NCBI GenBank assembly: GCA_946615905.1
Contig: CAMOIE010000002.1
Coordinates: forward strand, 62,001 to 126,000
DNA: 64,000 nt
From: an uncultured Treponema sp.
GTDB lineage: Bacteria; Spirochaetota; Spirochaetia; Treponematales; Treponemataceae
Direction of reading: 5' to 3'
Shown piece after piece: positions 1 to 64,000 of this stretch. The first letter of the stretch is position 1. Every line of letters starts with the position of its first letter. The translations under genes and the position numbers were made by a program. The notes beneath the pieces were generated by a model that saw nothing but the letters and a program-made list of their open reading frames with translations, had not been told where the DNA came from and did not search any database.

Positions 1-1
1 C

Positions 2-1972
2 CACTTCGTCGTATTCGAGGGCTTCAAGGGCAAAAAAGTCTACCTGAACGACTCCGCCATTGGCCGCCGAATCGTAGAGCCGGACGAATTCGACGAATCG
101 TTCACGGGCGTGGTCCTCGTGTTCCAAAAGGGCGCGGAATTCAAAAAGGGCGGGGAAAAGCCCAAAGTCTGGCCGCGCCTCAAAAAACGCCTCGGCGGTC
201 TCGGCTCGATTTTCACATTCCTGGGCTTTTTGAGCTTCCTCTATTTTATCCCCGGCTTCGTCTATCCGCTCTTCTCGCGCTTTTTCATCGACGAAATCCT
301 CATCAAAAACTCGATGAACCTTCTAAAACCGCTCCTTGTCGCGATGGCGGTCACCTGCGTAATCAGCACATTTCTGCAGGCAATCCAGAACACTGTCCTG
401 ATGCGCTTCCAGGCACGCTTGAGCCTTTCCTCCGCATCAAAGTTCATCGACCACATCTTCAAGATGCCGGTCCAGTTCTTCGTCCAGCGACTTCCGGGCG
501 AACTGTGCAACCGAATCTCCTCGTGCGACTCTATTTCCGCCCTCATTTCGGGGCAGCTCATCGGGGTCGTCATAAACCTCGTGAGCACAATTTTCTTCCT
601 TATATTGATGCTCCTGTACGACATTCCGCTCACGATCATTTCCGTCACGCTCACGGCGGTCGTCGTCGTCGTTTTTAGAATCACATCCGAGCGCGTCAAG
701 AACAAGTCCTTCAAAATCCAGATGGAAGACGGAAAGCTCAGCGGAATCACGATGTCGGGAATCGACATGATCGAGTCCCTCAAGGCCTCAGGCTCCGAGA
801 ACGACTTTTTCATGCAGTGGTCGGGCCAGCAGGCGAAGGTTCTTCAGGAAACCCAGCGGCTCGTCAGGACCAACACCGGAAATTCGATTATCCCGCAGCT
901 CATTTCTTCGGTTCAGGGCATCCTGATTCTCACGGTCGGCGCTCTGCGCGTCATGGACGGACACCTCACAATCGGAATGCTTATGGCCTTTCAGACGCTC
1001 CTCTCGCATTTTTCCGGCCCCATCAACTCGTTTTTGAGCCTCGGCTCTTCGCTCCTCTCCGCCAACGCCGACATGCAGCGAATCGACGACGTTATGGAGT
1101 ACCCGATTCCAAAGATTTTCAAAGAAGATTTTGAAAGTGAGGGGGTAGGGAGCGACGGCGAAGCCGGCAAAACTCACGAGGTGAGTTTTGAGCGAGTCTC
1201 GGAAAAATCTGTGATTTTTCCGCCCCCGCTCGGCTATCAACCGTTTAAAAAGCTCGAAGGCTACATCTCGCTAAAGGACATCGTGTTCGGCTATTCGCCG
1301 CTCGCAGAGCCGCTCATTAACGGACTGAACATCGAATTCACGCCCGGAAAGCGTGTCGCCCTCGTCGGTGCGACAGGCAGCGGCAAGTCAACAATCGGAA
1401 AACTCGTGAGCGCACTTTACGCACCGTGGAGTGGCGAAATCTTATTCGACGGAAAGTCGCTCTCTCAAATCGAAAAAAAGCAGTTCGCCGCCTCGGTCTC
1501 CGTCGTGAACCAGTCGATTTCGCTCTTTGAAGGCACTGTCAAGGACAACATCACGATGTGGGACAAGACTGTTCCCGAGGAAGTCTACATCCAGGCGGCG
1601 AAGGACGCGTGCATCCACGACGTAATCGCATCGCGCCCCAACGGCTACTACTCCAAAGTCGGCGAAGGCGGCCGCAATTTCTCAGGCGGCCAACGCCAAA
1701 GGCTCGAAATCGCCCGAGCCCTCGCCACAAACCCGCGCATAATCATCATGGACGAGGCGACCAGCGCGCTCGACGCAATCACCGAGCAGACCGTAGACCA
1801 AAACATCCGCCGCCGGGGCTGCACAAGCATCATCATCGCCCACCGCCTCTCCACAATCCGCGACTGCGACGAAATCATCGTCCTCGACCACGGCCAAATC
1901 GTCCAGCGCGGCACCCACAACGAGCTGATCGCGCAGGAGGGAACATACAAGGCGCTCATAGCGAGTATGTAG
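2..1972 (+). CDS. NHLP-type peptide exporter with C39 peptidase, ABC membrane and ATPase domains (5' end outside window)
   Basis: The frame is open from base 2, so the tracked start at 110 is internal. The visible protein begins with HFVVFEGFKGKKVYLNDSA, the catalytic His and Asp region of a C39 peptidase; the Cys half lies off the window. A hydrophobic ABC membrane domain follows (about residues 55-340), then an ATPase domain with Walker A GATGSGKST near residue 455, signature FSGGQRQRLEIARAL near 560 and IIIAHRLST. C39 exporters cut double-glycine leaders and export the peptide through the inner membrane. Likely substrates are the GG-leader peptides at 7.4-8.6 kb and 10.5 kb. An interspersed repeat is inserted in frame between membrane and ATPase domains (about visible residues 381-410). 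The stop codon TAG also falls inside a second repeat copy. Confidence 0.92.
   Translation, partial: HFVVFEGFKGKKVYLNDSAIGRRIVEPDEFDESFTGVVLVFQKGAEFKKGGEKPKVWPRLKKRLGGLGSIFTFLGFLSFLYFIPGFVYPLFSRFFIDEILIKNSMNLLKPLLVAMAVTCVISTFLQAIQNTVLMRFQARLSLSSASKFIDHIFKMPVQFFVQRLPGELCNRISSCDSISALISGQLIGVVINLVSTIFFLILMLLYDIPLTIISVTLTAVVVVVFRITSERVKNKSFKIQMEDGKLSGITMSGIDMIESLKASGSENDFFMQWSGQQAKVLQETQRLVRTNTGNSIIPQLISSVQGILILTVGALRVMDGHLTIGMLMAFQTLLSHFSGPINSFLSLGSSLLSANADMQRIDDVMEYPIPKIFKEDFESEGVGSDGEAGKTHEVSFERVSEKSVIFPPPLGYQPFKKLEGYISLKDIVFGYSPLAEPLINGLNIEFTPGKRVALVGATGSGKSTIGKLVSALYAPWSGEILFDGKSLSQIEKKQFAASVSVVNQSISLFEGTVKDNITMWDKTVPEEVYIQAAKDACIHDVIASRPNGYYSKVGEGGRNFSGGQRQRLEIARALATNPRIIIMDEATSALDAITEQTVDQNIRRRGCTSIIIAHRLSTIRDCDEIIVLDHGQIVQRGTHNELIAQEGTYKALIASM
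1145..1231 (+). repeat. Interspersed palindromic repeat (type A) inserted in frame in the exporter gene
   Basis: GTAGGGAGC starts the element. It holds two perfect hairpins: AAAACTCAC-gag-GTGAGTTTT (1169-1189) and GGAAAAATC-tgt-GATTTTTCC (1201-1221). The same layout is seen at 15251-15340 and, shortened, at 1969-2029. It is translated as a charged linker between the transporter domains. Confidence 0.85.
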
Positions 1973-2029
1973 GGAGCCGGTCGCCGAAGGCGAAAAAACT
2001 CACGAGGTGAGTTTTTAGGCGAGTCTCCG
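1969..2029 (+). repeat. Interspersed palindromic repeat (type A), shortened copy
   Basis: GTAGGGAGCCGGTCG then AAAAAACTCAC-gag-GTGAGTTTTT and GGCGAGTCTC match the copy at 15251. Its TAG provides the stop codon of the upstream exporter gene. It fills most of the gap before the second exporter gene and may form an intercistronic mRNA hairpin. Confidence 0.85.
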
Positions 2030-2062
2030 AGCAGCTGCGCTGCGAAGGCGTAATGGAACAAA

Positions 2063-4621
2063 ATGGAACACAGAATATACGAAATCGACAACACGAATTT
2101 TCTCACGCTTGACGGAAGCTGCACGACCATCAAGGTCTTGAAGGGGCACGCCTATCTTTTTATCGCGCCTGTCCTTGAGGGCGGAAAGATTGGCGCACGG
2201 CACGAAATCACGGACTACGAAGAGGGCGGGACGTTCCCGAACATTCCCAGCACCGACGAATACAAGGTGATTCTCACGGGAACAATCGGAACGAAGGTCG
2301 AGGCCCTTCCGTTCCCCGATTCCGACTACGAGGCGGTTCTTGAGGCGGCGAAGGAATTCATCATTTCAAAATTCGAGGCTGAGGAAGAAAAACTCGATGC
2401 CCGCTCGGTTCTCCAGCAGGAGCTTTCCGACGAGGCGTTCTCGCTCGCGCTCGAAAACATTGCTTCCGTTGTCAACCGAAAAAAGCGGCACAATCTGCTT
2501 TTTGAGTCGGAAGACTCGCCGTTGGTCAAGGTCTTCAAGGTCGTCGCGCAAAAGATGGGCGGAATGGCTGTCCATTCAGTTCCTGGGAAAAAATACGAGG
2601 CGAACAAGTCGGGAGTCCAGCGGCTTGCGAAGGACAGCACGATTCGCGTCCGCGAGGTCGTTTTGCGCGACAGGTGGCACAAGGAAGACAACGGACACCT
2701 GATCGCCTTCTACAAGCCCGATGGCGAAATCAATCTTTCTTCCGTTGATTCTGCCTTGGTTCCTGTCGCTCTCATAAAGAATCTTGAGCGGACGGGCTAT
2801 GTGATGTTCAATCCGCTCGACGGCTCGATGACTCCCGTCACGAAAAAGAACTTGGCTCAGATTCACCCGATGGCGTTTATGATGTACCGCTCGATGAACG
2901 AGGAAAAAATCAGCCTTAAGAGCGTCCTAAAATTCGTCTTTATGGACATCAAGGCGGACATCGCGCGCTTCGTGATCATCGGTCTGGTCTGCACGCTTAT
3001 CGGTCTTATCACGCCAGTCATCACGCGGAACTTCATCGACGAGGTGATTCCAGAGGCAGCGAAGTCGCAGGCGGTGCAGATTTGCGTTCTCGTCTTTTTC
3101 TGCAACATTTCCTCGATGGTCGGAAGCCTCGCCAAATATTTCGCGAACCTCCGAATGGAGACGAAGGCGGACACGGACTTGCAGGCGGCAATTATGGACA
3201 GGCTCTTGAAGCTTCCCGTCGATTTTTTCAAGAACTATTCCTCCGGCGACCTTGCCGCTCGAATGATGACGCTCAACCAAATCCGAAAGCAGATTTTCAG
3301 CATCGTCCTCTCGTGCTTTATGAATTTCATATTCAGCTTTGTCTATCTGATTCAGGAATTTAGATTCTGCGCGTATTTTGCCAAGTGGGGAATCCTTTTC
3401 TGCATCTTCCCGATTGTCATTTCCTGCATCATCTGCTTCATCACCTACAAATGGGAAAAAATGCTCGTCGAGTCGCAGGGAAAGATTCAGGGCATGCTCC
3501 TGCAGTTCCTGAACGGGGTCGAAAAAATCTCGAATTCGCACTCGGAGAAGCGGGTTTTTGCGCAGTGGTCGGGCGAGTACATTCGTCAGGTCAAAATCGG
3601 CTACAACCTGGGGCTGATCGGAATCATCTCCTCGCTCATCAACACGGTCTACCCGACGGTCGTTGGAATCATCTTCTATTATCTTTACGGTCGCGGAATG
3701 AGGCTTCAGGCAATCGAAGGGCTTACGACGGGTACGTTTATGGCCTTCTTGAACGCATATTCTTCGTTCCAGAGCGCGTTCTTGGGAATGGCGGGCAGCC
3801 TTCTTGAAATCCGCAACGTGATTCCGCTCACGAAGCGAATACAGCCGATTCTTGACGCGAAGCCCGAGGTCGAAACTTCTATGCCGCCGATTGACAAGCT
3901 CGACGGAAACATCGAAATCAGCCACCTGAACTTCCGCTATGCGCCGGACGCTCCTCTCGTCTTAAAAGACGTGAATATGCACATAAAGGCAGGCGAATTC
4001 GTGGCGGTGGTCGGAACTTCGGGAGCGGGAAAGTCCACTCTAATGCGGATGTTGCTCCGCTTTGAAAAGCCTGAGTCGGGAACGATTTTCTTCGACAGCC
4101 AGGACATTTCCGCCGTGGACATCGGCTCGCTGAGAAGGCAGATGGGCGTTGTGCTGCAGAACGACACAATCTTGCAGGGGACGATTTTGCAGAACATCAT
4201 CGGAAGCTCGGGACTGAAGGAGGCGGACGCGTGGGAGGCGGCGAGAAAGGTCGCCTTTGACAAGGACATCGAGGAGATGCCGATGGGAATGTTCACGATG
4301 ATTCCCGCCGGCGGAAGCACTCTTTCCGGCGGCCAGCTCCAGCGTCTCATCATTGCGCGGGCGATTATCCGAAATCCGAGCGTCCTGATTTTCGACGAGG
4401 CGACGAGCGCGCTAGACAATTTGACTCAAGCGACCGTCCGAGAGAGCCTCGACAACCTAAAAGTCACAAGAATCATCATCGCGCACAGGCTTTCCACGAT
4501 CATCAACGCCGACAGAATCTACGTGATGAAGGACGGCGAGGTAATCGAAACTGGAAACTACGACGAACTGATGGAAAAAGACGGCTATTTCGCCCAACTC
4601 GCGAAACGGCAGAATGTGTAG
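2063..4621 (+). CDS. NHLP-type bacteriocin export ABC transporter, permease/ATPase without peptidase
   Basis: The 852-residue protein has about 290 N-terminal residues that are soluble and not a C39 peptidase, then an ABC membrane domain (about 290-580), then an ATPase domain with Walker A GTSGAGKST near residue 650, signature LSGGQLQRLIIARAI near 753 and DEATSALD. This layout matches the second permease/ATPase partner of NHLP export systems, which pairs with a peptidase-bearing ABC protein and a HlyD-like adaptor. The adaptor is not visible and may lie left of the window. The gap to the first exporter gene is 90 nt and holds a repeat. The start ATG has only a weak upstream purine run, so translation may depend on coupling. 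Role in leader-peptide export is inferred from family and neighbours. Confidence 0.9.
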   Translation: MEHRIYEIDNTNFLTLDGSCTTIKVLKGHAYLFIAPVLEGGKIGARHEITDYEEGGTFPNIPSTDEYKVILTGTIGTKVEALPFPDSDYEAVLEAAKEFIISKFEAEEEKLDARSVLQQELSDEAFSLALENIASVVNRKKRHNLLFESEDSPLVKVFKVVAQKMGGMAVHSVPGKKYEANKSGVQRLAKDSTIRVREVVLRDRWHKEDNGHLIAFYKPDGEINLSSVDSALVPVALIKNLERTGYVMFNPLDGSMTPVTKKNLAQIHPMAFMMYRSMNEEKISLKSVLKFVFMDIKADIARFVIIGLVCTLIGLITPVITRNFIDEVIPEAAKSQAVQICVLVFFCNISSMVGSLAKYFANLRMETKADTDLQAAIMDRLLKLPVDFFKNYSSGDLAARMMTLNQIRKQIFSIVLSCFMNFIFSFVYLIQEFRFCAYFAKWGILFCIFPIVISCIICFITYKWEKMLVESQGKIQGMLLQFLNGVEKISNSHSEKRVFAQWSGEYIRQVKIGYNLGLIGIISSLINTVYPTVVGIIFYYLYGRGMRLQAIEGLTTGTFMAFLNAYSSFQSAFLGMAGSLLEIRNVIPLTKRIQPILDAKPEVETSMPPIDKLDGNIEISHLNFRYAPDAPLVLKDVNMHIKAGEFVAVVGTSGAGKSTLMRMLLRFEKPESGTIFFDSQDISAVDIGSLRRQMGVVLQNDTILQGTILQNIIGSSGLKEADAWEAARKVAFDKDIEEMPMGMFTMIPAGGSTLSGGQLQRLIIARAIIRNPSVLIFDEATSALDNLTQATVRESLDNLKVTRIIIAHRLSTIINADRIYVMKDGEVIETGNYDELMEKDGYFAQLAKRQNV

Positions 4622-4631
4622 GAAGCGGTTG

Positions 4632-4713
4632 AATCGGTGGTTGAGCCTGTCGAAACCACCGATTCCAGCGAAAGTCAGAAGTGGTTTCGATACGGCTTCG
4701 CCTACTCAACCAC
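4632..4713. repeat. Paired palindromic repeats of the GAGCCTGTCGAA family
   Basis: AATCGGTGGTT and AACCACCGATT form perfect 11-bp arms around gagcctgtcga (4632-4664). A second element GTGGTTTCGATACGG...CTCAACCAC follows (4681-4713). Related units occur near 16868, 17189, 30700 and 47030. Immediately after the exporter stop, the first hairpin could also protect or end the mRNA. Confidence 0.8.
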
Positions 4714-4733
4714 CGTACCATAAGGAGTTATGT

Positions 4734-5903
4734 ATGAAAATTAGCAAAATTATAAAAAACTGCGCCCTCGCCCTTCTTTCACTCTCCCTCCTTTCCTGCC
4801 TTGACGACGACGACCCTGTTAGGGCGCGTGAGAAGGCGGTGAGGCGGCTTTACAAGCGCGGAACCGTCAAGATTGCGATTGCCAACAGTTTTGATGAAAA
4901 CAAAACTCAGATGTGGGATTCTGCCGTGCTGGCGGCGGAGACAATCAACACGCAGGGGCTTTGCCCGGCAAAATTCGAGCTTGTCAAATGCGACGACGGT
5001 GGAACTCCAATCAGCGGAACGAAAAAGGCTTATGAAATCGCGTCCGACAAGGAGATTGCGGCTGTCATCGGCCACGGCTACGCCGACATATCGCTTCCGT
5101 GTTCGCTCATCTATCAATATTACGGAATCCTCACATTCAACTTCATCTCCACGATTCATTCACTCACCGACCGGAATAATCCGCTCATTTTCAGCAATAT
5201 GCCGAACGATATTGACTTTGGCGATGAGATTGCGAATGTTTGCGAAAAGAACGGTTACAAGAGAATGCTGATTTTCTACCTTGAGAATACATCGGGAATA
5301 AGCCTTTCAAATTCATTTGAACTGAGCTGTAACAATCGAGGAATCGAAGTCGTGAGCCGCGACAGCTACGACATCACGAGCAATAAAAAGTTTTTTGAGC
5401 GGAGTGCAAGGCACTGGAAGAATAATTTCGTTTTCGATGCGGTTTTCATCGCTGGAAGAATGCCGAGCATTCTAGAAATTGTGCAGGCCCTCCGCGAAAA
5501 CGGTGTGAACTGTCCTATTGTCGGCGCGGATCCATTTGATGATCCTCTTCTTGCTGAGTCGCTTTCGGAAGCGGAAGACGGAAAAATCTTCTCGGTGTCC
5601 AACTACAATCTTTCGTCAAAAAACATTCACTTTCAGGCTTTCCGTGAATTGTTCAAGAAAAAGTATGGGGCAGAACCTGATCAGGAAGCTCTGCAAGTCT
5701 ATGACGCACTATTTGTCCTTGCACGTGCTATAAACGAGTCTTGGACAGCAGTTCCATCAGAACTTGCGGAGGTTCTGCGTTCGGAACTGTGGTTTGAGGC
5801 TGCCGGCCCATACACGTTTCACCCGAACGGGGCAATCAAGGATCGAGAACTTACCGTGAAAGTCTTCAAAAACGGAGCATTCGAGGAAATTGAAACATTA
5901 TAG
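4734..5903 (+). CDS. Periplasmic substrate-binding lipoprotein, Leu/Ile/Val-binding family
   Basis: ATG at 4734 follows AAGGAG by a normal spacing; the longer tracked start reads through a repeat and is rejected. The N-terminus MKISKIIKNCALALLSLSLL ends in a lipobox LLSC, so the mature protein is a lipoprotein. The rest (about 365 residues) has the two-lobed type 1 periplasmic binding fold: WDSAVLAAETIN, IAAVIGHGYADIS and a late QALQVYDALFVLARAI helix, as in branched-chain amino acid or amide binding proteins. No ABC permease genes sit beside it. The next gene, a NamZ-type muramidase, starts 1 nt after its stop, so both are probably one transcript; a link to peptidoglycan fragment capture is only inference. 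Confidence 0.85.
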   Translation: MKISKIIKNCALALLSLSLLSCLDDDDPVRAREKAVRRLYKRGTVKIAIANSFDENKTQMWDSAVLAAETINTQGLCPAKFELVKCDDGGTPISGTKKAYEIASDKEIAAVIGHGYADISLPCSLIYQYYGILTFNFISTIHSLTDRNNPLIFSNMPNDIDFGDEIANVCEKNGYKRMLIFYLENTSGISLSNSFELSCNNRGIEVVSRDSYDITSNKKFFERSARHWKNNFVFDAVFIAGRMPSILEIVQALRENGVNCPIVGADPFDDPLLAESLSEAEDGKIFSVSNYNLSSKNIHFQAFRELFKKKYGAEPDQEALQVYDALFVLARAINESWTAVPSELAEVLRSELWFEAAGPYTFHPNGAIKDRELTVKVFKNGAFEEIETL

Positions 5904-5904
5904 A

Positions 5905-7233
5905 ATGAAACAGAAAAAAATCATGCTTAAAATCCTGTACGGAATTGCAAGCTTTTTTATGTTGTCTATGCTTTCCGCTTGCGCGAGGGGCGAAAGGTTG
6001 ACGCTTGGAGACGAGCGGTTTGACGAGTATCTTCCCTTGCTCGAAGGAAAGCGTGTTGCCCTGTTCTCTAACCACACGGGAATCATCGGCGACGAAAGGT
6101 CGAAATCCGACACGGCGGAAGACGATGTTGACCCAACGCTGGTACATTTCGGCTTTGACGAATCGGGAAACGAAATCAGCTATGGAAAGCATATTCTTGA
6201 CGCATTGGTTGAGCGGGGCGTGAACGTCACGGCGATATTCAGCCCAGAACACGGCTTTCGGGGCACGGAGGATGCAGGGGCAAGCATAGATAATTCCGTT
6301 GATGAAAAGACGGGCGTTCCGATTCTTTCCCTCTACGAAAGCGAAGATACGCACTCTCCATCTTCGGCGGACATGGCAAAGTTCGATGTGCTTGTTGTTG
6401 ATATGCAGGATGTCGGGCTTCGGTACTACACCTACTACATCTCGATGTTCTACCTTATGGACGCTTGCGCGGGGCACGGAAAGGAGGTCGTAATCCTTGA
6501 CAGGCCGAACCCGAACGGATTCTATGTTGACGGGCCGATTCTCAAAGACGAATACAGGTCGAACGTCGGCCAGCTTCCGATTCCAATCGTCTACGGAATG
6601 ACCTGGGGGGAACTTGCCAAAATGATTGACGGCGAGGGCTGGCTTTCGAGCGGAAAGAACTCCTGCCGCCTCACGGTGATTCCCTGCCTGGGTTACACCC
6701 ACAAGACGAAAACCACCCTGATTCGCAATCCGTCGCCCAACATCAAGGACATGAGGGCGGTCTATCTGTACGCCTCGACGTGTTTTTTCGAGAACACCGC
6801 CGTTTCCGTCGGGAGGGGGACGGATTTTCCGTTCGAGACCTACGGAAGCCCCTTCTTCAAGGATATGGCGGGCTTCGACTTTCAGTTCACGCCAAAAAGC
6901 ATGGAAGGCGCGACCAATCCTCCGTTTATGGGCGAAGCGTGCTACGGAGTCGATTTGCGGAAAGTCCCGATAGAGGAAATCTGGAACGCGGGAATCAACC
7001 TTGAATATCTTGTCTCCTCTTATTCCGCCTTCAAGGCTTCAGGTTCTAGTCTGGATTTTTGGGGAACTCCCGACAAAAACGGGCAATACTGGATAGACAA
7101 GCTGAGCGGTTCCAACGAATTGCGCCGCATGGTTTCCGACGGCAAGAGCGCAGGCGAAATCAAGGCATCCTGGCAGAAAGATATAGAGAAGTTCAAGAAA
7201 GAGCGCAAGCCCTACCTCTTGTATGATGAGTGA
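5905..7233 (+). CDS. namZ: NamZ-type exo-beta-N-acetylmuramidase (DUF1343), lipoprotein
   Basis: ATG at 5905 lies 1 nt after the upstream stop. A TTG at 5890 is possible but sits too close to GAGG. The N-terminus carries a signal with lipobox LSAC. DUF1343 motifs are clear: RVALFSNHTGI, IFSPEHGFRG, DVLVVDMQDVGLRYYTY, VILDRPNPNG and VYGMTWGELAKMI. Family members remove N-acetylmuramic acid from the ends of peptidoglycan chains, with a serine hydrolase of the AmiE class often encoded nearby; such a hydrolase lies at 11597. Length (443 residues) fits full family members. The coupled binding lipoprotein upstream suggests use of cell-wall sugars. Confidence 0.88.
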   Translation: MKQKKIMLKILYGIASFFMLSMLSACARGERLTLGDERFDEYLPLLEGKRVALFSNHTGIIGDERSKSDTAEDDVDPTLVHFGFDESGNEISYGKHILDALVERGVNVTAIFSPEHGFRGTEDAGASIDNSVDEKTGVPILSLYESEDTHSPSSADMAKFDVLVVDMQDVGLRYYTYYISMFYLMDACAGHGKEVVILDRPNPNGFYVDGPILKDEYRSNVGQLPIPIVYGMTWGELAKMIDGEGWLSSGKNSCRLTVIPCLGYTHKTKTTLIRNPSPNIKDMRAVYLYASTCFFENTAVSVGRGTDFPFETYGSPFFKDMAGFDFQFTPKSMEGATNPPFMGEACYGVDLRKVPIEEIWNAGINLEYLVSSYSAFKASGSSLDFWGTPDKNGQYWIDKLSGSNELRRMVSDGKSAGEIKASWQKDIEKFKKERKPYLLYDE

Positions 7234-7253
7234 GAAGATTTTTTTTCAAATAA

Positions 7254-7286
7254 TTAGCCCTTTTCAAAAGTCTCTCGTATAAATAG
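7254..7286 (+). promoter_or_regulatory. Shared promoter copy 1, TTAGCC-N15-TCGTATAAATA
   Basis: TTAGCC at 7254 and TCGTATAAATAG at 7275 are 21 nt apart start to start, exactly as at 8188/8209 and 10498/10519. It lies about 170 nt before the first leader-peptide gene; a repeat and hairpins occupy the leader. It is probably read by the ECF sigma factor at 10771 (inference). Confidence 0.75.
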
Positions 7287-7307
7287 ATGTAAGTGCAAAA
7301 GACGGTC

Positions 7308-7363
7308 GTCATGTTGAGCGACAGCGAAACATCTATGAGATTCTTCGCTTCGCTCAGAATGAC
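7308..7363. repeat. Interspersed repeat of the GTCAT...TTCGCTCAGAATGAC type
   Basis: GTCATGTTGAGCG at one end and TTCGCTTCGCTCAGAATGAC at the other form an imperfect inverted repeat. A shorter relative is at 8096-8123 and a fragment near 11550. Here it has landed in the 5' leader between promoter and peptide gene. Confidence 0.75.
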
Positions 7364-7396
7364 AGGCGGGCTTACACAAAACATCAAATTAAGCGC

Positions 7397-7440
7397 GAAA
7401 GGGAAGTTACCTCCTGTAATTTCCCTTTCTACGAGAAAGT
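7397..7440 (+). promoter_or_regulatory. Two mutually exclusive leader hairpins before the peptide gene
   Basis: GAAAGGGAAGTTAC-ctcct-GTAATTTCCCTTTC (7397-7429) is a 14-bp stem with one mismatch and the loop CTCCT, complementary to a Shine-Dalgarno. CTTTCT-acg-AGAAAG (7426-7440) uses the same 3' arm, so only one can form at a time. This resembles attenuator or translational switch layouts; function is inferred. Confidence 0.5.
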
Positions 7441-7459
7441 CGCAAACGGAGAAAATAAA

Positions 7460-8084
7460 ATGACAAACGAAGAAGCGAAGAGAGCGATTGTACAGGGGGG
7501 GGGTATCACCTGAGGTGGCGGAGGCGTTCGCCGAAAAGTTCGACGCTGAGAAGATTTCGCAGATTGTGGAAGGAGCCGCCAATGCGGGCGAGGCATTCGA
7601 GAAACTGCACGAGGCGTACCCGGAGTTTGAGGTCAAGGACCTGCAGAAGCAGATGGACTTCATCCAGGGGCAGTTCGAGGCGGCGTACAAGGCGCAGAAG
7701 ACGGACGAGGCGGTGGAGCTGACCGAGGAGGAGCTTGACCACGTTTCAGGCGGCGGACTCTGGGACTGGTGCAAGAGCAACTGGAAGACAATCGCCATCG
7801 GCGCGGCAATCGTGGTGGGCGCGGCATTGATTTGCTCGGGAGTCGGGGCAGGAATTGGAGCGGCGATGACAGCTTCTGCGGCTAACGCCGCGGCAAATAT
7901 CAATCTTGCTATTGGTTTTGCACTTGCTATCGATGCGGAGATAACCGGAACTGCGGTTGCTGCAGCTAGTGTTACAGCTGGGGCCGCCGCGTACACGGGT
8001 GTCGCCGCGGCAATCGGAGCGGGCATTGGCGCGATAATCGGCAATAATGTGGCGTGCGGGCTTGCAGGAGCGGACATAATCTAA
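7460..8084 (+). CDS. GG-leader hydrophobic bacteriocin-like peptide gene, out of frame at a G9 tract
   Basis: ATG at 7460 lies in GGAGAAAATAAAATGACAAA, almost identical to the start of the paralogue at 8249, so it is probably the true start. Reading stops at 7511 because of nine Gs (7495-7503); eight Gs would give MTNEEAKRAIVQGGVSPEVA joined to the long tracked frame (which begins at a doubtful TTG, 7488). The restored product has a leader of about 95 residues ending ELTEEELDHVSGGG, then a Gly/Ala-rich hydrophobic core of about 110 residues beginning LWDWCKSNWK. The GG end matches C39 exporter substrates. It could be phase-variable, a dead allele or a sequencing slip. The mature protein resembles pore-forming class II bacteriocins only in composition. 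Confidence 0.75.
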
Positions 8085-8095
8085 CGCGCGGTTTT

Positions 8096-8123
8096 GTCAT
8101 GTTTCGCTACGCTCAGAATGACA
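8096..8123. repeat. Short copy of the GTCAT...CTCAGAATGAC repeat
   Basis: GTCATGTTTCGCTACGCTCAGAATGACA matches the ends of the element at 7308. It lies between the peptide stop codon and its terminator. Confidence 0.65.
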
Positions 8124-8135
8124 GATTCGGCAAGG

Positions 8136-8169
8136 CGGCTCTCTGGAAACGGAGAGCCGTTTTTTTTTG
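8136..8169 (+). terminator. Rho-independent terminator after the first peptide gene
   Basis: CGGCTCTC-tggaaacg-GAGAGCCG forms a perfect 8-bp GC-rich stem followed by a run of Ts (8160-8168). It separates the first peptide gene from the promoter of the second. Confidence 0.93.
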
Positions 8170-8187
8170 CGATTTTTTTCAAAAAAA

Positions 8188-8220
8188 TTAGCCTTTTTCC
8201 AAAGTCGTTCGTATAAATAG
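8188..8220 (+). promoter_or_regulatory. Shared promoter copy 2, TTAGCC-N15-TCGTATAAATA
   Basis: TTAGCCTTTTTCC then TCGTATAAATAG at 8209. The ATG of the second peptide gene is about 28 nt downstream, with AGGAG between. This is the cleanest copy of the motif. Confidence 0.78.
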
Positions 8221-8248
8221 TTGCAATGTAAATATAGGAGAAAACAAA

Positions 8249-8578
8249 ATGACAAACGAACACTTTAAGAGTATTATGGGCGGAATCCGACAGAACAAAA
8301 GCCATTCTGTTTGCATCAAATTCGACTCGGAAAAGATTTCGGACGGTGGATTTTTCGACTGGATGTCAAAGAGATGGAAGAGTGTCGTAGCGGTTGCATG
8401 CTTTACACTTCTTATGACTGTTGGAGGCTTTTGCGGTGGACTTCTTATATCAGGCTGGGGATTATGGTTTCTTGGAGTTCGCTCTGTGACTTTATGTGCA
8501 ATCATCGCAATATTCTGTGCCGTTGGATTAGGTGCGATAACAATATATTTCATGGGCAAAGAGGAAAATTTGTTTTAG
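8249..8578 (+). CDS. Second GG-leader membrane-active peptide, paralogue with short leader
   Basis: 109 residues starting MTNEHFKS after AGGAGAAAACAAA. The leader is only about 35 residues and contains KFDSEKISDGG, which aligns with FDAEKIS in the leader of the first peptide but then goes straight to GG, as if the middle of the leader had been deleted. The core begins FFDWMSKRWK, matching LWDWCKSNWK of the first peptide (shared G-x-[WF]-DW-x4-WK). Two hydrophobic segments rich in Gly and Cys follow (about residues 46-65 and 75-100). Likely processed and exported by the C39 transporter at the left edge; antimicrobial or signalling role is unproven. It has its own copy of the shared promoter. 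Confidence 0.75.
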   Translation: MTNEHFKSIMGGIRQNKSHSVCIKFDSEKISDGGFFDWMSKRWKSVVAVACFTLLMTVGGFCGGLLISGWGLWFLGVRSVTLCAIIAIFCAVGLGAITIYFMGKEENLF

Positions 8579-8646
8579 GATGCGGGTGCAAAAATCATTC
8601 TAAACACTGAATAAGTATGCTCAAAGAGTGAAAAGGAGCAATTCAA

Positions 8647-8847
8647 ATGAAAAAGATTATAGCAGCTGCTTTTGGAATATCGGTGCTTTTTACAGCTTTT
8701 TCTGTTTGTGGAACCGAGCTGAATAATTTCGATGTTTTTACGAACTCTTACGTCATCTGTGAGGATAGTGGAGAGGCTCATCCGAACTATGAGGATTTCC
8801 ACGCCGATGTCTCGGAAGTCATTTTCCACGACCGAGTGAATTCATAA
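8647..8847 (+). CDS. Small secreted protein of unknown function
   Basis: 66 residues, with AAAGGAG before the ATG. The first about 23 residues form a signal peptide (MKKIIAAAFGISVLFTAFSV) and the mature part is short and acidic with one Cys-containing segment. No family recognised. It follows the second peptide gene by 68 nt on the same strand, so it may be cotranscribed; small secreted or membrane proteins in such places sometimes give self-immunity, but nothing here shows that. It could also be the N-terminal remnant of a larger gene, because it ends close to the convergent TolC-family gene. Confidence 0.6.
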   Translation: MKKIIAAAFGISVLFTAFSVCGTELNNFDVFTNSYVICEDSGEAHPNYEDFHADVSEVIFHDRVNS

Positions 8848-8854
8848 AAAAATC

Positions 8855-10411
8855 CTATTCTACCGAAACGATACTTGCCGTGTAGTATTTGAATTCCAAA
8901 ATCGCCTGCAAGTAGTTTACAAGCACTTGGTAGTAAGAGTTTTCTGCTGAAATGTGCTTTTGGTCCTGCTGTAAAAGATTGTCCACCGTGATAAGCCCGG
9001 CGTTGAATCTTTTTTGCTCGTTTTCGTAGAGATTTTTTTGTAAGTCAAGAACAGAGTCGGCACCTTGCACGAGATTTTTGTAGATTGCAAGTTTTTCCGC
9101 TGCACTCTGAATTTGCAAGGCCAGCGTGTTTTTTGCCTTGTTGTATTCGATTAGGGCCTTGTCGTATTCTGCCTGAGCCTGGTCAAAAGCCCCTTTTTTT
9201 TCGTTGTTTCCGATTTTAGCGCTCACTCCTACGGCTCCGCTTACGTTCACACCGTGGTTATTTTTGAAGCCAGATGAAAGGAATTGGTCTGTGTTGTCGG
9301 AATAGGTCGCGCCGCTCGCCCCGATTCCAAAGTTGAGGTTCGCATCGGGGAGACGGTCGGCCTTTGCAAGCCTCACCTTTAAGTCTGCCATTTCAACGCC
9401 CTGTTTGAGATATTTTAAGTCATTCCTATTTTCCAGCACAGATGAGATAAAATCCTCTGTCAGCTCGCCGGAATTAGGAATTTGAATTGATTTTAAGTCA
9501 ATTTCCGAAAACGGGTTTTCCGGCAGCCCGATTTTGCTTGTATCGGAAATTCCAAGGACGGTCACAAGTTCGATTTTAGCTTTGTTGCACTGAACTTTTG
9601 CATCCTGAAGTTGCCGCCTGTTTTCGTGCGTGTTGACCTCTAGTGCGAGCAAGTCGTTTTTGGTGCGAACGCCAGCCCGAATGAGCGAGTCCATGTTGTC
9701 GTTTCGCTCTTCGATTTTTTTCTGTAAATTTTCTAGCTGCTCTAGAAATTTGTAGGCCAAAAAATAGTTCCAGTAAAGCTGTGAGACATTTATCATCGAC
9801 TTTGAGATTGTGTCTTCTAGGGAAAATTCCATTTGTTCGATGTAATTTTTTGCCATGTCGAGTCTAAGAGAAGTGAGCGAATTCTTGAATGACTTGAAGA
9901 GGGGTAGGGAAAGTTCCAATGAAATCTCCCCCTTGTTCCTTGCTTTTTCGTCATCAAGTTTTGAAAGTCCAGCATCATAAAATTTGCTTCCGTATGTGTA
10001 ATCAGGAGAATTTTTTGTCTGCTGAACCGTGTATGAAAGTTTTGTCTCAAGTCCGAAGCTGAATAGTTTTTTGAGGAAAATCGTTCCCCCTGTCTGCTCA
10101 CTTATAGTGTTTCCCAAATCAATAAAATCCGCCCCAACGGTTGAATCGACATGATAATTCGGGTCATCTTCGTCAACAGGATTTTGGGTTCGCGAATACT
10201 GTGCCTGTGCGCCCGCCTCAATGTCAAAAGCCCCCTTCACCTGACGGTACTGGCCGCGTGCGGAGGCTAGGGCCGCCCTTTGGTTTTGAATGTCGTAATT
10301 GTTTTCAAGTGCGAGCGAAAATGCGTCTTGAAGGGAAAGTTTTTTTGATTCCTGTGCAAAAAAAGAGAGCGGTATGAAAATCAAACAAGCAAGGCAAATA
10401 AAAAATCGCAT
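8855..10411 (-). CDS. TolC-family outer membrane efflux protein
   Basis: 518 residues with signal peptide MRFFICLACLIFIPLSFFAQ and the TolC/OEP pattern: LSLQDAFSLALENNYDIQ at the mature N-terminus, long amphipathic helices (QLENLQKKIEERNDNMDSL; AIYKNLVQGADSVLDLQKNL), and a second repeat with QQDQKHISAENSYYQVLVNYLQAILEF near the C-terminus. Such proteins form trimers spanning the outer membrane and periplasm and receive cargo from inner membrane exporters. Placed between the peptide genes and the sigma operon, it is a good candidate for the outer channel of the NHLP exporters, though other efflux pumps could use it. It is divergent from the sigma operon and has no clear Shine-Dalgarno. Confidence 0.92.
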   Translation of the reverse strand: MRFFICLACLIFIPLSFFAQESKKLSLQDAFSLALENNYDIQNQRAALASARGQYRQVKGAFDIEAGAQAQYSRTQNPVDEDDPNYHVDSTVGADFIDLGNTISEQTGGTIFLKKLFSFGLETKLSYTVQQTKNSPDYTYGSKFYDAGLSKLDDEKARNKGEISLELSLPLFKSFKNSLTSLRLDMAKNYIEQMEFSLEDTISKSMINVSQLYWNYFLAYKFLEQLENLQKKIEERNDNMDSLIRAGVRTKNDLLALEVNTHENRRQLQDAKVQCNKAKIELVTVLGISDTSKIGLPENPFSEIDLKSIQIPNSGELTEDFISSVLENRNDLKYLKQGVEMADLKVRLAKADRLPDANLNFGIGASGATYSDNTDQFLSSGFKNNHGVNVSGAVGVSAKIGNNEKKGAFDQAQAEYDKALIEYNKAKNTLALQIQSAAEKLAIYKNLVQGADSVLDLQKNLYENEQKRFNAGLITVDNLLQQDQKHISAENSYYQVLVNYLQAILEFKYYTASIVSVE

Positions 10412-10497
10412 GATGGTATTTTAGTGCATCCAATAAGAAAGAAAAAGAAGCAATGAAATTTTAATTTGTTTTTTCCCAGAAAAATGTTACAATATCT

Positions 10498-10530
10498 TTA
10501 GCCTTTTTTGGTTTATCTTCGTATAAATAT
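10498..10530 (+). promoter_or_regulatory. Shared promoter copy 3, TTAGCC-N15-TCGTATAAATA
   Basis: TTAGCC at 10498 and TCGTATAAATAT at 10519, the same 21-nt offset as copies 1 and 2. It drives the leader peptide plus ECF sigma operon, so the sigma factor may activate its own gene. Confidence 0.78.
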
Positions 10531-10545
10531 ACGTGAGGTAAAATT

Positions 10546-10761
10546 ATGAATGATAAAAGACTTAAGCAGTTATTCGATTTTCAAAGATTCGCAGGGAATT
10601 CATCTATGGAATTCGCAATCAAAAGCGCACACTCCTATATCGACTCGTTGCAGGCGAAAGGTTTTGAAGAGCTTTCCGATGATGAGCTTGAGATGGTGAA
10701 CGCTGCAGGCATCCCTGGAGTAAAAACAAAATCAGACTGCACGGAAGTCCCAAAAATCTAA
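10546..10761 (+). CDS. Short leader-type peptide precursor
   Basis: 71 residues after GTGAGG. The C-terminal half shows the typical leader end FEELSDDELEMVNAAG, a Nif11/NHLP-like double-glycine-type cleavage region (here AG rather than GG), followed by a 16-residue tail IPGVKTKSDCTEVPKI with one Cys. It therefore looks like a precursor cut and exported by the C39 transporter, giving a small free peptide. It is the first gene of the operon with the ECF sigma factor, 9 nt apart. A signalling peptide that reports on export or density is an attractive but untested idea. No modification enzyme is visible in the window. Confidence 0.75.
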   Translation: MNDKRLKQLFDFQRFAGNSSMEFAIKSAHSYIDSLQAKGFEELSDDELEMVNAAGIPGVKTKSDCTEVPKI

Positions 10762-10770
10762 CGGAATAAA

Positions 10771-11250
10771 GTGACGCAGCAAGAGAAAGAGCAAATTTAT
10801 CGGGAATATAATAAAAAAGTATTCTGTTATTTCAGAGGAAAAGGCCTCAACGAAGACGATGCTGAGGATTTATGTGCAAGTGTCTTTGTCAAATTTTATG
10901 GCAGTGCCGAAAATTTCGATTCGAACAAGGCTAGCCCTTCAACGCTTATCTACCGAATCTCACACAACTCTCTGATTGATTTTTACAGAACAAAAAAACA
11001 GCATTCGGAACTTGATGAAGAAATCTCTTACAATGACGAAACGCTCGACAACATCCTCACCGAAGAAACTCTTACTGAGCTTGGTCAGGCTCTTATGCGG
11101 TTGGAAGACCGCGAACGGGCGCTTATCGTGCTTGTCTACTATGACAACAAAAGTCTCAAAGATGCCGCTGCAATCTTAAGAATGAGCTACAGCAATTCAA
11201 AAATTGTGATGAAAAAGGCTCTCGCAGAACTGAAAGACTTTCTAACATAA
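10771..11250 (+). CDS. ECF-type RNA polymerase sigma factor
   Basis: 159 residues starting at GTG, coupled to the upstream peptide gene. Region 2 is seen at about residues 10-75 (FRGKGLNEDDAEDLCASVFV; STLIYRISHNSLIDFYR), a short acidic linker follows, then region 4 at about 105-155 (LGQALMRLEDRERALIVLVY; SLKDAAAILRMSYSNSKIVM). No region 3, as expected for ECF factors. No anti-sigma gene is next to it; the downstream PAP2 gene is broken. Its own promoter has the same unusual boxes as the two other peptide genes, so these three units are the obvious regulon. Confidence 0.92.
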   Translation: MTQQEKEQIYREYNKKVFCYFRGKGLNEDDAEDLCASVFVKFYGSAENFDSNKASPSTLIYRISHNSLIDFYRTKKQHSELDEEISYNDETLDNILTEETLTELGQALMRLEDRERALIVLVYYDNKSLKDAAAILRMSYSNSKIVMKKALAELKDFLT

Positions 11251-11266
11251 TGCGGCAGGAGAAAAA

Positions 11267-11506
11267 ATGGATATTGAATATCTTCTTTTTTTGCAGAACT
11301 TCAGGAACAGCATAAACGATGCATTAACGCCGTTTATGGAAGCGATTTCGTATTTTGCAGTTTCTGTTTGCGCCTACCGACCGTGGATTCGCGATGTGCG
11401 GGTCCTCCCTGCTGGAGACGCAATCAAGACAGCAACGGGCTATTCTTTTCCGAGTGGACACACCACGACGGCGACTCCGATTTACGGAGGACTTGCCCTG
11501 AGCTAA
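11267..11506 (+). pseudogene. PAP2-family phosphatase remnant
   Basis: The frame keeps an N-terminus (MDIEYLLFLQNFRNSINDAL), then jumps after AISYFAVS to the motif AYRPWIRD and TGYSFPSGHTTTAT of PAP2 lipid phosphatases. The segment of membrane helices expected between them is missing, and so is the last motif (SRxxxxxHxxxD) because a stop follows GLALS. It is thus an internally deleted and truncated gene. It sits 16 nt after the sigma factor stop with GCAGGAG upstream, suggesting it was once in the sigma operon. Confidence 0.8.
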
Positions 11507-11596
11507 GCGAAGGGGCTAGCAAAACATCTGAGGAGTCTTAACATCGATATCGCTCAGAATGACTCACTACCAATAATTTTTGGAGGATTTTTTTGC

Positions 11597-13432
11597 GTGA
11601 AAAAATATTTTCTCCTTTTCATTTTTCTTTTAGGCTCGCTTTCACTTTTCGCCCATGAATACCAGCTCGATGCGACTTTCCCAGGCTGGATTCACAACGC
11701 GAATTTCAGTGCGGACAATTCGCTCAGCTTCACTTTCTACCACGGGCAGGGCAGCGCGGTAGTGACACCCTCGAAGGGCGTGAAGGACTTTTCCTTCTAT
11801 GTAAATGGAAAGAAAATAAGCACGAAGTCGATAAAGGCGGGCGAAGAAAATTCTCTCGACATCTCAAGATACACGAGGGACGGGCGGAACATCCTCTTTG
11901 TGGGCGATGTAGAGCCGAAGGGCGAGGAATACAAAGTCCGCGTGCAGATTCCGTATCCGACGGTCGTGGAAGGCTCTGTCAAAAAATCCTCTCTCTCAAA
12001 AGACTCGCTTGATTTAATCGAAAAAATCGTTTCTTCCGACATTGCCCACGGATTCACCTCGGCTCAGCTTGCAATCGTGAAGGACGGTCAGCTTGTCTAC
12101 CAGAATGCGTGGGGAAGAGTCCGGACGAACGACGAGAACGGTCCTGTTGCCAATTCCCCAGACGCGACGAACGAGACCCTTTACGACTTGGCTTCTTGCA
12201 CAAAGATGATGGCGGGGGCGTATGCGATTCAGTATCTTGTGTCGAAAGGAAAGCTTTCGCTTGAAACGAAGCTTGTTGACATTTTCGGCTCTGCTTTCGC
12301 CGAAGACACAATCGACGTTAAATTCGAGGAAAAAGAGAAGATTCCGCTTGAGACAATCAAAAAATGGAAGAAAAATCTCACGATTCGCGATGTAATCACG
12401 CACACGGCGGGCTTCGAGGCGGGCTATCCCTACTTCAACGACAACTACGACCTCGCAAAAAACGAATTCGGCTCGGGCGAAGGAAAAAATCCCCTTTTTT
12501 CTGGAAACGATGGCTCTGAAAAGACGCGCGAGAACACGCTCAAGCAGATTTTCCGAACGCCACTCATCTACGAGCCCGGAACAAAGCTCGTCTACAGCGA
12601 CATCGACTTTATGATTCTCTGCTTTGTCGTCGAAAAGGTGAGCGGAAAGCGTCTCGACGTTTTCTTGAAGGAAACTTTCTGGGAACCGCTGGGGCTAAAA
12701 AGAATCACGTTCAACCCGCTTCAAAACGGATTTTCCGCAAGCGACTGCGCTGCGACCGACCCGGCAGGAAATTCATTTATGGGAAAAATCTTGTTCACGA
12801 ATTGCCGAACTGCCACGATTCAAGGAGAAGTACACGATGGTCTTGCGTATTACACGATGGCGGGCGTTTCTGGACATGCGGGGCTGTTCTCATCTGCTAT
12901 CGACCTGGCAAAACTTGCAAGCCTTATGCTCACAGGCGGCTGGGGGACGCACTCATTTTTCACGAAAAATGCTCTTGACCTCTTCACTTCCCCGCAGGAT
13001 ATTAAGAACGCAGACTACGCACTCGGCTGGTGGCGGGGTGGCGAAATGCAGAATGTCCGCTCATTCGGGACGGTCTGTTCTACTAGGGCGTTCGGGCATA
13101 ACGGATTTACCGGAACGCTGGTCTTTGTGGAACCAGAGGAAAATCTCGTCATAGTGTTTTTGACGAACAAAATCAACTCGAAGATGACAGATCCAGAATC
13201 GCTAAATAACCACTTCACGGGAAACTACTACCAGACGGCGAATTTCGGCTTTGTTCCGCAGATTGTCCTCATGGGATTAGACAAGGGCACCCAAAAATCC
13301 CAGTGGAAGTCACTCTTGCGCACAATGGCGGACGAGGCTAGGCGGACGGCGGAAAAGGGGGCGAAGGAAAACAAAGGCGATGCCCGTTGGAATGCTTACG
13401 AGGCTTTGGAAGAAGCGTACAGAAAATTTTAA
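11597..13432 (+). CDS. Serine hydrolase, beta-lactamase/AmiE/PBP4B class
   Basis: 611 residues from a GTG preceded by GGAGG. Signal peptide MKKYFLLFIFLLGSLSLFA; an N-terminal beta-rich domain to about residue 130; then the penicillin-binding fold with SxxK as SCTKM (near residue 202), Tyr motif YSDIDFM (near 335) and a C-terminal GHNGFTGT, taking the place of the KTG-type motif. ITHTAGF and GHAGLFSSAIDLAKLA are typical of esterase or YfeW-like members. The C-terminal part after about 530 is an extra tail. With NamZ at 5905 it suggests periplasmic peptidoglycan breakdown, because AmiE-class amidases act with NamZ in other bacteria. Carboxypeptidase or esterase activity remains possible. Confidence 0.85.
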   Translation: MKKYFLLFIFLLGSLSLFAHEYQLDATFPGWIHNANFSADNSLSFTFYHGQGSAVVTPSKGVKDFSFYVNGKKISTKSIKAGEENSLDISRYTRDGRNILFVGDVEPKGEEYKVRVQIPYPTVVEGSVKKSSLSKDSLDLIEKIVSSDIAHGFTSAQLAIVKDGQLVYQNAWGRVRTNDENGPVANSPDATNETLYDLASCTKMMAGAYAIQYLVSKGKLSLETKLVDIFGSAFAEDTIDVKFEEKEKIPLETIKKWKKNLTIRDVITHTAGFEAGYPYFNDNYDLAKNEFGSGEGKNPLFSGNDGSEKTRENTLKQIFRTPLIYEPGTKLVYSDIDFMILCFVVEKVSGKRLDVFLKETFWEPLGLKRITFNPLQNGFSASDCAATDPAGNSFMGKILFTNCRTATIQGEVHDGLAYYTMAGVSGHAGLFSSAIDLAKLASLMLTGGWGTHSFFTKNALDLFTSPQDIKNADYALGWWRGGEMQNVRSFGTVCSTRAFGHNGFTGTLVFVEPEENLVIVFLTNKINSKMTDPESLNNHFTGNYYQTANFGFVPQIVLMGLDKGTQKSQWKSLLRTMADEARRTAEKGAKENKGDARWNAYEALEEAYRKF

Positions 13433-13459
13433 AAAAGACCGATACTATAAGGGAGACCT

Positions 13460-14809
13460 ATGGATTTTTTGCGCAATCACCAGCTTGACATAATGCTCGT
13501 AATGACCGGAACTTGCGGAATCCTTTCGCTTTTTGTCTTTTTTACAACGAGCCTTTCCAAAAGAAGGATGCACACCCTCTTGCTGACGGAAATTAGCGCG
13601 ACCCTTCTACTTATCGCGGACAGGGCGGCATACATCTACCGTGGCGATACAAGCGTCCTCGGCTGGTGGATGGTGAGAATCAGCAATTACTCTGTCTTTG
13701 CCTTGAGCCTCCTCGTTTTTTATGCTTTCGACTTGTATCTGATTGACCTTTTCACGAACGAGGGAGGGCTACCGAAGGCTCCACGTAGGCTCCAGTTCGT
13801 AAAATGGCTTGTCTTGGTCGGTGAGGTCTTAATCATAATCTCCCAGTTCACGGGATTTTATTATACATTCGATGAGAGCAACCGCTACCAGCGGGCAAGT
13901 GGCCATATTGTCTGCTATCTTTTCCCCTTTGTGATTTATATCCTGCAGTCCTCACTCATTATCCAGTACCGGAAGAGAATCCGCCGTATGGTTTTGATTC
14001 CTATTTTTCTGTTTGAATTTCTTCCGATCGCCGCGACGATTGTCCAGATTTTTGCCTACGGTCTTTCTCTCACGAACATGACGCTTGTCGGGGCTGCGGT
14101 AATTCTTTATTTATTCGTACTTTTGGACATGAACAAGACTGTCGAGAAGTCAAGAAGAATGGAAATTGACTTTCTCAAAACCGAGCAGCTTCACATGCAG
14201 GTTCTTTTTTCTGAGACGGCGGAAGCCCTGGCCCAGGCAATCGATGCAAAGGACAAGTACACCCACGGTCATTCCTCCAGAGTTGCGGAATACGCAAAGG
14301 AAATCGCAAAGCGGGCCGGTCTTCCAGAAGAGGAAATCAACGACATTTATTTTGCGGCCCTCCTCCACGATGTCGGAAAAATCGGAGTCCCTGACGCAAT
14401 CATAAACAAAGAGGGAAAACTCACGGACGATGAGTATCAGGCGATAAAAGAACACCCAAAATTAGGAAACGAGATTTTGCGGAACATCACCCAGTCTCCG
14501 ACGCTGAGAATCGGCGCTTACTACCACCACGAGCGTTACGATGGCAAGGGATATCCGATAGGTCTAAAGGGAGAGGAAATTCCTGAGATTGCCAGAATTA
14601 TAGCCGTCGCCGACACATACGATGCGATGACGAGCAAGAGAAGCTACCGCTCCACCCTTCCTCAGTCTGTCGTCCGTAGCGAAATTGAAAAAGGAATCGG
14701 CACTCAGTTCGACCCCCGCTTTGCGAAAATCATGCTTTCGATAATCGACGAGGACAAGGACTATAAGATGCAGGAATGGGGCAACACCGCAGAACGATAC
14801 GGAAAGTAA
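13460..14809 (+). CDS. Membrane HD-GYP domain protein (probable c-di-GMP phosphodiesterase)
   Basis: 449 residues; AAGGGAG before ATG. About 7 membrane segments fill residues 1-220, then a short linker and an HD-GYP domain (about 250-440): HSSRVAEYAKEIA, LLHDVGKIGVPDAII, EHPKLGNEIL, HHERYDGKGYP and IIAVADTYDAMTSKRSYR. The full HD and GYP residues are present, so hydrolysis of cyclic di-GMP is likely. The membrane part resembles a 7TM sensor region found before kinases and HD-GYP domains. It follows the serine hydrolase by 27 nt on the same strand. The dCache-GGDEF protein at 49764 could supply the opposing activity. Confidence 0.92.
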   Translation: MDFLRNHQLDIMLVMTGTCGILSLFVFFTTSLSKRRMHTLLLTEISATLLLIADRAAYIYRGDTSVLGWWMVRISNYSVFALSLLVFYAFDLYLIDLFTNEGGLPKAPRRLQFVKWLVLVGEVLIIISQFTGFYYTFDESNRYQRASGHIVCYLFPFVIYILQSSLIIQYRKRIRRMVLIPIFLFEFLPIAATIVQIFAYGLSLTNMTLVGAAVILYLFVLLDMNKTVEKSRRMEIDFLKTEQLHMQVLFSETAEALAQAIDAKDKYTHGHSSRVAEYAKEIAKRAGLPEEEINDIYFAALLHDVGKIGVPDAIINKEGKLTDDEYQAIKEHPKLGNEILRNITQSPTLRIGAYYHHERYDGKGYPIGLKGEEIPEIARIIAVADTYDAMTSKRSYRSTLPQSVVRSEIEKGIGTQFDPRFAKIMLSIIDEDKDYKMQEWGNTAERYGK

Positions 14810-14839
14810 AGATAGGTTTTCTGCATAAAAATCGTGAAG

Positions 14840-15193
14840 TTAAAATTCCTCGTAATCAAAAATCTCCTCGTCGTCGCGGAGGAAAATCCAGAATTTTGTG
14901 TATGGCTGTAAAAGTTCGCCAGTCTCGACATAGACAGGACGCTGCAAAAGCACATAGTACCAGGTGCCGTTTTTAGCCTTGTCAAAATCGCCTTTTTCGA
15001 GAACCTTTAGGTTAAGCCCGCCCTCGTGGTTGAAAATCCTGTGCCACTCGGCATCTTTTGAAAAATCCGCCCTTTCGTAAAGAATATGCTCGCCCCAAAG
15101 CCGGAAGCTGGATAATTTCGGAAGGTCGCGGTTTGAGAGGGAGAATGCGAAAATCGGCAGAAGAAGAAAAAGGGGCAAGAAAAATCGTTTCAT
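14840..15193 (-). CDS. Small secreted protein of unknown function
   Basis: ATG at 15193 gives MKRFFLPLFLLLPIFAFSLS, a clear signal peptide; the tracked start six codons earlier is less likely. The mature part is about 98 residues, rich in aromatic residues (RLWGEHILYERADFS, YTKFWIFLRDD) and ends in an acidic tail EEIFDYEEF. No family recognised. It is convergent with the HD-GYP gene, 30 nt apart, and preceded by a block of interspersed repeats, so it is probably transcribed alone. Confidence 0.65.
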   Translation of the reverse strand: MKRFFLPLFLLLPIFAFSLSNRDLPKLSSFRLWGEHILYERADFSKDAEWHRIFNHEGGLNLKVLEKGDFDKAKNGTWYYVLLQRPVYVETGELLQPYTKFWIFLRDDEEIFDYEEF

Positions 15194-15250
15194 CGGTTTA
15201 TGATATAACAATGCGGCGCGTTACGCCATAGTCTGCGTTAAGCGCGGCAG

Positions 15251-15340
15251 GTAGGGAGCCGGTCGCGAAGTGAAAAAACTCACGAGGTGAGTTTTTAGGC
15301 GAGTCTCGACAAAATCTGTGATTTTCCGTTGGAGCCGACG
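15251..15340 (+). repeat. Interspersed palindromic repeat (type A), intergenic copy
   Basis: GTAGGGAGCCGGTCG, AAAAAACTCAC-gag-GTGAGTTTTT and a CGACAAAATCTGTGATTTTCCG hairpin are in the same order as the copy inside the exporter gene at 1145. It is the intergenic reference copy for that family. Confidence 0.85.
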
Positions 15341-15341
15341 C

Positions 15342-15453
15342 GGCAGGGATTGTAGGGGCGGCGGTAGCCGTTGCAGGTCGCACGCGACCTGCAATGAAGC
15401 GATAGCGGAACCCCGAAAAGCCCGACCCGCCGACAGGCGGGTGCCGCCCAAAA
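15342..15453 (+). repeat. Interspersed repeat (type B), GGGATTG...GCCCG...CGCCCA
   Basis: GCAGGGATTGTAGGGGCGGC, a hairpin GCAGGTCGC-ac-GCGACCTGC, GAAGCGATAGCGGAACC, AAAAGCCCG, a hairpin CCCGCCgacaGGCGGG and CGCCCAAAAA. Relatives at 19690, 30681, 45090 and 59145. It ends 2 nt from the stop codon of the VOC gene. Confidence 0.8.
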
Positions 15454-15454
15454 A

Positions 15455-15817
15455 CTACATCGACGTTCCGACTTCAATCAAGTTGCCGTCCGGGTCATAG
15501 AAACGCACGACTTTCTGACCCCACGAATGTGTCATAAGGCGATTGACATATTGGACATCTGGATAATAGTGCTCGAGCTTTTCGACAAAGGCTTCAATGT
15601 CGCTCTCCTCAAAATAAAGTTCGCTCGCGTTGTTTTTCGAAGTCACATTTGCACCAAGAAATTGCTTCCAGATTTTTTCATCTTGCAGACAAAGCCCCTC
15701 CGAAAGAACCATGTTGCCGTCATTATCGACGAGCATTTCAAGCCCGAACAAATCGTGATAGAACCGCTGCGACTTTTCAATGTCTTTGACCACAATCAGA
15801 ATGTTTTTTAGTTTCAC
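15455..15817 (-). CDS. VOC-superfamily (glyoxalase-like) protein
   Basis: GTG at 15817 lies 8 nt after GGAAG and gives MKLKNILIVVKDIEKSQRFY, the classic start of a glyoxalase/bleomycin-resistance fold; the longer tracked frame overlaps the upstream gene and is rejected. Two beta-alpha-beta-beta-beta halves are visible: FYHDLFGLEMLVDNDGNMVL and VVRFYDPDGNLIEV with the usual metal-site Glu near the end. 120 residues, standard length. It starts 2 nt after the DUF4405 gene and ends the flavodoxin operon. Substrate unknown: it may be an isomerase, a lyase or a binding protein. Confidence 0.85.
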   Translation of the reverse strand: MKLKNILIVVKDIEKSQRFYHDLFGLEMLVDNDGNMVLSEGLCLQDEKIWKQFLGANVTSKNNASELYFEESDIEAFVEKLEHYYPDVQYVNRLMTHSWGQKVVRFYDPDGNLIEVGTSM

Positions 15818-15819
15818 TT

Positions 15820-16458
15820 TTATCTTCCTTTCCGTTTTAACATGAAATGAAGGGCACCGCAAGCTCCAGCAATAATCAGCGCGTACTCCAAGAAAAAAAT
15901 CGGAACTGGCGGAACTTCAACATAACGGTCGTAGAAAATCATCGCTGACCACAAGCGGCTCTTTATAAAGAAGAAAACGCCAAGCGCGAAAATCAAAATT
16001 TCGCAGAAAAAACAAATCCATTTTCCCAAGCCGACCGAGAACCGTCTTTCGATTTTGTTAAAAAGTCCGTTCGTGTGAAGTCCCAAGTGAAATGCCATAA
16101 TCACAAACATCCAGCTTGCCGCCGCCTTGTGAATCGGAAGCCATTCAAATTTAAACGGCAGAAAAGAAAACGCCATACCAGAAATCTGCACGGAAGAAAA
16201 AATCAGGACGAGCAGTGAAAGGACTAACGCGGTGTCAATCGCAATCATTGCGACTCTGCGCGGTGGATATTTTCCCCTAAAAAGCGATTTATAGTAGGCG
16301 ATGTTCAGAATGTTGTGGGCGATAAAAAGCGCGAACAATACTGTTCCCAAAACAGCGTGGAGAAAAATGTTCCGTCCTTCCCGCTGGCTCATCTCGAAGA
16401 TGAAGAGAATGAGCATTAGTGAGTCGATGAGGGTGCGGGTGAGTTTGTTTTTGGTCAT
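15820..16458 (-). CDS. DUF4405-type membrane protein
   Basis: 212 residues with about 5-6 hydrophobic helices and paired His residues (LFIAHNILNIAYY; LPIHKAAASWMFVIMAFHLG) as in cytochrome b-like DUF4405 proteins, where such His may bind haem. The gene lies between a flavodoxin (3 nt upstream) and the VOC gene (2 nt downstream), so all three are one operon. A role in membrane electron transfer with the flavodoxin is a reasonable inference. The last helix is followed by a basic tail (LKRKGR). Confidence 0.75.
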   Translation of the reverse strand: MTKNKLTRTLIDSLMLILFIFEMSQREGRNIFLHAVLGTVLFALFIAHNILNIAYYKSLFRGKYPPRRVAMIAIDTALVLSLLVLIFSSVQISGMAFSFLPFKFEWLPIHKAAASWMFVIMAFHLGLHTNGLFNKIERRFSVGLGKWICFFCEILIFALGVFFFIKSRLWSAMIFYDRYVEVPPVPIFFLEYALIIAGACGALHFMLKRKGR

Positions 16459-16461
16459 GGG

Positions 16462-17034
16462 CTACATCTCTTTTTTTGCCCAATCAGCAATCGTCTTTTC
16501 AGAATCGCTTGAGCGGAATCGCCTGCCGTTCGACACTTTTGCGCCAGGAGCGTATTTTTTAATTCCGGGGATTGCTCCGCCGATTCCGCTTCCGCCAGAT
16601 GTGCAGAATGGAACGATTTTCTTTCCCGAAAGGTTTGCGTCTTTCAAGAACGTGCGGATTATGTGCGGCTCTTTGTACCACCAGATGGGGAAGCCCACGA
16701 AAATCGTGTCGTATTTTGAAAAGTCGGGCAGCTGACCTGCGATTGCAGGAAGAGAGTTTTCGTCCGCGCACTCGATTGAAGTGCGGGATTTTTTGTCGTT
16801 CCAGTCAAGGTCTGTGGCGGTGTACTTTTGCTCGGGGACGATTTCGTAGAGGTCTATCGCGCCGTCACCCTGAGCCTGTCGAAGGGCCGAAGCTAACTTT
16901 TTCGCCACGCCCTCGGTCGTTCCTGTCGCCGAAAAATACGCAACCAGCACTTTCTTTTCTCCGGTTGAGTTTTGCGCGGTCGCAACACCAGTCGCGAACA
17001 CAGCCGCTAAAATCAATGTGATGAATTTTTTCAT
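16462..17034 (-). CDS. Secreted flavodoxin-like protein with in-frame repeat
   Basis: 190 residues. The first about 20 (MKKFITLILAAVFATGVATA) are a signal peptide, unusual for a flavodoxin but seen in host-associated bacteria. The FMN phosphate loop is YFSATGTTEGVAKKL (about 32-46) and later flavodoxin motifs are FVGFPIWWY and PFCTSGGSGIGG. Between them, ALRQAQGDGAID contains LRQAQG, the translation of the interspersed repeat CCCTGAGCCTGTCGAAGGG (16868-16886), so the repeat has been inserted in frame. First gene of the operon with DUF4405 and VOC. Two TGACA-N3-TGTCA operators lie just upstream. Confidence 0.88.
   Translation of the reverse strand: MKKFITLILAAVFATGVATAQNSTGEKKVLVAYFSATGTTEGVAKKLASALRQAQGDGAIDLYEIVPEQKYTATDLDWNDKKSRTSIECADENSLPAIAGQLPDFSKYDTIFVGFPIWWYKEPHIIRTFLKDANLSGKKIVPFCTSGGSGIGGAIPGIKKYAPGAKVSNGRRFRSSDSEKTIADWAKKEM
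16868..16886. repeat. CCCTGAGCCTGTCGAAGGG repeat inside the flavodoxin gene
   Basis: The inverted repeat CCCT...AGGG around GAGCCTGTCGA matches copies at 4632, 17189, 30700 and 47030. In the coding frame it reads LRQAQG. Confidence 0.8.
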
Positions 17035-17059
17035 TTTCGTTTCCTCAAAAAGATTTTAC

Positions 17060-17109
17060 TGACATAGTGTCAATATAAAGTATTATTACAGACATCTGAC
17101 ATTTTGTCA
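17060..17109 (-). promoter_or_regulatory. Two operator-like palindromes before the flavodoxin operon
   Basis: TGACA-tag-TGTCA (17060-17072) and TGACA-ttt-TGTCA (17097-17109), 37 nt apart. The same paired layout is found before the flavin reductase at 32326-32374 (36 nt apart), so one repressor may control both. Confidence 0.65.
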
Positions 17110-17188
17110 ATTAAATCGGTACACAAAAGGTTTTTGCAGAAGTAGTTATAAAATGACGTGTTACTGAAAGTATGATTTTGGAAAAATT

Positions 17189-17249
17189 CGGTGATTGAGC
17201 CTGTCGAAATCACCAGTTTTGCGGTATTTTCGATAAACTCAACCACCGC
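17189..17249. repeat. Paired GAGCCTGTCGAA-family repeats
   Basis: CGGTGATTGAGCCTGTCGAAATCACC (a palindrome with GGTGATT/AATCACC arms) followed by GCGGTATTTTCGATAAACTCAACCACCGC. This is the same pair of units in the same order as at 4632-4713. It lies between divergent genes. Confidence 0.75.
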
Positions 17250-17345
17250 AAAATCCTTGTCATCAGACTTTTGATAACACACCATAAAATGAACATCGGT
17301 TCTTGAATGAGGGCTGCCGGTTTTTGGGAAAATATAATTCTTATA

Positions 17346-17384
17346 TTGACAATCATCTATGTAAGGCGTATATTACATATAGAT
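17346..17384 (+). promoter_or_regulatory. Promoter and probable ArsR operator
   Basis: TTGACA (17346-17351), 17 nt, TATATT (17369-17374). An imperfect inverted repeat ATCTATGTAA...TTACATATAGAT covers the spacer and -10 box, the usual place for an ArsR-type autorepressor site. Confidence 0.8.
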
Positions 17385-17405
17385 ATTTATCAATACGAGG
17401 TGCTT

Positions 17406-17711
17406 ATGGAATCAGAGCAAGTTTCTTCTATATGTAAGGCTCTCGGCGACGAAAACCGACTCAAAATCGTCTCGCTTTTGACGCATGGTGAGTTGTGCGC
17501 CTGTAAGATTTTGGAACAGTTCGAAATCACGCAGCCCACGCTTTCACATCACATGAAGATTTTGGAATCTTGCAGTTTGGTTTCGTCTCGAAAGGACGGC
17601 AAGTGGACATATTATTCGCTTGACTGCAAGACACTCGGGGAGTTCCGTGATTTTATCGGGGGATTGAATTGTGGGAGCACAAACGGTGAATGTGACTGTT
17701 TGCAGAACTAA
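17406..17711 (+). CDS. arsR: ArsR-family metalloregulator
   Basis: ATG at 17406 after ACGAGGTG; the tracked start 33 codons earlier lies within the promoter. 101 residues with a winged helix: ICKALGDENRLKIVSLLTHG, then ELCACKILEQFEITQPTLSHH with the CxC metal/metalloid motif (CAC) in the sensor helix, as in arsenite-sensing ArsR proteins, and a Cys-rich tail CGSTNGECDCLQN. First gene of an operon with a thioredoxin-like protein, an acetyltransferase and ArsP; it should repress the operon until arsenicals bind. Confidence 0.92.
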   Translation: MESEQVSSICKALGDENRLKIVSLLTHGELCACKILEQFEITQPTLSHHMKILESCSLVSSRKDGKWTYYSLDCKTLGEFRDFIGGLNCGSTNGECDCLQN

Positions 17712-17729
17712 TTATAACGGAGGAAAACC

Positions 17730-18023
17730 ATGGGATGCTGTTGTTCAAATGCAGATGCAAAAACTGTTGGAGCTGCAGAAAAATACAAGACACAGAAAGG
17801 ATTTTTGATTTTGGGCGGAGGCTGCAAAAACTGCCACGCACTTATGCAAAACACAATTGACGCCCTTGCAGAAATGAACCGTGAGGAAAATGTTGAATTG
17901 GTGACGGATTTCTCTGTGATTGCGACTTTTGGCATTATGTCCACACCGGCTTTGGTTCACGACGGAAAAGTTGTAAGCTATGGCAAGGTGCTGACTAAAG
18001 AGCAGATTAAGAAATTTATTTGA
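17730..18023 (+). CDS. Thioredoxin-like small redox protein of the arsP operon
   Basis: 97 residues; GGAGG before ATG. A Cys-rich N-terminus MGCCCSNAD precedes a thioredoxin-like fold with active site GGGCKNCHAL (CxxC), a short helix, then the cis-Pro region MSTPALVHDGKVV. It resembles the redox-active disulfide proteins (MTH895/TM0996 type) often encoded beside DUF318/ArsP permeases. Proposed role: reduce or carry thiol-bound arsenicals to the permease. It follows arsR by 18 nt. Confidence 0.85.
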   Translation: MGCCCSNADAKTVGAAEKYKTQKGFLILGGGCKNCHALMQNTIDALAEMNREENVELVTDFSVIATFGIMSTPALVHDGKVVSYGKVLTKEQIKKFI

Positions 18024-18037
18024 GATAAGGAAAACAA

Positions 18038-18676
18038 ATGCAAGATAAAAAGCTTCCCAATCCTAACGAAATCCATCCAATCCCAGACTACGCCAAGGAA
18101 ATCTACATAAAGCCGACGATTAAAAATCCAAACATCATCGTTGGTGATTTTTCCTACATTGCAGATTCCGATTTTGAAAGCCACGTGACGAACTTTTATA
18201 CGTGGAGCCGCGACAAGCTGATTATCGGAAAATTCTGCCAGATTGCGCGTGGTGTTGAGTTTGTAATGAATGACGCGAACCATCAGATGAATTGCGTGAC
18301 GACTTTCCCATTCTACACGCTTGAAGGCTGGAACATGGAGAAGCCCGCCGAATCTGATATGCATTTCAAGGGAAACACTGAGATTGGAAACGACGTTTGG
18401 ATTGGGCAGAACGCGGTGATTCTTCCCGGTGTGAAAATCGGAGACGGCGCGATTGTCGGTGCGAACAGCGTCGTCGGAAGTGATGTTGCGCCGTACACGG
18501 TTGTCGTTGGAAATCCCGCACGGACAATTCGTAAACGTTTTGACGATGAGCTGATTGGCTTGCTCTTAAAGTTCAAATGGTGGGATAAGCCGATTGAAGA
18601 AATCAACAATTTGATTTCGATTTTGACAAGCGGTGATTTGGAAAAAGTACGTGTGGAATTGAAAGCGAGGGAATAA
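18038..18676 (+). CDS. Vat/CatB-type hexapeptide acetyltransferase
   Basis: 212 residues, 14 nt after the redox gene. Left-handed beta-helix repeats are visible ([40 protein letters not shown]) and the end [20 protein letters not shown] is characteristic of the xenobiotic acetyltransferase group. The active-site region [10 protein letters not shown], with its His, is present. Members acetylate streptogramins or chloramphenicol, but many are of unknown substrate; here the arsenic operon makes a detoxification role possible. Do not read it as a proven resistance gene. Confidence 0.85.
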
Positions 18677-18680
18677 AATT

Positions 18681-19682
18681 ATGATTTGGAACTTTATTCA
18701 GAATCAAATACTCGGAATGCACTGGTTGAACTCCTTGATTGGCTCTTTGCTCTCGGCGGGCGGACTCGACACGACCAGCAGAATCGGTGGCAGCGTTCAG
18801 TTCTTTCTATACGACACAATCAAAATCACGATTCTGCTTTGCGTGCTGATTTTTGTAATCTCTTACATTCAGTCATACTTTCCGCCGGAGAGGAGCAAGA
18901 AGATTCTCGGTCGCTTCCACGGAATCGGGGCGAACTGCATTGCGGCTTTGCTCGGAACGGTTACGCCGTTTTGCTCGTGCTCGTCGATTCCGCTTTTCAT
19001 CGGCTTTACCAGTGCGGGGCTTCCGGTCGGCGTTACATTCAGTTTTTTGATTTCGTCTCCGATGGTTGATTTGGGTTCGCTCGTTCTATTGATGAGCATT
19101 TTCGGCGCCAAGGTCGCTGTCATTTACGTTGTGGCTGGCCTTGTTATCGCGGTTCTTGGCGGCACTTTGATTGAAAAGCTCGGAATGGAAAAATATGTCG
19201 AGGACTTTATTAAGAACGCGTCCGCCGTGGATATAGATTCTCCGTCTCTCACACAAAGGGAACGGCTGATTTATGCCCGCGAGCAGACCTGGCAGACATT
19301 CAAAAAAGTCTTTCCTTATATTTTGATTGGCGTTGGAATCGGCGCGGTCATCCACAACTGGATTCCTCAAGCCTGGGTTGAAACAATCCTCGGAAGCAAA
19401 AATCCGTTCAGCGTGATTCTTGCGACGGTGGTCGGCGTTCCCATGTATGCGGACATTTTCGGCACAATTCCGATTGCAGAAAGCCTCTTGGCAAAAGGTG
19501 CGATGATTGGAACGGTGTTGAGTTTTATGATGGCGGTAACGACTTTGAGCCTGCCTTCGATGATTATGCTTCGTAAGGCGGTAAAGGCAAAACTGCTCGG
19601 TGTCTTTATTGCAATTTGTACTGTGGGAATTATTTTGGTGGGGTATTTGTTTAATATGATTGCGCCGTGGGTAGTGGGGTAG
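18681..19682 (+). CDS. arsP: ArsP-type organoarsenical permease (DUF318)
   Basis: 333 residues with about 8-10 hydrophobic helices in two halves. The signature GTVTPFCSCSSIPLFIGFTS has the conserved Cys pair, and FSFLISSPMVD follows, both typical of the DUF318 permeases that export trivalent methylarsenicals. The second half repeats the pattern (VVGVPMYADIFGTIPIAESL). It follows the acetyltransferase by 4 nt and ends the operon. Substrate assignment rests on family and the ArsR gene at the operon head. Confidence 0.9.
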   Translation: MIWNFIQNQILGMHWLNSLIGSLLSAGGLDTTSRIGGSVQFFLYDTIKITILLCVLIFVISYIQSYFPPERSKKILGRFHGIGANCIAALLGTVTPFCSCSSIPLFIGFTSAGLPVGVTFSFLISSPMVDLGSLVLLMSIFGAKVAVIYVVAGLVIAVLGGTLIEKLGMEKYVEDFIKNASAVDIDSPSLTQRERLIYAREQTWQTFKKVFPYILIGVGIGAVIHNWIPQAWVETILGSKNPFSVILATVVGVPMYADIFGTIPIAESLLAKGAMIGTVLSFMMAVTTLSLPSMIMLRKAVKAKLLGVFIAICTVGIILVGYLFNMIAPWVVG

Positions 19683-19689
19683 GAAATGC

Positions 19690-19808
19690 GCAAGGGATTG
19701 GAGCTGCACCGAAGGTGGCCACCGCAGGAAGCGTAGCGGACGAGGAGGCTGGAGCGACAGCGGAACAGCGGAAAGCCCGGTGGCCGCTTGCGGCCATGCG
19801 CCCAAAAA
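19690..19808 (+). repeat. Interspersed repeat (type B) after arsP
   Basis: GCGCAAGGGATTGGAGC, GGTGGCCACC, AGCGGACGAGGAGGCTGG, GCGGAAAGCCCGGTGGCCGC and ATGCGCCCAAAAATAT. Ends match the inverted copy at 30681-30808 closely. It starts 8 nt after the arsP stop codon. Confidence 0.8.
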
Positions 19809-19897
19809 TATAAAAAAATCAAAAATAATCAAAATTTTTTCGTATTCAATTGCAGAAAATGCATTATCACCGCCTATATTATATATAAGGAGATGAT

Positions 19898-20330
19898 ATG
19901 AAAATTGAAGCAAAAAAAATGCGAGAATCAGATTGAGTTGAAGATTCCATAAGATGAAGGAATGATAGCAAAAGTTCGGGGTATAAAGGGGAGACGGTGG
20001 AATGCGGCAAAAGAATTTCGCTGGCAGTGGCTCTTTCCACAAAAAATGCGTTGGCACGATGAAAAAACTGGCGCTGAGGGAAGATTCCACATGGACGAAA
20101 GTCTTATGCAAAGAGCAGTCTACAATGCAGTTAGCGCAAGTGTAATAAACAAGCGCGGGAGCTGCCACACGTTCCGCCATTCCTTTGCGCCCCACCTCTT
20201 GGAAAATGGATATGATATAAGGACCGTTCAAGAACTTTTGGGGCACGCTGATGTGAGCACAACGATGATTTATACCCATGTTCTAAACAAAGGAGCCGGG
20301 GCTGTGAAAAGTCCAATTGACTGGATGTGA
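19898..20330 (+). pseudogene. intI: Integron integrase (intI) pseudogene
   Basis: A start ATG with TAAGGAG is followed by a frameshift in an A8 run, then ENQIELKIP, a stop (TAA in place of a probable Tyr codon), and [17 protein letters not shown], an integron-integrase-like N-terminus. The frame then jumps to [10 protein letters not shown] and the C-terminal catalytic part: HTFRHSF (HxxR), [11 protein letters not shown] (His) and [11 protein letters not shown] (Tyr nucleophile). The SAM-like domain and first catalytic Arg are deleted. So there are three separate lesions. The gene runs toward the cassettes, the orientation known for Treponema denticola, opposite to classical integrons. Confidence 0.88.
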
Positions 20331-20368
20331 GGAGGTTGAAGACTCCTAACTGACAGACAAGAATACTG

Positions 20369-20394
20369 TGTCTTATAAGGAGCAGTATAAGACA
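20369..20394 (+). terminator. Hairpin downstream of intI
   Basis: TGTCTTATA-aggagcag-TATAAGACA is a perfect 9-bp inverted repeat 39 nt after the intI stop. No T-run follows, so it is a weak terminator or a regulatory structure near the attI region. Confidence 0.4.
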
Positions 20395-20476
20395 ATACGG
20401 CTTTTGTGCTATTTTGTTGTTATAAAGGGATTTAGCTCTGTTTATCATGCGGATTTATGCTGACAAAGATTTTAAT

Positions 20477-20514
20477 TTTAATAATTTTACAAGGAATGGT
20501 ATAATAGGAGTTAT
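20477..20514 (+). promoter_or_regulatory. Probable cassette promoter and attI junction
   Basis: TTTAAT (20477-20482), 17 nt, TATAAT (20500-20505), then GTTATTG at 20510, the core triplet where cassettes would join. After it comes CCGCCTATGCGGCGACAC, also present right after the attC core at 21824. The match of both junctions supports a cassette boundary here. Confidence 0.6.
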
Positions 20515-20547
20515 TGTGACACCGCCTATGCGGCGACACTTTGAAAT

Positions 20548-21012
20548 ATGAATGGAAAAATAGAAATAAAGACAACTACAAAAGAAGATATTGAAACATT
20601 AATGAATATCCGCCTTGAAATGCTAAGAATTGTAAACTGCATGAAGGATGGTGAAAACTTTTCAGAAGAACTAATTCAATCAGCAAGAAAATATTTTTTG
20701 AACGGAGAGCAAACAACCGTTTTAGCCTTAGATAATGAGAAAGCAATTGGCTGTGCTTCAATTTCATACATTACAATTATGCCGACTTTTGACCATCCAA
20801 ATGGAAAACGTGCACATCTGATGAATGTCTATACAAATAAAGCATACCGCAAGCGAGGAATCGCTACGAAAATGATTCAAATTCTAATCGACGAAGCAAA
20901 AAAGAAGGGGTGTACAGAAATCACCCTTGATGCAACAGATATGGGGAGACCTCTTTATAAAAAAGTTGGGTTTTCAGAAAACCGCGAGGGGATGAATCTC
21001 CAATTAAGATAA
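20548..21012 (+). CDS. GNAT-family acetyltransferase in an integron cassette
   Basis: 154 residues with the GNAT fold: IGCASISYITIMP (beta 4), then the acetyl-CoA loop NKAYRKRGIATKMIQILIDE (RxxGIA), and LDATDMGRPLYKKVGFSENR at the end. Substrate is unknown; the family acetylates antibiotics, amino acids or proteins. It starts about 35 nt inside the first cassette after the attI-like junction, has no clear Shine-Dalgarno (common in cassettes) and is AT-rich compared with the flanking chromosome, supporting acquisition. Transcription likely comes from the TATAAT at 20500. Confidence 0.88.
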   Translation: MNGKIEIKTTTKEDIETLMNIRLEMLRIVNCMKDGENFSEELIQSARKYFLNGEQTTVLALDNEKAIGCASISYITIMPTFDHPNGKRAHLMNVYTNKAYRKRGIATKMIQILIDEAKKKGCTEITLDATDMGRPLYKKVGFSENREGMNLQLR

Positions 21013-21015
21013 CTA

Positions 21016-21044
21016 TTGACAATACTTCTGTTTTGCGTTAGTAT
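21016..21044 (+). promoter_or_regulatory. higBA promoter giving a leaderless transcript
   Basis: TTGACA (21016-21021), 17 nt, TAGTAT (21039-21044), then only 6 nt to the higB ATG, so the mRNA should begin at or next to the start codon. Confidence 0.8.
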
Positions 21045-21050
21045 ATAATT

Positions 21051-21329
21051 ATGATAAAGTCATTCCAAGACGAAGAAACAAAAAAGGTTTTTGACGGCTA
21101 CCGTTCACTGAAAATTGACCAGTCAATTCTGAATGTTGCCCGCCGAAAATTGCGAATGATAAATGCTGCAAAAGTCGTGGAAGATTTACGTGTGCCGCCG
21201 GGAAACCGGCTTGAAAAATTGCTGGGAGATTTGGAAAGTTCTTTCAGCATTAGAATCAATGACCAGTGGAGAATTATTTTTGACTGGAAGGACGGTGCAG
21301 AAAATGTCAGAATCGCAGACTATCACTAA
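21051..21329 (+). CDS. higB: HigB-type toxin (RelE superfamily)
   Basis: 92 residues of the HigB/RelE mRNA interferase fold: RMINAAKVVEDLRVPPGNRLEKL, FSIRINDQWRIIF (the conserved R-x-N-x-QWRI strand) and a C-terminal DYH. The start codon is 6 nt after the -10 box, with no Shine-Dalgarno. The antitoxin gene overlaps its 3' end by 26 nt, giving the toxin-first order typical of higBA. Toxin-antitoxin modules are common integron cassettes and help keep the array. The full-length gene and intact catalytic region suggest it works. Confidence 0.92.
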   Translation: MIKSFQDEETKKVFDGYRSLKIDQSILNVARRKLRMINAAKVVEDLRVPPGNRLEKLLGDLESSFSIRINDQWRIIFDWKDGAENVRIADYH

Positions 21330-21627
21330 CGACAGATTGCCAAATATTCATCCTGGAGAAATTTTAAAAGAAGAATTTCTTGACCCGATGAATATTTCAG
21401 CGTACAGGCTCGCAAAAGAAACGAACATTCCACAGACAAGAATTTCAGAAATAATTCATGGGAAAAGAAGTGTTACAGCGGACACTGCAATCCGCTTTTC
21501 AAGATTCTTTGGAACAAGCCCGGAATTTTGGCTTAATCTGCAAAACTCATATGATTTGGAAGAAGAAGAATTTAATCACGAAAAAGAATTTGAAATGATT
21601 CAGCAGTATGCATTTGTTTATGCATAG
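21304..21627 (+). CDS. higA: HigA-type antitoxin (XRE family)
   Basis: 107 residues from ATG at 21304. HigA pattern: IHPGEILKEEFLDPMNISAY, then a helix-turn-helix RLAKETNIPQTRISEIIHGK, and SRFFGTSPEFWLNLQNSYDL. The tracked longer frame covers higB out of phase and is rejected. It should bind the toxin and the promoter at 21016. It overlaps higB, so translation is coupled. It is followed by the attC site, making GNAT plus higBA one three-gene cassette or two cassettes that lost an attC between. Confidence 0.93.
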   Translation: MSESQTITNDRLPNIHPGEILKEEFLDPMNISAYRLAKETNIPQTRISEIIHGKRSVTADTAIRFSRFFGTSPEFWLNLQNSYDLEEEEFNHEKEFEMIQQYAFVYA

Positions 21628-21697
21628 TGCGCGAGAGCGCACAGGAAAATAATTACCTTGAACGCAAACGGCACGCAGGTGACGTATGCGTAAACAC

Positions 21698-21830
21698 ATA
21701 TAACTCAGTTTTCGTGCGGACATTTTGCTTTGTCACGTTTTTTGCTAGTCGTTTCGCTCCTCCACGCAAAAACCGCACCAATTTTGCCTGAGGGCAAAAC
21801 CGCAAAACGCAGCACAAAACAACGTTATAT
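21698..21830 (+). other. Integron attC site
   Basis: ATATAAC (21698-21704) and its exact complement GTTATAT (21824-21830) are the outer core boxes. Inside, AGTTTTCGTGCG pairs with CGCAGCACAAAACA near the 3' end, followed by a long variable central region, as in integron attC hairpins (about 133 bp). The next cassette begins at TTATATGG. Confidence 0.82.
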
Positions 21831-21876
21831 GGATGTCGCCTATGCGGCGACACGAAAAAAAATGAGGAAGAAGTAA

Positions 21877-22740
21877 ATGAAAAAGTTCATTATTTTTATA
21901 TTAATATTACTTAGCACATTAAGCACATATGCACGAGACTTTCAAAAAGAATTTGTTGATTCTTTCAAGAAATCAGATTATGAAACAGTAAAAAGCATTC
22001 TTACAGATTGGGAAAAAGAAGATTCTAAAAATCCGGAAATGATGATTGCCTGGTTTAATTATTATTTGAACAGAAGCGCAGTAGAACATCCAACCATGGG
22101 AAAAATGAAAGACGGCCGTTACGGAATGTATTCGTGGATGGAATACAGTCAAGATGATGTTAAAACCGGGATTTCATATCTTGACAAAGCATTAAAATCC
22201 TATCCGAATAGACTTGATATTCACTTAGGAAAAGCCTCTTCTTTAATTAAATCTGAAAATTATAAACAAGCCGTTGATTCAATTATAAATACAATAAAAA
22301 TTTCAAAAAAGAATAAAAACAAATGGTTTTGGACAAACAATCAATTCATGGGTGAAGACGGTAAAAATGTTTTACTTTCAAGTTTACAAGATTATTGTCA
22401 ACAGATTTTTTATGATTTCGACACAACTAAAGATTCATATAAACTTTTGGTTGAAACAATAAATAAAGAGTATCCTAATGAAATAGTATTTTTAAACTAT
22501 GAAAGCCTATATTATTCACGCACCGGTGATAATAAAAAAGCCATTGAAATCCTAAAAAAAGCTTATGAACTGGATAAAACCGATTACATTATCATTGGAA
22601 ATATTGCTTATGATTATGAACTTATGGAAAATTATCAAGAAGCAAAACAATGGTATGAAATGCTTTTAGAAATAGATAATCCAGAAGCAAAAGAATACGG
22701 ACAGCGTGGTCTTGATATAATTAAAGATAAATTAAAATAA
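21877..22740 (+). CDS. Secreted TPR-like protein in the second cassette
   Basis: 287 residues; GAGGAAG before ATG. Signal peptide MKKFIIFILILLSTLSTYA, then helical repeats; the C-terminal half has clear tetratricopeptide units (TGDNKKAIEILKKAYELDKT; NYQEAKQWYEMLLEIDNPEA). It is strongly AT-rich and Lys/Asn-rich, unlike the chromosomal genes on either side, which fits horizontal transfer by the cassette. Function unknown; TPR proteins usually mediate binding. The cassette has one gene and lies between a complete attC and a partial attC. Confidence 0.8.
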   Translation: MKKFIIFILILLSTLSTYARDFQKEFVDSFKKSDYETVKSILTDWEKEDSKNPEMMIAWFNYYLNRSAVEHPTMGKMKDGRYGMYSWMEYSQDDVKTGISYLDKALKSYPNRLDIHLGKASSLIKSENYKQAVDSIINTIKISKKNKNKWFWTNNQFMGEDGKNVLLSSLQDYCQQIFYDFDTTKDSYKLLVETINKEYPNEIVFLNYESLYYSRTGDNKKAIEILKKAYELDKTDYIIIGNIAYDYELMENYQEAKQWYEMLLEIDNPEAKEYGQRGLDIIKDKLK

Positions 22741-22743
22741 CTC

Positions 22744-22788
22744 ATATAACTCAGTTTTCGTGCGGACACGCCCCGCCGTGAGCGGCGG
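22744..22788 (+). other. Partial attC site
   Basis: ATATAACTCAGTTTTCGTGC and the next bases GGACA are identical to the first 25 nt of the attC at 21698. A hairpin CCGCCgtgaGCGG... and TGCGCAC follow, but no GTTATAT box is found within about 100 nt, so the site seems truncated and probably marks the decayed end of the array. Confidence 0.7.
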
Positions 22789-22875
22789 CCGGCTATGCGC
22801 ACCTGCTCTTGACGGAGAAGAAACTTCAGAAAGTTTAAACAACCTGTAAACAATTAAAAAATACAGGGGTATTTC

Positions 22876-23115
22876 ATGGTAATAGGATTTATCATCTTTT
22901 GTATAATAATTTGTTTGATAGTATCAGCGGTAACAAGAAAAGATGCTAGCAAATCTGGAGGCACAAACATAAACAGTGTTCCAAAGAAAACAGCAATTTC
23001 TATAGTCGGGGGAATTAATCATTTTTCCGCAGAAAATTTTGGTCAAAAAAAACTTAAATTTTGGCTACAGAAAGCATTGATATACACTCCTTATCATGGT
23101 ATAATTTGTCCATAA
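22876..23115 (+). CDS. Small membrane protein of unknown function, possibly truncated
   Basis: 79 codons: one hydrophobic N-terminal segment (VIGFIIFCIIICLIVSAV) and a polar tail with no known family. An AGGGG run precedes the ATG by 7 nt. The last 10 codons run into the promoter and operator of the next toxin-antitoxin pair, suggesting the 3' end was replaced. It could be a cassette relic; expression is uncertain. Confidence 0.35.
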   Translation: MVIGFIIFCIIICLIVSAVTRKDASKSGGTNINSVPKKTAISIVGGINHFSAENFGQKKLKFWLQKALIYTPYHGIICP

Positions 23116-23123
23116 TAAGGAGT
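23077..23123 (+). promoter_or_regulatory. Toxin-antitoxin promoter and operator
   Basis: TTGATA (23077-23082), 17 nt, TATAAT (23100-23105). A palindrome with 14-bp arms, ACTCCTTATcATGG (23086-23099) and CCATaATAAGGAGT (23110-23123), surrounds the -10 box, the expected site for autorepression. The right arm includes AAGGAG, the Shine-Dalgarno of the antitoxin. Confidence 0.88.
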
Positions 23124-23130
23124 TGTTTTT

Positions 23131-23391
23131 ATGCCTTGTATAGTGCCGATAAAGGACTTGAAAAATACAAATCAAATCTCAGAATTGTGTCATGAAAGAC
23201 GGGAACCTATTTTCATTACCAAAAATGGCTATGGAGATATGGTTTTAATGAGCATGGAAACCTACGAAAGAAATAATTATATGCGAGACATCTATGCAAA
23301 ACTTGATGCCGCCGAAGATGATTTGAAAAACAACCGCTTTACTGATTCCGACTCTTTTATGGCCAAATTAGACGAAAAGTATGGCGTATAA
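23131..23391 (+). CDS. Phd/YefM-type antitoxin
   Basis: 86 residues after TAAGGAG. The N-terminus MPCIVPIKDLKNTNQISELC and PIFITKNGYGDMVLMSMETYER match the Phd/YefM DNA-binding half. The C-terminal half (DIYAKLDAAEDDLKNNRFTD) is the flexible toxin-binding region. It should neutralise the RelE-like toxin whose gene overlaps its end by 11 nt and repress the promoter through the palindrome at 23086-23123. It comes after the partial attC and may be an ancient cassette. Confidence 0.9.
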   Translation: MPCIVPIKDLKNTNQISELCHERREPIFITKNGYGDMVLMSMETYERNNYMRDIYAKLDAAEDDLKNNRFTDSDSFMAKLDEKYGV

Positions 23392-23692
23392 AATCAATAT
23401 CACATCTCTTGCCCAAGCAGATTTGGAAGAAGACCTCGATTATATTGCAAATACTCTCCACAATAAAAAAGCTGCTTTAGGACTGAAAAACGCATTCAAA
23501 GAATGTTTTGAATTCTTGAAGACAAGTCCAAGAATGTACCCAGAATGTCAGGACGCACGACTAGCAAGAGAAGGATACAGAAAAGCAATCGTAAAAAATT
23601 ATATTGGTCTTTATAAAGTAGACGATGATAAAAAAGTTGTAAATATAATGAGAATCGTCTACGGAAGAATGGATTACACAAAATTGGTATAG
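23381..23692 (+). CDS. RelE/ParE-type toxin
   Basis: 103 residues overlapping the antitoxin gene. The pattern ITSLAQADLEEDLDYIANTL at the N-terminus and EGYRKAIVKNYIGLYKVDD, then NIMRIVYGRMDYTKLV at the C-terminus is that of the RelE/ParE superfamily; the ending RIVYGRMDY is seen in both mRNA interferases and gyrase poisons, so the target is unclear. Complete and uninterrupted. Confidence 0.9.
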   Translation: MAYKINITSLAQADLEEDLDYIANTLHNKKAALGLKNAFKECFEFLKTSPRMYPECQDARLAREGYRKAIVKNYIGLYKVDDDKKVVNIMRIVYGRMDYTKLV

Positions 23693-23747
23693 AAGGCTAG
23701 TTGGCTGAGTTGACTATTTTCTACACTCAACATAATAAAATCTAAAT

Positions 23748-24074
23748 TTACTGATTCTTCAATAAAATAGAAGAAATTTCTATCAGCGTCTTTTTGCCCT
23801 GCGGACTGAGGGCATTGAATGATTTTTTAAATTCAGCGGAAAGGTATGCGGACGAATTCGTAGATGCCCCTGTTATCAATTCCGAAATGTCAGTACCAAG
23901 ATAATCAGAAATCGCTGATAACGTTTCAAGATTCACCTTCGTTATGCCACGTTCAATCTGACTTACATATCCAACGGTTACGGAAAGGGCTTCTGCCATA
24001 TTTTCCTGCGTTTTCTTCAGCGCCTTGCGCTTGTTCTGAATTCTCTGCCCGATTGAAGTATAGTCTATAGCCAT
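23748..24074 (-). CDS. XRE-family regulator
   Basis: 108 residues. A Cro/CI helix-turn-helix lies at about residues 8-65: IGQRIQNKRKALKKTQENMA, LSVTVGYVSQIERGITKVN, LETLSAISDYLGTDISELI. A short Ser-rich tail (KSFNALSPQGKKTLIEISSI) follows. Divergent from the AlgX-like gene; two 18-nt direct repeats lie in the shared 102-nt gap, so it probably regulates itself and maybe that gene. Confidence 0.9.
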   Translation of the reverse strand: MAIDYTSIGQRIQNKRKALKKTQENMAEALSVTVGYVSQIERGITKVNLETLSAISDYLGTDISELITGASTNSSAYLSAEFKKSFNALSPQGKKTLIEISSILLKNQ

Positions 24075-24090
24075 TTGCGTTATTTTCTTA

Positions 24091-24134
24091 GTAATAACTA
24101 AAATTTTACAGACAGTAATGACTAAAGTTTTAGT
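24091..24134. promoter_or_regulatory. Direct-repeat operator for the XRE regulator
   Basis: GTAATAACTAAAATTTTA (24091-24108) and GTAATGACTAAAGTTTTA (24115-24132) differ at two positions and are 24 nt apart, about two helix turns. The second copy also holds the palindrome ACTAAAgtTTTAGT. Confidence 0.7.
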
Positions 24135-24176
24135 TTAAACTAGAATATCTACAGTATTTCTCTTGGAGATACAATC

Positions 24177-25301
24177 ATGAAATCTGCGCAAAACAAATTC
24201 GACATCACTTTTATATTTTTATTCTTATTTCTCCTCATCATTCCTTGTCTGAAGATTGATTTTTCATCGACACTCTCGGAAAAGGAAAATCGGACGTTGG
24301 CAGAATACGAGCATCTGTTTGTAAACGGAAAAATCAATCTGAACTACAGTAAGGCGTTTGAAAGTTGGTTCAATGATAGATTTTTCTGCAGAAACCTTCT
24401 TTTAGCTATCAATCAGAAATTAAAACTGACGTCTTCTTCATCTGCAAAGTCTCACAATGAATTGGTTTTAAAAGGAAAAGACGGTTGGTATTTTTATCGT
24501 GGCGACAAATCAGAAGCAAATTATATGAACAAGTCTGTTTTCACCGATGAGCAAATGCAGTCAATCTTAAAATACCTGACTGACATAGAAGCGTGGTGCA
24601 AAGAGCACGGAAAGTCTTTCATTTTCTTTATCGCCCCAGACAAGAACAAAATCTACGGAGAATTCTACCCGGACATTATCAAAAAAGCACGTCCAGATTC
24701 AGAATCAAGAACACGGAAATTCATTCAGTATGCAAAGGAAAATGGCTTTTCTGTGATTTATCCGCTTGATAAACTTTTGTTGGAAAAAGAAAGCGGCAAT
24801 TTATTGTATTACAAAAACGACACCCATTGGGATGACTACGGAGCATACATCGGCTACAAGGAAGTTGAAAAAGTTCTTTCTGCAGAATGCGGCATAGTTC
24901 CTTTGACGGTAGACAAGTGGGAAAATCGGTTTCATGAAACCGGTGACTTGAACAATCTTTGGCCAGAGGGAACTGTTTCGGACACAGAAAGCCTTTACCC
25001 ATATTCGATTTTTGACTCAAAATATCAAGTTTCACCCGAAAATCCAGCAAACGAGAGAGACGGATATTTTACAAGTTGTGCTGGCAAGGAACTAAAAGCC
25101 ATCGTGTTCCGAGATTCTTTTTGCACTGCCCTCAAACAATACATTTCAAATGATTTTTCCGAAGTTCAATATCACTGGCGAAGAAATGTTCAAAAATCAG
25201 ATTTGAAAAATCTTGAAGAAAACGCGGATGTAGTCATTTTTGAAATTGTAGAGAGATATTTGCCAGAGTTGGCAAGACTTAATTTTCCTGTTTCTGAATA
25301 G
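24177..25301 (+). CDS. AlgX/AlgJ-like SGNH-type acetyltransferase component
   Basis: 374 residues with a single N-terminal membrane anchor (FIFLFLFLLIIPCLKIDF) and a periplasmic DHHW/AlgX-like domain: ENRTLAEYE, GKDGWYFYRGD, FFIAPDKNKIYGEFYP, YYKNDTHWDDYGAY (the DTHW catalytic motif) and VFRDSFCTAL (the nucleophile Ser). These proteins transfer acetyl groups to exported polysaccharides with an MBOAT partner, which here is the next gene, 8 nt downstream. The polymer is unknown, because no polysaccharide synthesis genes are in view. Confidence 0.88.
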   Translation: MKSAQNKFDITFIFLFLFLLIIPCLKIDFSSTLSEKENRTLAEYEHLFVNGKINLNYSKAFESWFNDRFFCRNLLLAINQKLKLTSSSSAKSHNELVLKGKDGWYFYRGDKSEANYMNKSVFTDEQMQSILKYLTDIEAWCKEHGKSFIFFIAPDKNKIYGEFYPDIIKKARPDSESRTRKFIQYAKENGFSVIYPLDKLLLEKESGNLLYYKNDTHWDDYGAYIGYKEVEKVLSAECGIVPLTVDKWENRFHETGDLNNLWPEGTVSDTESLYPYSIFDSKYQVSPENPANERDGYFTSCAGKELKAIVFRDSFCTALKQYISNDFSEVQYHWRRNVQKSDLKNLEENADVVIFEIVERYLPELARLNFPVSE

Positions 25302-25309
25302 GTGTAAAA

Positions 25310-26746
25310 ATGGTATTTTCGTCTTTAACATTTATTTATGTGTTTTTGCCATTGACTTTGCTTTGCTATTATCTTTCCCCTGTAAAAGCAAAAAATTATG
25401 TACTTTTGTTTTTTAGTTTCTGTTTTTATGCTTGGGGTGAGCCAAAGGCATTTTTTGTTATGCTTGCCGTTATTTTGCTTAATTATTGTTTTTCGCTTTT
25501 TATTTCAAGATTTGATGACAATCGTACTGCCAGAACAATGCTTTTGGCTCTTGATTTGATAGGAAATTTGGGAATTCTCTTCTATTTCAAGTACATTGAT
25601 TTTACGATAAAAACATTTAATCATTTTTTTAATAGAGATATTGGTCTGCTAAATATTGCTCTTCCAATCGGCATTTCGTTTTTTATCTTTCAGGCTCTTT
25701 CGTATACGATTGATGTATTCAGAAAAGACTGTGAGGTTCAAAAAAATCCTTTTAAACTTGCCCTCTATATAAGCCTTTTTCCGCAGTTGATAGCGGGACC
25801 GATTGTAAAGTATCACGACATTGAACTTCAAATTGACAACAGGCACATTGGCATAAGTGATTTTTCAGCTGGAATCAGACGCTTTATTTTAGGACTTGGT
25901 AAGAAAGTTCTGATTGCGAATATTTGTGCAAGCGTAGTTGATGATGTTTTTTCTTCGTTTTTAGAGGTAAACTCTCTGACGCTATGGGTTGGAGCGTTGG
26001 CATATTCTTTGCAGATTTATTATGATTTTTCGGGTTACTCGGATATGGCGATTGGGCTTGGAAAAATGTTTGGTTTTACCTTCCTTGAAAACTTTAACTA
26101 TCCATATATTTCGTCATCGATTACAGAATTCTGGAGACGGTGGCACATATCGCTTTCCACTTGGTTCAAAGAATATGTCTACATTCCACTTGGTGGAAAT
26201 CGCTGTTCAAAAGTGCGAAATCTTTTTAACATCTTTGTAGTGTTTTTGCTGACTGGAATCTGGCACGGAGCGGCATGGGTCTTTATTCTCTGGGGCTTGT
26301 GGCACGGATTTTTCAATATGTTTGAAAAAGTGACAGGTCTGAATAAGGTTGGTAAGGACAATAAAAATGTTTGTATAAAAATAATAATGCATATTTACAC
26401 GATTGTAGCAGTTTTCTTTGGGTGGATAATTTTCCGGTCTGTAAGTGTAAAAAGTGCTGTGAAATATATTCTTGCGATGTTCAATTTGTACGAAACAATC
26501 GAAGTTTACTCGCTTGCTTATTTTGTTTCAACAAATAGTATTCTTGTGATTCTTGTAGGAATACTTTTTTCAATGCCAATATTCAAACTTTTGCAGGAAA
26601 AAGTTTCTTGGCTTAAAAACCAGGGAAGAGGTGCCTTTGTTTTGGTGAATGTTTTGGAAATAATTTTCTATCTTGGAATCTTTGTTTTGTGTGCTGCCTT
26701 GCTTGCTGGAAATACTTACAATCCCTTTATATACTTTAGGTTTTAG
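25310..26746 (+). CDS. MBOAT-family O-acyltransferase (AlgI/DltB-like)
   Basis: 478 residues, about 11 hydrophobic helices. AlgI-type motifs: FYAWGEPKAFFVM, LFPQLIAGPIVKYHDIE, YYDFSGYSDMAIGLGKMFGF, EFWRRWHISLSTWFKEYVYI and the catalytic His region LTGIWHGAAWVFILWGLWHG. It likely carries activated acetyl groups across the inner membrane for the AlgX-like protein encoded just upstream. Cotranscribed with it. Complete length for the family. Confidence 0.92.
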   Translation: MVFSSLTFIYVFLPLTLLCYYLSPVKAKNYVLLFFSFCFYAWGEPKAFFVMLAVILLNYCFSLFISRFDDNRTARTMLLALDLIGNLGILFYFKYIDFTIKTFNHFFNRDIGLLNIALPIGISFFIFQALSYTIDVFRKDCEVQKNPFKLALYISLFPQLIAGPIVKYHDIELQIDNRHIGISDFSAGIRRFILGLGKKVLIANICASVVDDVFSSFLEVNSLTLWVGALAYSLQIYYDFSGYSDMAIGLGKMFGFTFLENFNYPYISSSITEFWRRWHISLSTWFKEYVYIPLGGNRCSKVRNLFNIFVVFLLTGIWHGAAWVFILWGLWHGFFNMFEKVTGLNKVGKDNKNVCIKIIMHIYTIVAVFFGWIIFRSVSVKSAVKYILAMFNLYETIEVYSLAYFVSTNSILVILVGILFSMPIFKLLQEKVSWLKNQGRGAFVLVNVLEIIFYLGIFVLCAALLAGNTYNPFIYFRF

Positions 26747-26879
26747 GGCTTAGTCTTCATTTTTTTCTTCGGTTTTCATTTGTTACCGAGTGGAGTTTGG
26801 ACCTTGCTTGTCGAAAATACTTATTACGAAAATCGCAAGGTAGCGAAAGTGACAGCCACATTGCTATTTGTGACACGGA

Positions 26880-27052
26880 ATATCTGCCCCGCCTCCGTGC
26901 GGGGTAAACGGAGCGAGGCTAGGGCATGGCTGGAACAAAAAATCCTTCCTTGGATTTTTTTGTTCCTACGAGAAAATTCTGTTCACCTGAAGGCAAACAG
27001 AATTTTCTCTCTTTATTGCTGCCCCCCGCCACAGGCGGGGAAGCCCCCAGCT
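26880..27052. repeat. Cluster of four hairpins between convergent genes (mosaic repeat)
   Basis: CCCCGC-ctccgt-GCGGGG, GAACAAAAAATCC-ttcctt-GGATTTTTTTGTTC (26933-26965), GAGAAAATTCTGT...ACAGAATTTTCTC (26970-27009, perfect 13-bp arms) and CCCCGCC-aca-GGCGGGG. The rest of 26747-27050 holds no gene; the 180-codon tracked frame is an artefact of these repeats. It may end transcription from both sides. Confidence 0.75.
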
Positions 27053-28217
27053 ACAAACTCTCTTTCAGAATCTCAACGACTTCCGCCTTGTCGAGTTTTT
27101 TGTAGCCGCCTTCGAGCAGAATCGTCGCGTTCGCGATTGCCTCGATGTCGCTTCTCGTTGCGCCGAGTTCGGAGATTTTCATCGCAAGGCCAAGTTCGCG
27201 CATCCATGATTCCATCGCACAAAGTCCTGCCTCGGCAAGTTCCTGTTCTGTCTTTCCGTCCGCGCTCACTCCCCAGACTTCACGGGCAAAGCGGGCGAAC
27301 TTTGGCAAACCACAGGGCATGATGTGGCGGTAATAGGGAAGGGAAACCGCGGCGAGTGTCATTCCGTGGGTCGCGTCGGTGACGGCTCCGACTGCCTGAC
27401 CGAGCATGTGAACCATCCAGTCCTCGCTCTTTCCGCAGGCGACGAGTTTGTTCAAGGCCCAGGTCGCAGTCCACATGATGTTGCTCCGCGCCTCGTAGTC
27501 TTCCTGATTTTTGAGCGCGATTCTTGAAGAATGAATCAGGCTTTTCATCAAGGCTTCGCTGATGTAGTCGCTCGTGTTGTCGTCAGTTCCGGAAAAATAC
27601 TGCTCCGAGATGTGGTTGAAGATGTCGTAGATTCCCGCGACCATCTGCCTTTTTGGGAGCGAGAATGTGAATTCTGGGTTCAGAATCGAGAACTTAGGGA
27701 AGACTTCCGTTCCAAAGACATGGCCGATTTTGAGTTTTTGCGCGTGGTTCGTGATGACCGCTCCGCCGTTCATTTCGCTTCCGGTTCCGGCCATTGTTAG
27801 CACACAGCCGACCGGCACAACCGGGCATGAAACGTCCTCAAAGCGGAGGTAATATTTTTGCCAGGGGTCTTCGTCGCAATGTATGGAAACGGAAACTGCC
27901 TTCGCGTAATCGCAGCAAGAGCCGCCGCCCACCGCAAGCAAAAAGTCCACTTTGTTTTCGCGTGCGATTTTTACGCCCTCGTTCAGTTTTTCGACCGTCG
28001 GATTTGGCATGACGCCCGCATCCTCGACAATCGTCTTTCCGCATTTTTTGAGTGCGGCGACAACAGCGTCATACACTCCGTTTTTCTTGATTGAACCGCC
28101 GCCGTAAATGAGCTGCACGGTTTTTCCGTATTTTGGAAGCTCTTCTTCAAGCCCCAAAAGAGCGTCCTTTCCAAAGTAAAGTTTTGTCGGATTGTGAAAT
28201 GTGAAATTTCCTTGCAT
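27051..28217 (-). CDS. Iron-containing alcohol dehydrogenase (YqhD/butanol dehydrogenase type)
   Basis: 388 residues: NFTFHNPTKLYFGKDAL start, NAD(P) loop LLAVGGGSCCDYAKAV, LTMAGTGSEMNGGAVI, and metal ligands in FNHISEQYFSG and AVTDATHGMTLAAVSL with the late His of the group III family (MVHMLGQAVGAVTDATHG). Such enzymes reduce aldehydes with NADPH. It is next to two aldo/keto reductases, as in aldehyde-detoxifying clusters such as yqhD-dkgA of E. coli. Its GTAGxxG spot reads GTGSE with SGTE-like changes, normal for the group. Confidence 0.92.
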   Translation of the reverse strand: MQGNFTFHNPTKLYFGKDALLGLEEELPKYGKTVQLIYGGGSIKKNGVYDAVVAALKKCGKTIVEDAGVMPNPTVEKLNEGVKIARENKVDFLLAVGGGSCCDYAKAVSVSIHCDEDPWQKYYLRFEDVSCPVVPVGCVLTMAGTGSEMNGGAVITNHAQKLKIGHVFGTEVFPKFSILNPEFTFSLPKRQMVAGIYDIFNHISEQYFSGTDDNTSDYISEALMKSLIHSSRIALKNQEDYEARSNIMWTATWALNKLVACGKSEDWMVHMLGQAVGAVTDATHGMTLAAVSLPYYRHIMPCGLPKFARFAREVWGVSADGKTEQELAEAGLCAMESWMRELGLAMKISELGATRSDIEAIANATILLEGGYKKLDKAEVVEILKESL

Positions 28218-28237
28218 TTTTTTTTCCTCCTAAAGTT

Positions 28238-28342
28238 CTAGTTTATAAAATTCGTAAAAATATGCACGTCACGTTTTGGCATTTTCACGCCCGCTTCCTC
28301 GCCTGCCTTGCGGTTTTTCACGAGCCAGGCGATGTTCAATAT
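28238..28342 (-). pseudogene. C-terminal fragment of a second flavin reductase copy
   Basis: The minus strand reads NIAWLVKNRKAGEEAGVKMP then KRDVHIFTNFIN and TAG. This is nearly the same as the C-terminus of the reductase at 31682-32302 (ERDAHIFTNFIN), so a copy of that gene once stood here and was lost or replaced. Confidence 0.82.
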
Positions 28343-28390
28343 CCGTCCGCTTTTCTGCTTCCGCTCGCGCCGCCGTTCGCTCGCCCACTT

Positions 28391-29278
28391 CTACCAATTC
28401 TCGTACCGTCTCCCTGTATCAAGTTCACCAATTCTCTTCATTTCGTCCGCGCTCAACTCAAAATCCCAGACGGCGCAGTTTTCGCGGATATGCGCTGCGT
28501 TCGCGCTTCCGGGAATTGCGATAAAGCCCGCTTGCAAGTGCCAGCGCAAGATTATCTGTGCCGCAGTCTTTTTGTGCGACTTTGCGATTTCAAGAATAGA
28601 CTTGTTGTTCAAACTATCTTTTGTGTGTCCGCGCCCGCCGAGCGGATAGTAGCTTTCGATTACAATGCCTTCGGTTTTGCACCAGTCGCGGAGGGCGTTG
28701 TTTTGGTAGAAGATGTGGTTCTCGTTTTGAATCACGCAGGGCTTTGTCTTTGCGAACGAAAGAACACGCTTCACGTCGCGTTCGGTGTAATAGTTTGAAA
28801 TCCCGAGAGAGCGGACAATGCCCTTTTGAACAGACCGCTCCATCGCCTCGTAGAGTTTTTTCTCGTCGCTTCCTTGTTGGTGGACGAGCATCAAGTCGAT
28901 GTAGCCAAGCCCTATCGCCTCGTTGCATTCGGAAATCGCCTTGTCGTAGTTGGGGTAGCCCCACGGAGTCACCTTGCTGGTGACAAAAATCTCCTCGCGA
29001 GTTACAAGCCCTTCCGCTATCGCCCGCCGAATGCCCCGACCGACTCCGCGCTCCGTTCCGTAGTATTTTGCCGTGTCAATCAATCGGCATCCCGCCTTAA
29101 TCGCCTCATAAGTGCAGTTTTCCGCCTCCGCGTCGGAAAGTGACCAAGTTCCGAAGCCCGCAAGCGGCATTTTATAGCCCGAATTGAGTTTTACGCTTTT
29201 CATCTGATTTTTCCCCTGCGCGAATATTGTTGCCGTCATAAAAATCGCTGTTACAAAAAGTAAAAGTGATTTTTTCAT
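28391..29278 (-). CDS. Secreted aldo/keto reductase
   Basis: Start ATG at 29278 lies 7 nt after GAGG; an ATG two codons upstream overlaps the previous stop as ATGA and is the alternative. About 295 residues with a signal peptide (MKKSLLLFVTAIFMTATIFA), uncommon for the family. AKR motifs: GYKMPLAGFGTWSL, AGCRLIDTAKYYGTE (catalytic Asp/Tyr), a Lys in FVTSKVTPWG, LMLVHQQG (catalytic His) and IPGSANAAHIREN. Reduces carbonyl compounds with NADPH if cofactor is available; export of such an enzyme is odd. Coupled to the carboxymuconolactone decarboxylase-like gene upstream. Confidence 0.88.
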   Translation of the reverse strand: MKKSLLLFVTAIFMTATIFAQGKNQMKSVKLNSGYKMPLAGFGTWSLSDAEAENCTYEAIKAGCRLIDTAKYYGTERGVGRGIRRAIAEGLVTREEIFVTSKVTPWGYPNYDKAISECNEAIGLGYIDLMLVHQQGSDEKKLYEAMERSVQKGIVRSLGISNYYTERDVKRVLSFAKTKPCVIQNENHIFYQNNALRDWCKTEGIVIESYYPLGGRGHTKDSLNNKSILEIAKSHKKTAAQIILRWHLQAGFIAIPGSANAAHIRENCAVWDFELSADEMKRIGELDTGRRYENW

Positions 29279-29280
29279 TT

Positions 29281-29616
29281 TCATTCCTCATCGTCCCAGA
29301 TTTTGTTCTGCTTCGCGATGTTGAAAACGCCCCAAGCCTTCGGCCAGCCCGCGTAAAAAGCGACGTGGGTTACAATCGCGGCGAATTCCTTTTTCGTAAC
29401 GCCGTGCGCCTTCGCGTTCTTGAGGTGGTAGACAATCGGCTCTCCCGTGATTCCCTGCGACATAAGCGACACGAACGTGATAATGCAGCGCGTCTTTAGG
29501 TCGATGTCGGGATTGTTCCAGTTCTCGCCAAAGAGAATGTCGTCGTTGAAGTGCGCGAAGTCTGGCGCAAAGTCGCCCAACTGCTCTCTGCCCGCTGTCT
29601 GTGTGATTTTTTCCAT
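29281..29616 (-). CDS. Carboxymuconolactone decarboxylase-family protein
   Basis: 111 residues. The alpha-helical CMD pattern is clear: APDFAHFNDDILFGENWNNP, LKTRCIITFVSLMSQGITGE, LKNAKAHGVTKKEFAAIVTH, VAFYAGWPKAWGVFNIAKQ. The CxxC/CxxH pair of the AhpD peroxidase branch is absent, so it is of the decarboxylase-like branch that often accompanies reductases in redox operons. Next gene starts at its stop; the preceding aldo/keto reductase ends 17 nt upstream. Confidence 0.88.
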   Translation of the reverse strand: MEKITQTAGREQLGDFAPDFAHFNDDILFGENWNNPDIDLKTRCIITFVSLMSQGITGEPIVYHLKNAKAHGVTKKEFAAIVTHVAFYAGWPKAWGVFNIAKQNKIWDDEE

Positions 29617-29633
29617 AAAATGACTCCTTAAAA

Positions 29634-30650
29634 TTATTTTTTCAGTCCCTTCATCATTCCCGCGACTTCCTTCTCGCCCGGTCTCCCCGCAGGTCCAACC
29701 AGTTCGTGCGCGGTGTACAGCTCTTCAAGATACGAGATTTCCTCCACCGTAAGCTTTATCTCCAGTGCGCGAACCAAGTCCGCGACGCGCTCCGCCTTTG
29801 TACAGCCGCAAATTGGGCTTTCAATTCCTTTTTCCCAGAGCCAAGCGAGTGCCACGTCCGCCATTGCCACGCCGTGATTTTTTGCGACTTCTTCCACACG
29901 CGCGATTATCTTCATGTTGTTTTCTTTATAAGCGTCGTACTTGTCGCGGGCAACCTTGTCGGTTTCGGCGCGTTTGGAACTTCCTTCCCAAGTCGCACGG
30001 GTCAAATGCCCTGCGGCAAGGGCGGAAAAAGGCGTGATTGTCATTCCGAACTGACGCGCCACAGGCAAAAGTTCCCGCTCGTCCTCGCGGTAAATCAAAT
30101 TGTAATGCGGTTGCAGGACGGAAAAGCGAGTCCAGCCGTTTTTGTCGGCGGCGTTCTGCATATTGTGCAACTGGTAGGCGTACATCTCGCTTGCCCCGAT
30201 TGCGCGGACTTTCCCCGTGCGAACCAAGTCGTCGAGAGCCTGCATAGTTTCTTCTATCGGGGTTGCGTAGTCGAAGCGGTGAATCAAATAAAGGTCGAGA
30301 TAGTCCGTGCCGAGCCGCCCCAGCGTGCCGTCAATTTCCCGCTTGATTGCCTTTGCGCTAAGTCCGCCCTCATTGAAAAAGACTTTGCTTGCAAGAACAA
30401 CTTTGTCGCGCGCGATTCCGAGGTTTTTAATCGACCTTCTCAAAAACTCCTCGCTCGTTCCCTTGGAATAGCAGTTGGCCGTGTCAAAAAAGTTGATTCC
30501 CGCATCGAACGCCGCCTTGACAACGGATTCGGTCGTCTTTTGGTCAACGACCCAGGCGTGAAAGTCGGGAAAAACCTCGCCGAATCCCATGCAGCCGATA
30601 CAGATTTTTGAAATCTCAATGTCCGTGTTTCCAAGTTTCGTGTATTCCAT
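29634..30650 (-). CDS. Aldo/keto reductase (voltage-channel beta/YajO type)
   Basis: ATG at 30650 follows GGAGG; the 30 extra codons of the tracked frame come from the upstream repeat (VVAVGEPVEPCG) and are rejected. 338 residues: YTKLGNTDIEISKICIGCMG, GINFFDTANCYSKGTSEEFL (Asp and Tyr), VLASKVFF (Lys), LDLYLIHRFDYATPIEETMQ (His), and ALAWLWEKGIESPICGCTKA. Standard length. Probably part of one operon with the next two genes, under the TetR regulator encoded upstream. Confidence 0.92.
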   Translation of the reverse strand: MEYTKLGNTDIEISKICIGCMGFGEVFPDFHAWVVDQKTTESVVKAAFDAGINFFDTANCYSKGTSEEFLRRSIKNLGIARDKVVLASKVFFNEGGLSAKAIKREIDGTLGRLGTDYLDLYLIHRFDYATPIEETMQALDDLVRTGKVRAIGASEMYAYQLHNMQNAADKNGWTRFSVLQPHYNLIYREDERELLPVARQFGMTITPFSALAAGHLTRATWEGSSKRAETDKVARDKYDAYKENNMKIIARVEEVAKNHGVAMADVALAWLWEKGIESPICGCTKAERVADLVRALEIKLTVEEISYLEELYTAHELVGPAGRPGEKEVAGMMKGLKK

Positions 30651-30680
30651 AAAAGCCTCCAAAATTACAGTTTGATTTTT

Positions 30681-30808
30681 GGGCGCATGGCCGCAGGGTT
30701 CGACAGGCTCACCCACAGCGACCACCGGGCTTTCCGCCACTCCGCTGTCGCTTCGGCCTCGCTACGCGAGTCTGCCTGCGGCATGGCTCCAATCCCTTGC
30801 GCGTTTGC
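30681..30808 (-). repeat. Interspersed repeat (type B), inverted, with nested GAGCCTGTCGAA unit
   Basis: Read on the minus strand it begins GCGCAAGGGATTGGAGCC, has GCGGAAAGCCCGGTGG and ends ATGCGCCCAAAAATC, matching 19690-19808. A GGTGAGCCTGTCGAACCC unit sits inside it. The type B element touches the end of the TetR gene. Confidence 0.8.
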
Positions 30809-31341
30809 TACAATTTGATTTTTCCGTCCGACATGCACCAGAGCATTACCCGCCCATAGAATTCTGAGACGATTTTTTTTGAAAGCCCTTCCGTGTCGGT
30901 CGCCGGCTCCAAGTCGCCCTCGGCGATTTCCTCGTCCAAAAGTTTTTTCACCGTCGAAAGGTCAAATTCCAGCTTTCTCATGCCGTTTTCCTCGCCCGAA
31001 AGGGGCGCCGCCACCGCCTTGAACCACTGCTGCGTGATTCCGAGCGTGCTGTTTTTGACCGTCTTTGTCGATTCCTTTATGAAAAGCTCCACTTTTTCCT
31101 TCGCCGGAATCCGCTTTTTAAAGATTTTGTCCGCGTTTTTGAGGCTTTTGTCGTAGGCTATGTCCGCGCACACGTCTTCAAGACGCTTGAAGTAGACATA
31201 AAAAGTCCCCTTCGCTACGCCCGCCTTTTTGGTGATTTCGTCAATCGACATCTCGCCGTAAGACTTTTCGCCTGAAAGTTCCTTCACCGCGTCGATTATC
31301 TTTTGCCGCGTCACAAGCGCCGCTTCCTGCCGTTTCGTCAT
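30808..31341 (-). CDS. TetR-family regulator
   Basis: 177 residues: a helix-turn-helix at about 10-55 (TRQKIIDAVKELSGEKSYGE; ITKKAGVAKGTFYVYFKRLE) and an effector domain with the pattern ADKIFKKRIPAKEKVELFIK. It lies upstream of the aldo/keto reductase operon on the same strand, separated by the type B repeat. Before it, AGTCAATGAATTTAGTCAAT forms a direct repeat that may be its operator. Likely ligand: a reactive aldehyde or xenobiotic, unproven. Confidence 0.9.
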   Translation of the reverse strand: MTKRQEAALVTRQKIIDAVKELSGEKSYGEMSIDEITKKAGVAKGTFYVYFKRLEDVCADIAYDKSLKNADKIFKKRIPAKEKVELFIKESTKTVKNSTLGITQQWFKAVAAPLSGEENGMRKLEFDLSTVKKLLDEEIAEGDLEPATDTEGLSKKIVSEFYGRVMLWCMSDGKIKL

Positions 31342-31462
31342 AATCAGTTTTCCTTACACTGATTATTGTAATATAGTCAATGAATTTAGTCAATGAAAAT
31401 GACATTTTTTTTCAAAACGAGGTTTTATGAAGAATACGCTATAATTTTAAGACAGACAAAGC

Positions 31463-31561
31463 TTGAACACGCGAATCTTCAAGGAATGGCTTCCAACGAA
31501 CGGAAAGTACGAAATCGCCTCGGGCTACAGCATTGAGTGGTACGACACGCAGAACGGCAGT
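31463..31561 (+). pseudogene. Fragment of the AraC-GyrI regulator gene
   Basis: NTRIFKEWLPTNGKYEIASG and YSIEWYDTQNG match the C-terminus of the regulator at 53345-54277 (YEIAAGYNIEWYDTQNG) with a few changes; then the similarity stops. The rest of 31342-31681 shows no gene. The 252-codon tracked frame is this fragment joined to the antisense of the reductase. Confidence 0.85.
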
Positions 31562-31681
31562 CGATTTTTTCGCCACGCCTCGGCTACTTTCTTACCGACA
31601 GCACAAAATCCACATATCCGTTTCCAAGAACTGAAAGCAGGCTTTCCCGCGTTGCACCCGCGCTGTGTTTCAGGGTTTCTT

Positions 31682-32302
31682 TCAGTTTATAAAATTCGTA
31701 AAGATATGCGCGTCGCGTTCAGGCATTTTCACGCCCGCTTCCTCGCCTGCCTTGCGGTTCTTTACGAGCCAGGCGATGTTGTCCGCAAGGACGCGCATTG
31801 TCTGCAAGCCCTCCGCGTCTTTTTCAACGTCCTCTGCGCTAAATCCGTGGACTTGGTTCCAGTACTGGCTTGCGGGAATCATGCAGTTCAACATTCCGAA
31901 GTACATATTGAGCCGTTCGTAGGCAGCAGTCGCTCCCCCGCGCCGGCAGCTGACCACGCTTGCGGCGATTTTTCCGTCGAGTTTTGCACCAGCCGAATAC
32001 GAAAGCCTGTCCATAAACGAGGTGATTCTTCCGTTCGGGCCGCCGTAGTACACGGGCGAGCCGATTACAATTCCGTCGGCGGTGTCGAGTTTTGCGGCGA
32101 CCTCGTTCACGATGTCGTCAAAGGCGCATTTTCCGGTCTTGTAGCAAGAGCCGCAGGCGATGCAGTCCTGCATGGGCTTGTTCCCGAGCCAGATGATTTC
32201 GCCTTCGATTCCGTTTTTTGAAAGCTGATTTTTCACTTCCTCCAACGCGCGGTTCGTGCATCCATCCTTTCGCGGACTTCCGTTAATCAACAATATTCCC
32301 AT
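31682..32302 (-). CDS. NAD(P)H-dependent flavin reductase / iron-sulfur flavoprotein-like
   Basis: 206 residues after GGAGGAAAC: GILLINGSPRKDGCTNRALE (FMN phosphate loop), DCIACGSCYKTGKCAFDDIV (a four-Cys segment as in iron-sulfur flavoproteins), GIVIGSPVYYGGPNGRITSF (flavin ring loop) and RRGGATAAYERLNMYFGMLN. Reduces quinones, azo or nitro compounds in related proteins. Two TGACN-N3-TGTCA sites upstream match those before the secreted flavodoxin at 17034. A fragment of a near-identical gene is at 28238. Confidence 0.9.
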   Translation of the reverse strand: MGILLINGSPRKDGCTNRALEEVKNQLSKNGIEGEIIWLGNKPMQDCIACGSCYKTGKCAFDDIVNEVAAKLDTADGIVIGSPVYYGGPNGRITSFMDRLSYSAGAKLDGKIAASVVSCRRGGATAAYERLNMYFGMLNCMIPASQYWNQVHGFSAEDVEKDAEGLQTMRVLADNIAWLVKNRKAGEEAGVKMPERDAHIFTNFIN

Positions 32303-32325
32303 GACTGTTTCCTCCGAGAGATAAT

Positions 32326-32374
32326 TGACGCTATGTCAGATAATTTAGAATACAAGACAACTGACATTGTGTCA
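32326..32374 (-). promoter_or_regulatory. Two operator-like palindromes before the flavin reductase
   Basis: TGACG-cta-TGTCA (32326-32338) and TGACA-ttg-TGTCA (32362-32374), spaced 36 nt as at 17060/17097. The shared pair suggests a common redox-responsive or xenobiotic repressor. Confidence 0.65.
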
Positions 32375-32587
32375 AGAAAAAATAAAATCTTTCTTTAAAA
32401 AGTGCCCAAACGCCTTATAACCACAAGTGATGGACAAACTCAAGCGAAATCTTTTTGGTCAAATCTCAAAACTCTTGACTCAAGTTCCTTTTGAAAGTGC
32501 AAATTGCAGAAAATTCATGTATAATGAACCATGGTGAAAAGCAATAATGGCTGAATTAACACTATATGGAAAAAATATGCCGAGACA

Positions 32588-33046
32588 TTGCGAGGTGAAA
32601 AATCCAAAGAGGGTAGTTCCGAAAGGAAAAAGTTTTTTAATGACTTAGGATGCAGTGATTTTGGACTTGATGTATTCAATCAGTTTTATTTTTCCAGAAC
32701 GAGGCGTAGCCTTGAACACTTTTTTGCGCAGGCCTTGGTAAAAGAAGATAACAGCACACCTACAGAAAAACAGATAAACTGCTTCGGGAACTTTGCTATG
32801 ATTGGTGCGGAGGCGAACAGTTCCGGCTCTGACTGGACTTGCCACACAAAACTAAATCACTATCGGGATAGCTCAAATAAAATACGAAAAATCAGCGTCG
32901 CCTCATTGAAATTCTGGATAATGATGCAGATTTGCAAGGACAATTTAGGAAAACGCAATGAAGGTGATGAATGGAATTGGAGTGACATCCAACAACATCA
33001 GGAAGCTATGATGAAGTTTTTTGGGCATGGAGAGAAGAATCTATAA
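32588..33046 (+). pseudogene. DUF262/DUF1524 (GmrSD-like) C-terminal remnant
   Basis: The frame carries FYFSRTRRSLEHFFAQALVK and INCFGNFAMIGAEANSSGSD, matching the DUF1524 HNH-type region (eHxxPQ, N-x-iGN-x-x-l...Ns) that ends DUF262 proteins of type IV restriction. The expected DUF262 ParB-like half is absent; the region before it (32400-32587) has no long frame. Only a TTG could start it. So it is a 5'-truncated relic, perhaps of a lost defence gene. Confidence 0.65.
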
Positions 33047-33171
33047 CAGAAGACGGAATCTTTCAACTTTCATATGATAAATACAGGAGCCATGGATGAT
33101 ATGAAACTTGGGATTGTCTTTTGGAGATGGGGTGAGTTGCCGACAATTTGTCGACAACTGAAAAAACTGTC

Positions 33172-34899
33172 CTACTTCAAGCACTCGTTGACCCATGCGA
33201 TAAAGTTCGCGTGGGCTTCTCCGCTACGTTCAGCCTCGCGGTGGCCAAGTCCCCAGACGGTCTCAAAGTCAACTGATTTTACGCCGGGGTAGGCCATCAA
33301 TGCGAGCGAATAGTCAAGCTCCGTGCTTAAAGCCGTGTCACCCTGGAAGAGTCCCGATCGAACCCGCCAGAATTTTGCCGCTTTGCTTGTCTTGTAGCCG
33401 CCAAAAGCGGGGGAGAGGAAATACATTGGATCGTAGAGCATGACTCGGCTTGAGACAGAATTTTTTAGAGCGTCTTTTTTTGCCAAGTCTTCTTCATATT
33501 CGCCAGTCTTGCTTGAGCCAATTGATTTTAACACTTTCGCCATGACCGAATCCCAGTGGACGCCATTTTTGTCACCGTAGCCGAAAAGTGTGTTTTCACC
33601 CTGAGCTTTTTCCAAGTCGTCAAATGCTCCTACTGATTTTGTCGCGGGCTTAACTGCCTTATAAAAATCTTCAAGAGAAGAGATTTTTGCTGTGTTGGTA
33701 TTTTTGTCGTAGTAGACCCAAGTTCCATTTGCGTTGAGGGCGGCGATGTATTCTTCCGCTGAATTGTAACTTGCGGACAGGTCAAGTTTGTTTTCTGAAG
33801 AACTGCGCTTGATGTTGTCGAATGCCTCGAAATTTTGTCCCGGATTTCCCCCGTTGTTTCTTCCGGGGCGGAACATTCCCATTTTTTTACTTTGGTCGAG
33901 CTGCTCCGAGCCGAGGGCTGCTTCCTGCGCCTTTGAAGAATAAGGCCATTTTGTGTCAGAAAGGAAATTGTTTAGAGATTTTTCTACGACAGTTTTCAGA
34001 TAATCCCAGTAAGAGCCCGCATGGTAAAGTCCGTCTTGAGACTGCTCAAGTGTCAAAAGATTTCCGTTTTCATCTTTCAAGTCGAGAGAGTTGAAATACT
34101 TTGCGAATTCAATCGCAAGTCCGTCTGAAAGTGCCTTTGTCTGTGAGTCCAGGCCGCTTCTTGAAAGTCCTAGTTCCCATTCGTATGCTTCGTTCGCGGA
34201 AGAAAGATTTGTAATAGGGCACCAGTCCATGCTTCCCATGATGGCATCGCTTTCATCCATTACGGCTCCGATTGCTTTAAGATACGGCTCGTAGTCTTTT
34301 GCATCCCCGGTTGCACCGATTAAGGCCGACTGTGCGCCACCGCCAGACATTCCGTATGTGAAATAGCGGTCAGTGTCGCCAGGGAGCAAGTCCTTGTTGT
34401 AGCGGATAAAGCGGATTGCCGCCTTAAAGTCTGTAACTCCGGCTGGTGCCCCGTGGTCGCGTCCCCTGGCTCCAGTGTAGACAAAGATGAATCCTGCGTC
34501 CGTATAATTTTTTGCGGCAGAGGTATATTTTGAAGGAGGCTCGCAGGCTGCGTATCCGCCTGTGTCAACAGGAGTGGCGAAGGGGGCGGTCTTTGCTGTA
34601 TAGGAGGCGACTTTCGCATTTTTGTTTACGCTGGCAGTCCATGTGCCGTCACCGTTGTCTTTTGCAGTGAAGAATTTTCCTGGAACGAAGACTCCTAAAT
34701 TCTCGTATTTTTCGTCAGCGGGATTTGCCACGTAGACTATTCCTGTCTGATAAAAAACATCGTCAACCTCGTTGTAAAGCCATTTTGTCATGTTGATTTT
34801 TTCCGGCAATTTTTTTGCCACGTCTGCTTTGTTGGACGTGCATGACGAAAAAATTAGGCTTGCGGCCAAAAGAGAAAAAGTAAGAATTGATTTTTTCAT
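33172..34899 (-). CDS. Tannase-like alpha/beta hydrolase lipoprotein
   Basis: 575 residues with lipobox signal (SLIFSSC). Pattern of bacterial tannase-like esterases: NMTKWLYNEVDDVFYQTGIV, GRDHGAPAGVTDFKAAIRFI, the nucleophile elbow YFTYGMSGGGAQSALIG (GxSxGG), WCPITNLSSANEAYEWELG, and the end GEAHANFIAWVNECLK with the catalytic His. Such enzymes hydrolyse galloyl or feruloyl esters of plant material. The outer placement as a lipoprotein fits a gut or rumen organism living on plant polyphenols; substrate not proven. It stands alone between a repeat-poor gap and the divergent BrnQ gene. Confidence 0.88.
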   Translation of the reverse strand: MKKSILTFSLLAASLIFSSCTSNKADVAKKLPEKINMTKWLYNEVDDVFYQTGIVYVANPADEKYENLGVFVPGKFFTAKDNGDGTWTASVNKNAKVASYTAKTAPFATPVDTGGYAACEPPSKYTSAAKNYTDAGFIFVYTGARGRDHGAPAGVTDFKAAIRFIRYNKDLLPGDTDRYFTYGMSGGGAQSALIGATGDAKDYEPYLKAIGAVMDESDAIMGSMDWCPITNLSSANEAYEWELGLSRSGLDSQTKALSDGLAIEFAKYFNSLDLKDENGNLLTLEQSQDGLYHAGSYWDYLKTVVEKSLNNFLSDTKWPYSSKAQEAALGSEQLDQSKKMGMFRPGRNNGGNPGQNFEAFDNIKRSSSENKLDLSASYNSAEEYIAALNANGTWVYYDKNTNTAKISSLEDFYKAVKPATKSVGAFDDLEKAQGENTLFGYGDKNGVHWDSVMAKVLKSIGSSKTGEYEEDLAKKDALKNSVSSRVMLYDPMYFLSPAFGGYKTSKAAKFWRVRSGLFQGDTALSTELDYSLALMAYPGVKSVDFETVWGLGHREAERSGEAHANFIAWVNECLK

Positions 34900-35068
34900 G
34901 CTTGATTGTCCCTTTGTGAATGTGTAAAAAAGTTTGGCAATGATATTTGCCAGATAATCCGCTTATTATATATGGAAAGAGATTTCTTCGTAGAAGGTTA
35001 CAGTCTGTCGAACGCCCAAAAACACCCTCCACAAAAATCCTGCATTGTGCTAAGATTGACAACTCATT

Positions 35069-36379
35069 ATGAACGGTAAAAAATCAGACGCGCTCATTAT
35101 CGGGGCGGCACTTTTCGCGATGTTTTTTGGCTCTGGAAATTTAATTTTTCCTCCATATATAGGCGTTACCTGCGGGTCGAGATGGCTGCTGGGATTCATC
35201 TCGTATTTTATCGCGGACGGCGGACTCGCCCTCCTGACTGTTTTTGCGATGGCAAAAGCCGGTGGCGACCTCGGAAAAATCACCGGGACAATCGGACGCG
35301 CACCCTCAGTCATTTTGAACACAATCTCCATGCTTTGCATAGGCCCCTTTCTTGCGATTCCGAGGAACGGAGCTGTGACATTTGAAGTCGGAGTCCAGTC
35401 AGTCGCGGGTAGCGTCCAGCTGGGGCAGTTGGCCAGAATTATTTTTTCTGTCGTCTTTTTTACAGTCGTCCTCTTGCTGACCCTAAAGCCTTCTTCCGTG
35501 CTGGATATTGTCGGAAAAATCCTCACTCCACTTCTTTCCGCGACATTGCTGATTATGATTTTTGCCGGAATACTCGACCCAAAGCGCGGCGCGCATTTCG
35601 TGCAGAACTCTTCGATAATCCGCGACGGAATCTACAACGGCTACCAGACCCTCGACATGCTTGCGGCCCTCTTTTTCTCGATGATTGCAATCCGTGCCAT
35701 TGAGTCGAAGGGCTACAAGTCTGACCTTTTAAAAAGAAAAATCATAAGTGCCTCTGGCCTTGTCTCAGGGCTTGGCCTTGCGGTCATTTACGGGGGACTG
35801 ACTTTCCTCGGTGCTACGACCGGCTCTCTTTGGGAGCATGGGGTTAGGGACGCTCGGATCAGTCAGGCTCAACTTTTGATAAACATAACGCAAAGCCTTT
35901 TGGGGCGGCCCGGTGCCATTCTGATTGGAATCGTGATAACTCTTGCCTGTATTACGACCGCAATCGGACTGACTTCCGCGACCGCCTCCTATTTTGAGGA
36001 GCTTTCAAATAAAAAACTTCCTTACCGGGCTGTCGTGATTGCAGTCTGCGTCCTTTCGGCCATTCTCTGCAACCTCGGACTTGACCTGATTATTTCCGCC
36101 GCATTCCCGATCCTCTCGCTCTTGTACCCAGTCATCACATTTTTGATTGTCACGTCATTTTTTGAGAGCCGGATAAAAAATCGACTTCCTTTTATTTTAG
36201 GAACTCTCGTCGCCTTTGCAATCAGCCTTTTGAACACAGCCGAAGACCTATTTGCCATCAGGAGCCTTTCGTTTGTTCATCTGTTACCATTAAGCTCCGT
36301 CAGTCTTGAATGGCTGCCACCCGCAGCTATCGTCTTTGTGATTGCCGCGCTTGTTAGTGGGAGAAAGGGGAAAAGGTGA
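35069..36379 (+). CDS. brnQ: BrnQ-type branched-chain amino acid carrier
   Basis: 436 residues, about 12 hydrophobic helices: ALFAMFFGSGNLIFPPYIGV at the N-terminus is the BrnQ hallmark, followed by IGPFLAIPRNGAVTFEVGV and TLACITTAIGLTSATASYFE. BrnQ imports Leu, Ile and Val with sodium or protons across the inner membrane. Only 12 nt separate a TAAGAT box from the ATG, with no Shine-Dalgarno, so the leader is very short. Divergent from the tannase gene. Confidence 0.95.
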   Translation: MNGKKSDALIIGAALFAMFFGSGNLIFPPYIGVTCGSRWLLGFISYFIADGGLALLTVFAMAKAGGDLGKITGTIGRAPSVILNTISMLCIGPFLAIPRNGAVTFEVGVQSVAGSVQLGQLARIIFSVVFFTVVLLLTLKPSSVLDIVGKILTPLLSATLLIMIFAGILDPKRGAHFVQNSSIIRDGIYNGYQTLDMLAALFFSMIAIRAIESKGYKSDLLKRKIISASGLVSGLGLAVIYGGLTFLGATTGSLWEHGVRDARISQAQLLINITQSLLGRPGAILIGIVITLACITTAIGLTSATASYFEELSNKKLPYRAVVIAVCVLSAILCNLGLDLIISAAFPILSLLYPVITFLIVTSFFESRIKNRLPFILGTLVAFAISLLNTAEDLFAIRSLSFVHLLPLSSVSLEWLPPAAIVFVIAALVSGRKGKR

Positions 36380-36435
36380 AGGGGGGAGAATAGTGGGGCG
36401 TGAGTAATTTTTTTTATAAAGCCACCGTCATTGTA

Positions 36436-37743
36436 CTATCGTACAGGAATTGAAAGCTTATTTCCTATAACTGACAAGTTGTAACCTATACCAGCTATGG
36501 CACGTCTTAGTTCAGGCGATATGCAGACGTGGACTGCCACGTAGATAATCAAGGCGAGAATGATTGTCACGCAGAGTTTTATTTTGATTGCCCGTGATGT
36601 AGAGCCGCATGAGAGTTCAAAGCAGAGGTAAGTCAGGAGCGAGAGCAGCAAAAAGATAAAAATATGCTCCCTTATTATGTAGCAGATGACCAGCATCATC
36701 ACAGTCAGCAGGAAGGGGATGATTTTCTTTGTGCTTGTATTTGAAAAAGTGCATACCACTGTCTTAAAGATGAAATAGACCGGCAGGGCTAGGCCGACAA
36801 AGAGATTTCGCATTGAAAGAATGGAGCTTGTGTAAGTCTTTTCAACTGAGATGGAGAAAAATTTGTCGCCAAAATTGCAGAAGAGTCTCCATGCCGGGTA
36901 AGAGCTGTCAAACTGGAAGCCAGCCATCAATTGTGGTTTCAGCGCGACTATGGCCGCCGCGATAAAGACAAGGCTTGCAAGAACGTCCAGAATGTTGAGC
37001 GAAGTCAGTTTGAAAAAATTAGTGACTATCGCGGATTCACCGGAAGTGCTTGTATTTTCTTCGGTAGGATTCTCCAGGTTTGGCTCTATCTCCGAGTGAG
37101 ACTCTTCGCTCTCATCGTATGTCTGTTCAGATTCAGCTTCCGCTGTTTCTTCTTTTTGCTTTTTGAAGGCATTTTTTGTTTCGGCTATCTTGTCTAAAAT
37201 GTTTCTGGCCAGCTTGTCGCGTGTGTTCACGATGGAATCAAGCGAGCTTTGGATAATATTCGGCTCGATTAATTTTATAAAGCCGTTTAAATCGTTTTTA
37301 GGGACTCTTTTTTGTGTGCAGGCGTATTTCAGGAGGTCACAGAGAATCTTTCCTTTTTCTTCTGTCAGACCAGAGATATAAAAGTCCTCGATCAGTTCTC
37401 CTGCCTTGATTTCAAGCCTTGAGCATTCCTCTGCCATTGATTTTTCTGAGGAGCTTGAGAAGGATTTTTCTGGCAAGATGTAGGTTGAAAAATCAAATTC
37501 TATGTCCGGCCTTCCGTCTGTCTGTATTTCACCCCTTTTGACGCTTTCTCCGAGTCTGATTTTCCAGTAAAGTTTTTTTTCTGTGATTATGAATCCGTCC
37601 CGGCGGTGCGGAGAAAACCAGACAGCGCAGAGAAGTTTTTCATCGCCCGAAAAGCCGAAAAAAGAAGAGAGACGCAGCCTTGTGCTCTCGGAAAAATCCC
37701 GCTGCAGGCAGATGTTTTTTGATTTTATAAGTTGTGTAGACAT
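36436..37743 (-). CDS. Membrane protein of unknown function with Glu/Ser-rich linker
   Basis: 435 residues. The first about 200 are soluble and include a SFFGFSGDEKLLCAVWFSPH segment, resembling activation or sensing modules; residues about 195-235 are an acidic linker (EAESEQTYDESEESHSEIEP); the C-terminal half has about 5 membrane helices. No family recognised. GGGGAGAAT precedes the ATG. About 30 nt upstream lies AATATTACTGATTT, also found before the gene at 41718, so both may share a regulator. Possibly a bacterial stress or envelope protein. Confidence 0.6.
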   Translation of the reverse strand: MSTQLIKSKNICLQRDFSESTRLRLSSFFGFSGDEKLLCAVWFSPHRRDGFIITEKKLYWKIRLGESVKRGEIQTDGRPDIEFDFSTYILPEKSFSSSSEKSMAEECSRLEIKAGELIEDFYISGLTEEKGKILCDLLKYACTQKRVPKNDLNGFIKLIEPNIIQSSLDSIVNTRDKLARNILDKIAETKNAFKKQKEETAEAESEQTYDESEESHSEIEPNLENPTEENTSTSGESAIVTNFFKLTSLNILDVLASLVFIAAAIVALKPQLMAGFQFDSSYPAWRLFCNFGDKFFSISVEKTYTSSILSMRNLFVGLALPVYFIFKTVVCTFSNTSTKKIIPFLLTVMMLVICYIIREHIFIFLLLSLLTYLCFELSCGSTSRAIKIKLCVTIILALIIYVAVHVCISPELRRAIAGIGYNLSVIGNKLSIPVR

Positions 37744-37774
37744 ATTCTCCCCTTAAAAAACTGAATTCTCGCTT

Positions 37775-37793
37775 AAATCAGTAATATTTTAGT
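37775..37793 (-). promoter_or_regulatory. AATATTACTGATTT motif, copy 1
   Basis: On the plus strand AAATCAGTAATATTTTAGT; copy 2 at 42815-42833 is AAATCAGTAATATTATAAT. Flanks also match (GAATTC upstream of one, GAATTA of the other). Both precede minus-strand genes of unknown function. Confidence 0.5.
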
Positions 37794-37914
37794 CTCAATT
37801 TTATGAAAAAACAATGTCTGTCACGACTTTTGCTGCTCAACGAGCTTCGGCAAAATCTGCGAGACCTTACTACAAAAATTGCTGTGCGACCAGCAAACGC
37901 GGGGGAGATGAAAA

Positions 37915-37962
37915 TTTGACAACTATACCCAAATTGAATATGATTTGGGTATGATTGTCAAA
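37915..37962 (+). promoter_or_regulatory. AbiE promoter with nested palindrome, leaderless start
   Basis: TTGACA (37916-37921), 17 nt, TATGAT (37939-37944), 6 nt, ATG. Nested arms TTTGACAA/TTGTCAAA and ATACCCAAAT/ATTTGGGTAT make a 48-bp near-perfect palindrome covering the promoter and start codon. AbiEi antitoxins are known to repress through inverted repeats in their promoter. Confidence 0.88.
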
Positions 37963-38565
37963 GAATTGGATTTCTATCCGGCAATACTCCTTCAGCAAGT
38001 TGCCAATGACAATGGTGGCATAATTCTCACAAATAAAGCGCAGGAAGCTGGTGTTTCTCGTGCTGTGCTTTCGTATCTTGTGAAAAATGGTTCTTTGGAA
38101 AGAATCGCAAAAGGCCAGTATATTTTTCCGTCTGAAATCCCGGATGAAATGCTTTCTCTCTCAAAGCGTTCAGAGAATATTATTTTTTCGCATGAAAGCG
38201 CACTTTTTTTAAATGGAATTAGCGAGCGAACTCCATTTGAACATTCCATTACAGTTCCAGAAAATAAGCGGCCTTCAACACAGATAAAAAAATCTTGCAA
38301 AGTTTACTGTATTAAATCGGAGCTTTTTAATTTGGGACGAACCGAGCGAAAAACAATAAATGGCAATCTTGTTCCTTGCTATGATGCAGAAAGAACTATT
38401 TGCGATATTATCAGAAGTCGCAGCCGTATGGATGAGGAAACTTTTTTAGCAGGAATAAAATTGTATGCTTTATCAAAAAACAAAGACCTTGCAAAACTCG
38501 GCTCGTATGCAGACAAGTTTCATATTCTCCCAAAAGTTAGGGATTTTATGGGGGTGCTGGTGTGA
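37951..38565 (+). CDS. abiEi: AbiEi-type antitoxin/repressor
   Basis: 204 residues from ATG at 37951 (the tracked TTG lies inside the -10 region). An N-terminal winged helix (GIILTNKAQEAGVSRAVLSY, LVKNGSLERIAKGQYIFPS) is followed by the AbiEi body with EDAERTICD-like pattern (CYDAERTICDIIRSRSRMDE) and ALFLNGISERTPFEHSITVP. It controls the AbiEii toxin encoded next (4-nt overlap GTGA). AbiE systems are type IV toxin-antitoxin modules that abort phage infection. It lies in an AT-rich patch that cuts into a neighbouring gene, so it was probably inserted. Confidence 0.92.
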   Translation: MIVKELDFYPAILLQQVANDNGGIILTNKAQEAGVSRAVLSYLVKNGSLERIAKGQYIFPSEIPDEMLSLSKRSENIIFSHESALFLNGISERTPFEHSITVPENKRPSTQIKKSCKVYCIKSELFNLGRTERKTINGNLVPCYDAERTICDIIRSRSRMDEETFLAGIKLYALSKNKDLAKLGSYADKFHILPKVRDFMGVLV

Positions 38566-39410
38566 ATCGAACAAAGGAAGGCATGAGCCTCAAGGCAAAA
38601 ATCAACAACTACGCAAAGGCAAACAGTATTCCTGCTCAAATAGTTCTTCAAAATTTTATGTTCGAGCATTTGCTAGAACGGCTTTCAAAATCAGATTACA
38701 AGGAAATGTTCATCATAAAGGGCGGTATTCTCGTTTCAAATCTTGTGGGGCTAGCCACACGCTCAACCATGGACTTGGATGTTACCCTCAAAAATCTTTC
38801 TCTTGACGAAGCGACAATCTTAACTGCAGTGAATAAAATCAGCAAGATTGATATTGGAGACGATTTAGAATTTTCTGATTTCAAATTTGAACCAATCCGC
38901 CCCGATGATGAATACGGTGGATTTAGGGTGAAGTTCAACGCAAAATATTTTTCAATTCTTACGCCTCTTTCAATCGATATCTCAACGGGAGATAAAATTA
39001 CACCAAGTCCTTTTGAATATGAATTCTCGTCGAGCTTTGAGCCAGATAAATCTTTCAAACTTTGGGGTTACAATATAGAAACTATTCTTGCAGAAAAAGT
39101 TCAGACAATAATAAGCCGAGGGGTGGCTTCTACTCGTCCACGTGATTTTTATGATGTCTATATTTTGACAAAAGACAAAGCTTATAATGCTGAAATTTTC
39201 AAAAATGCTTTTGCCGAAACTTGCATTCACAGAGGAACAGAAAAACTTATTCAAAATCCTGCATCAAATCTTACAGAAATCGAACAAAGTAAAACTCTTC
39301 AAGAACTTTGGAAAAAGTATTCAAAACAATTTCCGTATGCCAAAGAAATAACTTATGAAGATGTGATGAAATCACTAAAAAATCTTATTGATAATTTAGA
39401 TACATTCTAA
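38562..39410 (+). CDS. abiEii: AbiEii-type nucleotidyltransferase toxin
   Basis: 282 residues from GTG overlapping the AbiEi stop; ATG at 38583 with AAGGAAGG upstream is an alternative start. Nucleotidyltransferase motif: FIIKGGILVSNLVGLATRST then MDLDVT (GG...D-x-D), followed by KIDIGDDLEFSDFKFEPIRP and LAEKVQTIISRGVASTRPRD, DFYDVYIL. The toxin is proposed to bind GTP and modify tRNA in related systems. Its end overlaps the cut 3' end of a transglutaminase-like gene by 15 nt. Confidence 0.93.
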   Translation: MNRTKEGMSLKAKINNYAKANSIPAQIVLQNFMFEHLLERLSKSDYKEMFIIKGGILVSNLVGLATRSTMDLDVTLKNLSLDEATILTAVNKISKIDIGDDLEFSDFKFEPIRPDDEYGGFRVKFNAKYFSILTPLSIDISTGDKITPSPFEYEFSSSFEPDKSFKLWGYNIETILAEKVQTIISRGVASTRPRDFYDVYILTKDKAYNAEIFKNAFAETCIHRGTEKLIQNPASNLTEIEQSKTLQELWKKYSKQFPYAKEITYEDVMKSLKNLIDNLDTF

Positions 39411-39833
39411 TGGCCTCCGTCTGCGGCAATGCAGGTCTCTGCCGAAACCTTTTGAGTAGCCGTGTATTCCGATTGACTCGATTCCTGCAAGACGGCACAT
39501 TTCGTTCATCAGACTTGAATAGCCCGAACAGACCGCCTTTTTCTTTTTGAGGACGCTTTCGTAGTCCTGCTTGCTCACCCTGCCCGAAAAATACATATCC
39601 GCATCGTAGGCGATGTTGTCGCAAATCCAGTCGTGAAAAATTTTGACTTTCGCCTGTGTTCCGCCCGCTTTTTCCGTCAGAATCTTTACAAGCGTCGGGA
39701 GCCCCTTCTTAGGGCTTTTTGTGACGAGTTCAAGCGTGTCCTTTGGCACTGACCTGACGCGTGAATCCATCGAAGCCGAAAAGAGCGGGGCGGCGAGAAT
39801 CAGCACAAGAAGTGCGACAGTGAATTTTTTCAT
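39396..39833 (-). pseudogene. Transglutaminase-like secreted protein, truncated at the AbiE junction
   Basis: From ATG at 39833 (GGAGGG upstream): signal peptide MKKFTVALLVLILAAPLFSA, then KVKIFHDWICDNIAYDADMY and KKAVCSGYSSLMNEMCRLAGIE, the Cys core of the transglutaminase-like/Cyk3 fold. After GIHGYSKGFG the frame runs into unrelated sequence and stops within the AbiEii end, so the His-Asp half is gone. The junction marks insertion or deletion linked to AbiE. It follows the CAP gene by 41 nt. Confidence 0.82.
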
Positions 39834-39873
39834 ATTTACCCTCCGATTGGTATATTCTGCTGTTGTATGTGAT

Positions 39874-40647
39874 TTATTTCTCCGCATACCCGCCTGCGTA
39901 GGTAATTACGCAGACAGAGCCGTAAGTCTTGTGTTTTTTTGTGAAGCCCACGCCGGTTGAAGAAAAATCCTTGTTCATGATGTTCTTCCTGTGTCCACGG
40001 CTTGCCACTCCATCGTCAATTAGCAATTGAACAACGATGTCTCGACCACTTGTAGAACCGTAGCTTATGTTTTCGCCCGCAGTCTTGTACGTCCCGTATT
40101 TTCCAATCCGAGTGAACGGTGTGCTTCCGTCAACACCAGTGTGACCTGTCTGGGCTGTCTCGCCTTGCGTTGAGGAATGTGACTGTGCTGCGAGCGAAAG
40201 TCCTTTTTGTGGGTTGAGCGGGGGAAGGGCTTTTGCCTTGTTCATGTACTGAATCAGTTCGTTCACGACTTTTACGCCCTCGTTTGTCATTAGGCTTCCG
40301 TTGTAAAGGTTTCCGTCAAAGCGTTTTGTCCGCGGCGTGATGTAAAGCTCTGCGTACAATGCGGGGTTCGACCTAGCCTTGTTCATTTCAAGAATCACGT
40401 CTTTTTCCACAGCCGAAAGATAATCAACATTTCGCGCCGTGTCGAGCGTGGCGATGTCCCATTTGTCAGCATCCTGTCCTTTTTGCGAATTGGACTCCGA
40501 CTGGCTTTCTGATGTGACTTCCGCAACCTTCTCGTCTACTTTCGCTCCGAGGTCGTTCAGTGATTTTGTCAACTCGTCCAGAGTCTCGCAGGAGAAAAAT
40601 AGAAATGCCGAAATAATGGCAAACATTGCCGTGAGTGATTTTTTCAT
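39874..40647 (-). CDS. CAP-domain lipoprotein
   Basis: 257 residues: lipobox (FLFFSC), an acidic, charged linker to about residue 75, then a CAP/SCP domain: EKDVILEMNKARSNPALYAE, SLAAQSHSSTQGETAQTGHT (first His), TAGENISYGS (Glu) and DDGVASRGHRKNIMN (second His), ending in VCVITYAGGYAEK. All four CAP cavity residues seem present. CAP proteins bind lipids or have peptidase-like roles; in spirochaetes they are exported. It probably was the promoter-proximal gene of an operon with the truncated transglutaminase-like gene. Confidence 0.9.
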   Translation of the reverse strand: MKKSLTAMFAIISAFLFFSCETLDELTKSLNDLGAKVDEKVAEVTSESQSESNSQKGQDADKWDIATLDTARNVDYLSAVEKDVILEMNKARSNPALYAELYITPRTKRFDGNLYNGSLMTNEGVKVVNELIQYMNKAKALPPLNPQKGLSLAAQSHSSTQGETAQTGHTGVDGSTPFTRIGKYGTYKTAGENISYGSTSGRDIVVQLLIDDGVASRGHRKNIMNKDFSSTGVGFTKKHKTYGSVCVITYAGGYAEK

Positions 40648-40751
40648 AAATTAATCTCCTTATAGAGGTATAATTTCTTGTTGTTTGGTAATAAAAGTAT
40701 ATTGCTTAAAATTCAGAATTTCAAGATGATTTTTATGAACAATCAATTCTC

Positions 40752-41075
40752 TCAGAACAAGTATGGGGCTTCTGGTTTCCAGGAAATTCCATTTAAATAT
40801 AAAGCACTATAATTTTCAAAATTAAAAAGAAAATGACAGTTTTCTCTACAGATTTCAAAAGCATGTTGGATTTCAATTTCATTCATTTTCCTTTTGAGGT
40901 GATGATTTAAAAGTTTGCAATAAGTCTTAATTGTTTTTGTTGCAGGGCAATTCTCATCAAGAACTTCAAGTTTTTGTAATGTATTTATATATGAAGTATG
41001 TATTTGGTTAGATAAAATTTCTACCTCGACTTTGGTTAAATTTGACTTACAAAGGGAGTGGGTAAATTTAACCAA
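40752..41075 (-). CDS. Hypothetical protein following YoeB
   Basis: 107 residues beginning at TTG, 24 nt after the toxin gene stop on the same strand. Helical, charged and Cys/His-containing (YCKLLNHHLKRKMNEIEIQH; FEICRENCHFLFNFENYSAL), AT-rich, and no known family. It may be a third gene of the toxin-antitoxin operon or a chance frame; the weak start and lack of a Shine-Dalgarno keep confidence low. Confidence 0.4.
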   Translation of the reverse strand: MVKFTHSLCKSNLTKVEVEILSNQIHTSYINTLQKLEVLDENCPATKTIKTYCKLLNHHLKRKMNEIEIQHAFEICRENCHFLFNFENYSALYLNGISWKPEAPYLF

Positions 41076-41099
41076 AAAGGGTGAAGCTTCTATCTTCCT

Positions 41100-41369
41100 C
41101 TACCTCTGATAATGGCTTCCACACTGCGCAATATACAATTTGTCGTCATCGGTGATTTTATATACAAGGCGATTTTCTTTGTCGATTCGTCTGCTGTAAT
41201 ATTCAGAAAGTTCATGCTTTAATTGTTCGGGCTGACCCTTTCCCTTGTCCACTCCATTTCGTTCAATGTCTTTTAAAAGGTCATGAACTGATTTTATTAA
41301 CTTTTGCTGATGCTTGTCGAAAAAGGAGCAGTAGTCGTTCCATGCTATATCTGACCAAACTTTTATCAC
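41100..41369 (-). CDS. yoeB: YoeB/Txe-type toxin
   Basis: 89 residues: VWSDIAWNDYCSFFDKHQQK, then GKGQPEQLKHELSEYYSRRI, DKENRLVYKITDDDKLYIAQ and the ending CGSHYQR, the classic YoeB C-terminus (Glu, Arg, His-Tyr active site). A ribosome-dependent mRNA interferase. Its partner RelB/DinJ-like antitoxin ends 3 nt upstream. Complete. Confidence 0.95.
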   Translation of the reverse strand: MIKVWSDIAWNDYCSFFDKHQQKLIKSVHDLLKDIERNGVDKGKGQPEQLKHELSEYYSRRIDKENRLVYKITDDDKLYIAQCGSHYQR

Positions 41370-41372
41370 TGG

Positions 41373-41630
41373 TTATATCTCCCGAAGTTCGTGCGCTTGA
41401 CCTTTCCCGCTTTCAAGTTGGCTGATGCTTTCGCGGAGATATTTCATGTTTGATTCTGAATAGATGTATGGGTCGTCCGAAGCCTTGAGGGCGAAGGGCA
41501 TTCCATTTTCCCTGATTGTTGCCTTTACGAACGCGCTTATTGCGGTAGATATGTTAAGCCCCATCGACTCGCAGATGGATTCAAAAAGAGTTTTGTCAGA
41601 ATTTTCGATTTTTGCAGAAATTGTAGTCAT
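41373..41630 (-). CDS. relB: RelB/DinJ-type antitoxin
   Basis: ATG at 41630 (AAAGGTGG upstream) rather than the tracked start three codons earlier. 85 residues: TTISAKIENSDKTLFESICE, SMGLNISTAISAFVKATIRE (ribbon-helix-helix of RelB/DinJ), then NGMPFALKASDDPYIYSESN and a charged tail. Mixed pairing of a RelB/DinJ antitoxin with a YoeB toxin is well known. It should bind DNA upstream for autorepression: TAGTAAA-like inverted half sites near 41640-41660 are suggestive only. Confidence 0.92.
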   Translation of the reverse strand: MTTISAKIENSDKTLFESICESMGLNISTAISAFVKATIRENGMPFALKASDDPYIYSESNMKYLRESISQLESGKGQAHELREI

Positions 41631-41717
41631 ATTTACCACCTTTTACTACAATTTACTGTAAAGAACTACTGGGGTCAAGGATTCTCTGCTTTTTTAAGAT
41701 TAAAATAGCAATAAATC

Positions 41718-42743
41718 CTACTTTCTCTTGAAAATCTCGCTTTGGCTTGAATATGTGCCGAGTTCTTTTGTTTCGACTTTTGCAAAAAACTCCCGGAGAG
41801 TGTTTTCCGAGAAAAGACTTTCCGCATTGAGACGGTTGTAATCGCTCGGTCTGAAATAATTGTAGTTATTTGATGCACTGGCCTTTTGGAATTCTGGGTA
41901 GTAGAGGAATAGATTCACTGATTTTGCGACGGTCTGGTCGGCGGAAAATAGATTTTTGAGTGAGTCTGAAAGAATATGAAGAGAGAACTCTCCCTTCGGC
42001 AGTTTTTGGATATAATAGCAGAGGACAGCGTAATTTTTTTCTACGGCCTTTGACTTCATGATTTTCTCAAGGTCGTTTACTGTCGCATTGTAGATTTTCA
42101 GCTCGTCATTTTTTGAAAATCCCAGGTCGTGCGCCTTTTTGTAGTCCGAGTAGTCTGAGAATCCCTGCTCCTGTGACTCGTAGAATTGGTTGGAATATTC
42201 GAATCCCTTTGCCGTGGCGGTCTGCCAGTCAGATTTTGACTTGAATCCCTTTCCCGTGTACTCAAGATAGTCCTTGTAGTCTGAATATTTTGAGAATTTC
42301 GCTTCTTTTGCGGCGTAATATTGTGTTGAAGATGGAAAACCATTTTTGTTTGCGTCTATGCAGTCATCGACGGACTGAAAATTGTTCTGCTTGTAGAAAT
42401 AGTATAGGGCAGGGGTGGGGAGGGCGAGTTTCCTTGCCTCATTGTATTCCGCACCATTTTTGTAGCCCGCGCTCTCTCCCTTTTTGTAGTCTGCGATGTT
42501 CGAGTAGCCCTTTAGCGGAAAAGAGAAATAAGTTGCCCCGATGTTTATCAGCAAATCACTTGATGAAGTCTGAATAAAGGCTGTCGAAATGTTGTTTTTG
42601 CTGATAAGAGACTCAAAGTCCGAAAGATTTTTTACTTTCACAATCGTGGCGTTCTGGATGGAGTCAATCTCAATATATTTCATCTCCGCGAAAGTGGCGG
42701 TTGTCAGAAAAGCCAGACTTATGACCAGCGGGAATTTTTTCAT
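41718..42743 (-). CDS. Secreted protein with short GF-x-D/Y repeats
   Basis: 341 residues; TGGAGGAAAA before the ATG and signal peptide MKKFPLVISLAFLTTATFAE. Residues about 75-210 consist of six to seven short repeats of about 20 residues built on GFxSxSDYxxA (GYSNIADYKKGESAGYKNGA; KFSKYSDYKDYLEYTGKGF; GFSDYSDYKKAHDLGFSKND), then a helical C-terminal part. No family I can name beyond this repeat; such units suggest binding or structural roles. Convergent to none; divergent from an XRE regulator at 42934, and the motif AATATTACTGATTT lies upstream. Confidence 0.7.
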   Translation of the reverse strand: MKKFPLVISLAFLTTATFAEMKYIEIDSIQNATIVKVKNLSDFESLISKNNISTAFIQTSSSDLLINIGATYFSFPLKGYSNIADYKKGESAGYKNGAEYNEARKLALPTPALYYFYKQNNFQSVDDCIDANKNGFPSSTQYYAAKEAKFSKYSDYKDYLEYTGKGFKSKSDWQTATAKGFEYSNQFYESQEQGFSDYSDYKKAHDLGFSKNDELKIYNATVNDLEKIMKSKAVEKNYAVLCYYIQKLPKGEFSLHILSDSLKNLFSADQTVAKSVNLFLYYPEFQKASASNNYNYFRPSDYNRLNAESLFSENTLREFFAKVETKELGTYSSQSEIFKRK

Positions 42744-42814
42744 TTTTCCTCCAAAAATACCGGGTAAGCGGTTGTGCTGGAATGTATATTACTTAAAAGC
42801 AGGAATTAGCTTTC

Positions 42815-42833
42815 AAATCAGTAATATTATAAT
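42815..42833 (-). promoter_or_regulatory. AATATTACTGATTT motif, copy 2
   Basis: AAATCAGTAATATTATAAT on the plus strand; see 37775-37793. On the minus strand it contains ATTATAATATT, a possible -10 element, so it may be a promoter core plus regulator site. Confidence 0.5.
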
Positions 42834-42921
42834 CCCAGATTTGAAAAAAAACAAAGGTTAGTTCTATTTAAAAGGTATAATTATTACTTAGCTGAAAGTT
42901 CTGATTTTTCCGCTGTCAGTT

Positions 42922-42933
42922 TATGATTTTTAC
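42922..42933 (+). promoter_or_regulatory. TATGAT box 6 nt before an ATG (leaderless start)
   Basis: TATGAT at 42922-42927 then TTTTAC and the ATG of the XRE gene. No Shine-Dalgarno is present. The -35 region is weak. Confidence 0.55.
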
Positions 42934-43329
42934 ATGCAAAGTGAAGAAAATGCCGCCAAAGAGACGATTCAGGAGCTTTTCGGACGGAACCTCAAAAAAT
43001 ACCGCAAGCAGGCGGGGCTGACTCAGGAGGAACTTTCAAAAAAACTCGATGTCACCCAGAAGCACCTTTCAATTTTGGAGACCGGGACTCAGTTCGCTTC
43101 CGCACCGCTGATTCAGAAGATTTGCGAGGAGCTTAAGCTTTCGCCTGGGGACTTGTTCGGCGGCACGAGCGATGAGGTCATCAAGCATCTGAACGCCATG
43201 GAAAACAGGATCATGACGATGATGCTCAACGAACTTCGCCACGGATTTGCCCGCATCGACAGCGAGATTTCTGAGCTAAAGCGTTCTGCCGACTCAAAAG
43301 CTAAAGACCCGGCTGATTTTTTTATGTGA
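42934..43329 (+). CDS. XRE-family regulator with C-terminal coiled tail
   Basis: 131 residues: a helix-turn-helix at about 15-70 (FGRNLKKYRKQAGLTQEELS; KLDVTQKHLSILETGTQFAS) and a helical tail AMENRIMTMMLNELRHGFAR with SEISELKRSADSKAK that may oligomerise. Divergent from the repeat-containing secreted protein gene, so a role in its control is possible. Higher GC than the nearby toxin modules. Confidence 0.88.
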   Translation: MQSEENAAKETIQELFGRNLKKYRKQAGLTQEELSKKLDVTQKHLSILETGTQFASAPLIQKICEELKLSPGDLFGGTSDEVIKHLNAMENRIMTMMLNELRHGFARIDSEISELKRSADSKAKDPADFFM

Positions 43330-43396
43330 AAAAAAATCAGTTTTTCTTTGATTTTACGGGCAACTGCCGTCCGCTCACAGCCGTTCGGTCGCTCCG

Positions 43397-43810
43397 CTAT
43401 ATCACTATCACGAGCGTTCCGGCTGTAATCAGCGCGGCTCCGATGGCGGACTTTAGCGTGAATTGTTCGTGCAGGAAAACGAAGGCGAGAAGGAGCGTGA
43501 TGACGACGCTCAGTTTGTCAATCGGGACGACTTTTGACGCTTCGCCCATCTGCAAGGCCTTGTAGTAGCAGAGCCATGACGCGCCAGTTGCAAGGCCGGA
43601 CAAAATCAGGAAAATCCAACTTTTGCGGCTTATCTCAAAAAGGCCGCCCTGCGTCTGCGTCACAAAGACCATGAGCCAGGACATTCCCACAACAACGACC
43701 GTCCGGATTGCGGTCGCGAGCGTGGATGAGACGCCCTCAATCCCGATTTTCGCGAGAATAGAAGTCAAAGCCGCAAAAACTGCGGAAAGCAATGCAAAAA
43801 TCAACCACAT
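43397..43810 (-). CDS. Half-size EamA/DMT-family transporter
   Basis: 137 residues with 5 hydrophobic helices: WLIFALLSAVFAALTSILAK, GLATGASWLCYYKALQMGEA, SKVVPIDKLSVVITLLLAFV. This is one EamA repeat; the full family has two, so it likely acts as a dimer, as in SMR-like proteins. The conserved KVVPIDKLS segment is typical of these short proteins. Follows the azoreductase-like gene by 14 nt on the same strand, and so may export the same toxic compounds sensed by TetR. Confidence 0.85.
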   Translation of the reverse strand: MWLIFALLSAVFAALTSILAKIGIEGVSSTLATAIRTVVVVGMSWLMVFVTQTQGGLFEISRKSWIFLILSGLATGASWLCYYKALQMGEASKVVPIDKLSVVITLLLAFVFLHEQFTLKSAIGAALITAGTLVIVI

Positions 43811-43824
43811 AATTCACTAATTTT

Positions 43825-44385
43825 TTATACCCGAATCTTCTGGGAGGCATCTTCGATTATTTTCTGTGGATTGGCTCCGATGATATCGAGGTTTTCTGCT
43901 TGAAAAAGAATGACATCGGAAACGCCCCAATATTGCGTGGCCACAGTTTTAACATATTGAAACCCAAGATTTTCACCTATAACAGGGCCACCCGCTGTCG
44001 AAACGTAGTAGATTTTTTTTGCTTTGCAATTTCCTTGCGGGAAGCCTTCCTCTGTGTAAGAGAATGTGATTCTGTTTACCATGATGTGCTCAATAAAGAC
44101 TTTGACGGACGAGGGAAACGAACAGTCCCAATAGGGCGCGGCAAAAACGATTACATCTGCATTAGAAAACTGATGAACGACTTCGAATTCAGGATTATCA
44201 TATTCATTTGCCGAAAGGAGTGCGTCACGATGTCGTAAAGATTCTTTTGTTAGTGGATGAAGATTCATCTGTTCAAGATTCATCTCCAAGACTTCGCCAT
44301 CTAACGCTTTAATAAGCTTATCCGCAAGAATTTTTGTCCGCGATTTTTCTCTTACACAAGCATTAATGAACAATACTTTTTTCAT
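43825..44385 (-). CDS. FMN-dependent NAD(P)H azoreductase-like flavoprotein
   Basis: ATG at 44385 with GGAGG 8 nt upstream; the tracked start five codons earlier has no spacing. 186 residues: KVLFINACVREKSRTKILAD (phosphate loop), ADVIVFAAPYWDCSFPSSVK (PYW-x-x-SxPs loop of AzoR), VNRITFSYTEEGFPQG and YVSTAGGPVIGENLGFQYVK. Reduces quinones and azo compounds. It lies 17 nt downstream of a TetR gene and upstream of an EamA transporter, a common detox operon layout. Confidence 0.9.
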   Translation of the reverse strand: MKKVLFINACVREKSRTKILADKLIKALDGEVLEMNLEQMNLHPLTKESLRHRDALLSANEYDNPEFEVVHQFSNADVIVFAAPYWDCSFPSSVKVFIEHIMVNRITFSYTEEGFPQGNCKAKKIYYVSTAGGPVIGENLGFQYVKTVATQYWGVSDVILFQAENLDIIGANPQKIIEDASQKIRV

Positions 44386-44402
44386 GTATGATACCTCCAT
44401 AA

Positions 44403-45017
44403 TTACAGCACCCGAAGCAAAAATTCTTTTGCCAGAGTTTCCACGGTCGGGGGAACATATTCAAACTCTGCGGCGGTCATCGCGTCTTTTTGCTTTTGGG
44501 TGGGAAAGGCATACGGATAGACTCCGCTCAAAAAGGGGAAGAAAAGGCGGGTGACGGCTTCGGGACTTTCTTTTGTGCAAGACGCGCTTTCTTCTATTAT
44601 ATTGGTGAAAACCGAAAAGGCTTCCTTGTAGGCGGTCTTGTACTGGGCAAGACGCTCAAGGCGCGAGTTTTCTTCGATTTCGTAGATGTTTGTCGCGAGG
44701 ATTTTTAGGAAGGTCGTCCGATTTGAGAGCGTGCTTGCGATTTTTGAGGCAAGTTCTTCTTTTGCAGATTTCGTTTCGCCAAAAGAAATTTCTTTTAGCG
44801 AGGAAATCCACGCTTTGAGTTCGCGCAGGAGAAGGCCGAGGAAAATTTCCTCTTTTGTCTGGAAATAATTGTAGATTGACGGGCGGGAAAAACTAGTCTT
44901 CTCGCTGATGTCCTTTAATGTTATGTCGTGGAAGCCTTTTTGTGCGTACAGCGCATCGCAGGCGTTGAGGATTTCGTTCAGGCGGTTTTCTTCGTATTCG
45001 GCGGATTTCGTTCTCAT
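44403..45017 (-). CDS. TetR-family regulator
   Basis: 204 residues: LNEILNACDALYAQKGFHDI and LKDISEKTSFSRPSIYNYFQ form the helix-turn-helix; the effector domain includes LFFPFLSGVYPYAFPTQKQK as in TetR members near azoreductases. First gene of an operon with the flavoprotein and EamA genes. TTTGAC-cttgt-GTCAAA upstream is its likely operator. Confidence 0.92.
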   Translation of the reverse strand: MRTKSAEYEENRLNEILNACDALYAQKGFHDITLKDISEKTSFSRPSIYNYFQTKEEIFLGLLLRELKAWISSLKEISFGETKSAKEELASKIASTLSNRTTFLKILATNIYEIEENSRLERLAQYKTAYKEAFSVFTNIIEESASCTKESPEAVTRLFFPFLSGVYPYAFPTQKQKDAMTAAEFEYVPPTVETLAKEFLLRVL

Positions 45018-45033
45018 AAGCTGACCTTTTTAA

Positions 45034-45050
45034 TTTGACCTTGTGTCAAA
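45034..45050 (-). promoter_or_regulatory. TetR operator-like palindrome
   Basis: TTTGACcttgtGTCAAA (45034-45050). Its core TGACC-ttg-TGTCA resembles the TGACA-N3-TGTCA sites at 17060, 17097 and 32362, so the same or a related regulator may act at all of them. Confidence 0.65.
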
Positions 45051-45089
45051 GAATACTGTATTTTAGGCATGAGGTCAAGGAAAGTGAAA

Positions 45090-45206
45090 ATGCGGTAGGG
45101 ATAGTAGTGGCGGACGAAAGTCCGTTCTCGGACAGGATGTCCGCGAATGAAGCGATAGCGGAACCACGGATAGCCCGACGGCGGCTTGCCGCCGGACCGC
45201 CCGAAT
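45090..45206 (+). repeat. Interspersed repeat (type B) near the creD end
   Basis: GCGGTAGGGATAGTAGTGGC, hairpins around GGACGAAAGTCC and CGGACAGGATGTCCG, GAAGCGATAGCGGAACC, ATAGCCCG, GGCGGCTTGCCGCC and CCGCCCG. It ends 4 nt from the creD stop codon. Confidence 0.78.
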
Positions 45207-45209
45207 TCT

Positions 45210-46589
45210 TTACTCAGCCTTGTACCAGTCGATTTTTCGGGTGATGAACATCAGGGCGACTATCACGAGGAAAAGGCCCACGCTTCCGATTAAGAGAGCG
45301 TAGTCGTCGGCCTGTAAAGTACCGAACAAAAAGACGTAGGAGACAAACTGAATGCCGGAAAGCATGGTGCCCCAGTGTATCTTTTTAAAAATCGCAGACG
45401 CGTAAAAGAGAGTCGAGGCGCAGACTGCCAGCGCGGAAATATAGTAGCTCAGGTTAAAATCCAGGTGCTCGGAAATTGAAAGCAGCAAGAGGTAGAACAT
45501 GACGTCCGCAACTCCAATCAGCGCATACTGTATCGGGTGGATGTTGGCTCCGGCAAAAATCTCACAGATAAAAATCGCAAGGAATGGAACGAGCAAAAAG
45601 AGGAGCGCGTATTTTATGCTGCGGATTGTCTTTTGGTATGTGTCCACTGGTGTGACCAGGGTGGTGACGATTTTTTCTCCGCCTGAGATTTTTGAGCCGT
45701 TTTCTGATTCCCACATTTTGGGGAAAACGGTCGTAAGGCCAGCGACATTCCATTTTGCAAAAAAGCCGTCTTTTGTAATCTCGCGCTCGGTGGGAAGCCA
45801 GCCGCCGCTAAAGCCGGGGTTCTTCCAGTCGGACCGGACGGAAAAATCGCAGTTTGTGCCAATCGGCTGGAAAATCAGTTTTTCTCCGCCCTGGATTTTA
45901 AATTCGCTTTTGAGAGAGAATCCTTCAAAAATGAATTTTTCAGGCAGCGTGTAATAAACGCTTTCTTCAAATGGAGAGACAGAATTGTATTCGGTCAATG
46001 AGTCTGAAAGTTCAAGCCCTGCGACCTTTATCTTTGGAAGTTCCGCAAGGATTTTTGTCTTGGAAAGGCCGAGGATTAGCACTGCGTTCTTTGTGTCCAG
46101 AGTTTCGCGTAAGGAGGTGAACTGCTGGTATTTGACAGGCTCAAATTTAGCCTCGATTGTCACATCGCTTGTAAAGACCGGCACAGAATAGATGCCGCGA
46201 GTAAGAGTATATGGAAGGATTTTTGAATCGAGCGAGAAGTTTTCTGGCCGGACAAAAATGTATTTTGTGCGGCTGTATTTTCGCTCAATGCCTTTTGCGT
46301 CAGTCTCAGAAAAATGCTCTGTATATGGAAGCATTACGAGAAGCCCCGAAATCTCCGGGTTCCCGCCCAAAGGCTCCAAAATGGATTCCACGGCCTCTTC
46401 CTGATAAGTTTTTCTGTCGTAGATAATCGACTTTATCAGAGAAAGAGGAATCATGAACAAAAGCAGCATTGCGACTATTATGAGAGGCTTTGTCCCTCGT
46501 CTTTTTAAAATGCCAGAAAAGCCCCTTGTGCCAGAATTGTCAGAGGCGTTTTTTGAGGCGATCTGTTTTGCTGAATTCTCATTTTCCAT
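45210..46589 (-). CDS. creD: CreD-family inner membrane protein
   Basis: ATG at 46589 gives 459 residues; it is 7 nt from TAAAAT with TTGAAA 17 nt further up, so the mRNA is probably leaderless. One helix near residue 45, a large periplasmic beta-rich domain (about 65-330; PYTLTRGIYSVPVF, FGGWLPTEREI-like WLPTEREITKDGFFAKWNV), then TPVDTYQKTIRSIKYALLFL and ANIHPIQYALIGVADVMFYL, LLLSISEHLDFNL. This matches CreD/CbrA-type proteins, linked in other bacteria to envelope stress and beta-lactam responses. No creBC two-component genes are nearby, so its regulator is unknown. Confidence 0.9.
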   Translation of the reverse strand: MENENSAKQIASKNASDNSGTRGFSGILKRRGTKPLIIVAMLLLFMIPLSLIKSIIYDRKTYQEEAVESILEPLGGNPEISGLLVMLPYTEHFSETDAKGIERKYSRTKYIFVRPENFSLDSKILPYTLTRGIYSVPVFTSDVTIEAKFEPVKYQQFTSLRETLDTKNAVLILGLSKTKILAELPKIKVAGLELSDSLTEYNSVSPFEESVYYTLPEKFIFEGFSLKSEFKIQGGEKLIFQPIGTNCDFSVRSDWKNPGFSGGWLPTEREITKDGFFAKWNVAGLTTVFPKMWESENGSKISGGEKIVTTLVTPVDTYQKTIRSIKYALLFLLVPFLAIFICEIFAGANIHPIQYALIGVADVMFYLLLLSISEHLDFNLSYYISALAVCASTLFYASAIFKKIHWGTMLSGIQFVSYVFLFGTLQADDYALLIGSVGLFLVIVALMFITRKIDWYKAE

Positions 46590-46640
46590 AGAAATAATTT
46601 TAACATGGAGCAATGCTGTTTTCAACAAGCGATAGGCTTA

Positions 46641-47144
46641 TCACAAGCGCGCGCGGATTTTTGGAAGAAGGAGGGCGTCGGCGGGGAGCCAGTTTACGCT
46701 TTCCAGACTGTCGGCGGCCAGCCAGCGTGAATCCTCGGCTTCTAGCAAGGTGAGCTTTCCCGAAACAAGCGAGCAGGCAAAACACTCCATCGTAAGGTGG
46801 AAGGCGGCGGAGTGGGCGGTAGCCGGATAGTCCCATTCAACTGTCGCGATTTTTTCTTCTATATTAATTGTAGAATCCAGCTCCTCGCAGATTTCGCGGA
46901 TTAAACATTCTTCGGCCTTTTCGATTTCGTTGCCATTTTCGTCATGCTCGATTTTCCCGCCGGGGAATTCCCACCAGCCCTTGTAGTCTCCGTAGCCTCG
47001 CGCAGTGGCAAAAACTTCGCGTCGGGATCCGGTGGTTGAGCCTGCACCGTCCTGAGCCTGTCGAAGGGTCGAAAACACCGTACTTTCGCGGAAGATGATG
47101 GCGGCGGAGACATGGATGCACTTGATAGGGGTATTTTCTTGCAT
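46641..47144 (-). CDS. Nudix hydrolase (MutT type) with in-frame repeat insert
   Basis: 167 residues. Start: IKCIHVSAAIIFRESTVF; then STLRQAQDGAGSTTGSRR, which is a translated repeat insertion (47030-47080); then EVFATARGYGDYKGWWEFPG and the Nudix box GGKIEHDENG...REICEELDSTI. Without the insert the length matches ordinary (about 145-residue) 8-oxo-dGTP type hydrolases. The insert lies in the first loop, before the active site, so activity may survive. A TTG/ATG start with weak Shine-Dalgarno. Confidence 0.88.
   Translation of the reverse strand: MQENTPIKCIHVSAAIIFRESTVFSTLRQAQDGAGSTTGSRREVFATARGYGDYKGWWEFPGGKIEHDENGNEIEKAEECLIREICEELDSTINIEEKIATVEWDYPATAHSAAFHLTMECFACSLVSGKLTLLEAEDSRWLAADSLESVNWLPADALLLPKIRARL
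47030..47080. repeat. Double GAGCCTGTCGAA repeat inside the Nudix gene
   Basis: CGGTGGTTGAGCCTGCACCG overlaps CCTGAGCCTGTCGAAGGG, then TCGAAAACACCG closes the outer palindrome. A nested pair: the inner unit interrupts the outer CGGTGGTTGAGCCTG...AACACCG copy. Confidence 0.78.
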
Positions 47145-47159
47145 ATCTGATTTCCTTTT

Positions 47160-47504
47160 TTATTCTACCTTAGTTTTATCAACATTGGTTATAAAGTCAT
47201 TATACAAATCTTCTGGCACCTCTGGAATTGCAAAGTTCATAGAAACTGGGCACTCACCTTTTGCTGTGTCTGAAAAAGTTGCAACGCTTCCTAAATAAAC
47301 ATAGTCTTGCGGGATGCCTTCAACTTCCTTAAATTTTCTAACGAACAAATGAAGATGCGCTTTTCGCTCGACATTATGAATCACGTCTTTACCGCGCTCA
47401 CTGTCCTGCTTCATGTCGTTTGGAGACTGCCAGTGAAAACAGCCGGGACTTACAAAATAATCGTCATAATTGATTTCCGCACTTTTTTCAGCCACCTTAA
47501 TCAA
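47160..47504 (-). pseudogene. DUF3427-type C-terminal fragment
   Basis: INYDDYFVSPGCFHWQSPND and HLHLFVRKFKEVEGIPQDYV, YLGSVATF match DUF3427, normally the C-terminal domain of large DEAD/DEAH helicases of restriction-like systems. Only a TTG could start this 114-codon frame and no helicase domain is upstream, so it is probably the remnant of a larger gene; some DUF3427 proteins exist alone. Divergent from the Vsr gene. Confidence 0.7.
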
Positions 47505-47528
47505 CTGTTTTAATCATTCATTTCGTGC

Positions 47529-47540
47529 TATACTTCCCCC
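47529..47540 (+). promoter_or_regulatory. Extended -10 GTGCTATACT 6 nt before the vsr ATG
   Basis: TATACT at 47529-47534, TCCCCC, ATG. The upstream CGTGC recurs before TATAAT at 49752 and 59311. No Shine-Dalgarno; a leaderless transcript is likely. Confidence 0.65.
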
Positions 47541-48062
47541 ATGGACACCCTCTCCCCGTCACAACGCCATGCGGTAATGGCCGCCAACCGCAGCAAGGAC
47601 ACTTCGCCAGAACGTGCAGTCCGGTCTGCATTGCACAGGCTAGGCTTTCGATTCCGCAAAAATGACGCCCGTCTTCCCGGTCATCCGGACATTGTGTTTC
47701 CGCACTACCATGCGGTTATTTTTGTAAACGGATGCTTTTGGCATGGGCATGTTCCTTATGCGATGAGCAAAATCATTTTGGGAAAGACGAAGAAACTAAA
47801 AAACTTGGCATACAAGTCTACCCCTTGCACAAGGTATAGGCTTCCAAAGTCCAACACTGACTTTTGGAAAAAGAAAATCAAAAGAAACAGGAACCGGGAT
47901 GCAGAGGAAATCCAGCAGCTGATGGGCGACGGCTGGCGGGTAGGTATTGTCTGGGAGTGCGAAATCACAGGGAAAAGTAGGACGCAGAAAATTAGGAATG
48001 TGTCAGAAGAAATTTCTCTTTGGTTGGAAGAAAGATTTGGAGAGACATTTCGGGAATTTTAA
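47541..48062 (+). CDS. vsr: Very-short-patch repair endonuclease with extra insert
   Basis: 173 residues. SQRHAVMAANRSKDTSPERA, LGFRFRKNDARLPGHPDIVF (catalytic Asp), HAVIFVNGCFWHGH (catalytic His) and RLPKSNTDFWKKKIKRNRNR match Vsr. About 25 residues (VPYAMSKIILGKTKKLKNLA...) sit between the CFWHGH motif and the CTRYRLPKS segment where ordinary Vsr proteins have almost none, next to the zinc site; whether it is active is unclear. Vsr corrects T:G mismatches from 5-methylcytosine deamination; no C5 methyltransferase is in the window. The DUF3427 fragment beside it points to a lost restriction island. Confidence 0.92.
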   Translation: MDTLSPSQRHAVMAANRSKDTSPERAVRSALHRLGFRFRKNDARLPGHPDIVFPHYHAVIFVNGCFWHGHVPYAMSKIILGKTKKLKNLAYKSTPCTRYRLPKSNTDFWKKKIKRNRNRDAEEIQQLMGDGWRVGIVWECEITGKSRTQKIRNVSEEISLWLEERFGETFREF

Positions 48063-48117
48063 AATCTACTATAATAATTTTTTAAGTGCCTTTTTTCTAT
48101 CAAATTTCAAATTCGAT

Positions 48118-48132
48118 GTTATACTATATATT
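48118..48132 (+). promoter_or_regulatory. Extended -10 TGTTATACT 7 nt before a start codon
   Basis: TG-T-TATACT (48117-48125), then ATATATT and ATG at 48133. No Shine-Dalgarno. Confidence 0.6.
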
Positions 48133-49704
48133 ATGAAGATTAGACATATTTTTAGTGCCATTTTTTGTATCGCTTTGCTTTCAGCTTGTAGCGAAAAAAT
48201 CCCCGAGCTGAATCCGACGGCGGAAAATCCGGTCACCATCACTCTTTGGTATGATCCCACCGTTTCCGAAGCGGACGAGCCTCCTGCCGATTGGTTTATG
48301 TACGATGTCGTCCGCGAAAAACTAGGCATCGACCTAAAAATTGCCATGCTTCCCCTGCTTCCCGCTGACCGCAATCTCAAGGTGAACGTTGCGGCAGACA
48401 GCGATACGCTTCCTGATATGGTCGTTGTAAACCGCGAGGCACTTGTAAATCTTGTTCAAAAAAAGCTCATAATGAGTGTCGATGAATTGTATGATCTGAT
48501 GCCAAACCGCACTCAAAAAATGTACGGCGAGTCTTCACGCCGTTTTGCCACATTCAACGGAAAGTGCTATGGATTTTCAACTCCTGGCGGAAGAATCCAA
48601 AAGAACGAAGGCGTTTTGATTCGCAAGGACTGGCTCGACAAGCTCGGACTTTCAGTTCCCAAGACGATTGACGAGTATCTCGATGTCATGCGTGCTTTCA
48701 CCTTCAAAGACCCTGACGGAAACGGAAAGAACGACACTTACGGCTATGGCGCATTCCGCGAAACATACAACTATGAGGAAGGCCTTGGTCGCCGCCTTGA
48801 CCCGATTTTTGGAGCTTACGGAGTGTCTGGTACCTGGAACATGACAGTAAAGGACGCTGGATTGAACGTGCGAAAGCCTGCATACTTTGACGCCCTGACC
48901 ACAGTTGCGACCATGCAAAAAGAAGGCATCATCGACCCGAACTGGCTCGGCTACAAAAAGGACGGATTCCGCGCAGCCTGGAAGTCTGGAAGGTTCGGAA
49001 TCATGCGCGAACAGCACAGTGCCTACGCCTCCGAAGCTAACTACGCCCCCTTTGACAATCGATTTCCAGAAGGCGAATGGATTGTCATAGACCCGCCCGT
49101 TGGGCCTGATGGAAAAAGCGCAGTCGGAGTGTATACAATTCAGTACACAAGTCTCGTAATCTCAAAGCGTGCGCAAAAAGAGGGAAAAGCACCCTTGATA
49201 GCAAAGCTCCTTGAATGGATGGTCAGCGATGAGGGATATTATATCTTTGGCTGGGGAAAGGAAGGCGAAAACTTTGTATTCGATGAGAACCATATTCCGA
49301 CCGCCGATGGAATCCCCGACCCAAGCAAGAGTTTTGCGAAAAAGGCTCAGCAGCCCCTCACCCAGCTCAGGAACATGGTATTCTGGAACAGCGATGTTGA
49401 ACTCATAAGTCGCTATCCCACATACATCACAGAAGTGAGCCACAAGGAAATGAGTGCCCTCAAAGTTCTCCGCGAAATGCAGAAAAAGCCTTGGGTCAAT
49501 GCGACTGGTTCCGATGCCCTTCCGGTTCCAAGCGAAGAACTGAAAAGTTTTTACGAGCAGGGCGTGATTGATTTTGTCACGGGGAAACGGGAGCTTACAA
49601 GAGAGGCTTGGAATGAGTGGCTTTCGGAATTCGACAAGATTGGTGGCGCGAAGTGGGAGAAAGACGGTATAAAAGCCGCCAAAGAAGCTAATTATTTGTA
49701 TTAA
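48133..49704 (+). CDS. Extracellular solute-binding lipoprotein, family 1 (LplA-like)
   Basis: ATG at 48133; the 62 extra tracked codons overlap vsr out of frame. 523 residues: signal MKIRHIFSAIFCIALLSAC (lipobox), then VTITLWYDPTVSEADEPPAD, the typical start of large sugar or oligosaccharide binding proteins, with PDMVVVNREALVNLVQKKLI, LIRKDWLDKLGLSVPKTIDE and FKDPDGNGKNDTYGYGAF (a calcium-binding like DPDGNGKND loop). No ABC permeases follow; the GGDEF sensor comes next. It may deliver sugars to a permease elsewhere, or act as the periplasmic partner of the sensor. Confidence 0.88.
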   Translation: MKIRHIFSAIFCIALLSACSEKIPELNPTAENPVTITLWYDPTVSEADEPPADWFMYDVVREKLGIDLKIAMLPLLPADRNLKVNVAADSDTLPDMVVVNREALVNLVQKKLIMSVDELYDLMPNRTQKMYGESSRRFATFNGKCYGFSTPGGRIQKNEGVLIRKDWLDKLGLSVPKTIDEYLDVMRAFTFKDPDGNGKNDTYGYGAFRETYNYEEGLGRRLDPIFGAYGVSGTWNMTVKDAGLNVRKPAYFDALTTVATMQKEGIIDPNWLGYKKDGFRAAWKSGRFGIMREQHSAYASEANYAPFDNRFPEGEWIVIDPPVGPDGKSAVGVYTIQYTSLVISKRAQKEGKAPLIAKLLEWMVSDEGYYIFGWGKEGENFVFDENHIPTADGIPDPSKSFAKKAQQPLTQLRNMVFWNSDVELISRYPTYITEVSHKEMSALKVLREMQKKPWVNATGSDALPVPSEELKSFYEQGVIDFVTGKRELTREAWNEWLSEFDKIGGAKWEKDGIKAAKEANYLY

Positions 49705-49751
49705 TCCAGTTTCAATCATTAATCCTGTTTCAAGCATCTGGGCTTTTGTGC

Positions 49752-49763
49752 TATAATTATCGT
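49752..49763 (+). promoter_or_regulatory. Extended -10 GTGCTATAAT 6 nt before the GGDEF gene
   Basis: TTTCAA, 18 nt, TATAAT (49752-49757), TATCGT, ATG at 49764. The mRNA should start at or near the ATG. Confidence 0.72.
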
Positions 49764-51356
49764 ATGAAACTCAAATCAATCCGAACGAAACTAACGATTA
49801 TACTTTTTCTCATTGCATTCATTCCGATTTTGATTGTCATTGGATTTTTTTTGGCGAACAACATCTCAAAGTCAATCTCCAGTGAAAAATCAGACAGTCT
49901 TTTGCGAAATTCGATTGTAAGTGAACATATCACGGAGCATTTTGAGAAAAGCCTTGCGGTTCTGAGGACTATTGCGCGGAACCCCATGACGCAGCAGTAT
50001 CTTCTTGCTTCCCCAGAAAATCGTACTCCCATCATGCGGCAGACTTTGACCCGGACGAACGCAGTCTTCAACGACAGTGACAATATGATTATCACCGATA
50101 AGAACGGCGATCAGGTCGCGCGTAGTGACGATTATCCCTTTGTAAACGTTGAGTTCAGGCGTTATTTTCATGAGGCCATGCGCGGCACTGAGCATATTTC
50201 CGATGTCTTGATAAGCCTTGCGAACAACAGGATGATTACAGTCCTTGAAGTGCCGATTTTCGATGAGAAGAACAATGTCATAGGCATGGTTCAGCGAGAT
50301 TACCACCTTGATGCCCTGCAAACGTTTGTTCAGAGTCTTTCCACAAGGCGGACTCGCGTCATGATTACAGACGGACTTGGAAATATCGTTGCACATTCAG
50401 AAAAATCGTTTGAGACAAACCAGCTCGTTTCGATGGCCGCAAATCCTGCGGTTCAGGCAGGACTCGCCGGAAAGACAGGCTCTCTCGATGTCGTCTACGA
50501 AAATGAGAAAGGCAAAAATGAGCGTATGCTCGTAAGCTATTCTCGGAACAAGCTTTCGGGCTGGGTTGTAATAACTGAAAAGTCATATTTCTATATCTGG
50601 CAGGAAGTCGCACTTGTCGCTTTGGCAGCTGTTGCAATCGGTGGCATCATGCTTTTTGCCCTTGCCTTTGTTTCGGCTTTCGTTGCAGAAAAGGCGACCA
50701 GAAAAATCCGTGCGATTTCCACTCTTGTTGACAGAGTTGCCGATGAATCTTCAAGTTCAGACGCACTTTCTGAAATCGGTGATGACGAGCTTGGAGACCT
50801 TGCAAACGCAATCAACAAAATCCGCTCTTCCCGAGACCTTTACCGAAAGGATGCCGAAACCGACAAACTCACAGGACTTTTAAACAAGGCGACTTTTGAG
50901 CGGCAGTGCCGGCGTCTTCTTTCCGAATCTGAGTCAGGCACTTTCTCGACTTTGCTCCTGATTGACCTTGACCACTTCAAAGAAGTGAACGACACTCTCG
51001 GCCACCAGACCGGGGACGCTCTTCTCCATGATTTTGCAGAAGTTTTGCGGCGGCTTTTCCGTCCGACTGACCCAATCGGCCGCTTCGGCGGAGATGAATT
51101 CGTCGTATTCCTGCACGATATTCCAGGCAAAGAAATCGCCATGCAAAAGGCAAAGCGCATCGTTGAGGTCACTCCAAGTATTCTCGTGGGGGTCCAGTCT
51201 GTAATGGTTAGCGCAAGCATAGGCGTAAGTTCGTCTACTTTGCACGGAACTGACTATGATTCGCTTTTTGCCGTGGCCGACAAATCTGTTTATGCCGTAA
51301 AAGAGAGCGGGCGAAACGGAGTCTGCTACGGTGGCGGGGAAGTCGTGCACCTGTAG
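49764..51356 (+). CDS. dCache-GGDEF diguanylate cyclase
   Basis: 530 residues from ATG at 49764. Membrane helix at about 10-32, a periplasmic dCache sensor (about 35-270; LRTIARNPMTQQYLLASPEN, VNVEFRRYFHEAMRGTEHIS, VPIFDEKNNVIGMVQRDYHL), a second helix at about 280-305, a HAMP-like linker, then GGDEF: DKLTGLLNKATFERQCRRLL, LLIDLDHFKEVNDTLGHQTG and the intact FGGDEF active site. dCache domains often bind amino acids or nucleosides. It makes cyclic di-GMP in response to an outside signal and may oppose the HD-GYP protein at 13460. An RxxD inhibitory site is not obvious. Confidence 0.93.
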   Translation: MKLKSIRTKLTIILFLIAFIPILIVIGFFLANNISKSISSEKSDSLLRNSIVSEHITEHFEKSLAVLRTIARNPMTQQYLLASPENRTPIMRQTLTRTNAVFNDSDNMIITDKNGDQVARSDDYPFVNVEFRRYFHEAMRGTEHISDVLISLANNRMITVLEVPIFDEKNNVIGMVQRDYHLDALQTFVQSLSTRRTRVMITDGLGNIVAHSEKSFETNQLVSMAANPAVQAGLAGKTGSLDVVYENEKGKNERMLVSYSRNKLSGWVVITEKSYFYIWQEVALVALAAVAIGGIMLFALAFVSAFVAEKATRKIRAISTLVDRVADESSSSDALSEIGDDELGDLANAINKIRSSRDLYRKDAETDKLTGLLNKATFERQCRRLLSESESGTFSTLLLIDLDHFKEVNDTLGHQTGDALLHDFAEVLRRLFRPTDPIGRFGGDEFVVFLHDIPGKEIAMQKAKRIVEVTPSILVGVQSVMVSASIGVSSSTLHGTDYDSLFAVADKSVYAVKESGRNGVCYGGGEVVHL

Positions 51357-51425
51357 CATGCCCATGCAGTTCAATTGCAGACTAGACTCTTCATATAAAA
51401 CTGAAATAAGTATAATGTAGAAAAC

Positions 51426-51442
51426 ATGACATCTTGTGTCAT
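51426..51442. promoter_or_regulatory. Operator ATGACATCTTGTGTCAT before the esterase
   Basis: ATGACA-tcttg-TGTCAT (51426-51442), 11 nt after TATAAT (51411-51416), so near the transcription start. The copy at 55055-55071 differs at one base. Downstream, 51470-51550 folds into stems (GGGG/CCCC, AAAA/TTTT, AACCTT/AAGGTT) in a long leader before the ATG. Confidence 0.75.
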
Positions 51443-51603
51443 ATTATAAAAAATATGCTTTTGGAAGCGGAAAAGGGGTGTGGGGAAAAAGCGAAACCTT
51501 AAAGAAAAGGTTGCGTTTTGCCCCAAAGAGTTGCACGGGGGATTTTGTAACTAATTTTTTTTCTTTGCTGTTTTATAAGTGTTTTTACTATGGAGCAACT
51601 GTG

Positions 51604-53331
51604 ATGAAAAAATTTCTTCTATTATTCATGATTCTAACATCTGCCTGCGCGACATTTCTTTCCTGCGAAAGCACAAAATCAGCTGGCGGCAACACCGCCA
51701 CAAAAATTGAGAGCGTCTATTCATACGGTTTTATTGACTTGGAAGGGGCGAAGCTCTCTGCAATCATCGTGGAATTTGACGGAAACGTTCCGGCAAAAAG
51801 CGTGGGGCTGGACACATTCAGCGTGACGAATTACACGAAGTATCTAAAAGAAAAGGACGGACGCGAAAAAGCGATTGAAGTTGACTATGACGGAATCGAA
51901 GGTAACGAGGGCGAGATTACAAAAGTCTACGTCACAAGCGAAAAAGCTCCCGCCAAAAAAGGCGAAAAGTCAGGCCGTTATGTCGTAATCGAACTGAACA
52001 CGGATTATATGCTTAGCTCGCAGAACCTTGTCTACACAACGTCGATGATGGCAGGTGTTAAGCAAGAAAAGGACATTCAAATCGGCGACACCGTAATAAA
52101 GGCTGACGGCATCGAGTACAAAAACTACACGATGGAAGAAGTGCGTGGATTTAAAGGCAGAATGCAGACTGAAATCCAGACCGACAAGTCAAAAATCATC
52201 TTCCCGCAGTTTGCGGACGGTTCCGGGTGGACGCTCCACCACATCGGCGAGGATGCCTTTAAGGCGACCGGCTGCTACAGCGAGTACACGGGAAAATACG
52301 AGGACTTTGAGTTCCCCTATTCAATCTATGTTCCTGACCAAAAGACACTTGATGCGAACAAGGGAAAAATCGCGCTGGTAATCCACATGGAGCACGCGGG
52401 CGCGAACGACTCTGACCCGCTTGCGGCGATAACTTCTTCAAAGGCGGCGGTAAAACTTTCTTCGCCTGACTTTCAGAAAAAGCACCCTGCGATTGTCGTA
52501 GTTCCGCAGATAGAAGAGAGCCGCCGCTCAACTGACGACATGGACGCTTCGAGCGAGGCAAATCCCGCTGTCTGGCAGCTCTTGGATTCAATTCTTGCAG
52601 AATACAAAGGCTATATTGACGAGAACCGCATTTACGGAACAGGCCAGAGCATGGGTGGCATGACGATTTTGTACATGGCAAGCCAGCGGGACAACTTCTT
52701 TGCGGGAATCGCAGTCGTTGGCTCCCAGTGGTCGAACAATTACGACAAGGACATCCAGCACAAGGGAGCTGTGGCCAGGACTCCTGAGAACGACAGCGTG
52801 AGCTTTAACGGCTTCGGGCTTGACAGCAAGAATTTCCAGAACTGGTATTACATGGTCAGCGACGACAATATCTTAGTCCACACCTGCGCGGGCGACCCGA
52901 TGGCGACCGGCGAATGGGGAGCGGTACGCGAATACTTTGCCGCCTGCGGAGTTACTGTGCCTTACGCCGAGTGGGATCCCTACCTCACGCTTTCAGAGCA
53001 AAACGAAAATGACCGTAATCTCACAAACCACCCGACCACAAGACCCGGAAGCGGAATCAACTGGGCGGCATTCACAAAAGGAAGCCACATGTCCACATGG
53101 AAATACGGCTACCAGCTTGACGCTCCGTTTGAATGGCTTTTCGAGCAGACCCGTCAAAGCGAGAACGCCCGCGGCAAAATCGAGCAGCTCAAAAATCCCT
53201 GGCTCGGCCGCAACGCTGACGGCAGCATAAAAGAAGGAAGCGGAACAAGCGGCTTGAACTCCGCCCAGTACACGCCAAACGGCGCAAGCGAAAAATTCGG
53301 CGAAGGCTGGACGCGGGAGGGCGCGCGGTAA
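51604..53331 (+). CDS. Secreted esterase lipoprotein (PHB depolymerase/peptidase-like alpha/beta hydrolase)
   Basis: ATG at 51604 gives 575 residues; the tracked start lies in the operator region. Lipobox (TFLSC) follows a signal peptide. An N-terminal Ig-like domain (about 40-200; LSAIIVEFDGNVPAKSVGLD) precedes an alpha/beta hydrolase: KIALVIHMEHAGANDSDPLA, IVVVPQIEESRRSTDDMDAS, nucleophile elbow IYGTGQSMGGMTILYMASQR, and late SHMSTW with the His. This resembles bacterial esterases with an Ig-like N-terminal domain that act on plant ester or polymer substrates. The tail ends GWTREGAR. Probably controlled by the palindrome at 51426. Confidence 0.88.
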   Translation: MKKFLLLFMILTSACATFLSCESTKSAGGNTATKIESVYSYGFIDLEGAKLSAIIVEFDGNVPAKSVGLDTFSVTNYTKYLKEKDGREKAIEVDYDGIEGNEGEITKVYVTSEKAPAKKGEKSGRYVVIELNTDYMLSSQNLVYTTSMMAGVKQEKDIQIGDTVIKADGIEYKNYTMEEVRGFKGRMQTEIQTDKSKIIFPQFADGSGWTLHHIGEDAFKATGCYSEYTGKYEDFEFPYSIYVPDQKTLDANKGKIALVIHMEHAGANDSDPLAAITSSKAAVKLSSPDFQKKHPAIVVVPQIEESRRSTDDMDASSEANPAVWQLLDSILAEYKGYIDENRIYGTGQSMGGMTILYMASQRDNFFAGIAVVGSQWSNNYDKDIQHKGAVARTPENDSVSFNGFGLDSKNFQNWYYMVSDDNILVHTCAGDPMATGEWGAVREYFAACGVTVPYAEWDPYLTLSEQNENDRNLTNHPTTRPGSGINWAAFTKGSHMSTWKYGYQLDAPFEWLFEQTRQSENARGKIEQLKNPWLGRNADGSIKEGSGTSGLNSAQYTPNGASEKFGEGWTREGAR

Positions 53332-53344
53332 AGAGGAATCGATT

Positions 53345-54277
53345 CTACTTTTCCTTCACAGGAACCCAGATCGCGCTCTTGTAGTCGGGGTCGGACATCT
53401 CGCCGTTTTGCGTGTCGTACCATTCGATGTTGTAGCCGGCGGCGATTTCGTACTTTCCGTTTGTGGGAAGCCATTCCTTAAAGATGCGCGTGTTCAAGTT
53501 TTGCAACGCCTTGGGGATAGCACCGGTGCAGTTGAAGATTGCCCAGTCCATCACGGGAATCTCAAAGACTTCCATCCCAGCTGGTACTTCGCCGCCTGTG
53601 TAGCGGCCTGCGACCATGTAGTCAAACTCGCTTCCGTCGCACGTGTCGATGCAGATTCCGTACTCGCCGATGCAGTTGTCGGCGATTGCCTTTTGAATCG
53701 GGTCGGTAACTTCCTCTCCCTTTTCCAATTTTGCGTAGAGTGTCTTGCAGTATTTTTCCGTAAGCTCGTTCCAGAATTTCGGAATTTCTTCGTAAGACGT
53801 TTCCATGTTGAACCGCCTCTTGAACCCAATCACCTTGAACGCAAAACGTTTTTGCACGGTAAAATCCAATGCTTCCATATTTGTCTCCTTGCCTGTGACA
53901 AAGCCGCCTGTAATCGTCACAGAAATTTTGATTGGAAGAAAAACTTTGATTCGGCTTGAATCTCCTTTGACCTGTTGTGGCGTGTACCCATGAAAGCGAC
54001 TGAATGCCTTTGAAAAAGCCTCGGGGCTTTCCCAGCAGTACTTGAGCGCGGTGTCAAGGACTTTCGCCCCCGCCGCAATTTCAAGAGAGGCAAGGTAGAG
54101 TCGCCTGTTTCTAATGTACTCGCCCAAGGTGTAGCCCGACACAATCGCAAATCCACGCTGAAAATAAAACGGTGAGATGAACGCCTCGCGCGCGACGTTC
54201 TCTACGCTTAAGTTTTCATCAGCGATGTGACTTTCGATGTAGTCAACTGCCCTTGTCAAGTTTTCAAGCCAAGTCAT
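53345..54277 (-). CDS. AraC-family regulator with GyrI-like effector domain
   Basis: ATG at 54277 (GAGGA upstream), 310 residues. AraC helix-turn-helix at 1-110 (NLTRAVDYIESHIADENLSV; AFISPFYFQRGFAIVSGYTL; KYCWESPEAFSKAFSRFHGY) followed by a GyrI-like/Bacterial effector-binding domain (about 135-310; FAFKVIGFKRRFNMETSYEE; GRYTGGEVPAGMEVFEIPVM; ADWAIFNCTG-like). The rare order with effector domain C-terminal is common for SoxS/Rob-like sensors of small molecules. Convergent with the esterase gene (14 nt). A copy of its 3' end is at 31463. Confidence 0.93.
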   Translation of the reverse strand: MTWLENLTRAVDYIESHIADENLSVENVAREAFISPFYFQRGFAIVSGYTLGEYIRNRRLYLASLEIAAGAKVLDTALKYCWESPEAFSKAFSRFHGYTPQQVKGDSSRIKVFLPIKISVTITGGFVTGKETNMEALDFTVQKRFAFKVIGFKRRFNMETSYEEIPKFWNELTEKYCKTLYAKLEKGEEVTDPIQKAIADNCIGEYGICIDTCDGSEFDYMVAGRYTGGEVPAGMEVFEIPVMDWAIFNCTGAIPKALQNLNTRIFKEWLPTNGKYEIAAGYNIEWYDTQNGEMSDPDYKSAIWVPVKEK

Positions 54278-54386
54278 TTTTCCTCGCAGAACGGATGCGT
54301 TAGCAGGCGCATGTCCGTCTGATGATTGCATTGTATTTCACGCACGCTTTATTTTCCTGTCAGTTCTTGCTTTTGTTTGTCCGCAA

Positions 54387-55007
54387 TTATAACATATTTT
54401 GCAGGTTTTTCATAAAATCACAAAGCCCTATATGCATAAAATTGTAGTAGGCATCGATGTTTTCTGTCGTATCTGTTTTTAGAAGTTTTGTCAGTTCAAC
54501 GGCAAACTCTAAGGCGGCTGTTCCGTTTGCGGTGACAATGTTTTTGTCGCTCACGACCTGAACATTTTGATACTGCGCTTCGTTTGTGTAGGAGCCGCCC
54601 CAGCGTTTAAGCTCGTCAAGACCGTTTCCAGTATGTTTGACATCGTTCAAAAATCCGTGACTGGCCATAAAAGACGCGGCATTGCAGATTGCGCCCACGA
54701 TTTTGTTTTTGGAAATTGCGTTCCGAACAATCGGTATAAGGCGTTCTGCTTCTGGTGTCTGCCAGCTGTAGCCACCAACTAAAATCAAGGCCGCGTATTC
54801 GTCCGGCATGGTGTTAAAAGAATAGTCCGGGAGCGTCCTAAAACCGCCGCATGATTTGACGCATTCCATTGAAGGGGCGACAACTTTGTTCTCGTAAGGC
54901 GGATTTCTCCTAAGACCGAACCTGTCGCAGTTTACGTTACTCGCAATGTATGCTGGTTCGTAGTCTGCATAGTTTTCCAACAGCACATAAAGAAGTTCGT
55001 TTTTCAT
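54387..55007 (-). CDS. DJ-1/PfpI-family protein
   Basis: ATG at 55007 with GGGAG upstream; the tracked start is 18 codons too early. 206 residues: LLYVLLENYADYEPAYIASN, LPDYSFNTMPDEYAALILVG (the Glu near the nucleophile), then KIVGAICNAASFMASHGFLN, in which Cys is the reactive residue of the elbow. These proteins act as glutamine amidotransferase-like hydrolases, chaperones or glyoxalases. ATGACA-tctta-TGTCAT overlaps its promoter. The WYL gene is upstream on the same strand. Confidence 0.9.
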   Translation of the reverse strand: MKNELLYVLLENYADYEPAYIASNVNCDRFGLRRNPPYENKVVAPSMECVKSCGGFRTLPDYSFNTMPDEYAALILVGGYSWQTPEAERLIPIVRNAISKNKIVGAICNAASFMASHGFLNDVKHTGNGLDELKRWGGSYTNEAQYQNVQVVSDKNIVTANGTAALEFAVELTKLLKTDTTENIDAYYNFMHIGLCDFMKNLQNML

Positions 55008-55054
55008 TTTGATTCTCCCTAATATAAGTTTAGGAAAATTGTAGCAGAGGTAAT

Positions 55055-55071
55055 ATGACATCTTATGTCAT
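55055..55071. promoter_or_regulatory. Operator ATGACATCTTATGTCAT between WYL and DJ-1 genes
   Basis: ATGACA (55055-55060), TCTTA, TGTCAT (55066-55071). It matches 51426-51442 at 16 of 17 bases. It lies 48 nt upstream of the DJ-1 ATG and 11 nt after the WYL gene stop. Confidence 0.75.
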
Positions 55072-55081
55072 ATTTTAGAAA

Positions 55082-55984
55082 TTATTTGTATTTTTCTTTT
55101 ATCTTCTCCACTTCTGCCAACACTCTTTCTCGCAAGGTTTCAGGCTTTACCACTTCCACTCCGCTTCCATAAGACAAAATGTATGCGACCGCCTCTTTTT
55201 CGCTCTTATAAGAAAGTTCTGCAAGCGCGTCACCGTTTTTGTAGAACTTGGTGATTTTCATTTCTTCAGACGCGCGCCAGACGTAATCCTTTTTGACTTT
55301 AAGAATGACGATTGAATTCGTTGTGTCGTTCCATATTCCGCCAGTTAAAACTTTACCGACTTTTTCTGGCTCAAATCTTTCTTCGGTGACTTCCAGTTTA
55401 ATAATTCGCGAGAGTTTGAAGAAACGGTATGCATTGTGCAGGTAACAAAAGCCGTAGAGATACCAGGCGTAGCCTTTAAAGCAAAGCTTTAGCGGTCGCA
55501 CTTTTCTTTCGGTGGGGGCTTTCCTTGTCGAAGCGTAATTTATGCTGATGATTTTATTTTCAAGAATTGCACTTTTGATTTTATCGAAGTATCCTTCCAT
55601 TTTGCCAGACGCGCTCCAGGAAGAGAACTCAATTTCAATCCAGTCGGTGCTAGCCTTTGCATTTTTTCCAAATAGGCTTCGAAGCTTTTCAAGCGTCTCT
55701 TTTTCCTTCCCGAATGAAGTCTCTTCCAACGCCTGCATGGAAGAGAGAATCTGGTTTTTCTCGTCATCGGAAAAAACTTCCTTGCTCAAAACATAATCTT
55801 TTAGGATTCCGATTCCGCCGCCTTTTCCCTGCTTCATAAAAACCGGAACGCCCGAAAGTGAGAGTTTTTCCACATCGCGCAAAATCGTCCGCGTGGAAAC
55901 GCCGAATCGTTCTGCAAGGTTTGAGCAAGTCGCGCTTCCGTCGTTCATGAGAATGTAGGTTATTTGAAAAAGCCTGTCGGTCAT
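55082..55984 (-). CDS. WYL-domain transcriptional regulator (YafY type)
   Basis: 300 residues. HTH_11 winged helix at about 1-60 (FQITYILMNDGSATCSNLAE; RFGVSTRTILRDVEKLSLSG), a WYL domain at about 140-220 (KIISINYASTRKAPTERKVR, PLKLCFKGYAWYLYGFCYLH) and a C-terminal extension (LSYGSGVEVVKPETLRERVL). WYL proteins sense nucleotides or other ligands. The gene reads into the DJ-1 region, so the palindrome at 55055 is a good candidate target, together with its copy before the esterase. Confidence 0.93.
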   Translation of the reverse strand: MTDRLFQITYILMNDGSATCSNLAERFGVSTRTILRDVEKLSLSGVPVFMKQGKGGGIGILKDYVLSKEVFSDDEKNQILSSMQALEETSFGKEKETLEKLRSLFGKNAKASTDWIEIEFSSWSASGKMEGYFDKIKSAILENKIISINYASTRKAPTERKVRPLKLCFKGYAWYLYGFCYLHNAYRFFKLSRIIKLEVTEERFEPEKVGKVLTGGIWNDTTNSIVILKVKKDYVWRASEEMKITKFYKNGDALAELSYKSEKEAVAYILSYGSGVEVVKPETLRERVLAEVEKIKEKYK

Positions 55985-55995
55985 TGATTTTCCTG

Positions 55996-57111
55996 TCAGT
56001 TCTTGCTTTTATTTGTCCGATGTTTTTTTACGAATCTCATCATGTCGTTTAACACTGCTTCGTTTTCTTCCCACAATGGACTGTGTGCGCTGTTTTTGTA
56101 TTCAAGGAATTCCACTTGCGGCGCGTCGATTTTTTTCGCAAGTTCCTTTACGTTGGTAATTGGGGTAGTGTAGTCGTAAGTTCCGCTTATAAAGACAATC
56201 GGTATTTCGGCTTTGATTGAATCGTAGACATTTTTACTCGTGACTGAATATGGGCTTTTTGAAGCCAGAACCTTTCCCTTCCAGTAGTTGATTTTTTCTG
56301 AAAAAGTGTAGCAGTGAGAGAGCATCTGCGGAAAAAAGATTCCGAATCCGTCTGAGCGCATTTGTCTTGTGGTGGCGCAACCGGCCGCGAGAAGTATCTT
56401 TTCCCAATCGCCTTCGTTGCAATCTTTTTTCAAGACGATATGACCGTTTTGCTTTTCTACCATTGATTCAAGTTTGCGAAGTTTTCTTTTCTGTCCGTTT
56501 TTTTCAAACTCGCCCTTCATAAAAAAGTATCCCGCCTCGTGCCTGCCGTAACCGAGATTCACAACTTGCCCCATGGAAAAGTAGCAGTAAAAATATTCAG
56601 GTCTTTGGAGCGCAAGGTTCAGTCCGAGCATCGTTCCGCCTGAATGCGCCATAAGATAAACTCGCTCTACGCAAAATCTTTCTTTTAGATAGTTGCAGAC
56701 AATGATTGCGTCTTCTGTAAGCTGCTCCATTGTGATTTCTTCAGGGCTTATGTTTTTGTCATAGGACAATCCCTCGCCGCGGTAATCCCACCAGCACACT
56801 GTAAACTCTCCTTCTATCCGGTTTGGATATTTCTTTTTAAGCGAGTCGTTCATCCAATACTGAGGAACTCCTGGACCGCCTGAAACAAAAAGCATCACGG
56901 GATTAGTTGCACTTTTTCCCCTTATGATTAGGCCGTTTTTTCTTCCGTTTACTTCTATGTATGTACGCTCTGAAACGCTTCCTTGAACGATTTTACCTTC
57001 GTCAACGAACGGCTCGATTTTTCCCCTGCCAGTAAAAGCCACTGCCGCCAAAAATACAAGTAAGGATAAAGCTACTGTAATAAAAAATGTTGCTATTATT
57101 TTAACCGTCAT
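55996..57111 (-). CDS. Alpha/beta hydrolase (prolyl aminopeptidase-like)
   Basis: 371 residues with one N-terminal membrane anchor (IIATFFITVALSLLVFLAAV). Pattern: MLFVSGGPGVPQYWMNDSLK (oxyanion region HGGPG-like), FTVCWWDYRGEGLSYDKNIS, RVYLMAHSGGTMLGLNLALQ (GxSxG nucleophile), PIVFISGTYDYTTPITNVKE (Asp) and EYKNSAHSPLWEE (His). Complete triad. Peptide or ester substrate unknown; anchored to the inner membrane. Its start overlaps the acetyltransferase gene upstream by 11 nt, so the pair is cotranscribed, and it ends 11 nt before the WYL gene. Confidence 0.9.
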   Translation of the reverse strand: MTVKIIATFFITVALSLLVFLAAVAFTGRGKIEPFVDEGKIVQGSVSERTYIEVNGRKNGLIIRGKSATNPVMLFVSGGPGVPQYWMNDSLKKKYPNRIEGEFTVCWWDYRGEGLSYDKNISPEEITMEQLTEDAIIVCNYLKERFCVERVYLMAHSGGTMLGLNLALQRPEYFYCYFSMGQVVNLGYGRHEAGYFFMKGEFEKNGQKRKLRKLESMVEKQNGHIVLKKDCNEGDWEKILLAAGCATTRQMRSDGFGIFFPQMLSHCYTFSEKINYWKGKVLASKSPYSVTSKNVYDSIKAEIPIVFISGTYDYTTPITNVKELAKKIDAPQVEFLEYKNSAHSPLWEENEAVLNDMMRFVKKHRTNKSKN

Positions 57112-57637
57112 TATATTTGTTCCTTATTTGCTGATTTTCACGGCTGATTGCATACACCAACGTCCGCTCGTTTATATCATCGGCAAATTCTTCCACAAAA
57201 TGGCAGCCCCAAGACTCCGCGCATTTTGCGGAGGGCGCGTTCGTGGATTTCATGTACGAATAAATCATGTTGAACGGCGTGTTCGCAAAAGTCCAGTCGC
57301 GGACGGCAACGGCGGCCTCGTGCGCATAGCCATTTCGCTGCTTGTCGGCGCGGATGTGGTAGCCGATTTCAGGCTTGATGATGCCGTTTATGTTCTGCAT
57401 CGTAAGCCCGCAGTCGCCAATCATTTCGCCGCTCTCTTTCAGACACACCGCCCACAGCCCGAATCCGAAAATCTTGTAGCGTTCGATGTTGCGGGAAATC
57501 CAGCCCCGCACCCGCGCTTTGTCAAAGGTGTATGGGTAATGCCGCATGATGTCCGAATCTGCAAGGACTTTGTAGAGTGCGTCAAAATCTTCCGCCGTCA
57601 TTTCGCGCAGGAGTAAGCGTTCGGTTTCGATTTTCAT
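57101..57637 (-). CDS. RimJ/RimL-type GNAT acetyltransferase
   Basis: 178 residues: KIETERLLLREMTAEDFDAL, MIGDCGLTMQNINGIIKPEI, GYHIRADKQRNGYAHEAAVA (acetyl-CoA loop), VRDWTFANTPFNMIYSYMKS, SAKCAESWGCHFVEEF. Typical of ribosomal-protein-like N-acetyltransferases that also modify small molecules. It starts 7 nt after the flavin-binding gene and overlaps the hydrolase, so all belong to one minus-strand operon. Confidence 0.92.
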   Translation of the reverse strand: MKIETERLLLREMTAEDFDALYKVLADSDIMRHYPYTFDKARVRGWISRNIERYKIFGFGLWAVCLKESGEMIGDCGLTMQNINGIIKPEIGYHIRADKQRNGYAHEAAVAVRDWTFANTPFNMIYSYMKSTNAPSAKCAESWGCHFVEEFADDINERTLVYAISRENQQIRNKYNDG

Positions 57638-57643
57638 TTTTCT

Positions 57644-58129
57644 TCACTCCCGCACCGGCGGCTTGTACTCTTTGCCCGTGATATGCTCGATTTCCATCAC
57701 GAAGACGGCGAGGTGCTTGAAGTTCTCCTCGATGTCGGTGGAGACCTTTTCCTTGTTTGGTAGAACGTGAAGACCGAGCTTCATGCACTCGTCCCTTGCC
57801 TCGTCCGTTCCTTGCAGAATGTGGATTTTTCCGAAGACAATCACGCTCTTGTAGTAGGTCGTGAGTTTTTCAGGTACGATGTCTTTTTTACTGATGACGC
57901 AAAAACTCGCCTTCTCGTAGTTCTTAATCGCGTCGTATTTGTGGCCGCTCGTCGCCCCGTGGAAAATCAGTTTTTCGCCGTCAAAAAAATAGTTGAGCGG
58001 AACGGCATAGGGGTAGCCCCCGTCTCCCAAAAGAGCCAACACGCCCTCGCTTCCGTTTTTTAAGATTGCGCGCGCTTCCTCGTCCGTAAGCTGCTGGCGG
58101 AATCGCCTCATTTGTCTGAAATCTGCCAT
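57644..58129 (-). CDS. Pyridoxamine 5'-phosphate oxidase-like flavin-binding protein
   Basis: ATG at 58129 follows GGAGG by 5-6 nt; four codons shorter than tracked. 161 residues: RFRQQLTDEEARAILKNGSE, GVLALLGDGGYPYAVPLNYF, IFHGATSGHKYDAIKNYEKA, FCVISKKDIVPEKLTTYYKS, VIVFGKIHIL. This is the split beta-barrel of NimA/FMN-binding proteins; NimA members reduce nitroimidazoles, others are haem or F420/FMN binders. First gene of the minus-strand operon. Confidence 0.92.
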   Translation of the reverse strand: MADFRQMRRFRQQLTDEEARAILKNGSEGVLALLGDGGYPYAVPLNYFFDGEKLIFHGATSGHKYDAIKNYEKASFCVISKKDIVPEKLTTYYKSVIVFGKIHILQGTDEARDECMKLGLHVLPNKEKVSTDIEENFKHLAVFVMEIEHITGKEYKPPVRE

Positions 58130-58333
58130 AGAGTCCTCCAATGGTAAGATGGATTTATTGTAACTTATCGATGATATATAATAGAAGAAAGTTAATCTGC
58201 CGCCAGGTCTCCGGATTCTATTCTCGACATTTTGCCTATATAATTTTATTGACTGGAATCACTATACGAGTATATGATAATTAATAATAACACAATCTTA
58301 TTTGATTGTAATGTAAAAAAGGAGTTTTTGTTT

Positions 58334-58669
58334 ATGGATGCAAACAAAATTGACATGTTTTTCGTTGCGAACGGAAAGAAACTTCCGGCTGACAAGGCGA
58401 TAATCATCCGTGAGAAAATGGTACAGGCTGAGGATTCACGCTATGTGACACTCAGTTCTGTAGAACTTAAAGACCCGACAATAATGCTTTTGATAAGTAT
58501 CTTCCTTGGTGAATTGGGAGTAGACCGCTTTATGATTGGCGATATAGGAATGGGAATCTTGAAGTTGCTGACAGGCGGACTGTGCGGAATTCTTTGGCTG
58601 ATTGATGTCATCTGCATCTCAAAAAAGACCAAAGATTACAACTACAATGAGCTTATGAAGATTTTGTAA
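58334..58669 (+). CDS. TM2-domain membrane protein
   Basis: ATG at 58334 after AAAGGAG; the 20 extra tracked codons have no Shine-Dalgarno. 111 residues: an N-terminal polar part (KLPADKAIIIREKMVQAEDS) then a TM2 domain: TIMLLISIFLGELGVDRFMI, GDIGMGILKLLTGGLCGILW, LIDVICISKKTKDYNYNE. The sequence D-R-F is the TM2 signature between two helices. Promoter TTGACT (58248), 18 nt, TATGAT. A rho-independent terminator follows. Confidence 0.9.
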   Translation: MDANKIDMFFVANGKKLPADKAIIIREKMVQAEDSRYVTLSSVELKDPTIMLLISIFLGELGVDRFMIGDIGMGILKLLTGGLCGILWLIDVICISKKTKDYNYNELMKIL

Positions 58670-58680
58670 CTTTTATTTTG

Positions 58681-58713
58681 AAAAATCTCGGCATCTGTCG
58701 AGATTTTGTTTTT
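58681..58713 (+). terminator. Rho-independent terminator after the TM2 gene
   Basis: AAAAATCTCG (58681-58690), GCATCTGT, CGAGATTTT (58699-58707), then TGTTTTTT. The stem is 9 bp with an AT-rich base. It overlaps the first possible start (TTG 58706) of the next gene. Confidence 0.8.
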
Positions 58714-58714
58714 T

Positions 58715-58975
58715 ATGACTTGTATAATCAGGACAATATTCGGCTTCCCGTGTCCTACATGCGGAGTGACAAGGGCATTGCTTTCAATCGTAAAACTTGA
58801 TTTTAAATCCTATTGCTATTACAACGCAATGGCGCTTCCTCTTTTAATCGCTACAATTTTTATGTTTCTTGGAACGAAATATAAGATAAAGTTTTTGCAA
58901 ATAATCAGCGCATCAATATTGATTTTGAATATTCCATATTACATACTGCGACTTTGCACAAATTCGATTCCATGA
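58715..58975 (+). CDS. DUF2752 small membrane protein
   Basis: ATG at 58715; 86 residues. The family signature FGFPCPTCGVTRALLSIVKL is intact, followed by two hydrophobic segments (YNAMALPLLIATIFMFLGTK; IISASILILNIPYYILRL). DUF2752 proteins often accompany TM2 proteins in one locus, as here, and their role is unknown. The gene begins just 1-2 nt after the terminator hairpin with no clear Shine-Dalgarno, so it probably depends on read-through. Confidence 0.8.
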   Translation: MTCIIRTIFGFPCPTCGVTRALLSIVKLDFKSYCYYNAMALPLLIATIFMFLGTKYKIKFLQIISASILILNIPYYILRLCTNSIP

Positions 58976-59144
58976 GAAATTGGCATACACTTGAGACCGA
59001 CCGTGTTTTAACATTTGTCATCGGAGAGATTTTTAAACGTTTTTTACGGAGAACGGCAAGAAGGATTGAGAAAACAAGAATGGCTGAAATTATGAGGTAG
59101 GACATATCTGCAGAAGTTAAAACACAGAGTCCCGCTCGTCTTCC

Positions 59145-59270
59145 ACAGCGTTAGGGATTGTAAGGGCGGCACGAAGTGCCGTTCCGGAGCGAAGCGGAGA
59201 AATGGAGCGCGGTTAGCGCGGAACCCTGAAAAGCCCGGCGTCGCGAAAGCGGCGAACGCCCAGAAAAATA
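59145..59270 (+). repeat. Interspersed repeat (type B) downstream of DUF2752
   Basis: GCGTTAGGGATTGTAAGGGC, GGCACgaagtGCC, GCGAAGCGG, ATGGAGCGCGGTTAGCGCGG, AACCCTGAAAAGCCCGGCG, GCGAAAGCGGCG and AACGCCCAGAAAAATAAA. The 58976-59144 stretch before it holds no gene I can support. Confidence 0.8.
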
Positions 59271-59310
59271 AAAATGCCACGCAGTGTCACCGGAACCGCA
59301 AATTCCGTGC

Positions 59311-59316
59311 TATAAT
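59311..59316 (+). promoter_or_regulatory. Extended -10 GTGCTATAAT before the second WYL gene
   Basis: CCGTGCTATAAT, same core as the boxes at 47529 and 49752. The ATG is about 31 nt downstream with GAGG, so this mRNA keeps a short leader. Confidence 0.6.
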
Positions 59317-59347
59317 CAAGACATCTTTTTCAAAAACGAGGCACGAG

Positions 59348-60331
59348 ATGACAGAACGAGAGGACAAATTCAAACTTCACCGGATGATTTTAATCGACAA
59401 GTGGATTCGGAGCGGGGCTTACCCTTCGATTCAGCAGATGATGGACGAGTACGGCGTTTCGAGGCGGACGGTTTTGCGAGACATGGAGTTTTTGCGCGAC
59501 CGATACAACGCGCCACTTGAGTGCGACCGCGTGCGGGGCGGCTACTATTATAGCGACCCGACTTTTATGATTCAGAACGTGCTCCTGACCGAGGGCGACC
59601 TTTTTACGGTCTCCACGCTCATGCCGCTCATGGAGCAGTACAAGAACACGCCGCTTGAGTCTTCGTTCAAGAACATCATGGCCAAAATCGCGGAGATGCT
59701 GCCTGACAAGGTGACGGTGGACACGAGTTTTTTGAACGACGACGTGACTTTTATCCCAGACCCGCTCCCAAAAATCGAGGAGGAGGTCTTCAACGGGATT
59801 TTCAAGGCGGTGAAGCTTCGGGAGACGATTTCTTTTGGCTACAAGAGCGTCGGTTCGGACGAGTTCAAGCAGAAGGCTTTTGACTCCTACCGCGTTCTCT
59901 GCCAAAAGGGGAACTGGTATGTCTTAGGCTATGAGCACGGGGCGGCCGACACAAGGACTTTCGCGCTTTCGAGAATGAGCGGAATCAATTTTACGGGTGA
60001 GCATTTTGAAGTCCCAAAAGATTTTGACATCGCGCAGCACGTGGATTTGTCCTTTGGAATCTGGAACAACCGTGAGGAGCCGACTGAGTATGAGCTTTTG
60101 TTCACGAAAAACATGGCGAACTACATTTTGGAGCGGACTTGGCACAAGGAACAGACCGTGGAGCGCACCGAAAGCGGCGACATCCTGCTCAAATTCAAGA
60201 CGAACCAGAGACAGCAGGTCTTTAGCTGGGTGCTCGGATTCGGAGACGCGGTGACGGTGCTGAAGCCGGAAGCCTTGCGCGAGGAGCTGCGGCGAGAAGG
60301 GGAGAAACTTTCAAGAAAATACGAAAAATAA
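59348..60331 (+). CDS. WYL-domain transcriptional regulator
   Basis: 327 residues after CGAGG. Helix-turn-helix MILIDKWIRSGAYPSIQQMM, DEYGVSRRTVLRDMEFLRDR; middle HTH-linker; WYL domain about 160-250 (RETISFGYKSVGSDEFKQKA; VLCQKGNWYVLGYEHGAADT) and the C-terminal WCX module (VFSWVLGFGDAVTVLKPEAL). Higher GC than the WYL gene at 55082, and only distantly similar. The palindrome TGTCATTCTATGACA at 60340 lies 9 nt after its stop and before the RNase III-like gene, so it may control that gene. Confidence 0.93.
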   Translation: MTEREDKFKLHRMILIDKWIRSGAYPSIQQMMDEYGVSRRTVLRDMEFLRDRYNAPLECDRVRGGYYYSDPTFMIQNVLLTEGDLFTVSTLMPLMEQYKNTPLESSFKNIMAKIAEMLPDKVTVDTSFLNDDVTFIPDPLPKIEEEVFNGIFKAVKLRETISFGYKSVGSDEFKQKAFDSYRVLCQKGNWYVLGYEHGAADTRTFALSRMSGINFTGEHFEVPKDFDIAQHVDLSFGIWNNREEPTEYELLFTKNMANYILERTWHKEQTVERTESGDILLKFKTNQRQQVFSWVLGFGDAVTVLKPEALREELRREGEKLSRKYEK

Positions 60332-60339
60332 TCCCCCGG

Positions 60340-60354
60340 TGTCATTCTATGACA
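60340..60354. promoter_or_regulatory. Palindrome TGTCAT-tct-ATGACA before the RNase III-like gene
   Basis: Arms TGTCAT and ATGACA are the same sequences as in the 51426 and 55055 operators but arranged the other way round, with a 3-nt spacer. TACAAT at 60367 may be the -10 box. Confidence 0.55.
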
Positions 60355-60395
60355 TAGTGACCATGGTACAATCTTCCCACCAGCAGGGGGAAGAG

Positions 60396-61643
60396 ATGAA
60401 AGCGCGGGAACTTGAATTTGTCCAAAATCAGATAGGATACACTTTTCAAAATGAAAAACTTTTGAAACAGGCATTCATAAAAGAGTCACCAGAAAAGACA
60501 AATGCAAATTTCAACAACGACACTTTGGAATTCTACGGTGACAAGATTCTTGGATTTATCCTTGCAAAAAAATTCTTTTCTGAAAATTCAAAAATTTCTA
60601 TAAAAGGCAATTTTATGACTGCTATGAATGCTGGAATGCTGACTGGAGAATACTGCAAATATGCAAGCAACAAATATCTTGCCGAGCGGATTGAAAAACT
60701 CAGGCTTCGTCATTTTCTGATTGGACGCAGTGGAAAAAAGTTAGAAAGGGTTTCTGTAAAGTCGGAAGGCGATTTGTTCGAGGCGATACTCGGTGCTGTT
60801 GCTGTTGACTGCAATTGGAACATTCAGATTCTGGACGGTCTAGTTGAGCGAATGCTCATTGATGATTTAAGCAAAAATGCCAGCCGTGAAGAAATTTTGC
60901 AATACTGTGCGGAATATAATCTTGGACAGGTCGATTTTTACGAGGAGGAGCTTGGGTTTAACCATAGATTCACGGTTAGATTTTCAAGTTTGTACAAGGA
61001 GTTTTCTGCTAGCGACAAAAAGTCGGACGTGGCGGAAGTTGCTGCCTGCAGAAAGGCATTGAACTATCTGCAAATGGTTTTATCCGTGGGAAAACTTTTC
61101 TATGACAATGCGAAAACTGCTTTGGAAGATTTGTCAAAACTGCATTTTTTTCCGCAGCCAGAATTTCATACCTTCCTTAAAACTGATGGCGAGGTTGAAT
61201 GTTGGGGGGCAATTTGCTCCATAAAAGGATTCGATCAAGTTTGCGACGGGGAAGCACCTGATTTTGAAACTGCGGAAAACATCGTAGCAGGGAGAATGAT
61301 GAATTTTGTCTTTGATCTGGCACCAAAAACTCCAAAGGCAAGAGAACTTCCAAAAATTATTCAGACATATGAAACAGAAGAGAATGTTGAAGACAATTTT
61401 GATGACGAAAAATGCCGGTATGAGATGGATATTGTCTCGCAAGTCTATAACAAATTCAACTGCAAGGAAATCTCTCAGCTTGAATTTTCATTTGATGATT
61501 CAGAAGAGTCCGTAACTTGCATTGCACTTGCTGACGGTCAGGAATATCGCTCGACTAGCGACAGTCGGAAAAAATCCAAAAAGGCCGTGTGCGAGCAAAT
61601 CATGGCAGATTTGAACAAGGCGTATGAAGAATATTTGGTGTGA
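60396..61643 (+). CDS. RNase III-type protein with extra dsRBD-like domains
   Basis: ATG at 60396 follows AGGGGG; GTG at 60339 is possible. 415 residues. RNase III domain about 1-150 with FNNDTLEFYGDKILGFILAK (Glu and Asp of the signature) and KSEGDLFEAILGAVAVD (second Asp and Glu), so the catalytic residues appear intact. A dsRBD-like region at about 160-230 ends DVAEVAACRKALNYL. Two more regions of similar build follow (FHTFLKTDGEVECWGAICSI...; EMDIVSQVYNKFNCKEISQL ... DSRKKSKKAVCEQIMADLNK). Ordinary bacterial RNase III is about 225-250 residues, so this is a long paralogue, likely not the housekeeping rnc. It lies just before RhuM and McrB-like genes. Confidence 0.8.
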   Translation: MKARELEFVQNQIGYTFQNEKLLKQAFIKESPEKTNANFNNDTLEFYGDKILGFILAKKFFSENSKISIKGNFMTAMNAGMLTGEYCKYASNKYLAERIEKLRLRHFLIGRSGKKLERVSVKSEGDLFEAILGAVAVDCNWNIQILDGLVERMLIDDLSKNASREEILQYCAEYNLGQVDFYEEELGFNHRFTVRFSSLYKEFSASDKKSDVAEVAACRKALNYLQMVLSVGKLFYDNAKTALEDLSKLHFFPQPEFHTFLKTDGEVECWGAICSIKGFDQVCDGEAPDFETAENIVAGRMMNFVFDLAPKTPKARELPKIIQTYETEENVEDNFDDEKCRYEMDIVSQVYNKFNCKEISQLEFSFDDSEESVTCIALADGQEYRSTSDSRKKSKKAVCEQIMADLNKAYEEYLV

Positions 61644-61711
61644 AAAAAACATTTTACCAGTGAAATCATTTGACACAGTGAGTGTGATATAATGGTAGCA
61701 AGGATAAATAA

Positions 61712-62722
61712 ATGGAAAACAAGGGCGAAATTGTATTTTTTCAAAGCAAAGACGGAATGGCAAAGCTTTCTGTCAAACTGCAAGATGAAACTGTCTGGCT
61801 TTCTCTTGACCAGATGGCAGAACTATTCCAGCGCGACAAGTCTACTATTTCAAGACATATAAAAAATGTGTTTGAGGAAGGGGAACTTAACGATAGCTCA
61901 ACTGTTGCAAATTTTGCAACAGTTCAAAATGAGGGCGGACGTAATGTTGAGCGTAATATCGATTACTACAACCTCGATGTGATAATTTCCGTCGGCTACC
62001 GTGTAAAATCTCTGCGAGGAACCCAATTCCGAATCTGGGCAAATTCTGTCCTAAAAGAATACATCAAAAAAGGATTTGCCCTAGACGATGAGCGGCTAAA
62101 AGAAAACGGTGGCGGCTCATATTGGAAAGAACTTCTTGACCGAATCCGCGATATCCGCTCGTCAGAAAAAGTCTTGTATCGCCAAGTTCTCGACTTGTAT
62201 GCTACTAGTGTTGACTACGACCCCAAAAGCAATGAGTCAATTCAGTTCTTTAAAATTGTACAGAATAAACTTCATTATGCTGCACACGGACATACGGCGG
62301 CAGAGGTAATTTACGAGCGGGCGGATTCAACAAAGCCTTTTATGGGACTGACAAATTTTTCTGGCGAACTACCAGCACTAAAAGATATCAAAATCGCAAA
62401 AAACTATCTTACAGAGTCTGAGTTGAAAATCCTGAACAATCTCGTTTCCGGCTATTTTGACATTGCTGAAATCAACGCAATCGAACACAAGCCGATGTAT
62501 ATGGAAGATTACGTAAAGCAACTTGATTCCGTTCTTTCTTCTGGTAACAGAAAATTGCTGGAAGGAAGCGGAAAAATCAGCCATGAAAAGGCTATGGAAA
62601 AAGCAGAGAGTGAATATAGGAAGTATCAAAAGGAAACTCTTTCACCGGTGGAAAAGGCGTATTTGGAGTCGATAAAGTGCTTGGAAAAAGAGGCGAAGAA
62701 AAATGCGAGAAAGGGAAAATAG
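61712..62722 (+). CDS. RhuM-family protein
   Basis: 336 residues: GEIVFFQSKDGMAKLSVKLQ, DETVWLSLDQMAELFQRDKS, TISRHIKNVFEEGELNDSST (a helix-turn-helix-like start), NIDYYNLDVIISVGYRVKSL and RGTQFRIWANSVLKEYIKKG, then a C-terminal part of the RhuM group (LKENGGGSYWKELLDRIRDI; TLNNLVSGY-like ILNNLVSGYFDIAEINAIEH). RhuM genes are frequent next to restriction-modification and mobile regions; biochemical role unknown. Extended -10 TGATATAAT 20 nt before the ATG. Follows the RNase III-like gene by 68 nt. Confidence 0.88.
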   Translation: MENKGEIVFFQSKDGMAKLSVKLQDETVWLSLDQMAELFQRDKSTISRHIKNVFEEGELNDSSTVANFATVQNEGGRNVERNIDYYNLDVIISVGYRVKSLRGTQFRIWANSVLKEYIKKGFALDDERLKENGGGSYWKELLDRIRDIRSSEKVLYRQVLDLYATSVDYDPKSNESIQFFKIVQNKLHYAAHGHTAAEVIYERADSTKPFMGLTNFSGELPALKDIKIAKNYLTESELKILNNLVSGYFDIAEINAIEHKPMYMEDYVKQLDSVLSSGNRKLLEGSGKISHEKAMEKAESEYRKYQKETLSPVEKAYLESIKCLEKEAKKNARKGK

Positions 62723-62785
62723 GGTGATGGGATACAAGTTTGCGGCAAATTGTGTGGTATAATGAATAACAAAGGAGAACTCAAA

Positions 62786-64000
62786 ATGTCAGAAGAAACT
62801 ACTTGGTGGCCATCGTTAGATGAATGGAATCCAGAAATTTCAGAAAATGATTGGCTTGAACTTTTAAAAGACTCTTCGGTTTTTACAGATAAATCACTGA
62901 GTATGCTCAAAAAGTTCTTAGATTGTGGTGGAAAAGCGACTTGTGCCGATTTAGCAAAAAAATACGGTGGTACGGCAAACTCTTATATTGGAATAGAACA
63001 AGGATTGGCTAGCCGAATCCTTAAAAAGGAAAATATAACTCCAATCAGTGATGGAAAGCGAGAATGGAAGTTTCCAATTCTATTTCTTGGTCGTTATGTG
63101 GATAAAGAAAAAGATGAAAATGATGGCTCATATATTTGGAAATTACGGCCTGAGTTGGAAGAAGCCCTGAAAAAATTTAATATCTTTGAGTGGGATATGA
63201 AATATCACTTTCGAAAACTTATTGAAGATTACAAAATTCTGATAAAGCAATCAAATTATACAGATTTTATCGATGACGAAATGTATAAGTGGAAGTTTAT
63301 CACGGAAAATCAGAAATCAAAACCTCTGGATATTGTAAACTATTTGATAAAGAACAATTTAAATATTTTTGACAGAGTGCGCGTTTCTCAAGGGTGGAAA
63401 GTACTTTTAAAAGACAAGCCAAACGACTTTGAACAGATTATTCAAAAACTATCTAATGAAAATATTCCGACTCACCAAAGGCTTCAAAATTTCAAAGGCG
63501 ATATGTCAAAATTATTTGATGGCTACAATTTCTCTAGTCACGCGAATGATGAAAGAACAGCCGCATGTTTTTTGGCATGTTTTAATCCTCAAAAATATAC
63601 GTTATATAAAGATGAAAATCTATACGCACCCCTATGTAAGTATCTTGGGTTAGAAAAAGCTAAAGCGGACTATAAATTAGAGCATTTTCATGAGCTTGTA
63701 AATGTTCTTGCCGGTATAATTAAAGAAGATTCTGAACTTCAAGAAATTTTCAAATCAAAAACAGAAAAAGCACATTATATTCAAAGCGATCTTTTGATAG
63801 CCCAAACTGTCGTATGGTGTGTTTTTGAAGAACGGGCTCAGAAAATATTGCATCAAGAATTTACAAACTGGATCCTTCCCTGCAACCCTACAAAGTTTGA
63901 TATTGACGGAGCATATAAAGAATTTTCTGTGCTGAATTGGAAACAGGGCAAAAATAAATTTTCGGTTGGCGACACTGTGTTCATTTATGTTTCCGGGCAA
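62786..64000 (+). CDS. McrB-like protein with N-terminal domain and EVE domain start (3' end outside window)
   Basis: Open from ATG at 62786 (AAAGGAG upstream) to the window end without a stop, so the ORF track misses it. 405 visible residues. Residues 1-190 are an unclassified helical domain (TWWPSLDEWNPEISENDWLE; TCADLAKKYGGTANSYIGIE); about 190-355 resemble the MrcB-like region (NFSSHANDERTAACFLACFN; QKYTLYKDENLYAPLCKYLG); and the last 45 begin an EVE-type fold (NWILPCNPTKFDIDGAYKEF; FSVGDTVFIYVSGQ). This order precedes a GTPase domain in modified-cytosine restriction proteins, which cut foreign DNA. The AAA GTPase and partner nuclease are outside the window. Confidence 0.8.
   Translation, partial: MSEETTWWPSLDEWNPEISENDWLELLKDSSVFTDKSLSMLKKFLDCGGKATCADLAKKYGGTANSYIGIEQGLASRILKKENITPISDGKREWKFPILFLGRYVDKEKDENDGSYIWKLRPELEEALKKFNIFEWDMKYHFRKLIEDYKILIKQSNYTDFIDDEMYKWKFITENQKSKPLDIVNYLIKNNLNIFDRVRVSQGWKVLLKDKPNDFEQIIQKLSNENIPTHQRLQNFKGDMSKLFDGYNFSSHANDERTAACFLACFNPQKYTLYKDENLYAPLCKYLGLEKAKADYKLEHFHELVNVLAGIIKEDSELQEIFKSKTEKAHYIQSDLLIAQTVVWCVFEERAQKILHQEFTNWILPCNPTKFDIDGAYKEFSVLNWKQGKNKFSVGDTVFIYVSGQ

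Follow-up and report, generated by a model that had tools for sequence, protein, structure and literature searches.

The window, by which we mean the whole 64,000-nucleotide stretch of Treponema DNA analysed here, ends in a putative defence island that runs on past its edge and comprises, in order, a gene for a WYL-domain regulator, the palindrome GGTGTCATTCTATGACA (position 60338), an RNase III gene, a RhuM gene, an McrB gene (EVE and AAA domains), an McrC gene, a second palindrome and a gene for a 324-aa protein (Table 1). The original prediction, made from the sequence, had placed the RNase III gene ahead of RhuM and McrB-like genes, and this order was confirmed, with McrC following as well. 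The WYL protein probably regulates the operator at 60338, and the RhuM gene, separated from the RNase III gene by a gap of 69 bp, is probably in the same operon. An alternative in-frame GTG start for the RNase III lies at 60339, upstream of the ATG used here.

Table 1. Features at the RNase III locus (window coordinates).
Feature	Position	Strand	Evidence and remarks
WYL-domain transcription regulator (HTH-WYL-WCX)	59348..60331	+	Pfam WYL 6.7e-14, WCX 6.3e-15
Palindromic operator-like site GGTGTCATTCTATGACA	60338..60356	+	Overlaps probable promoter of the RNase III gene
Possible hairpin over Shine-Dalgarno (TCTTCCC...GGGAAGA)	60372..60394	+	Sequence and folding; weak, may be chance
Accessory RNase III with three dsRBD-fold modules (third probable)	60396..61643	+	415 aa, intact ORF, ATG 60396
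RNase III catalytic domain, residues 1-155	60396..60860	+	Pfam, AlphaFold2 model, active-site alignment
dsRBD-fold module 1, residues 160-232	60873..61091	+	AlphaFold2 model, family dsRBD profiles
dsRBD-fold module 2, residues 236-305	61101..61310	+	AlphaFold2 model, family dsRBD profiles
dsRBD-fold module 3 (probable), residues 337-414	61404..61637	+	AlphaFold2 model, family dsRBD profiles; Pfam dsrm sub-threshold
RhuM family protein	61712..62722	+	Pfam Virulence_RhuM 3.4e-110; PADLOC candidate PDC-S05 5.7e-167
McrB-like AAA+ restriction protein with EVE domain	62780..64000	+	Runs past window end; McrC follows

In a Pfam search of the window RNase III only the RNase III domain itself (PF00636, E=2.9e-10) scored above cut-off, and against the NCBIfam model of the housekeeping enzyme (TIGR02191) the protein reached 60.8 bits, far under the curated cut-off of 166.25. 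The AlphaFold2 model, computed from a 71-sequence family alignment (mean pLDDT 82, pTM 0.48), contains, C-terminal to the RNase III domain, three alpha-beta-beta-beta-alpha modules spanning residues 164-232, 236-305 and 337-414, with a disordered linker (residues 310-335) separating modules 2 and 3. Foldseek matched this model to the RNase III of A. aeolicus and E. coli, to DCL3 and Dicer, and to dsRBD1-2 of TRBP, with E values down to 1.9e-12. Both the count of up to three dsRBD-like regions and the reading by eye of the residues past 230 as dsRBDs are thereby borne out, the fold being firmly predicted for modules 1 and 2 and probable for module 3. In the profile search suggested along with them, 69 of 71 relatives match Pfam dsrm and 22 also match the Dicer dimerisation domain (Dicer_dimer); module 3 of the window protein is sub-threshold at 16.6 bits (cut-off 23 bits). 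This module resembles dsRBD1 of the family, against whose profile it scored 13.2 bits and beat 400 of 400 shuffles (best shuffle 7.1), and its second helix is Lys-rich (RKKSKKA). Modelled alone it took up the same topology at low confidence, and Foldseek with this separate model returned no significant match. Module 2 corresponds to the family dsRBD2 profile and lacks the KKxAK dsRNA-contact motif of the relatives.

A multi-dsRBD plan had been called rare in bacteria. It is not a one-off, since two dsRBDs are the rule in the family; the third, extra to the family, is special to the window copy. The class I enzymes of E. coli and A. aeolicus share the four metal-binding acids of the RNase III domain and the C-terminal dsRBD fold, whereas they have a single dsRBD in about 230-270 aa and the family has two to three in 320-435 aa. 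Eukaryotic Dicer/DCL3, the best Foldseek match, likewise has an RNase III domain followed by dsRBD-fold regions, but the window protein has one RNase III domain only and is without helicase, PAZ or platform.

The gene is not the only rnc in its genome (2.96 Mb, 47 contigs), as the original prediction had left to be checked: a separate housekeeping rnc of 264 aa lies on contig C31. Among 24 relatives sampled, most have one ordinary rnc apiece and a few a long second copy. In a maximum-likelihood tree the long proteins form a clade apart from housekeeping rnc (SH-aLRT 100, branch 1.35), and the second copy together with the separate clade rules out that the window gene is an ordinary rnc. By sequence, the window protein is a member of this accessory clade (RNase III domain plus two dsRBDs), which differs from housekeeping rnc also in its patchy presence and, in the window copy, in the score below the NCBIfam cut-off and the changed second-shell acids. 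The window gene falls within a Treponema clade of 16 rows (SH-aLRT 96) on a long branch (1.23), because of which its exact place in the tree is unsure.

Residues of the active site were matched to those of E. coli by motif and alignment (EGDMS/EGELT for E65), the match to E100 being the least sure. The catalytic motifs had been described as intact, and this holds for the four metal-binding acids (E45, D49, D126 and E129), kept in the window protein as in all 71 sequences, but not for the second shell, where the equivalents of E. coli E38, E65 and E100 are changed to D42, A79 and K114. At these positions the relatives have E in 70/71, E in 70/71 and D in 69/71 sequences respectively, and the E65 equivalent is also absent from the three nearest members of the clade, L037, L043 and L040, two of which have V there and one T. 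In E. coli RNase III the E65A change is enough to abolish activity in vivo and to leave it weak in vitro (PMC8708148), whilst the engineered E38A/E65A/Q165A enzyme (EcEEQ, a ‘bacterial Dicer’) yields siRNA-size products (PMC9291653). The window protein recalls EcEEQ in the lost E65 side chain and altered E38, and differs in being natural, in having D rather than A at E38 and in its extra dsRBDs. The window enzyme is likely, though not certain, to be catalytically active; its activity may be weak or gone given its high divergence, the loss of three second-shell acids and the loss of the module 2 dsRNA-contact motif.

A single-protein search of genome contigs gave no relatives, whereas the family alignment did. 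Within the host's family, 274 genomes yielded about sixty copies (270-435 aa), and only part of these genomes carry one. The family alignment added many members from Lachnospiraceae, Ruminococcus, other Clostridia and Mollicutes, and showed the gene also on 14 IMG/VR viral contigs. In 9 of these 14 a large serine recombinase lies directly upstream of the family gene, so the RNase III travels as cargo of integrating elements. Members occur in the host family (probably Treponema), in Clostridia of the gut and in temperate phages or integrated elements. Its phage members are filed in PHROGs as the unknown family phrog_28637, plasmid and phage collections gave only weak RNase III-domain matches, mostly to ordinary rnc, and no defence model of PADLOC 2.0 matches the RNase III. 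A literature search found no paper on such a multi-dsRBD RNase III family, an absence which is no proof, as subscription papers lay outside the search. Some relatives that lack the leader RNA described below occupy fixed chromosomal places in several species, with glycosidase and phosphorylase neighbours. In one leaderless subclade (L042:8550-9785, L044, L045, L051, L057) the genes directly ahead of the RNase III gene, with a gap of 5-41 bp, encode an ORF6N (KilA-N-like) protein and a 154-aa antitoxin-like protein, possibly a toxin-antitoxin-like arrangement.

Allowing at most one mismatch, the palindrome occurs four times in the host genome (G000) and six and five times in two other clade-bearing genomes (G177 and G233 respectively); it was not found in a third, G215, and a reversed control pattern gave 0 matches in the same genomes. 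It precedes the RNase III gene in G000, G177 and G233. In G177 further sites lie before a gene of the same 324-aa family, before a small HNH-containing cluster, and in the interval that separates a WYL homologue from a type I-C cas operon (Cas3, Csd1); in G233 further sites lie before a member of the 324-aa family and two genes upstream of an McrB-like gene. At locus L040 a WYL homologue stands ahead of a type I-C cas operon. BrxR-type WYL regulators control defence islands and bind inverted repeats (PMC9122601), and this, together with the shared palindrome, makes it most likely that the window RNase III belongs to a WYL-controlled defence regulon, with the WYL protein as the presumed binder. 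Such islands have in common with ours a WYL gene adjoining defence genes and an inverted repeat at promoters; the window palindrome is a different one, and the putative regulon spans RNase III, RhuM-McrBC and, in a relative, type I-C cas. The defence-gene setting pointed out originally is strengthened by this operator common to the RNase III and other defence genes. The WYL-type palindrome GGTGWCAYTCTATGACACC (L040:3323, 5953, 8664 and 11640; G000:C13:11770; G000:C27:1263; L263:1510) precedes several operons in three genomes, among them type I-C cas, RNase III, the 324-aa family and a ‘FILRWNP’ family.

Most other members of the family have instead a structured leader RNA. The sequence ATGCAAGT lies upstream of their genes, about 142 nt before the start codon (quartiles -149 and -137), and caps P1, an imperfect, pre-miRNA-like hairpin of 92 nt with AU-GNRA-GU as its closing element; P1 is followed by P2 and then by a hairpin, P3, over the Shine-Dalgarno sequence (examples at L102:2905-3085, L117:4210-4403, L177:9792-9976 and L070:8601-8778). 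In P1, both partners vary in 14 of 17 pairs and 91.8% of cells are paired, compared with 69.5% when shuffled and 40-46% when slid; all six outer pairs of P2 covary, and a Shine-Dalgarno-occluding hairpin is present in 88% of loci as against 46% of shuffles. Ends of P2 that look attC-like (GCCTAAC...GTTAGGC) in a few loci were set aside, most loci not fitting. Rfam 15 had no match in ten leader loci, weak miRNA matches far below cut-off reflecting the hairpin shape, and on this result a known riboswitch or RNA family was rejected.

In Spirochaetota, Bacillota and viral contigs alike, the leader goes with the long RNase III family. A model of it, R1, matches 31 Treponema loci and, at E <= 0.003, 61 of 94 Clostridial and viral loci, a figure that includes 36 sequences on which the model was trained and some duplicate loci. 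Run against 274 whole genomes R1 gave 32 matches, of which 31 stand immediately in front of a family gene and one falls at a contig end; in G232 the gene likewise starts at a contig end. Against 300 genomes of a Clostridial family it gave seven, five of them in genomes not previously found, and all five of these, found by the leader RNA alone, have a family gene directly downstream. Altogether 36 of the 37 whole-genome matches checked lie directly upstream of a family gene. Having no match in Rfam 15 and being linked, in the genomes searched, to one gene family, this RNA is of value by itself. Searches with R1 and Rfam found no such leader in the window, and R1 had no match in its genome; the window copy is a diverged, leaderless family member with an extra, probable dsRBD. 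The leader-bearing relatives recall the autoregulation of E. coli rnc, in which the enzyme cleaves the 5' UTR of its own mRNA and other substrates titrate it away (PMC5371410). Like the E. coli rncO leader, theirs lies 5' of an RNase III gene and is structured into long hairpins, but it is unrelated in sequence and has an invariant AU-GNRA-GU cap and the Shine-Dalgarno-occluding hairpin.

Downstream of the RNase III stop codon, overlapping it or <=11 bp away, a CoiA-like gene is found in 19 Treponema loci and an HNH gene in six. Rarer partners are NYN/PIN proteins (some with a LOTUS domain), a zinc-finger REase-like fold, DUF2130 and a Thg1-like protein, and many Clostridial copies stand alone. 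The choice of partner looks modular, on numbers that are small outside Treponema. RhuM, which adjoins the RNase III only in the window, was not supported as a general partner of the family. The partner genes at L084:10026-11048, L063:6971-7966, L090:9905-10642, L133:11058-13046, L139:11076-11960, L147:4604-6226 and L111:10996-11664 vary in the type of nuclease or RNA enzyme encoded (CoiA-like, HNH, NYN-LOTUS, zinc-finger REase, DUF2130 and Thg1-like). In a Clostridial genome and in viral contigs (L104:11104-12507, L177:11044-12453) the RNase III gene is coupled to one for an uncharacterised protein of 467-469 aa.

On balance we favour, by no wide measure, the reading that the window gene encodes an accessory RNase III for foreign or excess dsRNA, an inducible defence nuclease. 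A dimer of RNase III domains would cut the duplex, and the tandem dsRBD modules would supply affinity, allowing the enzyme to work at low copy number. The RNase III would be the first gene of a WYL-controlled operon RNase III-RhuM-McrB-McrC, its palindromic promoter held shut by the WYL protein until infection or DNA damage; release of this repression would lead to RNase III being made together with the DNA-targeting McrBC, such that the RNA and DNA of an invader might be attacked together. Most other members would use RNA-level control instead: the pre-miRNA-like hairpin of the three-hairpin leader is probably the enzyme's own substrate, the hairpin over the ribosome-binding site would form part of the control, and the enzyme, by analogy with E. 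coli rnc, would keep its own mRNA repressed for as long as no dsRNA draws it off by titration. More tentatively, the family might be a dsRNA-responsive immune module in which the mRNA hairpin serves as a built-in reporter substrate, foreign dsRNA titrating the enzyme and switching on both the RNase III and an interchangeable downstream nuclease (CoiA-like, HNH, NYN, REase-fold or DUF2130), the window copy having swapped this RNA switch for a WYL transcriptional switch common to McrBC and CRISPR. In eukaryotes the classic alarm of antiviral immunity is double-stranded RNA; in bacteria, to our knowledge, no dedicated defence that cleaves dsRNA is established. Such a defence becomes testable with a mobile multi-dsRBD RNase III clade that occurs in bacteria and phages and is tied either to a covarying hairpin leader or to a WYL operator shared across defence genes, and the second RNase III of a gut spirochaete and its relatives' hairpin leader may represent an undescribed bacterial way of handling foreign dsRNA. 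RNase III, dsRBDs, WYL islands and McrBC are already known; as far as the literature and databases searched show, the accessory multi-dsRBD clade, the leader RNA, the partner switching and the membership of a putative WYL regulon with McrBC and CRISPR are new.

That a gene lies among defence genes does not prove a role in defence, and the missing leader RNA of the window copy, the lack of a PADLOC model and the many Clostridial relatives that stand alone also count against the favoured reading. Three other explanations were weighed. The long branch, the three lost second-shell acids and the lost module 2 motif would suit a decaying copy, its catalysis gone and the gene either surviving as a dsRNA-binding protein or on its way out. 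We regard this as unlikely, since the ORF is intact, the four metal ligands and other invariant residues are kept, a dsRBD has been gained, and both the operator and the position in the operon have been retained. The same active site might instead belong to a Dicer-like processor, in which loss of the E38/E65 side chains would bring about inside-out cleavage of long dsRNA into duplexes of about 22-23 nt for a small-RNA or signalling purpose. The A79 and D42 replacements, the products of the engineered E. coli enzyme, the extra dsRBDs and the pre-miRNA-like leader of the relatives all point this way; yet D42, unlike the alanine of E38A, is still negatively charged, E65A by itself has poor activity, and no Argonaute or guide-using partner was seen next door, which together make it improbable.

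It is also conceivable, though very improbable, that the gene is a second RNase III of ordinary RNA metabolism, a regulator or back-up acting on host mRNA and rRNA or on antisense-controlled toxins, with its defence neighbours there by chance. The fixed chromosomal places of some leaderless relatives would agree with such a role, as would the silencing of prophage toxins by B. subtilis RNase III, according to a remark in PMC5371410; the patchy presence in the genus, the phage and recombinase contexts and the operator common to cas and mcr genes argue against it.

Two further proteins at the host locus deserve mention. The 324-aa protein (L033:8954-9928, on G000:C2 beyond the window) had no Pfam, PADLOC or PHROG match. 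Its homologues at L040 and L266 likewise follow this operator, and it is a candidate new defence gene. A 1001-aa protein (L033:11389-14394) contains a long tandem run of the repeat ESVEEVESLEEVPEA.
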